Part shown: positions 1-43,263 of the stretch, in pieces | Numbering within the stretch: position 1 is the first letter of the stretch | Layout of the letters: the number at the start of each line of letters is the position of its first letter | Position numbers and translations under genes: made by a program | Notes under the pieces: generated by a model | What the model was told of the DNA's origin: nothing | Databases searched by the model: none | What the model saw: the letters and a program-made list of their open reading frames with translations, nothing else | Origin: a virus | Length of the DNA: 43,263 nt | Reading direction: 5' to 3' (one strand) | IMG/VR virus record: IMGVR_UViG_3300044825_002018 | Coordinates: 1-43,263 of that record

Positions 1-157
1 AATTCAAAAATTGATAATTAATGCCAATAAAAATATTTTGTAAAATTCTATCTATATCAAAAGAATCAACAAATTTATTACTAGTAATTTCTATTGGAGT
101 TTCTAGTAAAGTGGTTGTTTTTAAATTCACTTGAGATAAAAAATATTCTTTTTGTAA
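1..157. repeat. Terminal direct repeat, left copy
   Basis: These 157 bases recur at 43107-43263 in the same orientation with four substitutions (positions 23, 53, 55 and 81 here; 43129, 43159, 43161 and 43187 there) and no gaps. Both copies lie inside a minus-strand gene and keep the same reading frame. The substitutions give one silent change and two amino-acid changes (Ser/Asn and Ile/Val). This is what a circular or circularly permuted genome assembled from slightly different strains would give. A partial gene duplication is the alternative. Confidence 0.9.
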
Positions 158-358
158 ACTTAACTCTTTTTCATTAATAGATATAATTTCTATTTCGTTT
201 GGAGGTCTCACCTCATCACCATCAATAATCCAATGAGAAACTGGTAAATCTTTGACTAAACTTAAATTTGGATTTATTATCCAATCTTCTTGTGAATAAT
301 CTGGTGTATTAACACTTATTAAATACTCTTTTGTTTTTCTGTTTAATACATTTGCCAT
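1..358 (-). CDS. Amino-terminal part of a tail-appendage-region protein (truncated by window end)
   Basis: Starting at ATG 358 the frame is open for 119 codons to the window edge. The translation begins MANVLNRKTKEYLISVNTPD, then runs through a WIINP/WIIDGDE stretch into a segment that matches the gene at 42919-43263 almost exactly. Joining the ends gives one 181-aa protein: 358 bases from here plus 188 bases from 43106 down to 42919, in frame. Its small size, the MAN start shared with the neighbouring fibre genes and its position among appendage genes suggest a fibre-associated or fibre-assembly protein (DUF4376-like organisation). No catalytic motif is visible and the function is not established. 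The leader at 359-401 is very AT-rich, with a GTGATATATT element 11-20 bases upstream of the start. Confidence 0.7.
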   Translation of the reverse strand, partial: MANVLNRKTKEYLISVNTPDYSQEDWIINPNLSLVKDLPVSHWIIDGDEVRPPNEIEIISINEKELSLQKEYFLSQVNLKTTTLLETPIEITSNKFVDSFDIDRILQNIFIGINYQFLN

Positions 359-401
359 AAATTAAAATATATCACTAATTTTTTTTTTAAATATATTATT
401 T

Positions 402-848
402 TTAAACATATTGTATATAAATATCCCCATCGCTTCCACCTGTTGGGCTTGAAGTGCCGCTAGTTATAATTTTTTGAAATGTGGTTGAATTTAAAACAGT
501 ACCTGTTAAGCTTAAATTGCTTCCTAGTGAAATTTCTTCAACAGTCCCACTAGAAACTCCAGATCGTCCTAATAATCTATCATTACTAACATTTTGAATT
601 TTTTGATAAGAAACAACGCCATTGTCAATCGTCCAAGTAGCACCACTTCCAGATACTGTTATATCACCTTTGTCGCCATCACTGACACCGCCTCCTCCAA
701 TCTCTACAATTGATGGCATTCCTGTGTCTTTTTTGATATAAAGTTTGCCATCATAGGTATTGATAGCTATTTCGCCAAGATCAAGATCGGTTGTTGTAGG
801 AACCTTGCCACTGACTGCTGATCGTTTTACTTGTATTTTATTTGCCAT
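402..848 (-). CDS. Short tail-fibre-like protein with Mtd-type amino terminus
   Basis: 148 aa. The first ~50 residues (MANKIQVKRSAVSGKVPTTT, then LGEIAINTYDGKLYIKK) have the pattern of the major-tropism-determinant N-terminal domain (Mtd_N): a short positively charged start, 'L..GEIAiN..D.klYi'. This domain anchors receptor-binding proteins. Residues ~55-110 carry a module (SDGDKGDITVSG, WTIDN, YQKIQNVS, RLLGR) that is also present in the next gene upstream (872-1990), where it is clearly homologous. The C-terminus ends in a Gly/Ser-rich tail (SPTGGSDGDIYIQYV). The protein is much shorter than a full fibre, so it may be a trimmed paralogue or a stalk piece that joins another fibre. Function is inferred from domain and location. 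Confidence 0.65.
   Translation of the reverse strand: MANKIQVKRSAVSGKVPTTTDLDLGEIAINTYDGKLYIKKDTGMPSIVEIGGGGVSDGDKGDITVSGSGATWTIDNGVVSYQKIQNVSNDRLLGRSGVSSGTVEEISLGSNLSLTGTVLNSTTFQKIITSGTSSPTGGSDGDIYIQYV
631..680. repeat. 50-bp direct repeat shared by two fibre genes (copy 1)
   Basis: This stretch matches 1134-1183 at 49 of 50 positions (the c of 'caccactt' is g in the other copy). It encodes the conserved SDGDKGDITVSG / ATWTIDN segment of the two Mtd_N-type proteins. Identity well above that of the flanking codons points to recent duplication or gene conversion. Confidence 0.9.
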
Positions 849-864
849 ATATATAGCACTTTTA

Positions 865-878
865 GTTCTATTTAGAAC
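865..878. other. Small perfect inverted repeat at the end of a fibre gene
   Basis: GTTCTA and TAGAAC face each other with two bases between (865-870 and 873-878), spanning the stop codon of the 872-1990 gene. On the minus strand the following bases, AAAAGTGCTATATATATG, lead directly into the next gene. There is no U-tract, so it is not a standard terminator. It could be an RNA-processing or stability hairpin. Confidence 0.35.
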
Positions 879-1990
879 GTTCCGCCATCGAGCGTTATAT
901 TGTCTATTGTACCGCCAGTTATGTTTACGTTGTTAGAATTTTGAGTTGCAATCGTCCCTAATCCTAACGTTGTTCTTTGTGCTGAAGCGTCTGCGTCATC
1001 GATAAGTGCTCTTCCAGCCGCAGTACAAATGATTTCTTCAATTACACCAGCACCACTAGAAACCCTACCAAGGATTCTATCGGTTGCAGAAACGTTTTGA
1101 ATCTTTGCATAGGTTACAGCCGTATTATCAATGGTCCAAGTAGCACCAGTTCCAGATACTGTTATATCACCTTTGTCGCCATCGCTAATACCACCTACAG
1201 TTGAAGCTATTGAGATTGTTCCATTTCCATTGGTAATAGTAATTCCAGAGCCTGCGGAAATAGTTGTTTTGTTCAAACCACCAGTTGCAGTATTTCCGAT
1301 CAAAACTTGACCATCAGTGTATGTAGTTTGACCAGTGCCACCATAAGCTACACCTACAGCCGTTCCTTGCCAAACGCCAGTGCCAATTGTTCCTACTGAA
1401 GTTAAACTAGAACCAGTTACACCAGTTCCTAAACTTGTTTTTGATAAAACTTGCGCACCATCAATCCTTAAAACTTTTCCAGTAGCTAATTCTAAATTTT
1501 CAGAGCTTGTCCAAGAATCTGTAGCATCTACCCAATTTAAAGTTTTATCAGTAGCACCTTTCAAAGTAATGCCACCACCATCAGCAGTAGTATCCGTCGG
1601 TGAAGCAATATCACCAAGAACAATATTTTTGTCATCTACTGCAAGAGTTGTGCTGTTGATTGTAGTTGTAGTTCCATTGACAGTTAAATTTCCTGTGATT
1701 GTAAGGTCATTAGAAAATGTTGCATTTCCGCTTAGAGTTGCAGAACCTAATGCAAGAGTTCCAGTGATTGTTTTAGTGCCAGAAATAGTTTGATTTCCTG
1801 TTAAAGAAACAAAAGCACCATTCCCACCAATCGCTTCAACAGTAGTTGCAGTGCCACCTCCACCACCTGTTCCTTTTCCGTAGTACAAAATATCATCTAC
1901 TTCATTGAACGCAAGTTCTGCATTTTGCAAACTAGATGGAGCTCCTGCATTTCCTGTTGATCTTCTTTTTATTCTTAATGTATTTGCCAT
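872..1990 (-). CDS. Tail fibre protein with Mtd_N-type domain and repetitive shaft
   Basis: 372 aa. Residues 1-45 (IKRRSTGNAGAPSSLQNAEL, AFNEVDDILYYGKGTGGGG) match the Mtd_N anchoring domain. A glycine run is followed by a shaft of short repeats (QTISGTKTITGTL, SLSGNATFSNDLTI, TGNLTVNGTTTTI) typical of trimeric phage fibres and marine phage tail proteins, then a GDKGDITVSG module shared with the next gene downstream. The last residues are TLDGGTF. The upstream gene 2017-3207 ends in LLDGGNF, so the two share a C-terminal signature. A good Shine-Dalgarno (AGGAG) precedes the ATG at 1990. The probable role is host recognition or baseplate decoration; the receptor is unknown. Confidence 0.75.
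   Translation of the reverse strand: MANTLRIKRRSTGNAGAPSSLQNAELAFNEVDDILYYGKGTGGGGGTATTVEAIGGNGAFVSLTGNQTISGTKTITGTLALGSATLSGNATFSNDLTITGNLTVNGTTTTINSTTLAVDDKNIVLGDIASPTDTTADGGGITLKGATDKTLNWVDATDSWTSSENLELATGKVLRIDGAQVLSKTSLGTGVTGSSLTSVGTIGTGVWQGTAVGVAYGGTGQTTYTDGQVLIGNTATGGLNKTTISAGSGITITNGNGTISIASTVGGISDGDKGDITVSGTGATWTIDNTAVTYAKIQNVSATDRILGRVSSGAGVIEEIICTAAGRALIDDADASAQRTTLGLGTIATQNSNNVNITGGTIDNITLDGGTF
1134..1183. repeat. 50-bp direct repeat shared by two fibre genes (copy 2)
   Basis: Partner of 631-680, with a single mismatch. It lies within the C-terminal third of the 372-aa fibre gene and encodes the GDKGDITVSG / ATWTIDN segment. The two copies are in the same orientation about 500 bases apart, so recombination between them would delete most of the 5' part of one gene and the 3' part of the other. 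Confidence 0.9.
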
Positions 1991-2016
1991 AAGTTACTCC
2001 TAATATATCACTTTTT

Positions 2017-3207
2017 TCAAAAATTGCCACCATCTAACAGATTGGTGTTTTGCCACAATCCAGTTGTTTGAAATTGTAATAAATCTCCATTAATTGGATT
2101 AGCAATTAAAACATTATGTAGCTCATCTAGCTCATAACCGTTGTCTACTTTGATATAAATACTACCAACAGTAGTGCTGACTCTCTGAACAAAACCTAAA
2201 ATGACTGAATGGTCTGGAGCTACTGGCTTTGTAGATGTAAAAGCTCCAGCCGTAGTAGGTGAAAGATAAATTGTATCTCCAGCCGTAAAATTATTGGTAT
2301 TTAATTTTTCTAAACTACCTGCATTGATAACCCACCCTTCTGCACCAGCGGGTATACTTTCAGCTACTAAGCCAATCGTATCTTTTGAAGTTAGTTCAGA
2401 ATTTGCCCTAGCTAATTTTACAGCTACTCGATTTCCCTGTGCGCCTGTGATGTAAACGACCTGTCCCTTTGTCATTGTTTGTAAAGTATCATTGTAAACT
2501 CTTGTATATTGTTGCTCGCCAATTTTTAATGAAACATTTCCACCTGCAAGTCCTAATTCTGCTGTACCATTGCCACTATCCCAAGCTAATGTACCCTCTA
2601 CTATTGCTGGTTGCGTTGCTGTTGTGTCAATCCTAAAATAATCAGCAATTATATTTGAAATATCTAAAGTGCCATTATCGCTTAATATTGCATTTGAATT
2701 TTGTATAATTTTTCCTGAAACCCCATCAAAACGAGCCAAAGCGTTATCTGTACTAATTGTATTGTTTGAAACATTGCCAATAGATTTATAACCAATCGCT
2801 GATAATAACCAGTTTGTACCATTAGAAACAATTATTACTGATGAATAATTTTCGCTTAAAACGTGCGTGCTTGTTCCACCAATAGTTTCGCTTGCATTTG
2901 GATCAATAGTAAGCGTGTTTATCGCGCCTATTTTATGGATTTCAAAAATTTTTCCTTTGATTCCTACAGCACTAGGTAAACTAGCCGTAAGATTTCCACC
3001 AGTAGTATTAAAAATTATAATTTCATCGTTTGTTGTTAAGGTATAGTTTGATGTTTTTGCTGTCGCTTCTAATATTTTTTTATTATTGTTTGCTCTAGAA
3101 ATTTGTTTTGTAACTCGAGATCCAGTTGAATTTTCTGCAATAGGATATAAATCATCAGATCTTGGATCTGATGTTACTGGTAATCCGCTAATTGGTAAAT
3201 TAGGCAT
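2017..3207 (-). CDS. Tail appendage / fibre-like structural protein
   Basis: 396 aa beginning MPNLPISGLPVTSDPRSDDL. That opening (LPISGLP ... DLYPIAEN ... TKQISRANN) is a recurring N-terminus of phage virion proteins that present a beta-rich C-terminal region. The middle holds serial beta segments (TIGGTSTHVLSENYSSVIIV, NGTNWLLSAIGYKSIGN), followed by a compact domain at ~230-370 (QQYTRVYNDTLQTMTKGQVV, VGSIYIKVDNGYELDELHNV). The C-terminus LLDGGNF echoes the TLDGGTF end of the following fibre gene. Its start overlaps the end of the tail-terminator gene by eight bases, which suggests coupled expression with the tail genes. No enzymatic motif is seen. Assignment as an appendage rests on context and composition. 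Confidence 0.65.
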   Translation of the reverse strand: MPNLPISGLPVTSDPRSDDLYPIAENSTGSRVTKQISRANNNKKILEATAKTSNYTLTTNDEIIIFNTTGGNLTASLPSAVGIKGKIFEIHKIGAINTLTIDPNASETIGGTSTHVLSENYSSVIIVSNGTNWLLSAIGYKSIGNVSNNTISTDNALARFDGVSGKIIQNSNAILSDNGTLDISNIIADYFRIDTTATQPAIVEGTLAWDSGNGTAELGLAGGNVSLKIGEQQYTRVYNDTLQTMTKGQVVYITGAQGNRVAVKLARANSELTSKDTIGLVAESIPAGAEGWVINAGSLEKLNTNNFTAGDTIYLSPTTAGAFTSTKPVAPDHSVILGFVQRVSTTVGSIYIKVDNGYELDELHNVLIANPINGDLLQFQTTGLWQNTNLLDGGNF

Positions 3208-4369
3208 TTAGCTTTATTTTACTATCATTTTCTTGTAATAGCAAATAACCATCTTCTGTTTTTAAAAAAGTATCGGTAATTGGAAATATTACTAAATCGC
3301 TTTCTGAGCCTGATTCGCCAAAAGTATATTCTACAAAAGCCGATTCAATTTCATTAGGCTCAACCGATTGCGCGTAAGCTTGATAAATAATATTAAACCT
3401 AATTTGTCCTATTCCAAAAACCTTATTTCCATCTTCCTCAAAAACTTGTTCGGATCCTAAATAAGTTAAATCACCCCAAACAGGGATTGAGTTTTTTTGA
3501 TCCATTTCGTGCCGCAATAAAATTTGAATAATTTTATCTATTTTGTCATCAAGAGAATCTGCAAGCTCGCTTGAAGTTTCAATTAAGCAATCTATAACCA
3601 AAGGGATTTGCATTTGATATAAACGTGTTGGAGCGTCCGCTAGGATAGAATTAACAGATTCCTGCTTTGTGCTGATTCCTAAACATGGTAAACGCTGGTT
3701 TGCAATCCATTCTTGAGATCTGTTCACAAAAATATTATTGCTAGAAATTCCAAGCTCTCCAGTTGCTAAAGTAAAAATTTGTTTCAAACGATCTTTAATA
3801 GCTTTTCTTTGTGATTTAAAAGTTTTTTCTGCTGGAGTATTTTCTTCTTGAATCTCTGGCTCAAAGTTTAATTGAATATCTAAAAAATATTCATCAAAAT
3901 CATTAACGAGATCTAGATCTGCTTTTGCTTGGTATGTAACAATAAAATTTATTTTATTATTTGCTAGGTTTTTATTTCCATTTTCATAAAATGTTTGTTC
4001 GCTATTTGTATAAACAAGATCACCCCATTGTGGCTCAATCGGATTAAATTGATCTAAATCGTGCCGTAATAAAACATCTATAACGCCGCCCGCCAAGTTA
4101 TCTAATTCGTCTATAAATTCGCCGTTTTTTTGAACCCAGCAATCAATTTCTAAATCAAGTTCTATTTCATATTCTCGGACTGGAACATCGGAAATTATTC
4201 TTTTTACTGTTTCCTTTTTTGTGTTTACAATAATGCAAGGAAAATTTATATTTTCAAGTTCTCTTGCTCTGTTGCTAAAAATTTTGTTTGTAGTAACGCC
4301 TAAACTATTTGAAGCCGATTGTAAAATACTTACAATCCTATTTTTTATAGCTTTGCGATAATTGTTCAT
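3200..4369 (-). CDS. Tail terminator-like protein made of two tandem copies of one domain
   Basis: 389 aa. Residues ~3-153 and ~187-340 are two copies of one alpha/beta domain. Matching blocks include YRKAIKNRI / QRKAIKDRL, FSNRARELENINFPCI / FVNRSQEWIANQRLPCL, PVREYEIELDLEIDCW / PTRLYQMQIPLVIDCL, LLRHDLDQ / LLRHEMDQ and WGDLVYTNSEQTF / WGDLTYLGSEQVF. Position after the FII-like and Gp80-like genes and before the DUF2635-sheath genes corresponds to Mu gp37 or lambda gpU, the ring that ends tail polymerisation. The family normally has one domain of ~150 aa, so this is an intragenic duplication. The C-terminal ~50 residues (from ~341) are unique. The start ATG overlaps the stop of the 4369-4755 gene. 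Confidence 0.65.
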   Translation of the reverse strand: MNNYRKAIKNRIVSILQSASNSLGVTTNKIFSNRARELENINFPCIIVNTKKETVKRIISDVPVREYEIELDLEIDCWVQKNGEFIDELDNLAGGVIDVLLRHDLDQFNPIEPQWGDLVYTNSEQTFYENGNKNLANNKINFIVTYQAKADLDLVNDFDEYFLDIQLNFEPEIQEENTPAEKTFKSQRKAIKDRLKQIFTLATGELGISSNNIFVNRSQEWIANQRLPCLGISTKQESVNSILADAPTRLYQMQIPLVIDCLIETSSELADSLDDKIDKIIQILLRHEMDQKNSIPVWGDLTYLGSEQVFEEDGNKVFGIGQIRFNIIYQAYAQSVEPNEIESAFVEYTFGESGSESDLVIFPITDTFLKTEDGYLLLQENDSKIKLNA

Positions 4370-4755
4370 CAGTCAAAAGTAACCACCAGCGCGCCAGCGT
4401 TCCATTTAACTTGATCGCTAGTATAAATTATTTTTGGAGATGGTAAAGCCGCGTAAAAAAGTAGATTGCCGCCGCTCTGTGCGTCTAAAATTCCAAAGTG
4501 TGTAATAGTAGTATCGTTATTTGAAACGCCAAAATCTAATTCCGTGGAATTAGAAATAACTCCATTTACTGAAGCTGTAAACGTAATTGCTAATCTTCCA
4601 GCTGGTCTAATCAAAGTAGTATTTTCGCTTCCTGAGTTATCATCTTGAGGATTTGAACTGTAAAGCGCAAGGTATGGAGTCGCCGCCGCTGGCATATTAG
4701 CTGAGCCTCGGAGCCAGTTTGCTAAATTTTGTTCTGAATAGTTGCTTATTGTCAT
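4369..4755 (-). CDS. Gp80-like virion protein (often annotated phage tail fibre protein)
   Basis: 128 aa. The pattern YSEQNLANWLRGSA ... YLALYSSNPQ ... GVISNSTELDFG ... ITHFGILDAQSGGNLLFYAA is typical of a small, widely distributed virion protein family (Gp80-like): an N-terminal helix, then 'yvgLyss.p', a beta sandwich and the very conserved 'THFGIfDa.sGGNLLfygal' motif. It sits in the head-to-tail connection block, after the FII-like joiner. The exact position in the particle is not firmly known; in many genomes it is labelled tail fibre without proof. A Shine-Dalgarno (AAGG) lies upstream of the ATG. Confidence 0.7.
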   Translation of the reverse strand: MTISNYSEQNLANWLRGSANMPAAATPYLALYSSNPQDDNSGSENTTLIRPAGRLAITFTASVNGVISNSTELDFGVSNNDTTITHFGILDAQSGGNLLFYAALPSPKIIYTSDQVKWNAGALVVTFD

Positions 4756-4758
4756 AAT

Positions 4759-5073
4759 TTACGCCTTATAAAGTAAAATTGTACTTCCCGCCTCGCCGTC
4801 TCTATGGACTGTGTGAACTATATAATTAATATTTCTAATCGTGAAACTATCTCCCTGAGCTGGAAGCGTTGCAAAATCAGAATTTCTAATTCCTAAGTTT
4901 GGTTGATCTGTCAAAACTTGGTATCCAGTCTGAGAATCAATTTCTAAAAATTGATCTCTAAAAATTCCAATTTTGTTTGTAGCTAGTCCTCCAGATGGAG
5001 TAAATACTACTGGCTCACCAAAAACATTGGTAGCCGTGCGCATTACTCCATCTGTTAGATCCAGCCAAGACAT
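4759..5073 (-). CDS. Head-tail joining protein, lambda gpFII-like
   Basis: 104 aa. It follows the capsid and cement genes and shows the FII/attachment family layout: an N-terminal helix (SWLDLTDGVMRTATNVFGEP), then a small beta barrel (GIFRDQFLEIDSQTGYQVLT, LPAQGDSFTIRNINYIVHTV). The C-terminal strand, DGEAGSTILLYKA, is characteristic of these ~110-aa connectors. In lambda this protein forms the ring to which the tail attaches. The ATG overlaps the TAA of the DUF2190 gene (TAATG), so translation is probably coupled. The family assignment comes from length, order and strand pattern. Confidence 0.65.
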   Translation of the reverse strand: MSWLDLTDGVMRTATNVFGEPVVFTPSGGLATNKIGIFRDQFLEIDSQTGYQVLTDQPNLGIRNSDFATLPAQGDSFTIRNINYIVHTVHRDGEAGSTILLYKA

Positions 5074-5426
5074 TAAGCTTCTACTGTAACATCTACGTCG
5101 TTAAGTTTAACTTTGCATTTTGTTACGCCGTTACCAGCCGCTTCTACTACTGCTCCAATTTTATAATTAGTGCTTGCAGTTGAAGTTATTTCGCCAGGTG
5201 TTACATCCCAGTAAACTTTTGCGCCTACTGCCAAAACATCAGTTGATTTTTTTGGAAGTTCAAAAACGCCCTTAGTAACTAATACGAATGGATCACCCGC
5301 CGCCGCTGTTTGAAGAGCTACGCCGATTAAATTGCCGATAACATAAACACCGCCTGAAACGACTCCACCTACTGGAGCCGCTAAAGAAATGTTTGAACCA
5401 TCAGCTTGAATTTGATTTGTACTCAT
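5073..5426 (-). CDS. DUF2190 capsid decoration (cement) protein
   Basis: 117 aa, Gly/Ala/Val-rich. The sequence pattern (QADGSNISLAAPVGGVVSGG, VYVIGNLIGVAL, TKGVFELPKKS, LAVGAKVYWDVTPGEIT, KIGAVVEAAGNGVTKCKVKL) is diagnostic of DUF2190 proteins. These lie directly downstream of major capsid genes and stabilise the head lattice from outside. Here it follows the protease-capsid fusion after a short gap and has a Shine-Dalgarno (AAGGAAA) before the ATG, consistent with abundant production. Confidence 0.8.
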   Translation of the reverse strand: MSTNQIQADGSNISLAAPVGGVVSGGVYVIGNLIGVALQTAAAGDPFVLVTKGVFELPKKSTDVLAVGAKVYWDVTPGEITSTASTNYKIGAVVEAAGNGVTKCKVKLNDVDVTVEA

Positions 5427-5448
5427 GATTTATTTTTCCTTTTAATTA

Positions 5449-7344
5449 TTAGGAATCGTTATTAGTCGATTTACCTAAACCTCTCCAATCTATAGCTTTT
5501 GCCGCGAAATCAAGTTTCATTTTGATTTGTACGCCATCCACCAAGAAACCGTTTTGTGTAGTAATTTGAGGACCCTCTTCGCCAGTCAAGTAAGCATACT
5601 CAATAGTATCAATTACGTTTGGCGATTCAGCTCCAAAGTAAGTAGAATCAGTAATTCTAGGATCTACAATCAATGAAGTTGAACCAGCAAAAATATTTGC
5701 AGTTGTCGCGCTATCACCTTGAATCGGAAGTAACATTCTTTTTGCGTCCACTTCAAGCTCTGGCCCTACAATCAAGAATTTTGGATATAGTGCCATTGGT
5801 GAGCCTTTGAGTTGCTTTTGAGTTCTAAACATTTTCACGAAATGCTTAAAGTGATTAAGCGTAGCGTGATAGTTCAAAAGTAAAGCGTCTGTAAGGTTTG
5901 CGTGAGCTACTGAAAATAAAGCGTTACCATCAGCCATGTTTGGGTTGCCTATAAGAATCGCGTAAACGATGTCTGACTCTAAGCGCGCCGCCGCCGCTCC
6001 CATTTGAGATGGGATTCTACCAAAAGCCGATAAATCATCGTTAATGATTGTTTGACGAGTGATAGAAATGATTTCGCCGTAAGTTGATAAGCTGTAAGTT
6101 TCTTTCCCATCGCTGACTGAAGCCTGCTTGAATTCGCCGCCCTCGGTTACAATCGTTGGAGTAGGAACTTCACTTAGTTGAACTCTGTTTACTGGTTTGA
6201 AATCGTTTAAAGTAACTCTTCTACAAAATGGTAAAAAAGTTCTTTCGGTTTCGTCGTAAGCTCTTCTAAGTGTTTTATTTGCTACGTTTGCCAAAATATT
6301 TGGAAAATCGCTAGTAGAATGCATAGCAAACTCTGCAATTTTGCTTTCTGACATATCTACAATATTTGCGCCATTTCTACCAGCGAAAAATTTCGCCATT
6401 TCCATTAAGCGCATATTATTGAATTTGTTTCCAGCTTCAAATTTGCCATATCCAGCTCTTGCTTCAAGTGCTGACATCGCCGCTTTCTCGATTTTTTCGC
6501 TTTCGTTTTCGCCTACTGAAATTGCGCTTACGTTTGAATTAACTTCAAACTTTTTAGCTTTTTCAGCAAGTAAATCAAACGCTTCTTTGCGGACATCATC
6601 CACGGTTTTGTTTGATTTGATTTTATCAATTGCAAAATCGCTTCCAAGTTCGCCAGTTAGTGCGATCTTAAAAATTTCATCTGCTCTTTGTTTTTCAGAA
6701 TTGATCGCTTCAGCTTTGATTTTTTCTAGATCAAGGGCCGCTGAAGCTAAATTCTTATCAGTTTCCATTTTTTGCTCCTCTTTTATTTCTTCGACAACGC
6801 CCGTTGCGATGTCAAAAGTTTGTGCTTGCGGATCCGCTGGAGAAGCTACAAAACTAATTTCGTAGGGCTCCCAGCGAGTTATTTCTAAAGTGCGATATTT
6901 GTCGCCCTCTTGAGTAACGTCTTTAGTACCATGAATGAAAAAACCTGGAGATACAAAACGAATTATTCCCGCTTTTATATCTTCTACTATGGGTTTAACC
7001 TCTTCACGATTCGAAAATTTTATAGTTGCTTCTGATTCAGTCGCTGAGCCTGGAACCACGGCCCCGAGCACTTTTGATAATTCGCTAGTATTATGTGAAT
7101 CTACCACCGCCGCGCCATTGTTTAATCTTGTAAGATCTACTGATCCTGGAGCTGAGCTTAATTGCATATAAAAATACTCATCGCGCGCGTAAGAATAACG
7201 TAAAACTTTATTGTTATTGGTATATCTTACTTTTATGGTGTTTTGCTCTGTATCAAAGGTTTCTGGATCAAGCGTAAACATTTGACTAGAAAATTTTTCA
7301 TCTTTTATATTATTAGTTCCGAAATAATCTTTTACTAAATCCAT
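5449..7344 (-). CDS. Fused prohead protease and major capsid protein
   Basis: 631 aa from the preferred ATG at 7344; an upstream GTG at 7362 would add six residues. Numbering from the GTG, residues ~25-190 are an HK97/S78-type prohead protease: the catalytic His is in VVDSHNTSE (H90) and the Ser in the YEISFVASPAD motif (S170 is the best candidate). A charged, Lys/Glu-rich linker at ~195-290 looks like a scaffold (delta) domain. Residues ~295-637 are an HK97-fold capsid protein (AMHSTSDFPNILANVANKTL, VTEGGEFKQASVSDGKETYS). Fusing protease, scaffold and capsid removes the need for separate genes; the protease is expected to release the capsid portion. No Shine-Dalgarno is visible; TATAAT ends six bases before the ATG. 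The portal gene lies just upstream. Confidence 0.85.
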   Translation of the reverse strand: MDLVKDYFGTNNIKDEKFSSQMFTLDPETFDTEQNTIKVRYTNNNKVLRYSYARDEYFYMQLSSAPGSVDLTRLNNGAAVVDSHNTSELSKVLGAVVPGSATESEATIKFSNREEVKPIVEDIKAGIIRFVSPGFFIHGTKDVTQEGDKYRTLEITRWEPYEISFVASPADPQAQTFDIATGVVEEIKEEQKMETDKNLASAALDLEKIKAEAINSEKQRADEIFKIALTGELGSDFAIDKIKSNKTVDDVRKEAFDLLAEKAKKFEVNSNVSAISVGENESEKIEKAAMSALEARAGYGKFEAGNKFNNMRLMEMAKFFAGRNGANIVDMSESKIAEFAMHSTSDFPNILANVANKTLRRAYDETERTFLPFCRRVTLNDFKPVNRVQLSEVPTPTIVTEGGEFKQASVSDGKETYSLSTYGEIISITRQTIINDDLSAFGRIPSQMGAAAARLESDIVYAILIGNPNMADGNALFSVAHANLTDALLLNYHATLNHFKHFVKMFRTQKQLKGSPMALYPKFLIVGPELEVDAKRMLLPIQGDSATTANIFAGSTSLIVDPRITDSTYFGAESPNVIDTIEYAYLTGEEGPQITTQNGFLVDGVQIKMKLDFAAKAIDWRGLGKSTNNDS

Positions 7345-7366
7345 AATTTTATTATATACCACTATT

Positions 7367-8839
7367 TTAATTTGCTTGCTGTTCTTGCTGTGTCATTCCC
7401 GCCTGTGTCATATGTGATGGAATCGAATCTAGTTTTAAAGATCTTTGCTCTAATTCTTTTAAATCCATCTCTAACTGATCAAAAACTTCTTGAGGATCGC
7501 GCCCAAGTTCACGGATCGCGCCGCTTAAAGAATTCAAACCAGCTCTAACTTCGTCTCTGATAGCTTTTATTTCTGATGATGGATCTATCATAGCGCGCCG
7601 CTGTGGTGTCCAAACTACGTAAGAATTTCTAGTATCCAATCCCTGGATTTCTGCATACTGACTAAACCAGCTCCAGATGGTAGGTAAAAAGTTAGCAATA
7701 AAAATATCGTTTTGCCACTCTTCAATAGATCTATGAAATTCTAGCCAGCCCATTCTTGCAGATGAGAAATTAACTTGTGAATAGTCGCTAGTTAAAACTT
7801 CATACGGAACGCCTACACCTACTGCGATTCCGCGCAAAATTTGAGTGCTATATTCTTGATAATTTTCTACTGTCGGAGGGTTTGCAAAAACTATATCGCG
7901 CCCATGCGGAAGAGCTTCAATTAAAGCAGGTGTTACCTTGTCAATATATTGGCCCTGATCGTTTTTAGGAAGATCGCTTAAATTTGGATCAATGTCTTTA
8001 TAAAAAGCCATAAAGCAAGCCGCAATTTTTTGCCTTACCAGTTGCGTTTGCTCATAATCGTTGAAATCTTTTAAATGTACTATCGCTGGTGTTAGCCAAG
8101 GAATACCTCTGACCTGGCCGGGTCTATCGACTCGATATAAGTGAATAATGTCTGAAGCTGGAACCCTAACGCTAGTATGATTTAAAGATCTTAAACGATC
8201 TTCGCCTGGATGTTCTGGATATAACCAATATGCTACAGGATTCCCTAAAGAATTAAACTCAATCCCTTTATAAATATAATTGTCGCTTGCGTTATTTGAA
8301 AAATATTCTTTGCTATCATCCAAAAACTCTGGCTCCATAACTTGAAGCTCCAGCGGGATTGAATTGTTTACGTTTGATCTTCTGCGTCTTTTTCTAATTA
8401 AAACTTCTCCAGATTCAAATATCGTTTTTATAATTTGTCGCTGGATCCCGTAAAAATTAACTTTGCTTTGACTGTCGCAATCTGTAGTCTCCGCCCATTT
8501 CCACCATAACTGCTGGAGCTGATCCGCCATCGCTAAATTAGTATCGTTTTTGATTTGTGCTGTTATACCTTTGCCTATCACGTTTGCGCCAATACTAGAT
8601 TTGGCTTTGACTGCGTAAGGGTTGTTTCTTGCTAAATCTCTTGATCTGTCTCTTAGGGTTTGAATTACCCCTGACATTGAACTATTAACGCTAGAGCTTG
8701 GGGAATACCAAGTACTAAATCTATTACCCTTTGAGCCGCCTTCAAAAGAAAAATTATTTTGCAAAACTTCCCGCGCCATCTTGCGCCTTATTGCAAGCTG
8801 TGGATCAAAATATTCTATAACTTTGTCAAAAATATTCAT
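7367..8839 (-). CDS. Portal protein, lambda-type
   Basis: 490 aa, the usual size for the lambda gpB portal family. Recognisable blocks are the N-terminal SWYSP-like STWYSPSSSVNSS, LRDRSRDLARNNPYAVKA with IGANVIGKGI, then the wing and clip (WAETTDCDSQSKVNFYGIQR, SGEVLIRKR), IIHLYRVDRPGQVRGIPWL and GVPYEVLTSDYSQVNFSSAR. The protein forms the dodecameric DNA-entry ring at the head vertex, docks the terminase and nucleates the prohead. It starts four bases before the end of the gpW gene, so expression is coupled. The C-terminal ~30 residues are Gln-rich (MTQAGMTQQEQQAN). Confidence 0.92.
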   Translation of the reverse strand: MNIFDKVIEYFDPQLAIRRKMAREVLQNNFSFEGGSKGNRFSTWYSPSSSVNSSMSGVIQTLRDRSRDLARNNPYAVKAKSSIGANVIGKGITAQIKNDTNLAMADQLQQLWWKWAETTDCDSQSKVNFYGIQRQIIKTIFESGEVLIRKRRRRSNVNNSIPLELQVMEPEFLDDSKEYFSNNASDNYIYKGIEFNSLGNPVAYWLYPEHPGEDRLRSLNHTSVRVPASDIIHLYRVDRPGQVRGIPWLTPAIVHLKDFNDYEQTQLVRQKIAACFMAFYKDIDPNLSDLPKNDQGQYIDKVTPALIEALPHGRDIVFANPPTVENYQEYSTQILRGIAVGVGVPYEVLTSDYSQVNFSSARMGWLEFHRSIEEWQNDIFIANFLPTIWSWFSQYAEIQGLDTRNSYVVWTPQRRAMIDPSSEIKAIRDEVRAGLNSLSGAIRELGRDPQEVFDQLEMDLKELEQRSLKLDSIPSHMTQAGMTQQEQQAN

Positions 8840-9039
8840 AAGCCAGAATCAAAAACCGCTTGGATCCTATAGGGCCTCTTCCCGTTTGTGCTCAATCCCA
8901 GCTCTTGCTTAAGACTATCACGAATTTTGTATAATTCCGCCAAGCTATTATAAGTTACTTCACGATCTTGATATTTGACTTTTGTCGCGCCTGAATTTAT
9001 AGCCGCTTCAATCGCTGTTAGATCTGCAAGTGTCGCCAT
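8836..9039 (-). CDS. gpW-like head completion protein
   Basis: 67 aa, exactly the size of lambda gpW and its relatives. The pattern 'LadLtaIEaAInSGAtkVkYqDReVtYnSLaELykiRdsLk' fits the family: an N-terminal helix, a beta hairpin carrying TKVKYQDREVTYNS, then a second helix and a short tail. gpW sits below the portal and closes the filled head, preparing the site for gpFII. Its place between large terminase and portal is the lambda arrangement. The stop overlaps the portal start (ATGA). Confidence 0.85.
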   Translation of the reverse strand: MATLADLTAIEAAINSGATKVKYQDREVTYNSLAELYKIRDSLKQELGLSTNGKRPYRIQAVFDSGL

Positions 9040-9048
9040 AATTACATA

Positions 9049-10956
9049 TTACCAGAAATCTGATTTTTTGCGATTTACCTGCTGAGTCGGTAAACTTGCG
9101 TTATGTTTCCGATTTTGAAGAGTTGATTCTAATACTGAAAAATCTTCATCATCAAAACGATCAATCCCAAAAACATACGCCGCCGCTCTTGCATAAACCC
9201 TGCAATCCAAAGCCTCGTTTCTTTCGCGGATTTTTTCCCAAGAAAATGACGAAACGCCGCCGCGTGTAACCCGCCGCTTCTCTTCTGCTGTAAGCATTTT
9301 AAAATATTCGGTATCATAGTTTGTCGGAAACATGCAATAACCGCGCGGATAACCGTCATCTTCATTGATTGGAGGATCTAATTTTAAAAACGAATAAAGC
9401 TCTTCTTTGACCAGATTGGTTGATACAGGAAAATATTTCATGCCCCGATAAATCCGCTTTCCATCTTTGCGCATATCAACGATTCGCGGGATCTCTACCA
9501 TCACTACGCCAGCCGCGCGCCCTTTGACTGCAATTATTCTAGAATCGCTTTGAGCTCTTACCCAGTTATAAACTATTTGCGTATTATCCCCGCTGTCGAT
9601 TGCTATCTTGTCCAGTTTGAAAGTTAATCCATCGTTTGAACTGTAAGTTCTATTTATTTCTTTTGATAGTTTTGCCCAAACTTCAGGTTGAGTAGTATCG
9701 CCGTCAATTCTAATATAGTCTATTGACCAGCTTTGCATGTTTTGCCCCCAGCCTACAATTTCCATCTCGATTCTATCCCGTTGAATATCAACGCCAGCAG
9801 TAAGTAAAAGCACGCCATTTGGAACCGTTCCGCGTAAGTAATTTGCTTTCAGTCTGTACAATCTTTCCCAGTCTGGGGATTCTCCGCGTTCGATCCAGCA
9901 CTCGCCTAGGACTGTGTTTACAAAATATTTGAGTTTGAGTATATTGCCTTGCGCCTCATCCCAATCCCGCGCGATGTCGCTCCAGGAATACCACCCAAGC
10001 GGACTATATAAACTATTTAGATGATAGCCTCTCGCTTTTTTGTTTTTGGTCTCTACTGTCGGAACCCATTCACCCTCTGCAAGAAATGTATTTTTATGAC
10101 CCTCGGAGATAGCTTCCCCGCAATACTTGCAAGAATAATAAACTTGATCGTATTTTCCTTTTTCCCATCGTAAATTATCAAAAACAAGTTTTTGCTTCTT
10201 GCCACAAAATGGACAAGGAACGAAATAAAACCTTTGATCGCTGTCATTAAACAAAGGCTCTATCTGTGATGTCTGCTGAATGGTTGGAGTTGAAACAATA
10301 AAAATTTTTTTATTTCTTGTGAATGTTCTAGTTCTTGCTTCTGCAAGTTTTATTGGTGAACCCTCTCCGCCGCAATCCTCGGGATAAGCGTCTACCTCAT
10401 CCAAAAACAAATATCGGATTGGAGCAGATCTTAATCCAGTTGGACTATTAGCACCAGCTAGCAAAAGTAAACCTCCAGGAAACTCTTTCATAAAAATTGT
10501 ATTCGCTGAATCCCTGCTTTTTTTGTCCATAACTTTTTCTTTCAAGCATGGAGTTTCAATAAACATCGGATCTAATCTTTGGCGCGTCAATCTTCGTAGC
10601 ATATCAACAGTCGGTTGAACCATCATCGCAGGGCCTGGAGCCATATCCACGATATAACCGAGCCAGTTATTGCCCATTTCAGTTGCGCCTACTTGAGCCC
10701 CTTTCATAAAAACCACCTGTTGAATTGGATTGTTTGAGCTTAAGCAGTCCATTATCTCGCGTAGATATGGAGTGCGATCCGTGCGCCACTTGCCTGGCTC
10801 TGAAGATGATTTAGTGCTTAAGACCCGATTCTCATCAGCCCACTGGCTTACTGTCAAATGCAAGGGATCTGGCTGAAGAGCTTGCATACAAACACGAAAA
10901 AGAAATTTTTCTTTTTGGAAATCGTTTAAATCTTTTTCAATTTGCTTTGTAATCAC
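9049..10956 (-). CDS. terL: Terminase large subunit, GpA family
   Basis: 635 aa. N-terminal ATPase: VFMKGAQVGATEMGNN is the GpA-type Walker A, and the acidic Walker B is in IRYLFLDEVDAYP. A zinc-ribbon-like insert follows (CPFCGKK ... YYSCKYCGEA). The C-terminal nuclease domain has acidic residues in LTAGVDIQRDRIEME, KIAIDSGDNTQ and the late WEKIRERNEALDCRVYARAA block. The protein cuts concatemeric DNA and drives it into the prohead. GpA-type terminases usually act at cos sites, which fits the GC-rich non-coding element upstream of the small-subunit gene. The reading frame overlaps the small-subunit gene by 20 bases. Confidence 0.95.
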   Translation of the reverse strand: MITKQIEKDLNDFQKEKFLFRVCMQALQPDPLHLTVSQWADENRVLSTKSSSEPGKWRTDRTPYLREIMDCLSSNNPIQQVVFMKGAQVGATEMGNNWLGYIVDMAPGPAMMVQPTVDMLRRLTRQRLDPMFIETPCLKEKVMDKKSRDSANTIFMKEFPGGLLLLAGANSPTGLRSAPIRYLFLDEVDAYPEDCGGEGSPIKLAEARTRTFTRNKKIFIVSTPTIQQTSQIEPLFNDSDQRFYFVPCPFCGKKQKLVFDNLRWEKGKYDQVYYSCKYCGEAISEGHKNTFLAEGEWVPTVETKNKKARGYHLNSLYSPLGWYSWSDIARDWDEAQGNILKLKYFVNTVLGECWIERGESPDWERLYRLKANYLRGTVPNGVLLLTAGVDIQRDRIEMEIVGWGQNMQSWSIDYIRIDGDTTQPEVWAKLSKEINRTYSSNDGLTFKLDKIAIDSGDNTQIVYNWVRAQSDSRIIAVKGRAAGVVMVEIPRIVDMRKDGKRIYRGMKYFPVSTNLVKEELYSFLKLDPPINEDDGYPRGYCMFPTNYDTEYFKMLTAEEKRRVTRGGVSSFSWEKIRERNEALDCRVYARAAAYVFGIDRFDDEDFSVLESTLQNRKHNASLPTQQVNRKKSDFW

Positions 10957-11485
10957 TTTCCGCCATCTCTTTTAAAACATCGTTTATCTCTTTTAAAAGT
11001 CGCTCTTCAATTTCTTTTATGTCTGTCATTGAAGCCAGCTCCGCCGCAATTCGTCCAGGTATAGCAGTTAAATTGTGTTTTGTAATTTTACAAAGTATAG
11101 AAAAAACTTTTTTTACTGATTTAATTTTTATAAAAGTTTTGATTTTTTCCTCATACTCAAGTTCCGCCATGTAAGCTAAATATTTTTCTTTTTTAGCTTT
11201 TGATTCAGATAGTGTCGGATTTTCAGAATCATCTTCCGAAGCTGATTCTGTCTCTTCTGAGCCGTCAATTTTTTTGTTTCGGGTTTTGTTCATTAGCTTA
11301 ACGCGATCTTCAACATATTTACAAATTTCCGCGCGCTTATAAAAAAATTGATGTTTTTTTTTGTAAAGAAAAAACTCATCAAAATAGCCGCGTGAAGCCC
11401 ATGCGTTTACTGTGGCTCTTTTTAAATTGTAAATATCTGTTAGAGTCGCTAAGTTTATTAAATTTGTCTCATCTTGCACCGTCAT
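10937..11485 (-). CDS. terS: Terminase small subunit, Nu1-like
   Basis: 182 aa. The N-terminal ~60 residues (INLATLTDIYNLKRATVNAW, ASRGYFDEFF, KRAEICKYVEDRV) form a winged-helix/MerR-like DNA-binding motif as in lambda gpNu1. A charged linker (~65-95, Glu/Ser/Lys-rich) follows. The C-terminal helices (KKEKYLAYMAELEYEEKI, LTAIPGRIAAELASMTDIKE) resemble the Nu1 region that assembles the oligomer and binds the large subunit. It would recognise the packaging start site. The gene directly precedes and overlaps terL. No Shine-Dalgarno is evident; TATAAT lies 13 bases before the ATG. Confidence 0.8.
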   Translation of the reverse strand: MTVQDETNLINLATLTDIYNLKRATVNAWASRGYFDEFFLYKKKHQFFYKRAEICKYVEDRVKLMNKTRNKKIDGSEETESASEDDSENPTLSESKAKKEKYLAYMAELEYEEKIKTFIKIKSVKKVFSILCKITKHNLTAIPGRIAAELASMTDIKEIEERLLKEINDVLKEMAESDYKAN

Positions 11486-11632
11486 ACGTAATAACTTAAT
11501 TATATTTGCAGTGTATATCTATATTGACTAGAAAAAAGTCGCGCGCTCGCGGCACCCGCTTATCTGTATAGCTGGAAGTACCTAAATGTACCCCCCGCCC
11601 TGGGTATTTACCTATATTTGTATTAGTATTTA
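11486..11632. other. Non-coding GC-rich element before the terminase genes, candidate cos/packaging site
   Basis: This 147-base gap contains an unusually GC-rich stretch for this genome (GTCGCGCGCTCGCGGCAC at 11538-11555) with internal CGCG/GCGC symmetry, beside a short GACT/AGTC hairpin (11526-11540) and a C-run (11591-11600). A partly symmetrical pair TAAATGTACC / GGGTATTTA brackets the C-run. GpA/Nu1-type phages such as lambda have cos next to the small-terminase gene, so this is the natural candidate. A regulatory role cannot be excluded. Confidence 0.4.
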
Positions 11633-12175
11633 TCATACACTTGTATTACTTTCGCCCCCAATGAAAAAACTTTCATCAAAAAAAATATGTCCCAAAGCAA
11701 AATAACACGGGTTTTTTGTTTTCATTTTGTTATAAATATACGCATTTCGAATTTTGTTTAAAATAAAATCTACATCGTGTTCGCCATTGAAAACATATGT
11801 AAAGTAATATTGAGCTAAAGATTTGAAGCTGTTAAATTCTTTTATTGATCCATCATGTAATAACGATTTAATTTTTAAATAGCTTTTATTAACCAGGTTT
11901 GTAAGTTCTTGATCGTAATACATATCGTTTGAATAATTTGTTTCGTGTATTTCTTTCCATATAAAACCATAAGTTAGTTTTTTAGTGTCCAAAGCCATGG
12001 TTATATTTCTGCGAATTGATCTTACAGTTTTATTTTTATGATTAATTTTTGTAGGATCTTGAGATCTTATAAATCTGGAAGCTTCAGAAATCGAATTAAA
12101 AATAAAGCTTTTACCATCATTGGCTAAGCCAATAACTGGTTTGATTCTATATTTTTTATCTGAGTGCTTTTTCAA
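11633..12175 (-). CDS. NUMOD1-like DNA-binding protein without an obvious nuclease domain
   Basis: 180 aa from a TTG start at 12175 that overlaps the end of the preceding gene by 20 bases. Residues ~12-75 follow the NUMOD1 pattern found in homing endonucleases: KPVIGLANDGKSFIFNSISE, ASRFI, then IRRNITMALDTKK and YGFIWKEI. Residues ~100-172 repeat the layout more weakly (LLHDGSIKEFNSFKSLAQYY, ILNKIRNAYIYN, FALGHIFF). No HNH, GIY-YIG or LAGLIDADG motif is visible. It may be a remnant of a homing-type mobile gene, a stand-alone DNA-binding protein, or a packaging accessory acting at the adjacent candidate cos. Function is inferred. Confidence 0.5.
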   Translation of the reverse strand: MKKHSDKKYRIKPVIGLANDGKSFIFNSISEASRFIRSQDPTKINHKNKTVRSIRRNITMALDTKKLTYGFIWKEIHETNYSNDMYYDQELTNLVNKSYLKIKSLLHDGSIKEFNSFKSLAQYYFTYVFNGEHDVDFILNKIRNAYIYNKMKTKNPCYFALGHIFFDESFFIGGESNTSV

Positions 12176-12776
12176 GATTTAATTTAAATTTTTCGCTGTA
12201 ATTGTTTCTTACAATTTCCCGCGCGTTATCCACAAACGGCCAATTATTGTCTATTTTAACACTTTCTTTTAGCGTGTATAGTATTTCTAACGGATTTTTT
12301 TTATTAGTAGTTCTTACCGCCACAAACTGTTTGTTTGATCGAGTATTTAAAACAAACGGCCGATTGCCATAGTAAGTTTTTTTTGATGTCAAAACTCTAT
12401 TTGGAAATTTTGTAGGACCTAAAGTTTCTCTTCCAGGGTTCAATAATTTTCTAGTATTGCCTGCTGGAGCCGCTACCGATCCAGAATCGGAAGATCTTTG
12501 TCCGCCCGTTATATTTAAAGCCATTATCGGATCTCTTACGCCTACAATAGATTCACATTTTGGATAGTCGCTTTTTTCTGCACGAATCGCTTTTAGCGTG
12601 CGTTTTGTCCAGTTAGTCCTAATTTTAAAATACCGATCAAGCCCGCGAGTTTCCTGGTCTCTGACATCAAAAGCCAAGCCCGATAAAGTTACCGCTGTAA
12701 CAAAAGGCATTTGCTTAGAAATCAGAGCCGCTATTTTGTCGCTTAGTTCTGGAGCTGAAGTTTCGATGTTTATCAT
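12156..12776 (-). CDS. Head/tail structural or completion protein (uncertain)
   Basis: 206 aa. It opens the packaging/head operon. The N-terminal helix (LSDKIAALISKQMPFVTAVT) and the stretch VRDQETRGLDRYFKIRTNWT are reminiscent of phage tail-completion or minor tail proteins of the gpZ/neck type, in which 'aLN.ta..vr....' helices precede a basic domain. A Gly/Ser-rich loop (GGQRSSDSGSVAAPAGNTR) separates this from the C-terminal part (YGNRPFVLNTRS, LEILYTLKESVKI). No enzymatic signature is present. A neck or minor tail role is a guess supported mainly by fold-like pattern and context. Confidence 0.4.
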   Translation of the reverse strand: MINIETSAPELSDKIAALISKQMPFVTAVTLSGLAFDVRDQETRGLDRYFKIRTNWTKRTLKAIRAEKSDYPKCESIVGVRDPIMALNITGGQRSSDSGSVAAPAGNTRKLLNPGRETLGPTKFPNRVLTSKKTYYGNRPFVLNTRSNKQFVAVRTTNKKNPLEILYTLKESVKIDNNWPFVDNAREIVRNNYSEKFKLNLEKALR

Positions 12777-13307
<531 letters not shown>

Positions 13308-13336
13308 TTGACCATTTCCACCTAAAGATTTACAAT
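13308..13336 (+). promoter_or_regulatory. Sigma70-like promoter for a leaderless plus-strand message
   Basis: TTGACC (13308-13313), a spacer of exactly 17 bases, then TACAAT (13331-13336). The ATG at 13344 begins seven bases after the -10 box, so the expected transcription start falls at or next to the A of the start codon. There is no Shine-Dalgarno. Confidence 0.65.
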
Positions 13337-13343
13337 ATTTTTG

Positions 13344-13550
13344 ATGGCATTGGAAGCAGTAGCAATAAATCGTTTGAGTACAGAATTACCAATAATGGTT
13401 TTATTTCTGGTTGCTATCATAGCTTTTTTGTGTTTTGGTCTTTACTCTTTGTACTGGGTTTTGCGTGCGGAGCGCAAGTTTTGGTTAGAATCAAACAAAA
13501 ATTTGCAAGATCGCATAGATTCTTTACTTGATTCTATTCACCATATATAA
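13344..13550 (+). CDS. Small single-pass membrane protein with coiled-coil tail
   Basis: 68 aa from ATG 13344 (a TTG one codon earlier is also in frame). A hydrophobic segment at ~15-40 (LPIMVLFLVAIIAFLCFGLY) is followed by a charged, helical tail (RAERKFWLESNKNLQDRIDS). It is one of only four plus-strand genes in the window and has its own promoter with no ribosome-binding site. The next plus-strand gene has the same architecture, so the two may act together. Inner-membrane spanin, anti-holin or superinfection-exclusion roles would all fit this shape; none is shown. Not recognised as a member of a known family. Confidence 0.55.
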   Translation: MALEAVAINRLSTELPIMVLFLVAIIAFLCFGLYSLYWVLRAERKFWLESNKNLQDRIDSLLDSIHHI

Positions 13551-13551
13551 T
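13523..13551 (+). promoter_or_regulatory. Second leaderless-type promoter, inside the end of the first plus-strand gene
   Basis: TTTACT (13523-13528), 17 bases, then TATAAT (13546-13551), with the ATG at 13558 six bases after the -10 box and no Shine-Dalgarno. The spacing repeats that of the promoter at 13308-13336. The -35 is imperfect. Confidence 0.45.
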
Positions 13552-13557
13552 AATTTT

Positions 13558-13791
13558 ATGGCATTTGAAATTGCGCTTATTACTCTGATTCTATCTCTTA
13601 CACTGGCTGGATCTGTCGCCGCCAAAGTATTAAAAATAAAATCAGAGCTTGATATGGAGCGCGTCAAAGTTCTTGAAGTTCACAAAAAAATTGATCTGGA
13701 GCTTGATCGTTTAAATCAAGCCCGCGCAAGCCAAAATGTAATTAACATAAACAAAAAGCCCGCCAGCAAGCAAAATCAAAAGACTTGCTAA
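13558..13791 (+). CDS. Small single-pass membrane protein with long helical tail
   Basis: 77 aa from ATG 13558; an upstream TTG/ATA in frame is less likely. The N-terminus (MAFEIALITLILSLTLAGSV) is hydrophobic and membrane-spanning, followed by a heptad-like helix (KVLKIKSELDMERVKVLEVH, KKIDLELDRLNQA) and a Lys/Asn-rich tail. Membrane anchor plus coiled coil is the layout of inner-membrane spanins and of several phage exclusion proteins, but no specific family is recognised. Its last 81 bases overlap, tail to tail, a minus-strand membrane-protein gene (13711-13923). Its partner is the gene just upstream. Confidence 0.5.
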   Translation: MAFEIALITLILSLTLAGSVAAKVLKIKSELDMERVKVLEVHKKIDLELDRLNQARASQNVININKKPASKQNQKTC

Positions 13792-13923
13792 GCCTAAAGC
13801 AATTTTATTTCCGCTGGATCCAGGGCCAAAAAGTATTTCAGTTTTAATATTTTCTCTCATATCTTTTTTGACTGGTTTATTTTCTCTAATGTTCCGAAAA
13901 TTATATTTTTTTATTACTGGCAT
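13711..13923 (-). CDS. Small membrane protein with C-terminal transmembrane segment
   Basis: 70 aa. ATG 13923 is chosen because GGAG lies nine bases upstream; an in-frame ATG at 13938 lacks this. The first ~40 residues are basic and polar (IKKYNFRNIRENKPVKKDMR); the last ~30 are hydrophobic (ALGLASLLILLAGGLFVYVN), ending CAGLI. It follows a 31-aa hydrophobic peptide and a secreted protein in one operon. Its 3' end overlaps the plus-strand gene 13558-13791 by 81 bases. No family is recognised; a lysis-accessory (holin-like or spanin-like) function is possible. Confidence 0.5.
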   Translation of the reverse strand: MPVIKKYNFRNIRENKPVKKDMRENIKTEILFGPGSSGNKIALGLASLLILLAGGLFVYVNYILACAGLI

Positions 13924-13928
13924 AAAAT

Positions 13929-14024
13929 TTAACTCCATTTTTTCAAAAGAAACCCAAACAATATTAAAGCCATCGCATTTAATGAGTGCACCATTTGCGC
14001 GCTGAAAAGCTCAAAATTACTCAT
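13929..14024 (-). CDS. 31-aa hydrophobic peptide, translationally coupled
   Basis: ATG 14024 to TAA 13929. The product starts MSNFELFSAQMVHSLNAMAL and ends ILFGFLLKKWS: a short amphipathic head, one hydrophobic helix and a basic tail. The ATG overlaps the last codons of the secreted-protein gene upstream, and the stop lies six bases before the start of the next membrane-protein gene, so it fits tightly into the operon. Peptides of this form can act as membrane disruptors or anti-holins, but the sequence alone does not decide. It is short enough that chance cannot be excluded. Confidence 0.4.
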   Translation of the reverse strand: MSNFELFSAQMVHSLNAMALILFGFLLKKWS

Positions 14025-14358
14025 GATCCACCAGCCTTGCTGAAGCTCCCGCGTCATCACGATTGAAATCAAACATCCTGCGCTTTGGTTGCCCGTAATA
14101 CGCTATTGCTTCTCTATAAGCAGTTTCGCGCTTAAGTCCCTCTTTCTTTACAGCGGATACCCTGCGCTTTTGCGCCCTGTGAAGTTTTTTTAGAGCCGCC
14201 ATATAGTTAGATACCTTTTCTAGTTCTGGTTGAACCTGACGCATTTCAGCCGTAATTCTAAATAACTCCGACTCTTCCAGATGTAAAATCGGATCGCTTG
14301 CTTTTGCCGCGTTTCCGATTGATGTTAATACGATACCCACAATAATTAATTTTTTCAT
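14017..14358 (-). CDS. Exported helical protein of unknown function
   Basis: 113 aa. A classical signal peptide (MKKLIIVGIVLTSIGNAAKA, cleavage likely after AKA) precedes a mature part rich in charged helices (ELEKVSNYMAALKKLHRAQK, KKEGLKRETAYREAIAYYGQ). It has no cysteine, so it is not a lipoprotein and not a standard outer-membrane spanin. A strong Shine-Dalgarno (TTGGAGGATT) precedes the ATG. It is first in an operon with two tiny membrane proteins, and its promoter region holds a copy of the AATACCAAAATG operator. A periplasmic role in lysis or envelope modification is likely but unproven. Confidence 0.6.
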   Translation of the reverse strand: MKKLIIVGIVLTSIGNAAKASDPILHLEESELFRITAEMRQVQPELEKVSNYMAALKKLHRAQKRRVSAVKKEGLKRETAYREAIAYYGQPKRRMFDFNRDDAGASARLVDHE

Positions 14359-14405
14359 TTTCTGAAATCCTCCAATAAAAAAATTATGCCCAAAAACCCC
14401 TAGGC

Positions 14406-14425
14406 AGTATCATTTTGGTATTAAG
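14406..14425 (-). promoter_or_regulatory. Operator-like site shared with the 15957-15987 promoter
   Basis: On the minus strand this reads CTTAATACCAAAATGATACT. The first 15 bases equal those of the palindromic site at 15961-15980 (CTTAATACCAtTTTGGTATT on the same strand; the match is closest with that site's other strand, AATACCAAAATGGTATTAAG). TGATACT could serve as the -10 for the secreted-protein operon at 14358, so a repressor here would block that promoter. Confidence 0.5.
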
Positions 14426-14442
14426 TTTTTAATTAAATATTT

Positions 14443-14754
14443 TTAAACTAAAGCTAAGTCATTTAGTTTTTTTATCATCTCTTCTGGATTTGCCGCGGAC
14501 AAAACCACCATGCCATCGCGGGTTTGGTAGGTTACGTTATCAGCTCCAAGCACTAGCTTTGCGTCCAAAAAGCTATACGGAAGCCATTCAGGCAAAAGAA
14601 CGGAGCTGGTATTAAGGTTATGAGATCGTATGAATGAAGGTTCACCAGCCCCAGAATCAGAAAAAGTTGGAGCTGGTTGGTCGGATTTTGGAGAAATCAA
14701 AATGTCAATATTATCACCAGCTCCAGAATTAGAATTTTTAGCTTTTTTAGCCAT
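14443..14754 (-). CDS. Hypothetical protein with Gly-Ala-rich amino terminus
   Basis: 103 aa, not recognised. The first ~45 residues are low-complexity, with two similar units (SNSGAGDN and SDSGAGEP) and many Ser, Pro and Asp, so probably unstructured. The remainder looks like a compact domain (SSVLLPEWLPYSFLDAKLVL, YQTRDGMVVLSAANPEEMIK). It is the last gene of the small operon that begins at the ribbon-helix-helix gene (15858), and is followed by 84 non-coding bases with a promoter for the next operon. No membrane segment or catalytic motif is apparent. Confidence 0.6.
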   Translation of the reverse strand: MAKKAKNSNSGAGDNIDILISPKSDQPAPTFSDSGAGEPSFIRSHNLNTSSVLLPEWLPYSFLDAKLVLGADNVTYQTRDGMVVLSAANPEEMIKKLNDLALV

Positions 14755-14763
14755 TTTTATATT

Positions 14764-15009
14764 TTACTTTATTTTTTCCGCTTTGACAACGTAGCAATCG
14801 TGCCCGTTAAAAATATCAATCTCAAAGCTATTTATGGAACTGTCTCGATGGTAAACATTAGTTACCATTCTTTCCGCCAGCTCTCGTGCTGTTTGATTTT
14901 CGTAGATCTCGATGATGGTATTTAGCCAGAAAATACCGAGCGGATCGTCTGAAAGTCTGGCTTTTAGCGATTCAATCGCTTCTGTGAGTGTCTGCGTGTG
15001 TTTTTTCAT
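14764..15009 (-). CDS. Hypothetical small acidic protein
   Basis: 81 aa from ATG 15009 (MKKHTQTLTEAIESLKARLS); an upstream in-frame ATG at 15036 is inside the previous gene and less likely. The sequence is helical at the start, then DDPLGIFWLNTIIEIYENQT and a C-terminal part ending NGHDCYVVKAEKIK. No motif is recognised. It overlaps the end of the 14972-15220 gene by 38 bases and lies ten bases from the next gene, consistent with one polycistronic message of small phage genes. Confidence 0.5.
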   Translation of the reverse strand: MKKHTQTLTEAIESLKARLSDDPLGIFWLNTIIEIYENQTARELAERMVTNVYHRDSSINSFEIDIFNGHDCYVVKAEKIK

Positions 15010-15220
15010 AATTAAAAATATTTTGATAATTTGCAATTAGCTGAAGATTTTCTTTCGATGGTCTTTTGCTAATTTTTGTTAGCATTTCTGTTTTGATTTT
15101 TGGAAGCATAAGAGCAAAATTTTGAATTGCCGTTATTTTGTCTGGATGATCCAAAAGCAAGATTTGGAGCTCTGGGCATAGTAAAGAAATTGAATCATCA
15201 TTTTCTTTGGTTAAAATCAT
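14972..15220 (-). CDS. Hypothetical small protein
   Basis: 82 aa from ATG 15220 (MILTKENDDSISLLCPELQI); an alternative ATG at 15247 lies within the preceding gene. Residues ~20-60 are helical (LLDHPDKITAIQNFALMLPK) and the C-terminus is polar (NIFNYEKTHADTHRSD). The start is two bases after the stop of the zinc-finger gene. It resembles the small early-gene products common in phages, but no family is recognised and no function is proposed. Confidence 0.5.
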   Translation of the reverse strand: MILTKENDDSISLLCPELQILLLDHPDKITAIQNFALMLPKIKTEMLTKISKRPSKENLQLIANYQNIFNYEKTHADTHRSD

Positions 15221-15222
15221 AG

Positions 15223-15561
15223 TTATTTTTTGATTGTTCTTTCGCATTTATTGATTCCAAAGTCTATAAGTCTAATTTCGCGTGATAACCAAAAGTATTT
15301 AGCAGTTTCGCGGATTTGTCTATCTGTATAAATTCCTAGCTCTGAATCGTCCAGGTTTAAGTACAGCAGATCATAATATCTAATCAGATCGCGTTTTGGA
15401 GAATAGGGACCGCTGTAGATAGTTTTGCGATCCCTAGGTTTTTTTCTAGTGCCTAGTTTGTAAGTGTGGTTTCGATGGTTTTGGGCCTGACATTCTGGAG
15501 AGCATAAAACCGCCGTGGATCTTATAGGCTCAAATTCACGCTGGCAAATTTTGCACTTCAT
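15223..15561 (-). CDS. Zinc-finger protein with possible C-terminal HTH
   Basis: 112 aa from ATG 15561, which overlaps the stop of the 44-aa membrane peptide gene (ATGA). The N-terminus, MKCKICQREFEPIRSTAVLC followed by SPECQ, gives CxxC-x14-CxxxC, a treble-clef or zinc-ribbon-like metal site. Basic residues follow (HRNHTYKLGTRKKPRDRK), then helices with a possible helix-turn-helix (YTDQIRETAKYFWLSR-like region, ~85-100). Phage proteins of this form often bind DNA or regulate transcription. No catalytic motif is seen. Confidence 0.6.
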   Translation of the reverse strand: MKCKICQREFEPIRSTAVLCSPECQAQNHRNHTYKLGTRKKPRDRKTIYSGPYSPKRDLIRYYDLLYLNLDDSELGIYTDRQIRETAKYFWLSREIRLIDFGINKCERTIKK

Positions 15562-15692
15562 AAGCCTAGTAAATCCGAAATCCCAAAGCTCAAGAAAATT
15601 AAACCCCAAGCTAAAACCCAAAGTAAACCAATTATTGCCCAAAATAAGCAGTAGCCTACCGCGATTCCTACTAATATTTCAAATATTCTCAT
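15558..15692 (-). CDS. 44-aa double-hydrophobic membrane peptide
   Basis: ATG 15692 to TGA 15558. The product begins MRIFEILVGIAVGYCLFWAI and continues IGLLWVLAWGLIFLSFGISD before LLGL. It is almost wholly hydrophobic with a likely break near the middle, so one long or two short membrane helices. The start overlaps the end of the ribbon-helix-helix gene by 14 bases and the stop overlaps the zinc-finger start (ATGA). That double overlap makes it a convincing gene despite its size. Function unknown; superinfection exclusion or a holin/anti-holin role would be compatible. Confidence 0.55.
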   Translation of the reverse strand: MRIFEILVGIAVGYCLFWAIIGLLWVLAWGLIFLSFGISDLLGL

Positions 15693-15858
15693 CTTTACCC
15701 TTTTTTTTGATCTTAAACTGTCTGCTGTATTCAGTTTGAATCAAATAATTTAGATATTGATTCATTGAGAGCAATATTCCCTCATCATTAAATTTTTTCA
15801 TTATTAGAGCCTGGAGTAAATCCTCCAGGTCTAAACGAAATGTAAATTTTTTACTCAT
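15679..15858 (-). CDS. Ribbon-helix-helix (Arc/CopG-type) regulator
   Basis: 59 aa from ATG 15858. The layout fits a ribbon-helix-helix DNA-binding dimer: a beta strand KKFTFRLDLE, then helix LLQALIMKKF, a slightly long turn, and helix SMNQYLNYLIQTEYSRQ. The tail is Lys-rich (KIKKKGKDEN). A Shine-Dalgarno (AAGGGT) precedes the ATG. Directly upstream are a 32-bp near-perfect palindrome, a short leader ORF and a promoter whose spacer is filled by a palindromic operator. The same operator occurs before the 14358 gene. Autoregulation plus control of that second operon is the simplest reading. Confidence 0.6.
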   Translation of the reverse strand: MSKKFTFRLDLEDLLQALIMKKFNDEGILLSMNQYLNYLIQTEYSRQFKIKKKGKDENI

Positions 15859-15871
15859 TTTACCCTTTTAT

Positions 15872-15903
15872 TTTTAATTCCCTCGAATTCAAGGGAATTA
15901 AAA
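15872..15903. promoter_or_regulatory. 32-bp near-perfect palindrome before the ribbon-helix-helix gene
   Basis: Two 12-base arms, TTTTAATTCCCT (15872-15883) and AGGGAATTAAAA (15892-15903), face each other around CGAATTCA. The centre is itself symmetrical (GAATTC), so only one base pair in 32 breaks the symmetry. It lies in the leader of the 15858 gene, 14 bases before the ATG. It could be a dimer-of-dimers operator or an RNA hairpin. The minus-strand transcript has no U-run after it, so it is not a normal terminator there. Confidence 0.7.
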
Positions 15904-15910
15904 TTTTTAC

Positions 15911-15952
15911 TTATTTTGTAATTTCTTCCTCTGACATTGTTTTGATCTCCAT
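15911..15952 (-). CDS. 13-codon leader peptide
   Basis: ATG 15952 to TAA 15911, reading MEIKTMSEEEITK. The ATG lies six bases after the -10 box, so it could be read from a leaderless message. A second ATG at codon 6 has GGAG eight bases before it. The ORF ends just before the 32-bp palindrome, an order (promoter, short peptide, hairpin, regulator gene) that resembles attenuation control. It may equally be fortuitous. Confidence 0.3.
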   Translation of the reverse strand: MEIKTMSEEEITK

Positions 15953-15956
15953 ACCT

Positions 15957-15987
15957 TTATAATACCAAAATGGTATTAAGAAATCAA
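15957..15987 (-). promoter_or_regulatory. Promoter with operator palindrome between -35 and -10
   Basis: On the minus strand TTGATT (15987-15982), a 17-base spacer and TATTAT (15964-15959) form a good sigma70-like promoter for the 15858 operon. The palindrome AATACCA-AAA-TGGTATT (15961-15977) overlaps the -10 and fills most of the spacer, the classic repressor position. A related site lies at 14406-14425. Confidence 0.65.
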
Positions 15988-16028
15988 TAAGCTAAAATAA
16001 AATTTTGTTAATATTGGCCAATATTTGG

Positions 16029-16223
16029 CTAAATTTTACTATCGGTATCTTCTTTTTGTAAATACTCAAATTTCAATGCCAGCGTCTCGGTGTCGCAGTA
16101 GTGAAAATCTATTTCCCCTTTGGTTGAGCCGTATTTTTTCAGCTCTTCAGCCAGGATCTGGAGCAGATCGTCTAGGTTATTAATTTTATAGTAAGTGTGT
16201 TTGAAAGTATCTTTGTCGCTCAT
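16029..16223 (-). CDS. Hypothetical small acidic protein
   Basis: 64 aa, last gene of the early/replication operon. The N-terminal half contains a helix (INNLDDLLQILAEELKKYGS); the C-terminal half is a probable beta hairpin (GEIDFHYCDTETLALKFEYL). The acidic tail ends KEDTDSKI. No family is recognised. Its start overlaps the preceding stop (ATGA), so it is translationally coupled to the 16220-16504 gene. The ~70 bases downstream, to the promoter at 15987, carry no gene. Confidence 0.5.
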   Translation of the reverse strand: MSDKDTFKHTYYKINNLDDLLQILAEELKKYGSTKGEIDFHYCDTETLALKFEYLQKEDTDSKI

Positions 16224-16504
16224 AAAATCCTTAAAATGTAGTCGTTATCTATATCTATTGTAAACTTTGTCCCTCCAGCTGGATAAGAAAATTTTTCAAC
16301 GATATAGCCAGAATTGGTTAAAAAGTTTTTTTGTATTGCTTCTGGAATTTTTGATTTATGCCCTAAAAATTTGACATAAAGAGTTTGTTTTTTGATTTTT
16401 ACTTTTATTCCCCAAACGCCGATACCCTCGCCGATGGGTTTTTCTGCTTTGTCGCGGCCAAAGCCGCTAGTATAACCATTTTTATTTTTTCCAGGGAATC
16501 GCAT
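16220..16504 (-). CDS. Hypothetical basic protein
   Basis: 94 aa, rich in Lys, Gly and aromatic residues: MRFPGKNKNGYTSGFGRDKA, GEGIGVWGIKVKIKKQTLYV, FLGHKSKIPEAIQK, then SYPAGGTKFTIDIDNDY. The pattern of alternating strands around a helix suggests a small nucleic-acid-binding fold, but that is only an impression. No known motif is recognised. It follows the HTH gene by two bases and overlaps the next gene by four. Confidence 0.5.
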   Translation of the reverse strand: MRFPGKNKNGYTSGFGRDKAEKPIGEGIGVWGIKVKIKKQTLYVKFLGHKSKIPEAIQKNFLTNSGYIVEKFSYPAGGTKFTIDIDNDYILRIL

Positions 16505-16506
16505 TT

Positions 16507-16740
16507 TTAAATTTCCTCCAAAGTTATAATTTCATTTTTCAGAGCCCAAACCAAAAGTTGTGAAATATTTTTTGTATTTGTAAATTTATAATATCTTGTA
16601 ATTCTATTATGTAATGCATTTCTTTTAATTAAAAAATGTATTGCAATTTCTTGATTTGTGAGTCCTTGCGTTGTGAGTTTTAAAAATTTTTCTAAATCAA
16701 AATAATTTATAGATTTTACAATTTTTTGTTTTTTTTTCAT
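16507..16740 (-). CDS. LuxR/GerE-type helix-turn-helix regulator
   Basis: 77 aa from ATG 16740, chosen because it overlaps the stop of the upstream gene (ATGA); an ATG at 16758 is further inside that gene. Residues ~20-75 show the GerE pattern: 'fLkLttqGLTNqEIAihflik.naLhnritRyykft', with LTNQEIA as the first helix and turn and the Arg/Tyr-rich helix for recognition. There is no receiver or ligand domain, so it would be a constitutive DNA binder controlled by its level. It probably regulates phage or host promoters. Confidence 0.65.
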   Translation of the reverse strand: MKKKQKIVKSINYFDLEKFLKLTTQGLTNQEIAIHFLIKRNALHNRITRYYKFTNTKNISQLLVWALKNEIITLEEI

Positions 16741-17234
16741 AAATGTTTTTTTATCCAATCTCTATCATATTTTGTAAAATACAATTTTGCCGTTGATAAT
16801 TGTTCATCACATAAATTTGGTTTACCGTTTGGCTCTGGATGATCTTTTATATTTGCGATTGCATGGCAAAAATACTCATGATTTACGCTATTAAAAAACG
16901 CATAAATTTTGTTTGTTCCAGCGTATCTATCAATGCAAGTAGAATTTATAACGATTTGATTTAGCGGAAGCCGCTCCATCTGCTGGTTATACATAGCTCC
17001 AAAAATTGTATTAAAACATTTAGGAAATTGATCGGTGTAAATTATAATTGTGCCGCCAGTCCTTTCAAGAGATTTGACAAATTTATAATTAAATCGCCAG
17101 CGCATTTTTGATTTGATTTGTTCTTTTATTTGCTCTTCCAGTACTGAATCAAAACCCAATAAACGAATATATTTTGTCTCTTGCGCTTGCGCTGGAAGTA
17201 TAAGAAACATCCAGATTAAATATTTTAATCTCAT
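16737..17234 (-). CDS. Exported protein with a zincin-like HExxxH motif
   Basis: 165 aa. A signal peptide (MRLKYLIWMFLILPAQAQ) precedes a mature domain with four cysteines. Residues 118-133 read NHEYFCHAIANIKDHP, an HExxxH arrangement followed by a second His and later an acidic pair (CDEQ). Zinc metallopeptidases have HExxH, so the spacing here is one residue too long; a shifted or degenerate metal site is possible, and so is a non-catalytic secreted protein. Export of a protein from a replication-gene operon is unusual. Start ATG overlaps the preceding stop (ATGA). It could act on the host envelope or exclude competing phages. Confidence 0.55.
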   Translation of the reverse strand: MRLKYLIWMFLILPAQAQETKYIRLLGFDSVLEEQIKEQIKSKMRWRFNYKFVKSLERTGGTIIIYTDQFPKCFNTIFGAMYNQQMERLPLNQIVINSTCIDRYAGTNKIYAFFNSVNHEYFCHAIANIKDHPEPNGKPNLCDEQLSTAKLYFTKYDRDWIKKHL

Positions 17235-17488
17235 CGCTTTATAAACCTCTTTATATCCGCAATTTCATTTTGGATGTCTTTTATTACCATCGCCATAGTA
17301 ACTTTTATATAGTCGCTAGTATTCTCGCTGACGTGGATCTGGAGCTGTACTAGATCATCTATAACCAGCGTTTGAAAAAGTGCTGTTAGTTTACGATTGA
17401 TTTTTTCCAGCTCCAAAAGTCTCAAGAACGGATAATTTCTAAAGTGCGCTCCGTAAGCTAAAGTAATTGCGTTTAAATTATTTTCCAT
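17231..17488 (-). CDS. Hypothetical helical protein
   Basis: 85 aa, predicted almost entirely helical: LEKINRKLTALFQTLVIDDL, VQLQIHVSENTSDYIKVTMA, then VIKDIQNEIADIKRFIKR with a heptad-like pattern at the end. No membrane segment, cysteine cluster or catalytic motif. It is coupled to both neighbours (TAATG with the Dam gene, ATGA with the exported-protein gene). A structural or adaptor role is conceivable; no family is recognised. Confidence 0.5.
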   Translation of the reverse strand: MENNLNAITLAYGAHFRNYPFLRLLELEKINRKLTALFQTLVIDDLVQLQIHVSENTSDYIKVTMAMVIKDIQNEIADIKRFIKR

Positions 17489-18201
17489 TATTTTAGTTCT
17501 CCAATTTTGTAAAGTTTTTCAGTTGCAGTTTTTACTTTGTTTTTATTAGCATAAACTTTATGTTCTTTTTGCCAAACCAATTTAATTCTAGGATCTTCTG
17601 GAGCTTCATATTCGCTGACATAGATCACGCAATTTTTTTTATTTAAGCACCAAGCCCAAAAAGCTTCTGTATTAAATTTTGTTTGATTGTAATATTTAAC
17701 CGCTTTATATGGAGGATCACAATAAACTAAAGAATTTTCTGGAATAGAAATATTTTGATAATCAGATAAAACAAACTTTACATCTTTTAAAGTTTGCATT
17801 TGTTTTAAAAGTGTATTTTTTGATTCTTTACATCTGTTTCTTACTTTGCCCTTAGTATCTTTTGAAATTGAATATCCTCCAAAAAAATCACCAGAATAAG
17901 AGCATGCGATACTAATAAAACTAACTAATTCCGCTGGATAATTATCAGGGTTTTGTTTGAGCTCTTGATATTGTTCTTTGCTCCAGCTATCTGTAGGGCT
18001 CCATCCCGCTTGCAGTGCTTGATACATTTTTATTAGATAGTGATTAATATCGTAAGCCCATCTATTTTTATGATTAATTTTATCTATTAAATTAGCACCA
18101 CCGACAAAGGGTTCAATATAAAAACTTGCTTTGTTTATATCTTCTTGCATTACTGGAATTAAATATTTAGCAAGTAATCTTTTACTTCCGATATATCTCA
18201 A
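17488..18201 (-). CDS. DNA adenine N6-methyltransferase, D12/Dam class
   Basis: 237 aa from a TTG start whose TTGA overlaps the upstream stop. The motif order is alpha-class: N-terminal RYIGSK, then the SAM-binding motif I YIEPFVGGANLIDKI (29-42), the acidic WAYDIN, and the catalytic motif IV VYCDPPYKAV (DPPY 162-165), followed by FWAWCLNKKNCVIYVSEYEA. Dam-type phage enzymes methylate GATC or a similar site and protect phage DNA from host restriction or mark it for replication or packaging. No cognate restriction endonuclease is nearby. The length is slightly below E. coli Dam, mainly from a shorter target-recognition region. Confidence 0.9.
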   Translation of the reverse strand: MRYIGSKRLLAKYLIPVMQEDINKASFYIEPFVGGANLIDKINHKNRWAYDINHYLIKMYQALQAGWSPTDSWSKEQYQELKQNPDNYPAELVSFISIACSYSGDFFGGYSISKDTKGKVRNRCKESKNTLLKQMQTLKDVKFVLSDYQNISIPENSLVYCDPPYKAVKYYNQTKFNTEAFWAWCLNKKNCVIYVSEYEAPEDPRIKLVWQKEHKVYANKNKVKTATEKLYKIGELK

Positions 18202-18410
18202 TTTTTTAACTCCTTAAAATTAGTTCTAGTTGGAACGATTGCCAGCTCTTTACAATAAGAAATTTCATTATATAGATGACATCTCAAAAGCTTTTTGTTT
18301 ACTGCAATCTCTTCGCGCAATCTTGCTACTAATGCTGAATTGATCCAGGTTTCAAATATTACTGTTGCTGATAGTACTAGTACCGTTATTATTAGTATTT
18401 TATTTTGCAT
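18198..18410 (-). CDS. Small membrane-anchored protein
   Basis: 70 aa. A single N-terminal hydrophobic segment (MQNKILIITVLVLSATVIFE) serves as signal anchor, followed by a periplasmic-looking helical part (LVARLREEIAVNKKLLRCHL) with two cysteines (C44 and C53). The topology resembles a short inner-membrane spanin, but the position inside the replication operon argues for an early function such as exclusion or host takeover. It overlaps the preceding gene by 11 bases and the Dam start by four. Confidence 0.5.
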   Translation of the reverse strand: MQNKILIITVLVLSATVIFETWINSALVARLREEIAVNKKLLRCHLYNEISYCKELAIVPTRTNFKELKN

Positions 18411-18600
18411 TTTTATTTTCCCTTTCTTTTATGTAATCAAAAATATGTTCTCTTAATTCAATTTTTAAACTTTCAAATTCTAGAAAATTTATTTTTTTGT
18501 TAAGCATTTCATGATAAAAAATTTCAGCACTTAAAAACCAAGATTCTATATCTTCTCTAAGTTGAAAATCATTGCGCCAATCATTATTTTGTTTGTCCAT
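18400..18600 (-). CDS. Hypothetical acidic helical protein
   Basis: 66 aa from ATG 18600 (MDKQNNDWRNDFQLREDIES), chosen because GGAGG lies seven bases upstream; the longer frame back to 18693 runs through the preceding gene and is probably not used. The protein is helical and acidic (WFLSAEIFYHEMLNKKINFL, LKIELREHIFDYIKERENKN). No family is recognised. It overlaps the previous gene by 17 bases. Confidence 0.5.
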   Translation of the reverse strand: MDKQNNDWRNDFQLREDIESWFLSAEIFYHEMLNKKINFLEFESLKIELREHIFDYIKERENKNAK

Positions 18601-18814
18601 TTTTCCCTCCAGTAAATTTAATTTGCGCTCTTTTGTCCATCCTGTAGCAAGTGAGCATTTGAAAATAAAGTTTATAAAGATTCTCATCTTCAAGAATAAA
18701 TTTATCTTCTAAGCGTTTTTCGCATAGTTCGATAGCGCGCTCTACTTCCATCGAATTGTACTCATCGACAATATTCTGGAAGTTTTTGGGTAGTCCGATT
18801 TTTGGCATTGTCAT
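18584..18814 (-). CDS. Hypothetical protein
   Basis: 76 aa, MTMPKIGLPKNFQNIVDEYN, then a helical charged stretch (SMEVERAIELCEKRLEDKFI) and a C-terminal basic tail (DKRAQIKFTGGKNGQTK). The ATG overlaps the stop of the DNA methyltransferase gene (ATGA), placing it firmly in the operon. No domain is recognised; it may be a small accessory to the adjacent methyltransferases, but nothing in the sequence shows that. Confidence 0.5.
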   Translation of the reverse strand: MTMPKIGLPKNFQNIVDEYNSMEVERAIELCEKRLEDKFILEDENLYKLYFQMLTCYRMDKRAQIKFTGGKNGQTK

Positions 18815-19599
18815 TTTTTTTTCTCCTTTGTTTTAAACAGTGTCCTTTGATCTAGTGTATTTTCTAGCCTATTTACGGCGATCTGGCAGTATTGTTCCGA
18901 TAATTCAATCCCTACCGCGCGCCGCTTGAGCTTTTTTGCCGCTACTAGAGTAGTCCCTGAGCCCATAAACGGATCTAAAATAAGGTCATTTTGGTCGGTG
19001 TAAGTTTTTACTAAATACTCCATTAAAGCTACTGGTTTTTGCGTTGGATGAAAAATTTTTGAATTACTTTCAGGTTTAAAAAACATAATTGAATCAGGTG
19101 TTTTATATTCATAAAATTTTGTAATTTTTTTTAATCCTAATTTATGATCATTTTTAGAACCTGCATTATTGGAAGCCCCTTTGCTAAAATATGGTTTTGT
19201 TAATTTTGTTTTTTGTGGATTGTATTTGATTTTTTTTCTACCAAAAATCAAAAAAGATTCGTGTCTCTTCATCGGTTGTATATTTGCTAGTTGTGGTTGT
19301 CTGCCAAAAGTTTTATCCCATATAAGCTCATATTTAAACCATTTTAAATTGCTTAATACTAATTTTGATGTAAATGGTTGGCTTGCACTTAAAACATATC
19401 CGCTATTTGGTTTTGATAAAAATTTTAAATTTTCCCAAAGTGTATCTAAATTTGGCATTACATCCCACTTGCAAGCCGTTGTTCCATACGGAGGATCAGT
19501 AAGCACCAGATCAAAGCTATTAGGCTCCAGCGTTTGCATTATGTCCAAGCAATCCCCGTTGTAAATTGTTATTCCGTCTTTATCGTAGTATGGTTTCAT
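18811..19599 (-). CDS. DNA methyltransferase, beta-class N4/N6
   Basis: 262 aa. The catalytic motif IV comes first (VLTDPPYGTTACKWD, DPPY 35-38), preceded by YNGDCLDIMQTLEPNSFDLV. The target-recognition region lies in the middle. The SAM-binding motifs come last: HPTQKPVALMEYLV, LILDPFMGSGTTLVAAKKLK, RRAVGIELSEQYCQIAVNRL. That circular permutation defines the beta class (N6-adenine or N4-cytosine). It is an orphan enzyme with no restriction partner, probably giving a second modification in addition to the Dam-like enzyme. It is flanked by ATGA couplings on both sides. Confidence 0.9.
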   Translation of the reverse strand: MKPYYDKDGITIYNGDCLDIMQTLEPNSFDLVLTDPPYGTTACKWDVMPNLDTLWENLKFLSKPNSGYVLSASQPFTSKLVLSNLKWFKYELIWDKTFGRQPQLANIQPMKRHESFLIFGRKKIKYNPQKTKLTKPYFSKGASNNAGSKNDHKLGLKKITKFYEYKTPDSIMFFKPESNSKIFHPTQKPVALMEYLVKTYTDQNDLILDPFMGSGTTLVAAKKLKRRAVGIELSEQYCQIAVNRLENTLDQRTLFKTKEKKK

Positions 19600-19877
19600 T
19601 TTTTGGGCTCATCTTTTAAAATCTTTGCGCCATCAAATTCTTTTTTTAGCGCATGAATTGTTTTGATCATATTTTCGTTTTTTTCTTTTTGGATCGTTAA
19701 AACCTCTTCGTAATCGTAAATTACGCCATCTTCAAAAATATATTGGTAGGTATCTATCAGCAAAATATAATGGAGCTGGAGTTTTTCTGAAAAAAACAAT
19801 TTAAAGGGTTTTTTACCAAAAAGTGTTTTTTCTGCAAAATGTTTATTTTTATTGACATTCGTTAAATCGTATTTCAT
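19596..19877 (-). CDS. Hypothetical basic protein between primase and methyltransferase
   Basis: 93 aa with a probable central beta hairpin (PFKLFFSEKLQLHYILLIDT, YQYIFEDGVIYDYEEVLTIQ) and a C-terminal charged helix (KEKNENMIKTIHALKKEFDG). Its start overlaps the primase stop and its stop overlaps the methyltransferase start (both ATGA), so it is produced stoichiometrically with them. No family is recognised. An auxiliary replication role is inferred from position only. Confidence 0.5.
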   Translation of the reverse strand: MKYDLTNVNKNKHFAEKTLFGKKPFKLFFSEKLQLHYILLIDTYQYIFEDGVIYDYEEVLTIQKEKNENMIKTIHALKKEFDGAKILKDEPKK

Positions 19878-22435
19878 GGAAATAGCACCTCTTCTGTTTC
19901 TATATTTTCTTTGTCAAGAATTTTATCAATCGGTATCTCAATAGCTATTGATCGAGCAAAAGATTTTCCAAATCGAATTGGGTTTTTGGTTTTTTTAAGC
20001 CCTGGAATTCTCTGCAAGTAATCCGTCCAAAAATTGCCGCTAAGTCCACAAAATTTTTCTATCATTTTTGATTTGGTAGAAAAATAAACTTTGTCGTTTT
20101 CGATCTTGATTCCGATTGATAAAAGTTTTTCTTTGTACTTGTCCTTATCTTCAATATTTTTAAAGCTGGTTGCATGATCTATAATCTGTGCGATTGTAAG
20201 CCTATAAGTGCGATCCAGCTCAATAGCTATATCAGATTGCAAAATTGTTTGAAGTATATCTTTTTCTTGTGTATCAAGAATTATATTTTCGAATGGTGTT
20301 AAATCGAATTTTTTTAAATATTCCCGCGCTTCATCGATAGTAAAAACTTTGCCAGCATGATCTATTACTGCTCTACCAGCCAAAAGCGAGCCGTATTGAT
20401 CCCCAAAGCGTTTTGTGTAAGTTTCCGCTAGGATGTCGCTAAAGATCTCCATATTTTGGCGAATAACTAAAACATTGTCATAAACAAACCTAAGCCATTT
20501 GCCCGCTAGATTTTCGATCTTGTCAATTTTTTTTAGTAGTTTTTTTACATCTTCAAAATTTATAGTAGTTTTTTTGGGATCTAGACTTAATACTGTAATT
20601 CTATCTTTGTCCGCTTTTTGCTTAAGTCCTACGTGGACTGAAACCAAAATAAACATCGCGCGGATTGCATAAGATACCGCTACCCCTGACGCTGAGCCTT
20701 TCAAAATTCTAGTGCGCGTTTCAGTACTAGCCAATCTGGCTAAAGCTATATTTTCCTCCATGATTTTTTTGGATTTAAAAGTATCTTGTTCGGACTCTTC
20801 AAAAACTATTGGCCTTGCGTCCGATTGCATTTGCTGACGGATACCCGCTTCTGTAGTATTGCCGATAAGTCCCTCACAAATACCATCAAGTAGATTTAGA
20901 ATTAAATTTTCCATTATGGTAGATTTTCCAGATCCCGCCGCGCCTGTGATCCATAAGTGCGGCCTCCAGCGGAGCGCGCCACAAATTGGAGCTAGTATTA
21001 AACCGCCCATAAATAAATCGGCGTTTACTGGATTGACCCAAGAAAAAGATTTTGCTGTTAAATATAGCAAGTGTAAATCCATCTCATCTAAAGGTTTTGA
21101 AACATCTATATTAATTTCAGTTCTATTTTCGTAGATATAGTTTGTGTCAAATTCAAAATTATCTACCAGCTCGCCATCAAGCAAAACTTTATTTCCTAGA
21201 TTAAAAACTTTACGATTCCTATCAATAAAGCACCCAGTACCGCGAATTATTTGCTCATTATATCTGCCTTTCTGGATTGATTTTTCTATTAGGTCTGCAT
21301 AAATATCTGACCAAAAAACTTTGCCTGTTTCGGGATCTGCGTATTCGTCAAACCAAGCTTGTTTTGGTTTAAGTCTATATAGTCGCTCTGGTGTGAACTG
21401 CGATTCTGAAATTGATAAAACAGTCTTTTGGAGCTTTGATAAAAAGTAGTAATTCCCGCCATCGTAGCCTAGGATTTTAAAATCTTCTTTTGGATCTGTC
21501 TCTTGATTAATTTCCTGGATATTGTCCAAAAGATAGTTATAGGTAAATGCTGAAGTCCATCCTGCGTCTAGTGCGTCTGCTAAATCCCAGCCCTGAGCTT
21601 CTTTCGATGGAGGGTTTATAAGATACATCTCGGAAGCAAAAGATTTAGCTATCTTTGCTATTTTTTTTACTGCTTCTAATCCCACCTGATCATTATCTGG
21701 CCAGAAATAAATTTCTTTGTCTTTTAAAGTTGTCCAATCTGTTTTGTGAATAACTTGCGCGCCGCCGATCCAAGTTATAACGCTAAAGTCTGTATTCTTA
21801 AAAAGTATTTCCGCCGCGTCTCTGGTTTTTTCACCCTCTACGATAAGGATTTTGTTTTTATCAGTATTGCCAAGCACTGGCCATAATTGACTTGGTGTTC
21901 CTTGCTCAAATCTTTGCGCTAGAGAATTATATTTAATTCTATAAACAATTTTTCTTTGAATCCCGTCTTTGTCTTTGTATTCTGATCTTGCTAGATACCA
22001 CTTGAAGCCCTCGTTATCTACAAACCAATCCCAAACTTTTACAAACTTAAATTTTTTAATTTTGTCTTTTTCGATTTGGTAAATTTCATACCAAATATTA
22101 GGTTTTAAAATATTAACGGGTTTCGCTTCTGAAGCTGGTTTGAGCCCTAAATAATTGGCTACATCAGTAATAGCTTTTTTTAAATCGCCATTATAAGAAT
22201 CAGTTAAAAGAGCTAAACCATCGCCAGCGTTCTTTTTAAGAGCGTGATTCGCTTCACCTTGTGAGCAGTACCAAGTACCCTCTCCGCCCTTATCATCAAA
22301 TCTAAACCGATCATTCCCGCCACAAATTGGACATGAAGAATGCTTTTTGCTAAGTCCAGAAATTCCAAAATGTCCAAGGATATTGTTCCAATCCCCGCGC
22401 GCGGAAGCCTGTAAATTTTCAATGTTATAATTCAT
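19874..22435 (-). CDS. Primase-helicase (zinc finger, TOPRIM-like and P-loop ATPase)
   Basis: 853 aa. Residues 1-75 are a primase zinc-binding domain (C35, C38, C57, H64 within CPICGGNDRFRFDD and WYCSQGEANH). Residues ~195-260 are TOPRIM-like: KILIVEGEKTRDAAEI, then IYFWPDNDQVG. The C-terminal half is a P-loop ATPase with Walker A ITGAAGSGKSTIM (498-506 core) and an acidic Walker B in RPIVFEESEQD, followed by TETRTRILKGSASG. It would synthesise primers and open the fork for the phage, like P4 alpha or T7 gp4 analogues. No phage DNA polymerase was found, so the host polymerase is presumably recruited. The VRR-NUC and SF2 helicase genes are next door. Confidence 0.88.
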   Translation of the reverse strand: MNYNIENLQASARGDWNNILGHFGISGLSKKHSSCPICGGNDRFRFDDKGGEGTWYCSQGEANHALKKNAGDGLALLTDSYNGDLKKAITDVANYLGLKPASEAKPVNILKPNIWYEIYQIEKDKIKKFKFVKVWDWFVDNEGFKWYLARSEYKDKDGIQRKIVYRIKYNSLAQRFEQGTPSQLWPVLGNTDKNKILIVEGEKTRDAAEILFKNTDFSVITWIGGAQVIHKTDWTTLKDKEIYFWPDNDQVGLEAVKKIAKIAKSFASEMYLINPPSKEAQGWDLADALDAGWTSAFTYNYLLDNIQEINQETDPKEDFKILGYDGGNYYFLSKLQKTVLSISESQFTPERLYRLKPKQAWFDEYADPETGKVFWSDIYADLIEKSIQKGRYNEQIIRGTGCFIDRNRKVFNLGNKVLLDGELVDNFEFDTNYIYENRTEINIDVSKPLDEMDLHLLYLTAKSFSWVNPVNADLFMGGLILAPICGALRWRPHLWITGAAGSGKSTIMENLILNLLDGICEGLIGNTTEAGIRQQMQSDARPIVFEESEQDTFKSKKIMEENIALARLASTETRTRILKGSASGVAVSYAIRAMFILVSVHVGLKQKADKDRITVLSLDPKKTTINFEDVKKLLKKIDKIENLAGKWLRFVYDNVLVIRQNMEIFSDILAETYTKRFGDQYGSLLAGRAVIDHAGKVFTIDEAREYLKKFDLTPFENIILDTQEKDILQTILQSDIAIELDRTYRLTIAQIIDHATSFKNIEDKDKYKEKLLSIGIKIENDKVYFSTKSKMIEKFCGLSGNFWTDYLQRIPGLKKTKNPIRFGKSFARSIAIEIPIDKILDKENIETEEVLFP

Positions 22436-22453
22436 TTATGCACCATGCCAGCA

Positions 22454-22858
22454 CTAGCCCTGCTGGCTTTTTTTACGAATAATTTCTTGAGCTTCTTGCA
22501 CCGATCTAGCAACGCCTGAAATTCCTCCAAAGTTAGCCACCATCCGCAAAAAATTTTCTTGATCTTCTGTAAGCTCTCCTGTTTCTGATTTAACTTCAAT
22601 CGCTGTAAAAATTGCAATTTTCTGACCCACCATATTAGGCAAAATTTCAGTAGAAACAAACCCGATAAGATCACTTGATCCCACTTCAAGCCCATATCTG
22701 ACGGGAACGGGATCCCGCAAGATGAGAATATTGTTTTTTCTGGTTGTGTTTTTTTTGTCTGCATAATAAGCAAGCCCGATATTATTCCTAAAAACCCTTA
22801 TGGAACCCCGATTGAGTGCCCCGAATATTTCCCTTAAATTTTTTGATTCTGAGTTGAT
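22454..22858 (-). CDS. VRR-NUC nuclease with a non-standard start
   Basis: Homology to the VRR-NUC family is clear over the whole frame: ESKNLREIFGALNRGSIRVF, RNNIGLAYYA, VRYGLEVGSSDLIGF, AIFTAIEVKSETGEL and DQENFLRMVANFGGISGVAR. The acidic/EVK residues form the PD-(D/E)XK site. The family-typical N-terminus lies inside the end of the SF2 helicase gene (71-base overlap), where no ATG, GTG or TTG is available; the frame opens after a stop, with ATC at 22858 the best placed codon. TTG 22720 would remove the RNN motif. The product (134 aa) probably cuts branched or flapped replication intermediates. A sequencing error or a real ATC start are both possible. Confidence 0.8.
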   Translation of the reverse strand: MNSESKNLREIFGALNRGSIRVFRNNIGLAYYADKKNTTRKNNILILRDPVPVRYGLEVGSSDLIGFVSTEILPNMVGQKIAIFTAIEVKSETGELTEDQENFLRMVANFGGISGVARSVQEAQEIIRKKSQQG

Positions 22859-24254
22859 ATCTTACATATCCCCAGCTAGGCTTATAGCCTACCTGTAAAG
22901 CTAGAGCCGTAAAATCGGACTCTTCTCTGCAATATCTTAACCTATCTTTGATATACTGGTTTTTTTCTTCCTTAGATCCAAACTTCTTGCGGATCCCGTC
23001 AATATCTATATAAACCAGCTCGCCATCTAAAGATTTTGGATCTTTTTTAGTCGTTTCTATCGGGAATACGTGCCCGCAATCTAAGCAAGCGCGCGCACTT
23101 GCATGGTTTACTGCATAGCAATAAAAACATCTTTTTACTGGAGCCGTTTGCTCTGATTTGCGCTTTTTAGGGTATTCCAGTTTCCATTCGCGTTCATCGC
23201 AAGGAAACCCGTTCTCTTCCCAGTTCTTACAATGATCTAAAATTATCGCGTGCTCTTTGCCGTCTTCTGGTCTGAGCGCGCGCCCTACCATTTGCAGGTA
23301 AAGAGCTTCTGATTTAGTTTTTCTTACGAGCTGAATCCCGCCGCAAGCTGGAACATCAAATCCCTCTGAGATTAAAAAGCAATTTGAAATAACTTTTATT
23401 TCGCCAGCTTCAAAGCCCTGAATGATTTTTTGCCGCTCCGCTTGGGACATAGTGCCGTCTAAGTGTGCCGCTGGAATTCCAGCTTCATTATAGATTTGTG
23501 TAATTTTCTTACTGTGATCGACATTTTGAGCAAAAACTATTAGATTTTTGCCGTCTAGGTATCTTTTATAATTCCAAACTAAACCGCCAAAAATATCAGC
23601 CTCTTCAATTTGTTTTGCAAGCTCTTTTTGATCGTAATCGCCAAACTTGGTAGCTATTTTTTTGCTATCTAATTTGTTTGGAGGAGCAACAATTTTATAT
23701 TTTGACAAATTGCCCAAAATCATTAAATCTTTTACTTTTGGCCCCAAAACTATTGTTTGGAAGCAATCTTTAAGACCTTTGCCGTCTAGTCGTTTTGGTG
23801 TCGCTGTTAAGCCAATAATAATTGGCTTTTTTTTGCTTAGGATTTTTTGCAAAAGTTTTTCGTATTCGCCAGCGCGTATGTGATGGGATTCATCAATAAA
23901 AATCAAATCTGGAAGATCCTCTTCTGGAATTGAATCAAACCGATTTAATAAAGTACGATTCATAGCTAGATATAGATTTTTGCCAGGTTGGTATTTTTCG
24001 CCCGCTGTAATAAATCCGTAATTTAGATCAAACAGATCAAACTTTTTAGCCGTTTGCGTTATTAGTTCGTTTCTATGGACAATGAACCAGCATTTTTTTT
24101 GCTTTTGTTCTACTGCGCTTTTTATCATTGCGCCAGTGATGATAGTTTTACCAGCTCCAGTAGGAAGCACCGCGCAAATAGATGTATTCCCATCTACGAT
24201 TGCTTTTCGCAAGTCGTTTATAAAATTTATTTGATAATCTCTTAGTTTTACCAC
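22788..24254 (-). CDS. DEAD/DEAH-type SF2 helicase with C-terminal zinc ribbon
   Basis: 488 aa from GTG 24254. Q-motif-like LRDYQINFINDLRKAI, Walker A VLPTGAGKTIITG (31-37), DESH box DLIFIDESHHIRAGEY, motif III GLTATPKRLDGKG, then RecA-2 with VISNCFLISEGFDVPACGGI and the arginine-finger motif LQMVGRALRPEDGKEHAII. A CxxC-x11-CxxC zinc ribbon follows (CFYCYAVNHASARACLDCGH), and a C-terminal region. It resembles UvsW/RAD25-type phage helicases that remodel forks and recombination intermediates. It is the first gene of the main replication block after a control region with tandem 10-mers. Confidence 0.9.
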   Translation of the reverse strand: MVKLRDYQINFINDLRKAIVDGNTSICAVLPTGAGKTIITGAMIKSAVEQKQKKCWFIVHRNELITQTAKKFDLFDLNYGFITAGEKYQPGKNLYLAMNRTLLNRFDSIPEEDLPDLIFIDESHHIRAGEYEKLLQKILSKKKPIIIGLTATPKRLDGKGLKDCFQTIVLGPKVKDLMILGNLSKYKIVAPPNKLDSKKIATKFGDYDQKELAKQIEEADIFGGLVWNYKRYLDGKNLIVFAQNVDHSKKITQIYNEAGIPAAHLDGTMSQAERQKIIQGFEAGEIKVISNCFLISEGFDVPACGGIQLVRKTKSEALYLQMVGRALRPEDGKEHAIILDHCKNWEENGFPCDEREWKLEYPKKRKSEQTAPVKRCFYCYAVNHASARACLDCGHVFPIETTKKDPKSLDGELVYIDIDGIRKKFGSKEEKNQYIKDRLRYCREESDFTALALQVGYKPSWGYVRYQLRIKKFKGNIRGTQSGFHKGF

Positions 24255-24340
24255 TCTGCAATTTAGTACAATTTAGTACTATACTGATAATATAAACCCA
24301 ATTTACTTTTTTTGTATCAGTAATACTTAATTATATTTAA
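24255..24340. promoter_or_regulatory. Control region of the helicase operon: tandem 10-mers and an inverted repeat
   Basis: AATTTAGTAC is repeated exactly at 24260-24269 and 24270-24279, next to the GTG start. Further out TACTGATA (24282-24289) and TATCAGTA (24315-24322) are an inverted pair 25 bases apart. On the minus strand the repeat reads GTACTAAATT, and TACTAAATTG recurs at 24960-24969 before the plus-strand gene. A shared regulator is likely. A minus-strand promoter is not well defined (TATATT or TATAGT as -10). Confidence 0.5.
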
Positions 24341-24859
24341 TTAATTTATAATTTCAAAAATTATTTTTTCAGGTAGTATATTTTGACAAAAATAAGCTGA
24401 GCTAAACGGTGGATTTAAACTAGGTTTTTGATCTTCGTAATTTTTAAAATAAGATATTCTTTTATTAAAATACATTACTTCGAAATTATTATTTTTAAAT
24501 AAATTAAATCTTTCTTTACTTTCAAAAATTCCTGCGATACCAATTAATAAAGCAAAAGGAATTTTTAAATCAAAACATTTTTTTAAAACTTCATTTTTTT
24601 TTGAATAAGGTGGATTGGATATAATAGCATCAATATTTGCAGGCTTTTCTATTGAAAAAAAATCTTGATTTTGTTCTATATGTGTATATATAACATTTTT
24701 GTTGTTTTCTTTTAAAATTTTTACAAAATTGCTTTTTTCGGTATCAAAAGGGCACCATATATTTTTTTTGTTATCTAAATATTTCAAAATTGGATAAATA
24801 GCATAATTTGGAGTATAAGATTCATCATTTTTACTATTTGCTATTTTGTCTAATTTCAT
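24341..24859 (-). CDS. Phage-type DNA methyltransferase-like protein (NPPY)
   Basis: 172 aa from ATG 24859 (MKLDKIANSKNDESYTPNYA); the longer frame to 24940 runs through a terminator and is not preferred. The pattern IWCPFDTEKSNFVKILKENN, THIEQNQDFF, DAIISNPPYSKKNEVLKKCF (NPPY 82-85) and FALLIGIAGIF fits a small phage family of N6-adenine methyltransferase-like proteins in which a CPFD segment replaces the usual glycine-rich SAM motif. This is the third methyltransferase-like gene in the genome. The ATG lies five bases beyond the T-tract of a terminator, so it probably has its own promoter or is expressed by read-through. Confidence 0.7.
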   Translation of the reverse strand: MKLDKIANSKNDESYTPNYAIYPILKYLDNKKNIWCPFDTEKSNFVKILKENNKNVIYTHIEQNQDFFSIEKPANIDAIISNPPYSKKNEVLKKCFDLKIPFALLIGIAGIFESKERFNLFKNNNFEVMYFNKRISYFKNYEDQKPSLNPPFSSAYFCQNILPEKIIFEIIN

Positions 24860-24865
24860 AATTTT

Positions 24866-24895
24866 AAAAAAGCCCGCTTCGTTAAAACTAGCGGG
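24866..24895 (-). terminator. Rho-independent terminator in front of the NPPY methyltransferase gene
   Basis: On the minus strand CCCGCT (24895-24890) pairs with AGCGGG (24878-24873) around an 11-base loop, then C and TTTTTT (24871-24866). It would end leftward transcripts from the lysis genes before the early operon, or act as an attenuator of the methyltransferase gene seven bases further on. Confidence 0.65.
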
Positions 24896-24898
24896 GAG

Positions 24899-24919
24899 CC
24901 CAAAAAACGCGTTTTTGGG
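24899..24919. promoter_or_regulatory. Second palindrome beside the terminator
   Basis: A perfect 14-base palindrome AAAAACGCGTTTTT (24903-24916), flanked by CCC and GGGG so that with one bulged A the stem extends to 8 base pairs on each side. It lies 4 bases from the terminator hairpin and about 45 bases upstream of the plus-strand -35 box. It could be an operator or a bidirectional terminator arm. Confidence 0.4.
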
Positions 24920-24943
24920 GAGGTAAATTAATTTTATCATATA

Positions 24944-24995
24944 AATAAATACTAATAAATACTAAATTGACATAAATTACAAAGTGTAATATATT
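24944..24995 (+). promoter_or_regulatory. Strong leaderless-type promoter with two upstream 10-mers
   Basis: AATAAATACT is repeated exactly at 24944-24953 and 24954-24963, followed by a consensus -35 TTGACA (24967-24972), a 17-base spacer and TATATT (24990-24995). The ATG at 25003 begins seven bases after the -10, so transcription would start at or beside it. The 10-mers are one helical turn apart, a common arrangement for a regulator next to RNA polymerase. Confidence 0.75.
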
Positions 24996-25002
24996 TGTAC
25001 GT

Positions 25003-25752
25003 ATGAACAAAAAAAACGAATTAGCCTTAGATTTACAAACTAGCACCCAGCATACACCAGTTGAAATTTTACAAACCACTAAGCTTGCACCAGCAAGTTT
25101 ATATGAAGATTTTAGCGATCTGAGCCATGAAAACATTGGTTTTGACGATGTAAAATTTCCAGAAATTTTGTTAATCCAGGATAATTCAAAACATCTGCTG
25201 AAAAAATTTAAGGAAGCAGGAATTAAGCCTGGTGATTTTTTTAATAACGTAGAAAATACTTTTTCGCCTACTTTAAACGTAATTCCGTTTTATATAGCGA
25301 AATATTACGATGTTCGAATCCCAAAAGATAATTCTGATGTTAGCAATATTAAAATATTTCATCTTCCTAAGACTGCTCAAAAAGTACCAGAATCAAGCTA
25401 CTGGATGGATCCAAGCTTTGATTTTGAGCATAAGATTTATGAAACATTTTGCTATTTAGTTTTGCTTGAAAATATGACTTTTGCAAAAATCATATTTCAA
25501 AAGAGTCGCCATAAAATGGCATTGAAATGGAATACTTTAATCAAGAGCCGTGGATTTAACGCATTTAAATACAAATATCGTCTTCATGCTTTCGAAGATA
25601 CCCACAAAGGTAACACTTGGTTGAATATTGATATGACTTGCTTGGAAGAGCTTGATGCAAAAACTTTTAACCAGGTAGGAAAATTAGCGCGTGCTGTAAC
25701 GCCGCATATTTCTACCTTTATTATGGCCGAGGATTTTTTGCTTGAAGCGTAA
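25003..25752 (+). CDS. Putative ssDNA-binding / replication-recombination protein
   Basis: 249 aa. The layout KFPEILLIQDNSKHLLKKFK, AGIKPGDFFNNVENTF, LNVIPFYIAKYYDVR, then KIIFQKSRHKMALKWNTLIK and YKYRLHAFEDTH..WLNIDM matches a phage protein type with 'P.l.l.Q......K.GdffN...g....l.viP' followed by a conserved RHKMALKW-like helix; such proteins lie near recombination genes and are suspected ssDNA-binding proteins of the T7 gp2.5 kind. That assignment is by pattern only. The gene stands alone on the plus strand, with the strongest promoter in the window and no Shine-Dalgarno, so it is probably made very early. Confidence 0.45.
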   Translation: MNKKNELALDLQTSTQHTPVEILQTTKLAPASLYEDFSDLSHENIGFDDVKFPEILLIQDNSKHLLKKFKEAGIKPGDFFNNVENTFSPTLNVIPFYIAKYYDVRIPKDNSDVSNIKIFHLPKTAQKVPESSYWMDPSFDFEHKIYETFCYLVLLENMTFAKIIFQKSRHKMALKWNTLIKSRGFNAFKYKYRLHAFEDTHKGNTWLNIDMTCLEELDAKTFNQVGKLARAVTPHISTFIMAEDFLLEA

Positions 25753-25754
25753 AA

Positions 25755-25946
25755 ATGGACAAGGAATATTACACCACCAAAGAGCTTTCAGAAAAACTGA
25801 GTATTACCATATCTACTTTGGAATATTGGCGATCCGTTCGTCGTAAACGAAAAATCGAATTAGGTCCTAAATTTGTAAGAATCGAGGGATCTGTGCGGTA
25901 TAAAATTTCAGATGTCAATAATTGGCTAAAAAAAATGCAATCTTAA
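25755..25946 (+). CDS. AlpA/excisionase-like MerR-fold helix-turn-helix protein
   Basis: 63 aa. YYTTKELSEKLSITISTLEY is the MerR-fold helix-turn-helix; WRSVRRKRKIELGPKFVRIE and SVRYKISDVNNWLKKMQS complete a winged-helix DNA binder as in AlpA, Xis and helix_turn_helix_17 proteins. It starts two bases after the previous stop and shares its promoter. With no integrase present it is more likely a transcription regulator than an excisionase, and the tandem 10-mers at 24260 and 24944 are plausible targets. Its 3' end overlaps the minus-strand wHTH gene by 21 bases. Confidence 0.7.
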   Translation: MDKEYYTTKELSEKLSITISTLEYWRSVRRKRKIELGPKFVRIEGSVRYKISDVNNWLKKMQS

Positions 25947-26135
25947 TTTATAATGGATTGCCGCGCCTGAGCCACATTTGACCAAGTGCCCTTTCTTGGT
26001 TAAATTTTCTAACACATCGTGCGCAATGGATCTACCAATCGGAATAATCTCCATCAGCATTTTTCTAGTTACTCGCCCTCGCTCAAAAGCAATTTTGATA
26101 GCTATATTATCGAATCGCTCAAGTATATTTTCCAT
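25926..26135 (-). CDS. Small winged-helix DNA-binding protein
   Basis: 69 aa. ILERFDNIAIKIAFERGRVT, RKMLMEIIPIGRSIAHDVLE, NLTKKGHLVKCGSGAAIHYK is the three-helix plus wing pattern of small MarR/ArsR-like wHTH proteins: first helix, recognition helix (PIGRSIAHDVLENL) and a beta wing with a glycine turn. It is the last gene of the late lysis operon and converges with the plus-strand HTH gene, overlapping by 21 bases. It could switch expression between late and early genes. Confidence 0.6.
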   Translation of the reverse strand: MENILERFDNIAIKIAFERGRVTRKMLMEIIPIGRSIAHDVLENLTKKGHLVKCGSGAAIHYKLRLHFF

Positions 26136-26544
26136 TTTTTTCTCTCCAATCTTTTATAAAATTCGCTAAGGGTTTCCAAGCTACAAAATATTTTTTATCT
26201 CCAAAACTAAAACCAATCGCGCCAGAATTAACAAGTTCAATCTGCATTTGTTTTAATTGTAATTCTAAGTTTTCATGTTGCAGTTCAGTTTCACAAATAA
26301 AAAGATTGTCTGCTTTACCATTTGAACCCTCCCCGCTGATGTGATGCAACGAGTGCCAAGTTTGCCGATTTTTATCTTTTTTAGATTTTTGATTTCTTTT
26401 GTATTTTATTAGCTCTTGTCCAGATTCTAATTTAAATTTTTTCCATCTTTCTAAGGCTTCTTTTTTTCCTTGATTGTGTCTTGGTTGATTTGTGTCAAAC
26501 CAAAATGTTACTGCTTCTTTGGGTAAATCTCTGCTTGTGATCAT
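26119..26544 (-). CDS. HNH-like (His-Me finger) protein, tentative
   Basis: 141 aa. The central block TWHSLHHISGEGSNGKADNL followed by FICETELQHENLELQLKQM resembles an HNH core: 'HHI.g....N...NL..c...H...', with the second half slightly degenerate. The N-terminus (EAVTFWFDTNQPRHNQGKKE) and C-terminus (GFSFGDKKYFVAWKPLANFI) are not recognised. HNH proteins near lysis or packaging genes can be homing enzymes or terminase helpers. It overlaps its neighbours on both sides (ATGA upstream, 17 bases downstream), so it is a stable member of the operon. Confidence 0.45.
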   Translation of the reverse strand: MITSRDLPKEAVTFWFDTNQPRHNQGKKEALERWKKFKLESGQELIKYKRNQKSKKDKNRQTWHSLHHISGEGSNGKADNLFICETELQHENLELQLKQMQIELVNSGAIGFSFGDKKYFVAWKPLANFIKDWREKNGKYT

Positions 26545-26690
26545 TTTGCCAAAGCCTCCCCTGTCCCACGCATTTTTTCTTTTATTTCTGAATAAACCAT
26601 TTGGGCCATAATTACTTTTACTCCAATAGCATAAATAGAAAAAACGGGATTTCTAACCATAAATTGCCCGTAAAGTCTTAAAATACCCAT
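26541..26690 (-). CDS. Small membrane protein after the amidase
   Basis: 49 aa from ATG 26690, which shares one base with the amidase stop (TAATG); a longer frame from 26753 lies inside the amidase gene and is less likely. MGILRLYGQFMVRNPVFSIY and AIGVKVIMAQMVYSEIKEKM form an N-terminal basic/aromatic part and a hydrophobic helix, ending in a charged tail (GTGEALAK). It is one of the lysis-module genes and may help the holin or anchor a spanin-like complex. Not recognised as a known family. Confidence 0.5.
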   Translation of the reverse strand: MGILRLYGQFMVRNPVFSIYAIGVKVIMAQMVYSEIKEKMRGTGEALAK

Positions 26691-27115
26691 TAGAATAACC
26701 CAAGCTTCCCATTTACCAATTTTAAAATTTTGATATACGGGAAATTTGGGCATGTTCGCGCTTTGTCAATTTCACAATGTCCGTGGAACGTAATCTTGTC
26801 ATAGCTTGAGTTTATAATCTTGCATAATGTTTGAAGTGCTAAAAATTGCGCTTCGTAAAATTTATTTTTGCCAGCTAAGCAAATTGCTATTGATCCAGTA
26901 TTATGTCCAAACTGTGCCGCTGGTATATTCTCTAAGTCTCTTCCAGCCTGGATTTGACCATCTTGTTTTATAAAATAGTGATAGCCTACATCTTTCCAGC
27001 CGTTCTCTTTTACATGCCATTCACGAATTACTTTTATATCATCGTGGATTTTATAATCGCTATCGCTACAATGAATAAAAACTTTTTCTACTCTTCGTTT
27101 TGGCTTTGTAAACAT
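26690..27115 (-). CDS. N-acetylmuramoyl-L-alanine amidase (T7 lysozyme type), endolysin
   Basis: 141 aa, Amidase_2/PGRP fold. Zn ligands: H15 in VFIHCSDSD, H113 (or H111) in FHGHCEID and C122 in RTCPNF. The catalytic Tyr is in DVGYHYFIKQDG (Y45), and K118 lies near C122, matching T7 lysozyme. The segment IQAGRDLENIPAAQFGHNTG, SIAICLAGKN is family-typical. It cuts the amide bond between muramic acid and the stem peptide. There is no signal peptide, so it needs the holin encoded just upstream (27591-28001). Confidence 0.92.
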   Translation of the reverse strand: MFTKPKRRVEKVFIHCSDSDYKIHDDIKVIREWHVKENGWKDVGYHYFIKQDGQIQAGRDLENIPAAQFGHNTGSIAICLAGKNKFYEAQFLALQTLCKIINSSYDKITFHGHCEIDKARTCPNFPYIKILKLVNGKLGLF

Positions 27116-27117
27116 GG

Positions 27118-27594
27118 TTAATACTCCTTTATAATTGGCTCCGATTTGAGAATTCCAGTTACTAGGTTTTTTATATCTCTTCCTGAGATAGATCCATCGT
27201 TTACTAATTTTGCATAAGGCCCAATATAGGAATCACCTTTCAAAATTTCTAAAATATATTCAAAACAATAAAGTTTCTTTTTCGCTTCCCTGTTTAACGC
27301 CCAAAGAAAAAAACCTTTGTAATCGTAAGTAGTTCCAAGAAATTCTTTTGCTTTTCCAAAACAAAAATAATCTAGATCTACTGGATAAGTTTCTACAATT
27401 ATATTTTTTAAATCTGATACTCTTCGCTCTGCAAGAACCTTTCCTTTCCATCCTGAAGCTTCTAAAATTAGATCCCCAAACTCATCAGGGAAACAGATTC
27501 CTGCATGTCTATAATTCTGGTTGGTTATAAACTTTACTATTTTATCTAGTAAATTTTCATTTTTGGGAACGAATAATAATATTTCTGCTTTCAT
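27118..27594 (-). CDS. Permuted papain-fold cysteine peptidase (YiiX/NlpC-P60-like)
   Basis: 158 aa from ATG 27594, which overlaps the holin stop (ATGA); the longer frame from 27675 runs inside the holin gene. The His comes first (NYRHAGICFPDEF, H30) and the Cys later (KKLYCFEYILEI, C110), the order of permuted NlpC/P60 or YiiX proteins; TTYDYKGFFLWAL between them is typical. Such enzymes may cut peptide cross-links, giving the phage a second wall-active protein beside the amidase, although some family members act on other acyl substrates. Located between holin and amidase. Confidence 0.75.
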   Translation of the reverse strand: MKAEILLFVPKNENLLDKIVKFITNQNYRHAGICFPDEFGDLILEASGWKGKVLAERRVSDLKNIIVETYPVDLDYFCFGKAKEFLGTTYDYKGFFLWALNREAKKKLYCFEYILEILKGDSYIGPYAKLVNDGSISGRDIKNLVTGILKSEPIIKEY

Positions 27595-28001
27595 TTCTTT
27601 TTTAAATCCTTTACTATTTTTTCTGCTGATCTTCCTATCACATAGCCACCAAGTCCAATATCCATCGCTTGCCAAAGCTGGTCTGGAATTGTTTCCATAT
27701 TGATTTTTAAAGTTAGATCAAAGCCAAAAATTAAACTGACATATGGAGCTAATAAAAAATTATTAAAGATGATAATTATAATCATCCACATAAAAGCTGG
27801 TCGCCAAGCGTTTTGCCACCATTTTTCAGATGATACTTCACGCCCTACGATATCGCCAGCGATTGATAAAATTTTAGATTCGTTCTCTAAAATTCTAGCT
27901 CTGATTTCTGCGTGTGCTTTTAGCTTTTCGTTTTGATCTGGTAAAAACTTGTCTAGAGTTTCACCAAAAACGCCGATAATAGTATCAGCAAGCCCAAACA
28001 T
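27591..28001 (-). CDS. Holin, 3-TM family
   Basis: 136 aa. N-terminal amphipathic part (DTIIGVFGETLDKFLPDQNE, KLKAHAEIRARILENE), conserved SSEKWWQNAWRPAFMWMIII, then hydrophobic helices (IIFNNFLLAPYVSLIFGF) and a C-terminal helix, LWQAMDIGLGGYVIGRSAEK. The W-rich 'WRP.fmwmi' motif and overall size match the holin_3TMs family. It opens the inner membrane at the programmed time so the amidase and peptidase can reach the wall. Upstream is the fibre chaperone gene, whose stop overlaps the holin start. Confidence 0.85.
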   Translation of the reverse strand: MFGLADTIIGVFGETLDKFLPDQNEKLKAHAEIRARILENESKILSIAGDIVGREVSSEKWWQNAWRPAFMWMIIIIIFNNFLLAPYVSLIFGFDLTLKINMETIPDQLWQAMDIGLGGYVIGRSAEKIVKDLKKK

Positions 28002-28471
28002 TAAACTTCTATCGCCTCAAGCTCTGCAAGTGTTTTTGCTTTTTTAATAGCTATTTTTTTTGATAGTCTCTGCTCTTCCATTTGCGCCGCAATATTTCTG
28101 AGTGCTGTTTCTCTTTCAAGAATTGTATTTGCCGCTTCGTCTAGATCCGCCGCTTCTCCAGCTTGCACGCTAGCATTTAATAAAGGGTATTCCCCAGGAT
28201 CATTGGCTAAATAAGCTTTTGCTTCTTGCGCTTTTAATAAATAAATCATATCCATAAACGCGCCTGGAGTAAGAATTTTAACCCTTTGATTTGAAAAATA
28301 CTGATCTACTTCTGAAGCTTTTCTTTTTTTTGCCATTTCCAAAAGTGCTGTATCTTTTTGTTTCTTGGTAGGCTCAAAACCATCTTGAAACGTCAAAACG
28401 CCATCAGCGATAGTAAACCCGCCGTGGTCCGCTTTATAAAAAACTGCTATGTCGATTAAATCATTATTCAT
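28001..28471 (-). CDS. Tail fibre assembly chaperone-like protein (DUF4376-like)
   Basis: 156 aa. The N-terminus (IAVFYKADHGGFTIADGVLT, FQDGFEPTK) resembles the 'fy....ggfy....' start of small fibre-assembly proteins, and the helical middle (LEMAKKRKASEVDQYFSNQR, FMDMIYLLKAQEAKAYL) and C-terminus (LAELEAIEV) fit the DUF4376/chaperone layout. It lies next to the fibre gene 28471-29556 and upstream of the lysis module, where such chaperones normally sit. Expression is coupled to the fibre gene by TAATG. Confidence 0.6.
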   Translation of the reverse strand: MNNDLIDIAVFYKADHGGFTIADGVLTFQDGFEPTKKQKDTALLEMAKKRKASEVDQYFSNQRVKILTPGAFMDMIYLLKAQEAKAYLANDPGEYPLLNASVQAGEAADLDEAANTILERETALRNIAAQMEEQRLSKKIAIKKAKTLAELEAIEV

Positions 28472-29556
28472 TAGCTAAACTCCATTACTCTCAAAACTGA
28501 GCCCGTGTAAATTATTGATTGATCGCCAGATGTAACCCTGTGCGCGATCCTATAATAAGGTGTCGCGCTATTGTTATTGTGCTTTATTAAAAAGCTTACT
28601 GAAGATCTATTGTCTATTACAAATTGTTCTGCTAGTTCTCTAACTCTTAAAGTTGATCCTGTATAAACAGTTGAAGTACCAGCTCCAGTGCTAGGGTTTG
28701 CTCGGTGTGTAACTCTGTAGTAAGGTGTCGCGCTTACTGTAGTATGTCTAAACGAATCAGAAATAAAAACTTGTTGAGTTGATGATGTCGCGCCACCTAC
28801 CCCTTGATTTGAAGTATAAGTTCTCAAATTTGACCAAGAGCTATTGTCTGTTGAAAATTCTAAAGCTATTTGATTTGAAGCTCCTGCGTCTGTGTCTGTA
28901 ACATTTGTATCAATTCCTAGCTCTAAATATCTAACATTTGCGCCGTTTATTGGTGAATAACTAATATTTAAACCTGTTACTTGATAGCTGGTTGAAGTTG
29001 TACTAGCATTAGTGCCAAGGGTTTGATCTGTAACTTTTACCTCTTTTGCACCTGCTCCAAGATCTGCTTTTCTGGTGAATGTTTTTATAGTTGTCCAATT
29101 TGAGTTGTCGGTTGAATATTGAAGATCTAGAAAGCCCTCGGCCGCTGAGCCATCTGGATCGTTTACGTTCCAATCAATATAACCGAAAAGATAGCGATCA
29201 TTTGCGCCGCTTATTGGACTATATGAAACCGCTAATCCGCTCGCTGTCGCTGTAGTAGCCGTAATAGTTGAATCAGAGCCTAAACTAGCTTCTGTGTTTT
29301 TTACCATTATTCCATCAAAATTTTGGACTCGGTTATCAATAATATTTTTAATTGCTGTATTTAATTGATTTAAACTTGCGTTATTTTGGCTTAAAGCTCC
29401 AATTCCTGAAGCAGGATCTAAAACCACGTTTACCAGCTCTTCTTGGATTGCATTCATGCAAGAAGCGTCTACGATTGTACCTAGCACTCCAGTTGATGGA
29501 TTTCCGTCGGTATAAAGATTGCCTGCAATTTGTGAGCCGTTATCTACTCGTTTCAT
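28471..29556 (-). CDS. Tail fibre protein with internal repeats
   Basis: 361 aa. The first ~80 residues (MKRVDNGSQIAGNLYTDGNP, ASCMNAIQEELVNVVLD) are a recurring fibre N-terminus. The rest contains repeated beta units: SYSPISGANDRYL / SYSPINGANVRYL, LDLQYSTDNSNWTTIKTF / ALEFSTDNSSWSNLRTY, and TPYYRVTHRANP..VYTGSTLRVRE / TPYYRIAHRVTS..IYTGSVLRVME. Such repeats indicate a domain duplication within the receptor-binding part. It is followed by its chaperone and preceded by the DUF2341/LamG gene. Confidence 0.7.
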   Translation of the reverse strand: MKRVDNGSQIAGNLYTDGNPSTGVLGTIVDASCMNAIQEELVNVVLDPASGIGALSQNNASLNQLNTAIKNIIDNRVQNFDGIMVKNTEASLGSDSTITATTATASGLAVSYSPISGANDRYLFGYIDWNVNDPDGSAAEGFLDLQYSTDNSNWTTIKTFTRKADLGAGAKEVKVTDQTLGTNASTTSTSYQVTGLNISYSPINGANVRYLELGIDTNVTDTDAGASNQIALEFSTDNSSWSNLRTYTSNQGVGGATSSTQQVFISDSFRHTTVSATPYYRVTHRANPSTGAGTSTVYTGSTLRVRELAEQFVIDNRSSVSFLIKHNNNSATPYYRIAHRVTSGDQSIIYTGSVLRVMEFS

Positions 29557-29570
29557 AATTTCATTATAAC

Positions 29571-30914
29571 CTAATTCCTTGGAGCGTAAAGCTTATACGG
29601 ATGGTTACTAGGTAAATTGTTATTTCCGCCAAACCATTTCCAAGCTAAATAGCCCTCGATTTTTTGCCGATCTGAATCAGTCAAAGTATTTAACATCATC
29701 AGCTCTGCAAGATCGCCCTGGAATGTACCGCCAATATTGAGATTGGGAATCTGTTCAATAGTTACGTTTCCAGTGCCTACGGATACATTTTGATCAAAAT
29801 CTAAAACTAAATTAGTATTAGCCGCGTTCCCAGTTGATCCTATTGCTGGTGTCAAAGCTTCAATTTGCGGAGGGTTTTGGGTTTGAATTAAACTTATATC
29901 GTAAAAAGTACTTGGTGAGCTTAAATTATTGTATTCGCTTAAAATCCAAGCCGCACTCAATTGTACTGGAGCTATTCGAAATTCCTCAACCTGCCCTAAA
30001 AACCAGTTTGCTTTTGAACCATCACGCCCAAATAGATTAAATGTATCTCCCCCTGTCCAAAGTGTTCCAGTCGAATCAGTAGCAGTTTGCTGACTCCCAT
30101 TTTGGTATATGTAGCCAGTGCCTCCATTTTTTGCTGTGCCTACCACATGAAAATAAGAACCTAATGTAAATGTAGAATTTGCTGGAAGATTTGCAGTTGC
30201 ACCATCAAAATAATAGTGTTCAAATTTACTAGATGTTATTCTTAGATTTTCAGAAAAACTAGCATTACTATTATCAGTTCCTGAATTTTTTACAGTTATT
30301 GCACCATTAGTAGTAGTTGGTTTTATGTATGTTGAAAATGTATATTCTGTCAAATCTGTTGGATCTGCTACCGTTAAATAATAATTTGTGCCATCAACAT
30401 CTAAAGATTTACCAATTGGACCATCATTTAAACTTGTTATTGCTGGAGTACCAAGAACGGAAGCTGAAAAACCATTACTTGCAGAATTTATAAAATTTGT
30501 ACCAGTTGCAATATTTCCAGCTGGAGTATATTCGTTAAAATGATAAACAATTCTATAGATAGAATTCCAAACATTGTAAGCTCCAAAAGTTGCATTTTTA
30601 GCGGGATTGGTTGCGCTTGCATTTCCAAAATAAATATAAAAATCAGTAGTAGTTGAATTACTTAAATTATCAGCTCTAAAATATAATTCACCTGTTGAAG
30701 TTCCCGTATTGATTGAAACCAATTCTCTTGGAACCTCTGTAACTTCATCAGCCAAAGTTATTCTAATGTCTCCGCCATCTGCTTTTATATTAGAAAAAAA
30801 ATCAGATCCAAGATTAGCTAAATTTAGATAAACTGGAAAATTTGTTAAAGATCCACTTTGTACCCCAATAGTAATTTTTTTTCTATAAAACCAGTTTGTA
30901 TTGTACCAAGCCAT
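29571..30914 (-). CDS. Adhesin-like tail protein: DUF2341, LamG, partial Ig-like domain
   Basis: 447 aa. Residues 1-105 are DUF2341 (MAWYNTNWFYRKKITIGVQS, TDFYIYFGNASA). Residues ~155-345 are a LamG/concanavalin-like domain (LDVDGTNYYLTVADPTDLTE, GSYFHVVGTAKNGGTGYIYQ, WFLGQVEEFRI). A stretch at ~350-395 (LTPAIGSTGNAANTNLVLDF, DQNVSVGTGNVTIEQ) has the N-terminal half of an SbsA-type Ig domain. The end (DLAELMMLNTLTDSDRQKIE, GYLAWKWFGG...LPSNHPYKLY) is a LamG C-terminal tail common in marine phages. Sugar binding is expected. The start overlaps the YmfQ-fusion stop by one base. Confidence 0.75.
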   Translation of the reverse strand: MAWYNTNWFYRKKITIGVQSGSLTNFPVYLNLANLGSDFFSNIKADGGDIRITLADEVTEVPRELVSINTGTSTGELYFRADNLSNSTTTDFYIYFGNASATNPAKNATFGAYNVWNSIYRIVYHFNEYTPAGNIATGTNFINSASNGFSASVLGTPAITSLNDGPIGKSLDVDGTNYYLTVADPTDLTEYTFSTYIKPTTTNGAITVKNSGTDNSNASFSENLRITSSKFEHYYFDGATANLPANSTFTLGSYFHVVGTAKNGGTGYIYQNGSQQTATDSTGTLWTGGDTFNLFGRDGSKANWFLGQVEEFRIAPVQLSAAWILSEYNNLSSPSTFYDISLIQTQNPPQIEALTPAIGSTGNAANTNLVLDFDQNVSVGTGNVTIEQIPNLNIGGTFQGDLAELMMLNTLTDSDRQKIEGYLAWKWFGGNNNLPSNHPYKLYAPRN

Positions 30915-33217
30915 TAAGTAACCTCAAAATTCCAATTTTCTAAACCGCTGTAAGCTGTGATCGCGCCAGGATCTACTTTTACTCTAATCTTGCTATTCGC
31001 GCTTAAATCATTCGCTGGATTTATTGTAACTATATCATTTACAAAAGAAACCAAAGATCCGTTTGTAATTGCAATTTGTTCTAATAAAATATTAGGATTG
31101 CGATAAGGATCAATCGTAAGCCCTGAGCCAGTTGAGTAATATAATTCGCTAATAATTTGACCATTTAATCCTAATCTAGTTCTAGTACTTTCAATGCCTA
31201 GATAAACAATATTCTGGTTACTGACTGAGCCGCTATAGCTTAAAGATTTTTCTTTTTTATAAACTGCAATTCTTGCATTAATTGGATTCTGACTAATTTG
31301 TTTTTTATAATAAAATTCGCCATTAACTAAAATTTCAGCTCTTCCGCTAGTACTTAAGTTTACAGTTCCATTAAAGTTTTTAACCCAATTATCAGCGTTT
31401 AAAGTTGTTCCTGTTAGCTTATATCTAACCACCGCATTTGGATCATTTATAAAAAGTTGATTTTCAAAAAGCACCATTGAACTAGCATTAATGCCAGTAT
31501 TCGCCGCTGTCTCTAAATATAAACCATTTGCTAAATTGTAACTATTTGCTTTATTTATTAACTTGCCAGCTTCAGTAAGCCATAAAGTGCCATTTGCCCA
31601 AGTTAAGCCGCTAGGACTTGAATAACCGCTTAAACCCTCGCTGGTAAACGTTGAGCCATTCCAAACAAAAATATCACCAGCTCCAGCCGCGCGTTTGTTT
31701 ATATAAATATTCGTCCCATCGCAAGCAAGTTTATTGCAATTTGTCGCGCCTGTTCCTACCTGACTAAATGCGTTTGTATTAGGATTGTATCTAATTAGCT
31801 TGCCGTTTTGTCCATCTGCAATATAAATAAATCCATCGCCTGGATTGTAGATTAAATCTATTAGATCCGCTGAAGCATTAACTGTATTTGTATATTCGTT
31901 TGCTGTCGTTCCATCCCAAACTAAAATTTGGTTTACAGTTCCACAAACTGCATAAAGCTTATTGTTAGCTACAATCAAAGGCCCTCTTGGAGCGCGATTC
32001 GTAAGTCCCGCCGCTACGTCTGTCCAAGTGCCGTTATTGTTTAATCTCCAAAGTCCATTATCTGCACTTAAATAAAAATTGCCATTAAAATAAGCTATTC
32101 CATAAATTGTAAATTGTCCCGCCAAAGTTAGTAAACTTGAATAATCAAAACCTTGGTAAAAATCACTCAATAAAACGCTATTTAATTGATTGGATTGCGC
32201 GTTTAATTGATACTGATTTCTATCGAATAATTTCCCGCCGCCTGAAGTAATATCCATTACTGCAAAAGCGTGTATCCCATTATCCGCGCTCATTTGTGTA
32301 AGATTTTTTACTGATAAAGTTTCTCCAGTAGTAAATCTTGCTACTGGTTTACCATTAAAAGCATTTAAAACTTTTGTAGGTTGTTTTGCCGCGTCTGCTT
32401 GGATTGCATTTCTATTTGCTTTTTTATCAGTCCAAGTGCTTAAAGCTCCAGCAGTAGTAAAATCTGTCCCATCAAACCAAGTAAACATACTTGATAAGCC
32501 GCTCGGTGTCCAAGTATCAGCCAGTTCTAAGTTTGCTGTAATGTTAGCTTGCCCTTGAATAAATCTTATTAATGAAATTGCGCCTACCATCGCCACATCG
32601 ACATATAAAGAGCCGTCTATGTTTTGAACTACATCTTCATAAGAAAAAATTATACTTGTGTGAGCTGGCTTTACTTGATTTAAAACACACTCTAATAGTG
32701 CGTTTGAAAAATATATTAGTCTGTCGCTGGCTCTTGATAAACCAGCTCTAAAAAAGCTAAGTGTATTAGTTCTTGCTCTTACATTCCAAGCATAAGCAAA
32801 ACCATTTGCTAAAACTCTATCCTGGCAACGATTGCGGCCCGCTCTAAACTGTTGAAATCCATCTGATACTTTTACTAAAAATCCCGCCGCTTTTGCTACC
32901 TCTTGAAAATATATCCGATCTGATCCACCGAGTGATATTAATCTGGCTAAAATAGCGCGCTTAAGCTCTTCTGCACTAGATGATAAACCTTGACAACGAT
33001 GATCACCAAGCGCAATTTCTACCCACTCTGAAATTAATTCAGTAGTAGTATAAGGATTTATTTCTCTTAAAACTCTTAAAGCTTCCTCTTCAAGCCTTGC
33101 AAATTCTATTGATTCACCAGAAATAAGTTTTTGTAAATTGCTATTTGGGTTTGGATTCCACGCTGAACCTTGAGGAATCAATTCATTTAATAAATTTTTG
33201 TATGCTATCGAATCCAT
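30914..33217 (-). CDS. Baseplate protein (YmfQ/gp48-like) fused to adhesin domains
   Basis: 767 aa. Residues ~1-215 are the YmfQ/DUF2313 domain (LIPQGSAWNPNPNSNLQKLI, ISEWVEIALGDHRCQGLSSS, LKRAILARLISLGGSDRIYF), the Mu gp48 component normally ~190 aa long. Beyond it are a LamG-like region (SSMFTWFDGTDFTTAGALST, ~240-345), a beta-propeller-like series of short repeats (~350-570; YNPGDGFIYIADGQNGKLIR, LTWANGTLWLTEAG) and a C-terminal half of an Ig-like domain (DIVTINPANDLSANSKIRVK, DPGAITAYSGLENWNFEVT). So the wedge protein directly carries a large receptor- or glycan-binding extension. Function of each part is inferred from pattern. Confidence 0.75.
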   Translation of the reverse strand: MDSIAYKNLLNELIPQGSAWNPNPNSNLQKLISGESIEFARLEEEALRVLREINPYTTTELISEWVEIALGDHRCQGLSSSAEELKRAILARLISLGGSDRIYFQEVAKAAGFLVKVSDGFQQFRAGRNRCQDRVLANGFAYAWNVRARTNTLSFFRAGLSRASDRLIYFSNALLECVLNQVKPAHTSIIFSYEDVVQNIDGSLYVDVAMVGAISLIRFIQGQANITANLELADTWTPSGLSSMFTWFDGTDFTTAGALSTWTDKKANRNAIQADAAKQPTKVLNAFNGKPVARFTTGETLSVKNLTQMSADNGIHAFAVMDITSGGGKLFDRNQYQLNAQSNQLNSVLLSDFYQGFDYSSLLTLAGQFTIYGIAYFNGNFYLSADNGLWRLNNNGTWTDVAAGLTNRAPRGPLIVANNKLYAVCGTVNQILVWDGTTANEYTNTVNASADLIDLIYNPGDGFIYIADGQNGKLIRYNPNTNAFSQVGTGATNCNKLACDGTNIYINKRAAGAGDIFVWNGSTFTSEGLSGYSSPSGLTWANGTLWLTEAGKLINKANSYNLANGLYLETAANTGINASSMVLFENQLFINDPNAVVRYKLTGTTLNADNWVKNFNGTVNLSTSGRAEILVNGEFYYKKQISQNPINARIAVYKKEKSLSYSGSVSNQNIVYLGIESTRTRLGLNGQIISELYYSTGSGLTIDPYRNPNILLEQIAITNGSLVSFVNDIVTINPANDLSANSKIRVKVDPGAITAYSGLENWNFEVT

Positions 33218-33218
33218 T

Positions 33219-34301
33219 TTATAACCAGGTTATAGTCCCCATAATCGGAACCTGTCCAAGTGTGTACTGCACGTTTGCGCTAGGAACCGATACCACGTTA
33301 TCATTTTCACCCGCCGCGTTTGAAACTGCTTCCCTAATTTTAGATATCAATAAAGTCCAGCCTACAATATTTCCGCCTACTGTATCAGCGGGTTTGCGCT
33401 CGCGTGCTAGTAAATCTTTTAAAGCATTTGTTATATTCGCTCTGATCTCTGGAGTGTCTGGGTTGATGTCTATCGTAAAATTTTGTGCTGTGGTTGCTAC
33501 TGCATTAACCGATAAACTCGCTGTAATTGGCTTCCTGCTTGGATCTGAAATATAATTAAAAACATTTGTTACCACCGTATTTGATGGAACGATATTATTC
33601 TCATCGGTTGAAGTTAAATATATCCCTACTGTCCCTGCGCCGTTTAATAAGGGTATAACGTAAGCTTCGCCTACGCCTGAAACCGATTCCGCCCATTGTT
33701 TATAATCGTTTGCATTTCCGCCGTGTGGAGGTGTTTGAATTCTATTTATAATCCGCTCCCTGAGCTGATCGTCTGTTTCTTGATCTAAGCCGCCAGTTAG
33801 TCCGCCCGCCGCTACTGTTACTGAGTTATTTATAAATTGAATCGGATTCAAAAGACTTAAAGAGCTGGAGGCCGCTTTATTGCCTGCGATTCCTGGAGCT
33901 AATGCAATTATTGGAGCCGTAGCAGTTCCAAGCGCAATAGTTACGCCAGCAGTAGTTTTATAAGTTATATCATCATCACTGATCAATAAAGTACCCGATG
34001 GAATTAAAGTTCCATTTGTGCCCGTAAACGTAGCATTTCCAGCCGCGTAAGTGCCAGCGTTTCTAGCAACGCCGTAAACATTCGCCCAAGCATTTAAAAA
34101 TTCACCAATCGCATTTGATGGAAGAGCTTCTTTTGATAATGTGTTTAAGTATCCGTAAAGCCCATAAAATGCCCCAGCGTTTGCGTTTGCTATTGCTTTT
34201 AAAAAAGAGCCATCCAGAAATGGAGCTGAATTTAATTCACTTTGAAGATCGGTTTCAATCCTGGAGATAATTTGCTGTAAAGTAGGTTTGATTAATGGCA
34301 T
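33219..34301 (-). CDS. Baseplate J-like protein (Mu gp47)
   Basis: 360 aa. The family signature is clear: ISRIETDLQSELNSAPFLDG, AFYGLYGYLNTLSKEALPSN, GEFLNAWANVYGVARNAGTY, then GLDQETDDQLRERIINRIQT, PPHGGNANDYKQWAESVSGV and GTVGIYLTSTDENNIVPSN. It forms the baseplate wedge with the gp46-like and YmfQ proteins and holds the fibres in contractile tails. The length is typical. The gene lies one base before the YmfQ gene, so expression is coupled. Confidence 0.9.
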   Translation of the reverse strand: MPLIKPTLQQIISRIETDLQSELNSAPFLDGSFLKAIANANAGAFYGLYGYLNTLSKEALPSNAIGEFLNAWANVYGVARNAGTYAAGNATFTGTNGTLIPSGTLLISDDDITYKTTAGVTIALGTATAPIIALAPGIAGNKAASSSLSLLNPIQFINNSVTVAAGGLTGGLDQETDDQLRERIINRIQTPPHGGNANDYKQWAESVSGVGEAYVIPLLNGAGTVGIYLTSTDENNIVPSNTVVTNVFNYISDPSRKPITASLSVNAVATTAQNFTIDINPDTPEIRANITNALKDLLARERKPADTVGGNIVGWTLLISKIREAVSNAAGENDNVVSVPSANVQYTLGQVPIMGTITWL

Positions 34302-34312
34302 TTTGTTTTGTC

Positions 34313-34774
34313 CTATTGAAATAAAATTAAGTATTCGCTCCGATCAAATTTATAGCTATCTGCGTTTATATTTTCCCATAAATATTGAAATCTATAATCA
34401 TTTGATTTTTTTATTGTAATTATAAAATTGAATTTTGATCTATTTTCTATAGTCCCAGTTACGTCTATTGATTTTGCAATATTTTGCACGATTAACCAAT
34501 TTAACGCGTCTTTTATATACTGAATCCCTTTTTCTAGATTCTGAAGTGTCGCTTTTTGCCTAGCAAGTAACCAAAGTAAAGATCCTAAATCTCTAGACCA
34601 CCAGCCGCGCGGATCTTCATCTAGCAAAAGTTCTTCTGGGTTTGCGCGTGAATCAGAAAATAAGCTTACCAAAATAGCAGTTTTTAAATCTTTGCCAGTT
34701 TGTAAATCGGTGTTAGATTCATTTAGCAAAATATCCGCCCATCCATCTTGCCATATTAAACCTACGTCTGCCAT
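34313..34774 (-). CDS. Baseplate protein GP46-like (gpW/T4 gp25 type)
   Basis: 153 aa. The pattern DVGLIWQDGWADILLNESNT, DLQTGKDLKTAILVSLFSDS, DPRGWWSRDLGSLLWLLARQ and LNWLIVQNIAKSIDVTG is diagnostic of the Mu GP46 family: Trp-rich N-terminal part, 'DLQTG.dL.tAilisLftd', 'GWW.d..g..lwll'. It joins the sheath to the baseplate wedge like T4 gp25. The order next to the gp47- and gp45-like genes is that of Mu. Confidence 0.88.
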   Translation of the reverse strand: MADVGLIWQDGWADILLNESNTDLQTGKDLKTAILVSLFSDSRANPEELLLDEDPRGWWSRDLGSLLWLLARQKATLQNLEKGIQYIKDALNWLIVQNIAKSIDVTGTIENRSKFNFIITIKKSNDYRFQYLWENINADSYKFDRSEYLILFQ

Positions 34775-34788
34775 AAGCTAATTATAAA

Positions 34789-35289
34789 CTACATCTGTAA
34801 ATTTGGAATGGAGCCGCCTGGATGAGTATGCCCATTATATTGAGTCCTCATCGCTGAAACAGTTCTTGTATTTGTGCCTGAGTTGTCTAAAATATTTCCT
34901 GTAACTTGCAAATTGCCGTTAATAATGACATTTGGAGCTGTAATTTCAATCGTTCGGTTTTGCTTGATAACAATTTTATCCCCTAAATGGTTATAAATTG
35001 TAACCTCCCCAGCGTTAAGATTTAACGGCCTGTATCGCCCGTCTTCTGTCGCTATGATGATTGAATTATCTCTGGAGCCTGCAATCGAAACCGCTACCGC
35101 TTGCGCGCCTGGTAATGGAACGGAGCTAAAGCCGTATTCTTGATACCGATCTACGTTTGAATGGGTTTCGTTATCCATCAAAGAAATTTGGCATTTTTGA
35201 ATTTTTTTTGTATCGTCAATAATCCTCAAAATACCGATTCCCACCGCTAATAAAATTTTTCTTTTGAGTTCGTTTATTAGTTGATTCAT
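34789..35289 (-). CDS. Baseplate spike protein, gpV/Mu gp45-like
   Basis: 166 aa. After an N-terminal helix an OB-fold-like region (QISLMDNETHSNVDRYQEYG, FSSVPLPGAQAVAVSIAGSR, DNSIIIATEDGRYRPLNLNA) leads to a beta-helix needle (VTIYNHLGDKIVIKQNRTIE, APNVIINGNLQVTGNILDNS) and a tip ending YNGHTHPGGSIPNLQ. The GHTHPGG tip typically holds an iron ion. The protein punctures the outer membrane at contraction, which supports a Gram-negative host. Its start overlaps the gp44-like stop by four bases. Confidence 0.9.
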   Translation of the reverse strand: MNQLINELKRKILLAVGIGILRIIDDTKKIQKCQISLMDNETHSNVDRYQEYGFSSVPLPGAQAVAVSIAGSRDNSIIIATEDGRYRPLNLNAGEVTIYNHLGDKIVIKQNRTIEITAPNVIINGNLQVTGNILDNSGTNTRTVSAMRTQYNGHTHPGGSIPNLQM

Positions 35290-36335
35290 TTAAAAAGTAT
35301 TGTATCTTCCAGCTCTTTTTTGCTGATGGTAGGCTCTGGAATGTAAGCTTTTTCATCGACTAAAACCAAGTCTGTAACTTGCCCGCCAAGCTCATCGTAT
35401 TTGAAATTTACTGATTTAATCAATAAAAATCTATCTAAGTTTATTGGTTGCAAAATTACTCTTGCAATCCTATTAATGGCCCATAATTGGCCAGATTGAT
35501 CGCTCCAGCCCTCAATGGTAATATTTACAGTTTCCGATCTCGCCGCTCTTACCGCCGCTTCCCACTCGATACGATTTTTAGCCTGGAACGTATTAACCGC
35601 GCTATCAGCGATTAAAACAAACGGCCGATATCTAGTTATATTTAGATCCTGGCATTTAGATTTGACCACTGTCTGATCTTCTGCACTTAGAGAATCATCA
35701 GCCGCGCTGGTTTGCTGACCCTTGATAATATACTCGCTAAATCTATTGCTGTGATCTACCCTAGTTGAAAATTGCAAAATATTCCCAGGGCATTCAAGTT
35801 TTGTGCTGGTAATTTCGTTTCCTATCTCGCTTATAATCAGATCGCCATTATTATTAGCATAAAGAAAAACCCCAATCCTGCGCGCTTCGCGCTCCAGCTC
35901 TTCAAAAACTGAGCCCTGCTGTAAAGTTATTTTTGAAAATTTGATATTAGCTTTTTGAGTTCTAGAAATAACTCTAATGCCAAAATTAGCAGTAAGTTTT
36001 TCTGCAAATTGTAAATAAGATAAATTTAAAAATTCGGAGCTGGTAAAAACCGCGCTGGAATCGACTAGATCGCCAGTCTTATCACGTCCCTGTATTGTAA
36101 TTTCAAAGTTTGATTCATTAGCGTTGATCTCTACTGATTCAGCATAACCAGAAATAATTTTTTGGTTTGCGATTTTTATCTCCATTGCTGACCCTGGAAT
36201 AAACTTAAAAATCTCGGGTTGCGTCAAAGTTATAGAATAACTTCCAGCAATAGCTTCTATATTTTTATTGATTTCTACGCGCTTATATTTGTTATAAGTT
36301 ACGCCATTAATAGAAATTTCAAGCTTATCACGCAC
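35286..36335 (-). CDS. Baseplate hub protein, Mu gp44/P-like
   Basis: 349 aa. VTYNKYKRVEINKNIEAIAG, SYSITLTQPEIFKFIPGSAM, AEIKIANQKIISGYAESVEI-type strands, GRDKTGDLVDSSAVF and the SEFLNLSYLQFAEKLTANFG region match the gp44/gpD hub family. The second half (LEREARRIGVFLYANNNGDL, WAINRIARVILQPINLDRFL) completes the T4 gp27-like fold. It forms the trimeric hub that carries the gp45-like spike. It overlaps both neighbours (8 and 4 bases). Confidence 0.82.
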   Translation of the reverse strand: MRDKLEISINGVTYNKYKRVEINKNIEAIAGSYSITLTQPEIFKFIPGSAMEIKIANQKIISGYAESVEINANESNFEITIQGRDKTGDLVDSSAVFTSSEFLNLSYLQFAEKLTANFGIRVISRTQKANIKFSKITLQQGSVFEELEREARRIGVFLYANNNGDLIISEIGNEITSTKLECPGNILQFSTRVDHSNRFSEYIIKGQQTSAADDSLSAEDQTVVKSKCQDLNITRYRPFVLIADSAVNTFQAKNRIEWEAAVRAARSETVNITIEGWSDQSGQLWAINRIARVILQPINLDRFLLIKSVNFKYDELGGQVTDLVLVDEKAYIPEPTISKKELEDTILFK

Positions 36336-37557
36336 CGATTAAAACCTCTAAATTTTTATTAGGATCTATAAAACCTGGATGTCTAATTTTATTTCTAGCT
36401 ACAAGATCGCTCTCCAGGTCTGTGTTTGCATAAAGTCTATATGCTAAAACCAAACTTGAAGTAGTTGCTTTTGTGGTGTATGTTTTTAATTCTGGAAGAT
36501 CAATATTAGTTGGAGGAAGATAAGCCATAACTTCCGCTTTTAGATTTTTTAAAGCGTTAAATTCTGAATCTTCCTTGCTAGTATTAATTAAATTATTAAT
36601 ATCAGAAACCAAAACATCGCGAATAGCTAAAGCTTCTTGCCTAGATTCAAAGCTCATATTAGGAAGTGATTTAGCTTGGTTTGCAATTCCCGCCAGGTTA
36701 ATAAATCTAATTGTCGCTTTTGCATTTGTGTTTTGTGCTTGTGCCGCTGTGGTGTATTCTGTTACTGCTATATAAGTGCCGCCCTGAGCTTCTTTTAGGA
36801 TTTTATTAGCTGATTTGCCATCTGAGCCTACTTCGTTTACTTGCCCAAAAGTGCTAATAACTAAATCTGCAAAACCTTGCGTATTTGCCAAAAGTGAAGC
36901 TGTCGGATTTATTAAAGTATCTAGATTTGTTCTTAAAGTTGCATAAGTCATTTGATATAACCTTGAATTAGTAACCTCCGCCAGTACTGAGCCTACAAAA
37001 TTTCCTAAGTTTATCTGCTGTAAAATATTGCTAAATATTGGATTTGATACTGTGCCTATAACTTGCCTTGTGTATTCTGGAACCTGGTTTGTTATAACAT
37101 CCAAAATAAAGTTTGATCTAGAAACATTTTCTAAATCTCCAGCCGTATTTAATAAATTAAAATTTTGATCTTGCGTTATTTGAGGAAATTTTGAAGTGCC
37201 AGCTTCTACAAAAGTAACTGAAATTGTAGCCATTCGCCCATCGTCTGAATTTTCATTAAGTGTATAGCTTTGTATGTAAACTTCGCGATTGCCAAGGTAT
37301 GGATGTATCAATATTCCTGGCTCTGCTGAAGCCGCCGCTCTAAGAAAATTATCACGCTGTAAAAAATAGTTATCACCCAGAAAAAAGATTTCCATCTGAT
37401 ACTGATCTGCTTTGCGCCCTAAATCCTGGGTAACAATATCTTCAGTCAATAAGTAAGAATGACTTACTAAATTTCTACTAAAAACAGTATTTGTACTTTT
37501 TGTAAAGAATGGAATGTTTTTGAAAGTGCCTTGCTGGATTTGATTTCGCCAATTCAT
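36328..37557 (-). CDS. DNA circularisation/baseplate protein, Mu gp43/N-like
   Basis: 409 aa. The N-terminal domain MNWRNQIQQGTFKNIPFFTK, SHSYLLTEDIVTQDLGRKAD, YQMEIFFLGDNYFLQRDNFL, PGILIHPYLGNREVYI and MATISVTFVEAGTSKFP is the DNA_circ_N family, which is a LysM-like hub adaptor in Mu rather than a DNA-acting enzyme despite the historic name. The rest (~150-409) is helical. It connects tape measure and hub. Position between tape measure and gp44-like genes matches Mu. Confidence 0.88.
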   Translation of the reverse strand: MNWRNQIQQGTFKNIPFFTKSTNTVFSRNLVSHSYLLTEDIVTQDLGRKADQYQMEIFFLGDNYFLQRDNFLRAAASAEPGILIHPYLGNREVYIQSYTLNENSDDGRMATISVTFVEAGTSKFPQITQDQNFNLLNTAGDLENVSRSNFILDVITNQVPEYTRQVIGTVSNPIFSNILQQINLGNFVGSVLAEVTNSRLYQMTYATLRTNLDTLINPTASLLANTQGFADLVISTFGQVNEVGSDGKSANKILKEAQGGTYIAVTEYTTAAQAQNTNAKATIRFINLAGIANQAKSLPNMSFESRQEALAIRDVLVSDINNLINTSKEDSEFNALKNLKAEVMAYLPPTNIDLPELKTYTTKATTSSLVLAYRLYANTDLESDLVARNKIRHPGFIDPNKNLEVLIGA

Positions 37558-37560
37558 ATT

Positions 37561-38970
37561 TTAAACCCCTGGTAAAGCATAGCCTACGTTTACCGCCTTA
37601 AGTGCCCCTGAATTATTTTTTTGTACTGTCGCGCCTGCTGGTAGATTTGAAAATGTAACTTCTACCTGGCCAGGAATTGATTTTGTAGCAATATTACTAA
37701 AGCTCATATCACCTAAACCGATTGGAACCGCCGCGCGTGATCTATTTAAGCTAGTTTCACCAGATTGGATAGTTTGCAATTTTGGTATAAATGCCAAAAC
37801 TCCAGTAAGCAAGCCTGCTAGTTTTATTACTAAGCCTATAATAAAACCTATTGTTTTTCCTAAAGCATTTGCAAAAGTAATAGTATCAGCAATATCTAAT
37901 CCCATCGCTGTAAAAACTTTTTTGGATATGTCGCCAATAATTCTAAAGAATTTTGCTAATGATGAAAATTCAAAACTTGTTCCTCTGAGTCCCTCTTTGA
38001 TACCCTCAAAAACACCACTAAAAAAAGCTTCTATAGGCTCCCAGTAAGTAACAATTAACGCCGCGCCCGCCGCAAAAGCTAAAACATAAGGGTTTAAGCT
38101 TGCAAAAGTTGTCATTAAAGTCCCAATCAAATATAGAATTGGGCCAAGTACTGCAATCAAGCCAGCGAATACTACAATTTTAGTTTTTACTGAATCGCTT
38201 AAGCCCTCTACAAAACTAATAGCTTGCTGAAGCAATCCTACAAAGGGTTTGAGCATTTCGTTTATAATTTTTCCAAAAGGCTCTAATAAATCTCCAAAAG
38301 CATTTTGTAATTTTTTATATGGATTTACTTCCGCCGCCGCTTCTGCCGCGCCGCCGTATTGTCTTTTTAATTCAGCCAAAATCATTGCTTGCGCTTCTGC
38401 AAGTCTTCCAGTAGTCGCTAAGGTTTTTATTACTGAAGTTTGCTCATCTGAAAATTGAATACCAGCTTTTGATAATGCTTTTAGATTTTTAACTGGATCA
38501 TTTAAAGCTTTTCCTAGTTGTATTGAAGTTGGAATTAATGCTTTTTTTGTTACAGTAGCTACATCTAAAACCGCTTGCTGAGTATCTAATAAATTTTTAC
38601 CTGTTATATTTGTAAATGTTAAAAGTTGGGTTGTAACATCTCTTAAAACTTCCTCATCACCAAAAAGCGTTTTAAATTGAAGATTGGTTGCTACGTCTGC
38701 AAATTGTTTTTCTGTGATCCCTACTTGATCCCCTACTTCCTTAAGTCTAGTCCTAACTTGAGTTATAGCGTCTTCTTGCGCTAAATAGTTTTTTACTGCA
38801 AAAGCACCAAGAGCCGCAATCGGAGCCGAAACTTGAAGTGTGAGATCTTGCCCTAGTCTCTGAAACGATTTCCCAATCGTTGAAACTTGTCTTTGCACTT
38901 TTGTAAGCATACCGCTGACCTCGTCAATTCCTTTGATTTTTATAAAAAATGGAAATTGATTTTGTGCCAT
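37561..38970 (-). CDS. Tail tape measure protein
   Basis: 469 aa, helical. VSGMLTKVQRQVSTIGKSFQ, RLGQDLTLQVSAPIAALGAF and DAITQVRTRLKEVGDQVGIT are typical of TMP N-termini (TP901-like). Hydrophobic stretches at ~264-286, ~294-309 and ~370-395 are the membrane-active part. The length is short for a tape measure: at roughly 1.5 angstrom per residue it predicts a tail of about 70 nm (standard rule, not measured). The ATG directly follows the stop of the frameshifted chaperone (TAA then ATG), so its translation probably depends on ribosomes completing the frameshift product. Confidence 0.85.
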   Translation of the reverse strand: MAQNQFPFFIKIKGIDEVSGMLTKVQRQVSTIGKSFQRLGQDLTLQVSAPIAALGAFAVKNYLAQEDAITQVRTRLKEVGDQVGITEKQFADVATNLQFKTLFGDEEVLRDVTTQLLTFTNITGKNLLDTQQAVLDVATVTKKALIPTSIQLGKALNDPVKNLKALSKAGIQFSDEQTSVIKTLATTGRLAEAQAMILAELKRQYGGAAEAAAEVNPYKKLQNAFGDLLEPFGKIINEMLKPFVGLLQQAISFVEGLSDSVKTKIVVFAGLIAVLGPILYLIGTLMTTFASLNPYVLAFAAGAALIVTYWEPIEAFFSGVFEGIKEGLRGTSFEFSSLAKFFRIIGDISKKVFTAMGLDIADTITFANALGKTIGFIIGLVIKLAGLLTGVLAFIPKLQTIQSGETSLNRSRAAVPIGLGDMSFSNIATKSIPGQVEVTFSNLPAGATVQKNNSGALKAVNVGYALPGV

Positions 38971-39446
38971 TTATAACCTTTGCAAAAGACCCTTTTTAAT
39001 ATCAAATTTAATTCTAGCCACCGCTCTTTCTCCCCAAAAAACCAGTTGCTTTATAGTCATATTATAAATCTCTTTTGGTGAAATGTAAAATGGATACCCC
39101 GCCAAGAGTTCAATCGTTTGATTTATTTCGTCTCGCCGAGGGACTGTTGCAAAAAATACATAACGCCCACCATTATTTTTTTGATGTCGCCGCCTTTGAT
39201 CTTGCCAAGCCTAATTGAATCAAGCCCGCTCATTTTGGAAGCTAGTTTGCGAATGTTAGCAAAATTCATTTTGGTTAAATCTATAGAATCTAAAATTTCC
39301 CAGGTTGGAGCTTGAAGCTCAATCTGAGTATATTTTTCTTGACCAAAGCTTAACGGCCGATCTAGATCAATTACGATACAATCTTTATCAGGATCAAAAT
39401 TTAGTTCGTAATCCTTATCTTCAAATTTTATTGAGACTGTTTCCAT
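38971..39446 (-). CDS. Tail assembly chaperone with -1 programmed frameshift (Mu gp41 type)
   Basis: The zero frame is a 107-aa protein (39123-39446): KFEDKDYELNFDPDKDCIVI, FANIRKLASKMSGLDSIRLG, IMVGVMYFLQQSLGETK. The heptamer T_TTT_TTG (39156-39150), in the correct phase, lies near its end. A -1 slip there gives a 158-aa product whose extra C-terminus, TVPRRDEINQTIELLAG, YPFYISPKEIYN, FWGERAVARIKFDIKKGLLQ, ends at 38971 next to the tape measure start. The '...Ei..mt..qL..W.ERA' pattern resembles the P2 E' extension. The two forms coat the tape measure and recruit tube subunits. Without this frame the 149-base gap would be empty. Confidence 0.85.
39150..39156 (-). promoter_or_regulatory. Slippery heptamer TTTTTTG for -1 frameshifting
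   Basis: Zero-frame codons TAT TTT TTG become TTT TTT followed by GCA after a -1 slip of both tRNAs. The sequence satisfies the X_XXY_YYZ rule, and the new frame is open for 59 codons to 38971. It lies 24 bases before the zero-frame stop. Confidence 0.85.
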
Positions 39447-39467
39447 TTATGCACCCTTTATTTTTAT

Positions 39468-39836
39468 TTATTGAATTTCATCAGCTGGATATTTGGAAGT
39501 AAACTTAACAGAAATATTTCCCTCTTCAGTTTGTACGTTTCCATCACCAGAAAACCAAGCTTGTCTTAAAACGATTGCTTTGCCGTTGCCTAAAGCTAAG
39601 GTTACAGTTACATTTTCAAGATTAACCAAACTTGCTAAATCTACTATTGAAGAGTCTGTAAACTCGCCCTCGATATAAGCCGCTTGATGAGTCTCTTTAT
39701 AGCCATGGATCCCATCTGCGCCTATAATCTCTTCTCTAAGCGGAGCTCCAAGGTTATAAGTAAAGTTTCCCTTTGCTTCGTAAACTTGCCCATCAATATT
39801 AAAACTTAAAATCCCGCCGCGTCTGTGAATTGCCAT
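39468..39836 (-). CDS. Tail tube protein (Mu gp40/gpM-like)
   Basis: 122 aa. AIHRRGGILSFNIDGQVYEA, KGNFTYNLGAPLREEIIGAD, GIHGYKETHQAAYIEGEFTD and EGNISVKFTSKYPADEI show the family's beta-barrel and the conserved 'G.ltv.vDG..y...G.ftyn.g.p.re.v.g.dgv.Gyke' block. Hexamers of this protein form the inner tube. It is encoded directly after the sheath gene, as in Mu. Confidence 0.88.
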   Translation of the reverse strand: MAIHRRGGILSFNIDGQVYEAKGNFTYNLGAPLREEIIGADGIHGYKETHQAAYIEGEFTDSSIVDLASLVNLENVTVTLALGNGKAIVLRQAWFSGDGNVQTEEGNISVKFTSKYPADEIQ

Positions 39837-39847
39837 AATTTACCCTT

Positions 39848-41317
39848 TTATAGTATGAATCCTAATTTTACCCCTGCTTGCAAGAATTGATTTACCAAGT
39901 TTACTGGTAATAAGAAATCTAATCTGTTTGGATTTTGTGGATTTCTTTCTACCACCAGCTCTGCTTTGAATTGATCAAAATCTTCTACTAATGCTAAAGT
40001 TTCCCATTCTCTAAATTTAGTTATTGCGTGCGCTTTGCCTACTTTTGGAGTTATAACCGCTTGCCCTGGAGCTATTCTATCAGAATCGTTCGCTAGTTTA
40101 TGACGCGGGAATTTTAGAGCTAAACTGTTTCTAAAATCGTATCTGATATAGCTCAAAGTCAATAAAGTGTTTACGTCTAAATAGCTAGTATCTGGAGTTC
40201 CAGTTGCATTAGTTTTGTAAGTAGTTATCAAACGCTGAATTGTAACTTCGCCAGTTGCGCTAATTGCTACAGTAGAAATTCCATTGTTTAAATGAGATTC
40301 ATTTTCAGCCGCTGTATTTCTATCTGAAATTTTTGGCGCGATAATTCCATTTAATAACAATGTTTGAAATGGTCTCGCTGGATCATTAACCGCGCTAATC
40401 ATTACTTTTTTTGCAATCGCCGCCGCAATCACAAAGCCAGGATTTGGAGATCCTTTGATATTTGCGATTGATAGCCATTTTGAATTTTGGCTGTTTCCTA
40501 CTGTGTTTGCGTTTGCTACTGTATCTGTCAATCCGCTTATGCAAATAGCCTCAATCATTCTTGAAGCTGAACCTCTAGAATCAAGCTCCGTTTCGATTGC
40601 GTCCAATGTCGGTGTGTCTGTCCAAGGTGAAATCAAAATATTATAGTGAATGTCGCCCATTGCCGCAAAAGCGTTTGCTAGTGATGGAGCTCCAGTTCCA
40701 CCAGCCATATTGGTAATAGTCAAAGCCAAACCTGCTGGTGTCGCTTCTGAGCTATAAAAATTAGGAACAATAGAAATTATATTTCCTACTGTGCCTTTGT
40801 TTTTAGCCGTTAAATCTGTTTCAAAAGCATTTGTTCCATTTACGGCCGCCGTTACAGGAAGATCGGTTTTTGCGTTGATAGCAGAAACTAAACTAGATGT
40901 TATAGCCGTTGCCGTATCGCCTGAGCTGACTGCTACGGATACTTTTTTACCAGCAATATAAATAGTCAAAGTGCCCGCCGCTGTCGCTGGGCCTGTTATA
41001 GAAATTTTGCCTGTCGCGTTTACGCCCGCTGGCTCTGTAACCGCAATCGCTGAAAAATCTGTTACTGTCGGATCTGCAAAATAGCTTTGTGCCATGATAT
41101 GCAAAACGGAGCCCGCTCCAAAAAGTGTTTGCGCTTGCTCTGCTGAAGTTACGCTGTAAATAGTATTTACAGTTGCTGTCCCTGAGTTGGTTTTAAAGCC
41201 TAAACCTAATGCTTTGTAAGGTTGCACGCTAGGCCCTGCTATTGCCGCGCTAGAATCAAATTCCACTCTAATAAATGGAATTCTTAGATTTGTAATTTCG
41301 TTAAAACTGATAGGCAT
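39848..41317 (-). CDS. Tail sheath protein (Mu gpL-like)
   Basis: 489 aa. Start region PISFNEITNLRIPFIRVEFD, SSAAIAGPSVQPYKALGLGF, YSVTSAEQAQTLFGAGSVLH, MAQSYFADPTVTDFSAIAV; then protease-fold-like and C-terminal domains with NILISPWTDTPTLDAIETEL, GSPNPGFVIAAAIAKKVMIS and DVNTLLTLSYIRYDFRNSLA. These are characteristic of Mu gpL sheaths. Contraction of the sheath drives the tube through the envelope, so the virion is a myovirus. It is the longest gene of the tail core apart from the YmfQ fusion. Confidence 0.93.
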   Translation of the reverse strand: MPISFNEITNLRIPFIRVEFDSSAAIAGPSVQPYKALGLGFKTNSGTATVNTIYSVTSAEQAQTLFGAGSVLHIMAQSYFADPTVTDFSAIAVTEPAGVNATGKISITGPATAAGTLTIYIAGKKVSVAVSSGDTATAITSSLVSAINAKTDLPVTAAVNGTNAFETDLTAKNKGTVGNIISIVPNFYSSEATPAGLALTITNMAGGTGAPSLANAFAAMGDIHYNILISPWTDTPTLDAIETELDSRGSASRMIEAICISGLTDTVANANTVGNSQNSKWLSIANIKGSPNPGFVIAAAIAKKVMISAVNDPARPFQTLLLNGIIAPKISDRNTAAENESHLNNGISTVAISATGEVTIQRLITTYKTNATGTPDTSYLDVNTLLTLSYIRYDFRNSLALKFPRHKLANDSDRIAPGQAVITPKVGKAHAITKFREWETLALVEDFDQFKAELVVERNPQNPNRLDFLLPVNLVNQFLQAGVKLGFIL

Positions 41318-41319
41318 TT

Positions 41320-41511
41320 TTATTTTTTCCTTTTGACTTCATTATCATCTAAAATTTTTTCTTCGTCAATAATTTCTATTTCATTATCAAGCAATCTTCT
41401 TTGCCAATAAGAATCAAAAATCACAAATTGACCAAGATCTGAAATATTACTTTTTGAAATTGGATCAAAAACTTTTAAATCATTTTTTGGTTTAATTTTT
41501 TTTCTATACAT
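41320..41511 (-). CDS. DUF2635 protein (Mu gp38-like)
   Basis: 63 aa, basic then acidic. IKPKNDLKVFDPISKSNISD, LGQFVIFDSYWQRRLLDNEI fits the short 'v.P..g..v.dP..g..l...G..V..s.yW.rRl.dgdv' pattern of DUF2635, always located just before the sheath gene in Mu-like phages. Its role in the particle is unknown. The acidic C-terminal part (IIDEEKILDDNEVKRKK) is slightly longer than usual. Confidence 0.8.
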   Translation of the reverse strand: MYRKKIKPKNDLKVFDPISKSNISDLGQFVIFDSYWQRRLLDNEIEIIDEEKILDDNEVKRKK

Positions 41512-41571
41512 AATTTTATTTTACTATAAAAATTTAATTTTGCAAAATAATAAAAACTTGTAGTTATAGCT

Positions 41572-42384
41572 TTATTTCCAATTACCGCCAATTTTAATTT
41601 TTGGAATTCCCTGCCGCCACGTGCCCATTTGTTTTATGTATGGCGTTCCCTGTTTCCAAGTTCCCCCAATTTTTATCCAAATCAAACTATCTGGACTGCT
41701 TGTTGATGGATTCCAAAAATTATATTGGTCATCATAATTCACTCCAATATGAGGTGTAAAAGTGGGCGAATTTGTTGGAGTGAGTGAATATAAATTATTT
41801 GATAAATCGTTATCTGTATCCCCATACAGTCCACCTAATGGCCAATAAGCTTGCAAATTTTCGCGTCTGATTTGCAATGGTGTGGCGGATAGTTGGTACA
41901 AAGAATTAATTTCTGAAGCAGTGAGGGCAAAATTCCAAATTGCCGCCTCTGCGATTTGTCCGGTTAAATAAAGACCAAGAGCACCTGCTTGCCTCCTAGC
42001 ACCAATCATAAATTGCGTTAAACTTCCTGGAATAGCTGAAACTGTATTAGCTGTGCTTGCCACTCCATTCAAATATGCCACTCTGTTTGTGCTACTGCTG
42101 AATACAGCCACGCAATGAGCCCAAGTGTTTGCAGTCATCGCGCCTGTGGTTGTAGCCGATTGTGAGGTTCCTCCCACTGTAGCTGCCGCAACAATATTTC
42201 CTGTGGCATTAACTGTGAGCGTAAATCTATCTGATCCAAGTGTTGTTTGAATCGACATGAAAGATTGTGCTGCTGTTGTACTAGTTACTCTCGCCCAGCA
42301 AGCCATTGTTATTGGAGCACCAGTGGCGATAGCATTAGTCCGCGATAAGTATTGAGAGCTTGAACCTACAAAATTTCTCGCCAT
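41572..42384 (-). CDS. LamG-domain tail spike or adhesin
   Basis: 270 aa. Residues ~5-185 are a LamG/concanavalin-like domain (NFVGSSSQYLSRTNAIATGA, ITMACWARVTSTT, NTWAHCVAVFSSSTNRVAYL, FMIGARRQAGALGLYLTGQI, AEAAIWNFALTASEINSLYQ). Residues ~235-270 have three short repeats with the core 'G.WkqG.P.IK': KIGGTWKQGTPYIKQM, GTWRQGIPKIKI, GGNWK, as in the C-termini of some phage tail spikes. It is likely a carbohydrate-binding appendage. Codon use looks slightly richer in C/G than in neighbouring tail genes. Confidence 0.7.
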   Translation of the reverse strand: MARNFVGSSSQYLSRTNAIATGAPITMACWARVTSTTAAQSFMSIQTTLGSDRFTLTVNATGNIVAAATVGGTSQSATTTGAMTANTWAHCVAVFSSSTNRVAYLNGVASTANTVSAIPGSLTQFMIGARRQAGALGLYLTGQIAEAAIWNFALTASEINSLYQLSATPLQIRRENLQAYWPLGGLYGDTDNDLSNNLYSLTPTNSPTFTPHIGVNYDDQYNFWNPSTSSPDSLIWIKIGGTWKQGTPYIKQMGTWRQGIPKIKIGGNWK

Positions 42385-42386
42385 GA

Positions 42387-42914
42387 TTAAGTTTCCACTA
42401 AAACCACTCCCACTAATTCAGCATCACCTGGCAAATTATCGGAAGCATCATCACCATATCTATTGATTCGTAAAATAAACATGTCATTTGCGCCCACATT
42501 GTCCATGTCCACGCCATTTGTGAAAGTAATTGAAGCATAATCAATTTGTCCCAAAGTAGATGGAGCATTAGCTGTCACTGAATTGAAATCGTAACTATGG
42601 GAAAGATCCAAATCATCACCGCCCTCAATCACCTCACGGAAAGCTGCCCTCCATAAAACTGCACCAGCAGTTGAAGATTTTGCCATCCATTTCAAATGAA
42701 CAGTGACTCCACCCCCGCTGTATTTACCGCTCAATTGGCCGTAAAAATCTAAACATTCACCTTCTGAAGTGCCATCACCAGTGCCATCATCAAAATCATA
42801 TTTTGGAATTAATTCATTTGGAGTGGAACCGCCAGTTCGAGCTGCTGGTTGCGCAAAAAGAGTTCTTGGCAAATTCACCTTATAAAAAATTCCTACCACA
42901 TCACCACTAGCCAT
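42387..42914 (-). CDS. Beta-rich virion-associated protein
   Basis: 175 aa. GDVVGIFYKVNLPRTLFAQP, NELIPKYDFDDGTGDGTSEG, LDFYGQLSGKYSGGGVTVHL, KWMAKSSTAGAVLWRAAFRE, YASITFTNGVDMDNVGANDM and FILRINRYGDDASDNLPGDA: a jelly-roll-like set of strands seen in structural proteins of environmental phages next to LamG-type spikes. No catalytic motif. It lies between the end-spanning gene and the LamG spike, and is two bases from the latter. A spike or fibre component is likely. Confidence 0.6.
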   Translation of the reverse strand: MASGDVVGIFYKVNLPRTLFAQPAARTGGSTPNELIPKYDFDDGTGDGTSEGECLDFYGQLSGKYSGGGVTVHLKWMAKSSTAGAVLWRAAFREVIEGGDDLDLSHSYDFNSVTANAPSTLGQIDYASITFTNGVDMDNVGANDMFILRINRYGDDASDNLPGDAELVGVVLVET

Positions 42915-42918
42915 AATC

Positions 42919-43263
42919 TCACCTTTCGTCTTTTATATTTAAAAGTTCTTCAATAGAATTAGCATTTTGAATTTGAAGTTTTAATTGATTTGCATTTTCA
43001 AAAATATTTTGACGTGTGGTTATAATTGTTTCTAAAATTTGATTTAATTGTTCTTGATTTTCAATAGAAAAAATCTTTCCGTCCACCAAAGATATAGTCT
43101 GAGGGAAATTCAAAAATTGATAATTAATACCAATAAAAATATTTTGTAAAATTCTATCAACATCAAAAGAATCAACAAATTTATTATTAGTAATTTCTAT
43201 TGGAGTTTCTAGTAAAGTGGTTGTTTTTAAATTCACTTGAGATAAAAAATATTCTTTTTGTAA
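42919..43263 (-). CDS. Carboxy-terminal part of the end-spanning appendage-region protein (truncated by window end)
   Basis: The frame is open from the window end down to the stop at 42919; the first Met inside (43236) is internal. The region matches 1-157 with four substitutions and continues as NFPQTISLVDGKIFSIENQE, QLNQILETIITTRQNIFENA and NQLKLQIQNANSIEELLNIK, a Gln/Asn-rich helix. Joined to the 1-358 part it gives a 181-aa protein. The helical C-terminus and the position among fibre genes suggest an assembly factor or a small appendage protein. Confidence 0.7.
   Translation of the reverse strand, partial: LQKEYFLSQVNLKTTTLLETPIEITNNKFVDSFDVDRILQNIFIGINYQFLNFPQTISLVDGKIFSIENQEQLNQILETIITTRQNIFENANQLKLQIQNANSIEELLNIKDER
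43107..43263. repeat. Terminal direct repeat, right copy
   Basis: Matches 1-157 in the same orientation with four substitutions and no gaps. See the left copy. Removing one copy gives a circle of 43,106 bases. Confidence 0.9.

Follow-up and report, generated by a model that had tools for sequence, protein, structure and literature searches.

TA-led leaderless genes lack a Shine-Dalgarno (SD) sequence and carry instead a TANNNT box centered some 12 bp ahead of the start codon (Zheng et al. 2011, PMC3160421), a pattern also described as the -10 motif of Deinococcus-Thermus (PMC12340547). In the archaeon cited for this class, single and promoter-proximal genes were leaderless and distal genes were SD led (PMC3160421). 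It is mainly 70S ribosomes, together with initiator tRNA, that translate such messages (PMC9031893). Among phages, leaderless mRNAs are described for lambda cI and for PY54 cI and cro (PMC4488713), and for Thermus phage phiYS40 many middle and late mRNAs are predicted to be leaderless, with a shift in the levels of IF2 and IF3 (cited in PMC3594737). Leaderless translation start is already known; its most familiar phage examples are repressor genes and the Thermus phages, and the mode has rarely been seen in phages on the scale predicted here.

This study analyzed a 43,263-base stretch of DNA (the window) that constitutes the IMG/VR record of an uncultured phage. As in bacterial TA-led genes, a TANNNT box was found at a fixed distance, about 10 to 12 nt upstream of the start, most often ending 6 or 7 nt before the ATG; an SD was mostly absent upstream (12776 being ambiguous), and the arrangement was seen at genes that have a promoter to themselves and not at operon-distal ones. 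Those genes belong to cellular genomes, whereas these belong to an AT-rich phage. As in phiYS40, many phage genes, late ones included, are predicted to be leaderless, but for phiYS40 the transcripts have been investigated and leaderless genes are widespread in the host phylum, whereas the present case is a prediction from sequence. The promoter abuts the ATG as at lambda cI and PY54 cI/cro, and the gene starting at 25003 is divergently transcribed with a palindrome in its promoter spacer; however, this gene falls in PF23977, which has no known repressor function, and structural genes are included here.

Sequence record and relatives

An imperfect 157-base terminal repeat occupies positions 1 to 157 and 43107 to 43263. 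The two open reading frames (ORFs) cut by the window ends look like parts of a single gene, which makes a complete genome with its ends joined in a circle probable, although the record is classed as linear. No close relative of the terminase was found among phage records (best match about 51%, Wolbachia phage WO) or in genome contigs (best 48%), and the best match in 385 genomes of one class was 51%. The 80 viral loci with related terminases were mostly GC-rich and little informative. Scans for relatives of genes A and C (starting at 13344 and 25003, respectively) returned close relatives alone, plus L009 and L010 for gene A.

A -10 hexamer at a fixed distance from start codons

When hexamers within one mismatch of TATAAT were counted against their distance to the ATG, the counts peaked at offsets 6 and 7. 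When starts were called without bias, taking the longest ORFs and the leftmost ATG of each, 10 of 58 carried such a hexamer at offset 6 or 7, compared with a mean of 2.3 and a maximum of 7 in 1,000 dinucleotide shuffles. Exact TATAAT occurred four times at offset 6, with 0.07 expected, and once at all the remaining offsets between 0 and 39. Three hexamers, those of 13558, 14754, and 9039, share bases with stop codons; without the two stop-overlapping hits of the unbiased set, the count was 8 versus 2.3 (P = 0.003), and that of exact matches was 3 versus 0.07 (P = 6e-5). Since the genome is AT-rich, -10-like hexamers are common in it, which counts against a leaderless reading. AT-richness as the sole cause was ruled against by the dinucleotide shuffles and by AT-rich control phages.

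Promoters were scored with a weight matrix covering the -35, the spacer, and a -10 at 5 to 8 nt before the ATG, built after the Escherichia coli consensus. The scores at 13344, 13558, and 25003 were 11.6, 10.0, and 12.6, whereas for 971 non-gene ATGs in the window the 99.9th percentile was 8.8. Sigma70-like matches overall were not enriched, with 5 found where shuffles predict 6.3; the mere presence of the boxes is thus no evidence, and it is their position that stands out. Across 12 window-relative pairs, the hexamer was 93% identical, a value somewhat favored because the pairs were chosen for window sites carrying the signature, compared with 59% in the interval from -13 to -30 and 49% in that from -31 to -45. 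At the threshold used, an SD was absent from 8 of 9 signature genes and from 28 of 54 other genes (p = 0.066), with 12776 ambiguous.

These data bear on an alternative in which the transcripts are leadered, arising from promoters farther upstream, and the hexamers beside the ATGs serve as ribosome entry sites that lack an SD, are rich in AT and weak in structure, and are read by S1-assisted initiation. An AT-rich genome, the absence of SDs from many phage genes, and the occurrence of a -35 at few minus-strand sites are all consistent with it. Against it stand a specific hexamer held at a fixed distance and conserved where the spacer is not, the concentration of exact TATAAT at offset 6, and the exchange of upstream sequence right up to the promoter in the relative L002. 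Leadered transcription was accordingly considered unlikely.

In control sequences, no peak at offsets 6 and 7 was found in Wolbachia phage WO or in part of T4; the T4 sequence peaked at offset 17, a peak attributed to the leadered late promoters of that phage. In Pelagibacter phage HTVC008M, the first 34 kb showed a weak excess (5 versus 1.5), but the following 50 kb did not, and the controls are to that extent imperfect. The signature was not found in two alphaproteobacterial genomes carrying related terminases.

Signature sites on the minus strand

The sequence signature is real, phage-wide, and broader than first described, occurring on both strands. The fused protease/major capsid gene (5449 to 7344; Pfam Phage_capsid_4 and Peptidase_S78) is preceded by TATAAT at 7351 to 7356, 6 nt before ATG 7344, and this box is conserved in L009, L010, and L012. 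The signature thereby corrects the start codon, the gene probably beginning at ATG 7344 instead of the callable GTG 7362. The first gene of the leftward terminase/head block has TAAAAT (12783 to 12788) 6 nt before ATG 12776. This -10 is kept in L003, L009, and L010, where the sequence upstream diverges; a GGTGG is also present, which could serve as a distant SD. Upstream of the 12776 promoter, a terminator-like hairpin, GGCTTGGTTAAGCC, followed by a T-rich run, lies on the minus strand at 12983 to 12996 and could separate two leftward transcription units.

The tail-fibre-like gene starting at ATG 29556 has TATAAT at 29563 to 29568, at a distance of 6 nt. The arrangement TTAGGTTATAAT-6-ATG is kept in L002 after unrelated upstream sequence and also stands before a different gene in L114. 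The same joining of a conserved promoter-ATG unit to unrelated upstream sequence was observed at 25003. For the baseplate wedge gene (GP46; ATG 34774), TATAAT at 34781 to 34786 lies 6 nt upstream and is conserved in L113 and L114. The DUF2635 gene has TAAAAT (41518 to 41523) 6 nt before ATG 41511, with TAAAAT in L113 and TATAAT in L114, each at 6 nt and with dissimilar upstream sequences. TATATT at 366 to 371, 7 nt before ATG 358, was compared with the near-identical L116 alone. At 14761 to 14789, TTGTCA, a 17-nt spacer, and TAAAAT stand 6 nt before ATG 14754 (score, 11.5) and are kept in L003; this site is confounded because its hexamer includes the upstream stop codon. Most minus-strand sites showed a -10 without a clear -35.

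Genes A and B

For the plus-strand starts at 13344, 13558, and 25003, the first-pass annotation had described a -10 box 6 to 7 bases before the ATG with a 17-base spacer to the -35 and no SD. The boxes and distances proved exact; no SD pairing was found at 13344 or 13558, and that at 25003 amounted to only -1.8 kcal at 14 nt. The annotation's further proposal that these messages are leaderless is well supported by sequence and comparison at 13344 and 25003, whereas at 13558 it is possible but confounded.

Gene A (13344 to 13550, plus strand) encodes 68 amino acids with a hydrophobic, membrane-like stretch and has a probable leaderless start. Its promoter consists of TTGACC (13308 to 13313), 17 nt, and TACAAT (13331 to 13336), 7 nt before ATG 13344. 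The promoter is identical in L003, with one substitution between the -10 and the ATG; the distant L009 and L010 have TAAAAT-6-ATG in its place, with no recognizable -35. The orthologues are 96% (L003) and 46% (L009 and L010) identical, with a conserved N terminus. In the divergent intergenic region at 12777 to 13343, three copies of GCCACCC were found that occur nowhere else in the window, and the equivalent place in L009 and L010 contains repeated TTGCCAC/GGCAAGT; these repeats are possibly a regulator, packaging, or origin site.

Gene B (13558 to 13791, plus strand; 77 amino acids, hydrophobic N terminus) begins 7 nt downstream of the gene A stop. Its orthologues are 95% (L003) and 45% (L009 and L010) identical, again with a conserved N terminus. 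A possible promoter at 13523 to 13551 consists of TTTACT (13523 to 13528), 17 nt, and TATAAT (13546 to 13551), 6 nt before the ATG, and this arrangement is conserved in L003, L009, and L010, making four phages with the window. The site is confounded, however, since the boxes sit within the 3' end of gene A and TATAAT is made up of the final bases of the last sense codon, the TAA stop, and one base beyond it; conservation of the hexamer is therefore partly forced. With a gap of 7 nt, kept in all four phages, coupled translation also explains 13558: gene B would have no promoter of its own, and ribosomes finishing gene A would reinitiate downstream. The retention of TATAAT-6-ATG and TTTACT-17 across 45% protein identity and a promoter score above the 99.9th percentile argue the other way. 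On balance, reinitiation was judged somewhat probable for gene B, coupling being at least as likely as a leaderless start, which is doubtful here. A conserved minus-strand gene (13711 to 13938) is convergent with gene B and overlaps its end by about 80 bases, both frames being kept in L009 and L010.

Gene C

Gene C (25003 to 25752, plus strand) encodes a Pam3_Gp34-like protein (PF23977; Pfam E = 5.6e-16) that is 94% identical in L002, and it too has a probable leaderless start. It is divergent from the gene at 24940. Its promoter comprises TTGACA (24967 to 24972), 17 nt, and TATATT (24990 to 24995), 7 nt before ATG 25003. The 36 bases from the -35 to the ATG differ from those of L002 at one position, and the sequence farther upstream is unrelated, so a distant upstream transcription start would need to have been replaced without loss. 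Within the spacer, the palindrome TTACAaagTGTAA (24977 to 24989) is the sole perfect copy in the window, with its middle base differing in L002, and is a possible operator. The predicted structure of the protein was unusable (pLDDT, 31), and the Pam3 genome paper yielded no role for gp34.

Operon position and strand

Under the strand-specific initiation first proposed, plus-strand genes alone would start in the leaderless mode, allowing expression when SD-dependent initiation is limiting. In a curated list of 63 starts (4 plus and 59 minus, with the capsid gene entered at GTG 7362), the signature was indeed carried by 3 of 4 plus-strand and 6 of 59 minus-strand genes (p = 0.008), although ATG 7344 would add one minus-strand case; the fourth plus-strand gene, 25755, lacks it. 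The contrast drawn with the minus strand held only roughly: SDs are many there, and 36 of the 63 listed starts are no more than 5 nt from an upstream stop, yet the -10-to-ATG spacing is shared by at least six genes of that strand. None of those 36 close starts carried the signature, compared with 9 of the 27 others (p = 0.0002), and the apparent strand bias is therefore mainly one of operon position, in agreement with the division between leaderless and SD-led genes reported for cellular genomes (PMC3160421). Among the 27, a residual difference (3/3 plus and 6/24 minus; p = 0.03) depends on three genes, of which one is doubtful; 14754 and 13558 lie 7 to 9 nt past a stop codon.

Strand specificity was not supported, since the same signature, conserved in relatives, was present at 7344 (the major capsid gene), 12776, 29556, 34774, and 41511 on the minus strand, and it is now considered highly improbable. 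What counts is whether a gene has its own promoter, not its strand. A strand difference in promoter class may persist, with full TTGAC -35 boxes at plus-strand 13344 and 25003 and no clear -35 at most leftward sites.

Proposed mode of initiation

With a promoter box 6 to 7 bases before the ATG, the message probably begins at the start codon. A -10 ending 6 nt before the ATG would direct a sigma70-type start to the A, and one ending 7 nt before it would direct the start to the A or the preceding base. The host sigma70-type RNA polymerase would thus produce leaderless mRNAs, perhaps with the help of a phage factor where the -35 is missing, as at most leftward structural genes; genes A and C have both boxes. 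On established principles, the 5'-terminal AUG would be initiated by 70S ribosomes, or by 30S subunits with IF2, no SD being needed and initiator tRNA taking part. Translation of the more distal genes of each transcription unit would use SD sequences or coupled starts, and gene B would either be coupled to gene A or have a second leaderless mRNA.

On this basis, some eight genes, distributed over the two strands and among them the main capsid gene, probably have messages whose first codon is the start codon. We consider it likely that many start-proximal promoters of this phage, with a -10 ending 6 to 7 nt before the ATG, give leaderless mRNAs, with distal genes SD led or coupled. A more elaborate version is offered tentatively, as possible but rather speculative. 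It holds that two promoter classes both start on the AUG: a sigma70-type -35/-10 class for a few rightward genes and a -10-only class, often with TRG just upstream and probably using a phage factor, for the late structural genes, including the capsid. Leaderless initiation would then be a main late mode, and the phage might alter the host ribosome in its favor. The TRG motif was found post hoc and partly overlaps stop codons.

Implications

A role for leaderless messages when 30S subunits are limiting is possible by analogy with phiYS40. If the leaderless reading is true, a phage of an unrelated lineage with leaderless capsid and baseplate genes would provide a test case for the competition of leaderless messages during infection.

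Follow-up and report, generated by a model that had tools for sequence, protein, structure and literature searches.

A recombination joint probably fixed in a phage receptor-binding cassette, with two domains halved between adjacent genes

In invertible tail-fibre cassettes and shufflons (Gin/Cin, Rci), recombination alters the C-terminal tips of fibre genes, and some split proteins, for example, pilins and split inteins, work by fragment or donor-strand complementation. Recombination inside domains usually ruins a fold. In phages of the Mu/SfV type, the baseplate wedge protein Gp48 (YmfQ) is followed by fibre genes. Finally, fragments are exchanged among tail fibre and spike proteins, with boundaries inside genes and a hot spot at host-facing genes (Smug et al., 2023; PMC10684548). 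The locus described here shares features with each of these systems. With the Mu/SfV type it has in common the J-Gp48-fibre order and homology of Gp48 itself; however, the Gp48 of close relatives measures 193-213 aa with no extension, whereas here the protein reaches 767 aa with a LamG domain part, a propeller, and half of an Ig domain, and a further gene, B, is present. The mosaicism of Smug et al. resembles the present case in the exchange of fragments, the boundaries inside genes, and the host-facing hot spot, but there whole domains move, whereas here two domains are cut mid-way and their complementary halves lie in adjacent genes. As in the invertible cassettes, recombination has altered the C-terminal tips of fibre genes, but in our case all pieces lie on one strand in one orientation, with neither long or strong inverted repeats nor crossover-site repeats at the joints. 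The likeness to split-protein complementation is that one beta-rich fold would be made whole by two chains; in contrast to the known examples, the completion would be reciprocal and would involve two different domains simultaneously.

The window, which is the whole analysed stretch of 43,263 nucleotides (IMG/VR record IMGVR_UViG_3300044825_002018), contains the tail locus of a contractile-tailed phage with baseplate genes of Mu/SfV-like type. On the minus strand, the baseplate gene J is followed by genes A and B and then by the tail-fibre gene C. The features are as follows.

33219-34301, minus strand: baseplate gene J, adjoining gene A
30914..33217, minus strand: gene A, 767 aa; Gp48/YmfQ baseplate domain, LamG N part, beta-propeller, and Ig C half
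32636..33217, minus strand: A residues 1-194, Phage_Mu_Gp48 (YmfQ) baseplate-anchoring domain (Pfam 1.8e-18; phrog_203 baseplate wedge subunit 2.5e-46)
32183..32515, minus strand: A residues 235-345, LamG N part (LamG profile 6-100 over A 235-326, 38.9 bits)
31298..32182, minus strand: A residues 346-640, kelch-like beta-propeller within LamG (Foldseek, E about 1e-8)
31097..31297, minus strand: A residues 641-707, probable middle of A's LamG, up to the junction (7.9 bits alone; a continuous alignment if read on into the B tail)
31091..31096, minus strand: left junction in A, codons CCT AAT (PN), from register scoring
30917..31096, minus strand: A residues 708-767, C half of an SbsA-type Ig domain (Big_5), from profile alignments and dN/dS against a second phage, L002
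30922..30925, minus strand: GAGG, Shine-Dalgarno-like site for B within the end of A, from sequence
29571..30914, minus strand: gene B, 447 aa; DUF2341, complete LamG, Ig N half, and orphan LamG C-terminus
30555..30914, minus strand: B residues 1-120, DUF2341 region (Pfam 22.1 bits, slightly below cut-off; L002 homologue 27 bits, above)
29910..30407, minus strand: B residues 170-335, B's own complete LamG (Laminin_G_3 profile 1-150/151, 2.8e-14)
29742..29888, minus strand: B residues 343-391, Ig N half, ending in the shared PN codons (Pfam and intact-homologue profile)
29742..29747, minus strand: right junction in B, codons CCC AAT (PN), from register scoring
29574..29747, minus strand: B residues 390-447, orphan LamG C-terminus comprising last strand, helix, and HPYK (72 bits to LamG profile; codon changes against L002)
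29557..29573, minus strand: B stop and conserved TAGG-TATAAT (TTAGG-TATAAT) spacer before gene C, common to relatives without the cassette; fixed right edge
28471-29556, minus strand: tail-fibre gene C (C361), 361 aa

Residues 10-194 of A, at its N-terminus and with J adjacent, match PF10076 (Mu Gp48/YmfQ) with 67 bits against a cut-off of 37.4. A carries the baseplate anchor, and no anchor is recognisable in B. The propeller of A matches kelch-type and designed six-bladed propellers (Foldseek) and appears as an in-frame insert inside the LamG domain (31298-32182). The stop codon of A and the start codon of B overlap in TAATG, and a GAGG lies shortly before the ATG, both inside the Ig half; the end of A and the TAATG are identical in L002, a phage contig from another metagenome. 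A and B are probably translationally coupled.

The earlier note had recognised complementary halves of an Ig-like domain at the ends of A and B, and profile alignments bear this out. In Pfam, residues 346-387 of B cover positions 2-43 of Big_5 with 27 bits, above the cut-off of 23.6, and residues 721-764 of A cover positions 57-103 with 15.4 bits, below it; neither protein has a full-length Big_5 match. On a profile of six intact homologues, generic Ig sequences from plasmid and phage collections that were selected by B's half alone, residues 343-389 of B align to model positions 14-60 and residues 707-754 of A to positions 61-108, so that the halves abut at 60/61 and jointly cover the profile, in order and without loss. 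Joined in silico at the PN codons, the two halves score like one intact domain, with 76 bits and one continuous alignment over model 16-109; singly they reach 44 and 31 bits. The switch had previously been placed at EQI, with a GAACA-ATT microhomology in the DNA as evidence. We rejected this crossover because joining at EQI is in the wrong register, dropping 9 residues and scoring 64 bits, and because the 8/9 match of the two DNA words is at chance level, being reached by 18% of random pairs of A and B windows. The PN codons, CCTAAT at 31091-31096 in A and CCCAAT at 29742-29747 in B, fit as the putative true switch point. In L002, the Ig match of A begins at model position 50, about 10 positions earlier than in the A of the window, which could reflect a small overlap between the halves.

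The tail of B that follows the Ig half had been described as a LamG tail, and comparison with LamG loci and the LamG profile agrees that it is a LamG C-terminus. What the earlier note missed is that, judged by these alignments, a LamG domain is also split, reciprocally to the Ig domain, A carrying its N part (residues 235-345, with a weak match at 641-707) and B its last strand and the helix at its C-terminus (residues 390-447). As a query, the tail of B (GDLAEL...DRQKIEGYLAWKW...HPYK) retrieved 48 other phage loci, and by sequence and LamG profile the tail was preceded by a LamG-type jelly roll in every one of them and by an Ig domain in none. Residues 220-345 of A, used as a separate query, match the N part of the same proteins; that is, the LamG N part of A finds its counterpart far upstream of a B-type tail within single intact proteins. 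A LamG domain of the EGYLAWKWG type has the jelly roll and then the GDxAE strand and DRQKIEGYLAWKW helix on one chain, and here these elements are divided between A and B. With the propeller removed, at limits (A residues 346-640) that were drawn by eye and that underlie this length test, the LamG of A together with the tail of B spans profile positions 6-257 in about 234 residues; the median of 32 intact domains is near 240 (225-277). The LamG side of the argument is less firm than the Ig side, because the middle part of A is weak alone (7.9 bits). Since both cuts fall in loops whose length varies among intact homologues, they lie where a chain break would be best tolerated.

L002 contains both genes and both joints, with A diverging by 5-8% in DNA and with open frames. 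The short shared words at the joints might suggest an assembly chimera in the window, but the same two joints in a contig of another metagenome, at that divergence and with open frames, leave this explanation almost no credit, and we regard it as ruled out, barring a single error common to the two assemblies. When the tails were compared with those of L002, the 58 codons of the orphan LamG tail showed 13 synonymous changes and 0 nonsynonymous ones (dN 0.007 and dS 0.58 over B residues 388-447), and the Ig C half (A residues 714-767) had a dN of 0.008 and a dS of 0.23 (0.229); as the cassette occurs in two sequences only, the window and L002, this test of selection is a single comparison. Judged by these codon changes, purifying selection acts on both orphan tails, and it constrains the orphan LamG tail more tightly than the complete lectin domain of B, the part that has diverged between the phages (dN 0.37, DNA identity about 55-65%). 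The contrast between the Ig half of A and the rest of A in the comparison with L002 was not significant (Fisher p = 0.68). Because L002 keeps both joints, and keeps the tails nearly without amino-acid change, the arrangement is neither an artefact nor a product of decay.

Between the window and L002, A and the last ~90 codons of B are 84-97% identical in DNA, and the core of B is about 55-80% identical between flanks of 91-95%. B thereby shows the sharp within-gene shifts in similarity to a relative that define domain mosaicism in receptor-binding proteins. The divergence island, 29910-30914, corresponds to the DUF2341 and LamG core of B and extends from the start codon of B to where the Ig half begins; this core may have been exchanged between the two phages or may have run apart. 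A second divergence island lies in the middle of C361 (28725-29025), at about 68-80% identity between flanks of 92-96%. Phage receptor-binding proteins commonly shuffle domains (PMC10684548), and with parts of B and C361 visibly exchanged, A and B might have acquired truncated tails separately, each serving as a stand-alone tip and fitting the other by chance. However, given that halves of two different domains both fit, one of them with zero residues lost, that all 48 other tails of the B type follow a LamG jelly roll and never an Ig domain, and that two independent truncations are unlikely to abut within a few residues, we consider independent mosaicism improbable.

Five relatives (L004-L008), whose J is 85-92% identical, reach the site, and all are without the cassette: a bare Gp48 of 193-213 aa is followed directly by gene C. 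The stop codon and TAGG-TATAAT spacer before C are closely alike in these relatives and after B. In the window, the cassette has a LamG piece at either end, one after Gp48 and the other flush with the TTAGG-TATAAT before the next gene, and between the PN codons lie 1,349 bp that read as a B unit in circular permutation, with the Ig C half first, followed by the stop and overlapping start, DUF2341, LamG, and the Ig N half. Based on these observations, we propose that the ancestral A would have consisted of a Gp48 anchor and a LamG domain holding a propeller, and that it would have taken the contiguous 1,349-bp unit into a surface loop of that LamG. The unit may have come from a circle, by a single integration, or from a donor with B-type genes in tandem, by two crossovers, joined at the PN-coding spot. 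The outcome would be A as Gp48-LamG_N-Ig_C and B as DUF2341-LamG-Ig_N-LamG_C, each with half of two domains.

There is good support for a past recombination from which each gene emerged with half of the other's domain; the insertion route is what we infer from the layout. The earlier note had likewise called for a past recombination with complementary halves, and this part stands, but it envisaged neighbouring receptor-binding genes swapping their C-terminal tips. A reciprocal exchange of this kind, between intact genes, would yield the same four half-domains from genes that are adjacent on one strand, but it would take two double crossovers in which both stop codons are joined cleanly, and the LamG end still lies where it is expected, ahead of the following gene. 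Nor is there a repeat or recombinase-type site at the joints, for which reason site-specific recombination or inversion was also rejected. Because the LamG pieces lie at the cassette ends and the PN-to-PN segment makes up one permuted B unit, insertion into the LamG loop of A is the more economical account and fits the layout better than two tips swapping, and we consider the tip exchange unlikely. Searches of viral and genome collections yielded no unsplit A, no donor B, and no relative with the unswapped order that the earlier note had suggested seeking, L002 being the only other sequence with the cassette, and among the fetched loci there was no donor with tandem Ig- or DUF2341-bearing genes. 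As a whole, the best explanation, to which we give a probability of roughly 60%, is a recombination joint fixed in a receptor-binding cassette by insertion of a B unit, the two chains perhaps pairing.

The likeliest function, which has less support than the insertion route, would be that B docks on the baseplate-anchored A, the two chains rebuilding both domains. The LamG N part of A would pair with the LamG C-terminus of B, and the Ig N half of B with the Ig C half of A, and this pairing would fasten the variable lectin of B to the baseplate through A. Since the complementary halves are conserved, co-folding of A and B is their simplest use. The fuller proposal, that one recombination event locked A and B together by mutual completion of the split LamG and Ig domains and so mounted an anchorless variable lectin on the baseplate, we put forward tentatively, as a possibility with rather less than an even chance. 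AlphaFold models of the single chains, from alignments of 17 rows, had a mean pLDDT of 52 for A (residues 195-767) and 50 for B; what can be trusted is limited to the propeller, the DUF2341 region, portions of the LamG N part of A, and the terminal helix of B, and the tails, of low confidence in single-chain models with such thin alignments, carry no information on pairing.

The presence of cut halves in adjacent genes, persisting in two phages with almost no amino-acid change, suggests that a break has been turned to use. If the chains complete each other, the case would show how a single step can supply a phage with a new receptor-binding subunit that is swappable and has its attachment ready-made. 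Domain shuffling in receptor-binding proteins is well documented (PMC10684548). In the part of the literature covered, full-text searches for split, inserted, or complementing tail proteins and for mobile Ig domains gave no precedent for adjacent tail genes with reciprocal halves of two domains, which is weak evidence of absence. The signature, complementary domain halves in neighbouring genes, is searchable in other phage genomes.

Three further observations concern the surroundings and wider family of the cassette. The TAGG-TATAAT directly before gene C, conserved in all relatives, resembles an extended -10 promoter. The Gp48 domain of A (32636-33217) is itself mosaic, its first ~50 residues being like those of L004-L006 and its middle (DRIYFQEVAKAAGFLV) like that of L008. 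In another phage, two LamG genes whose tails are of the EGYLAWKW type directly adjoin each other in tandem (L044:2654-4213), which shows that such exchanges have tandem lectin fibre genes available to them as substrates.
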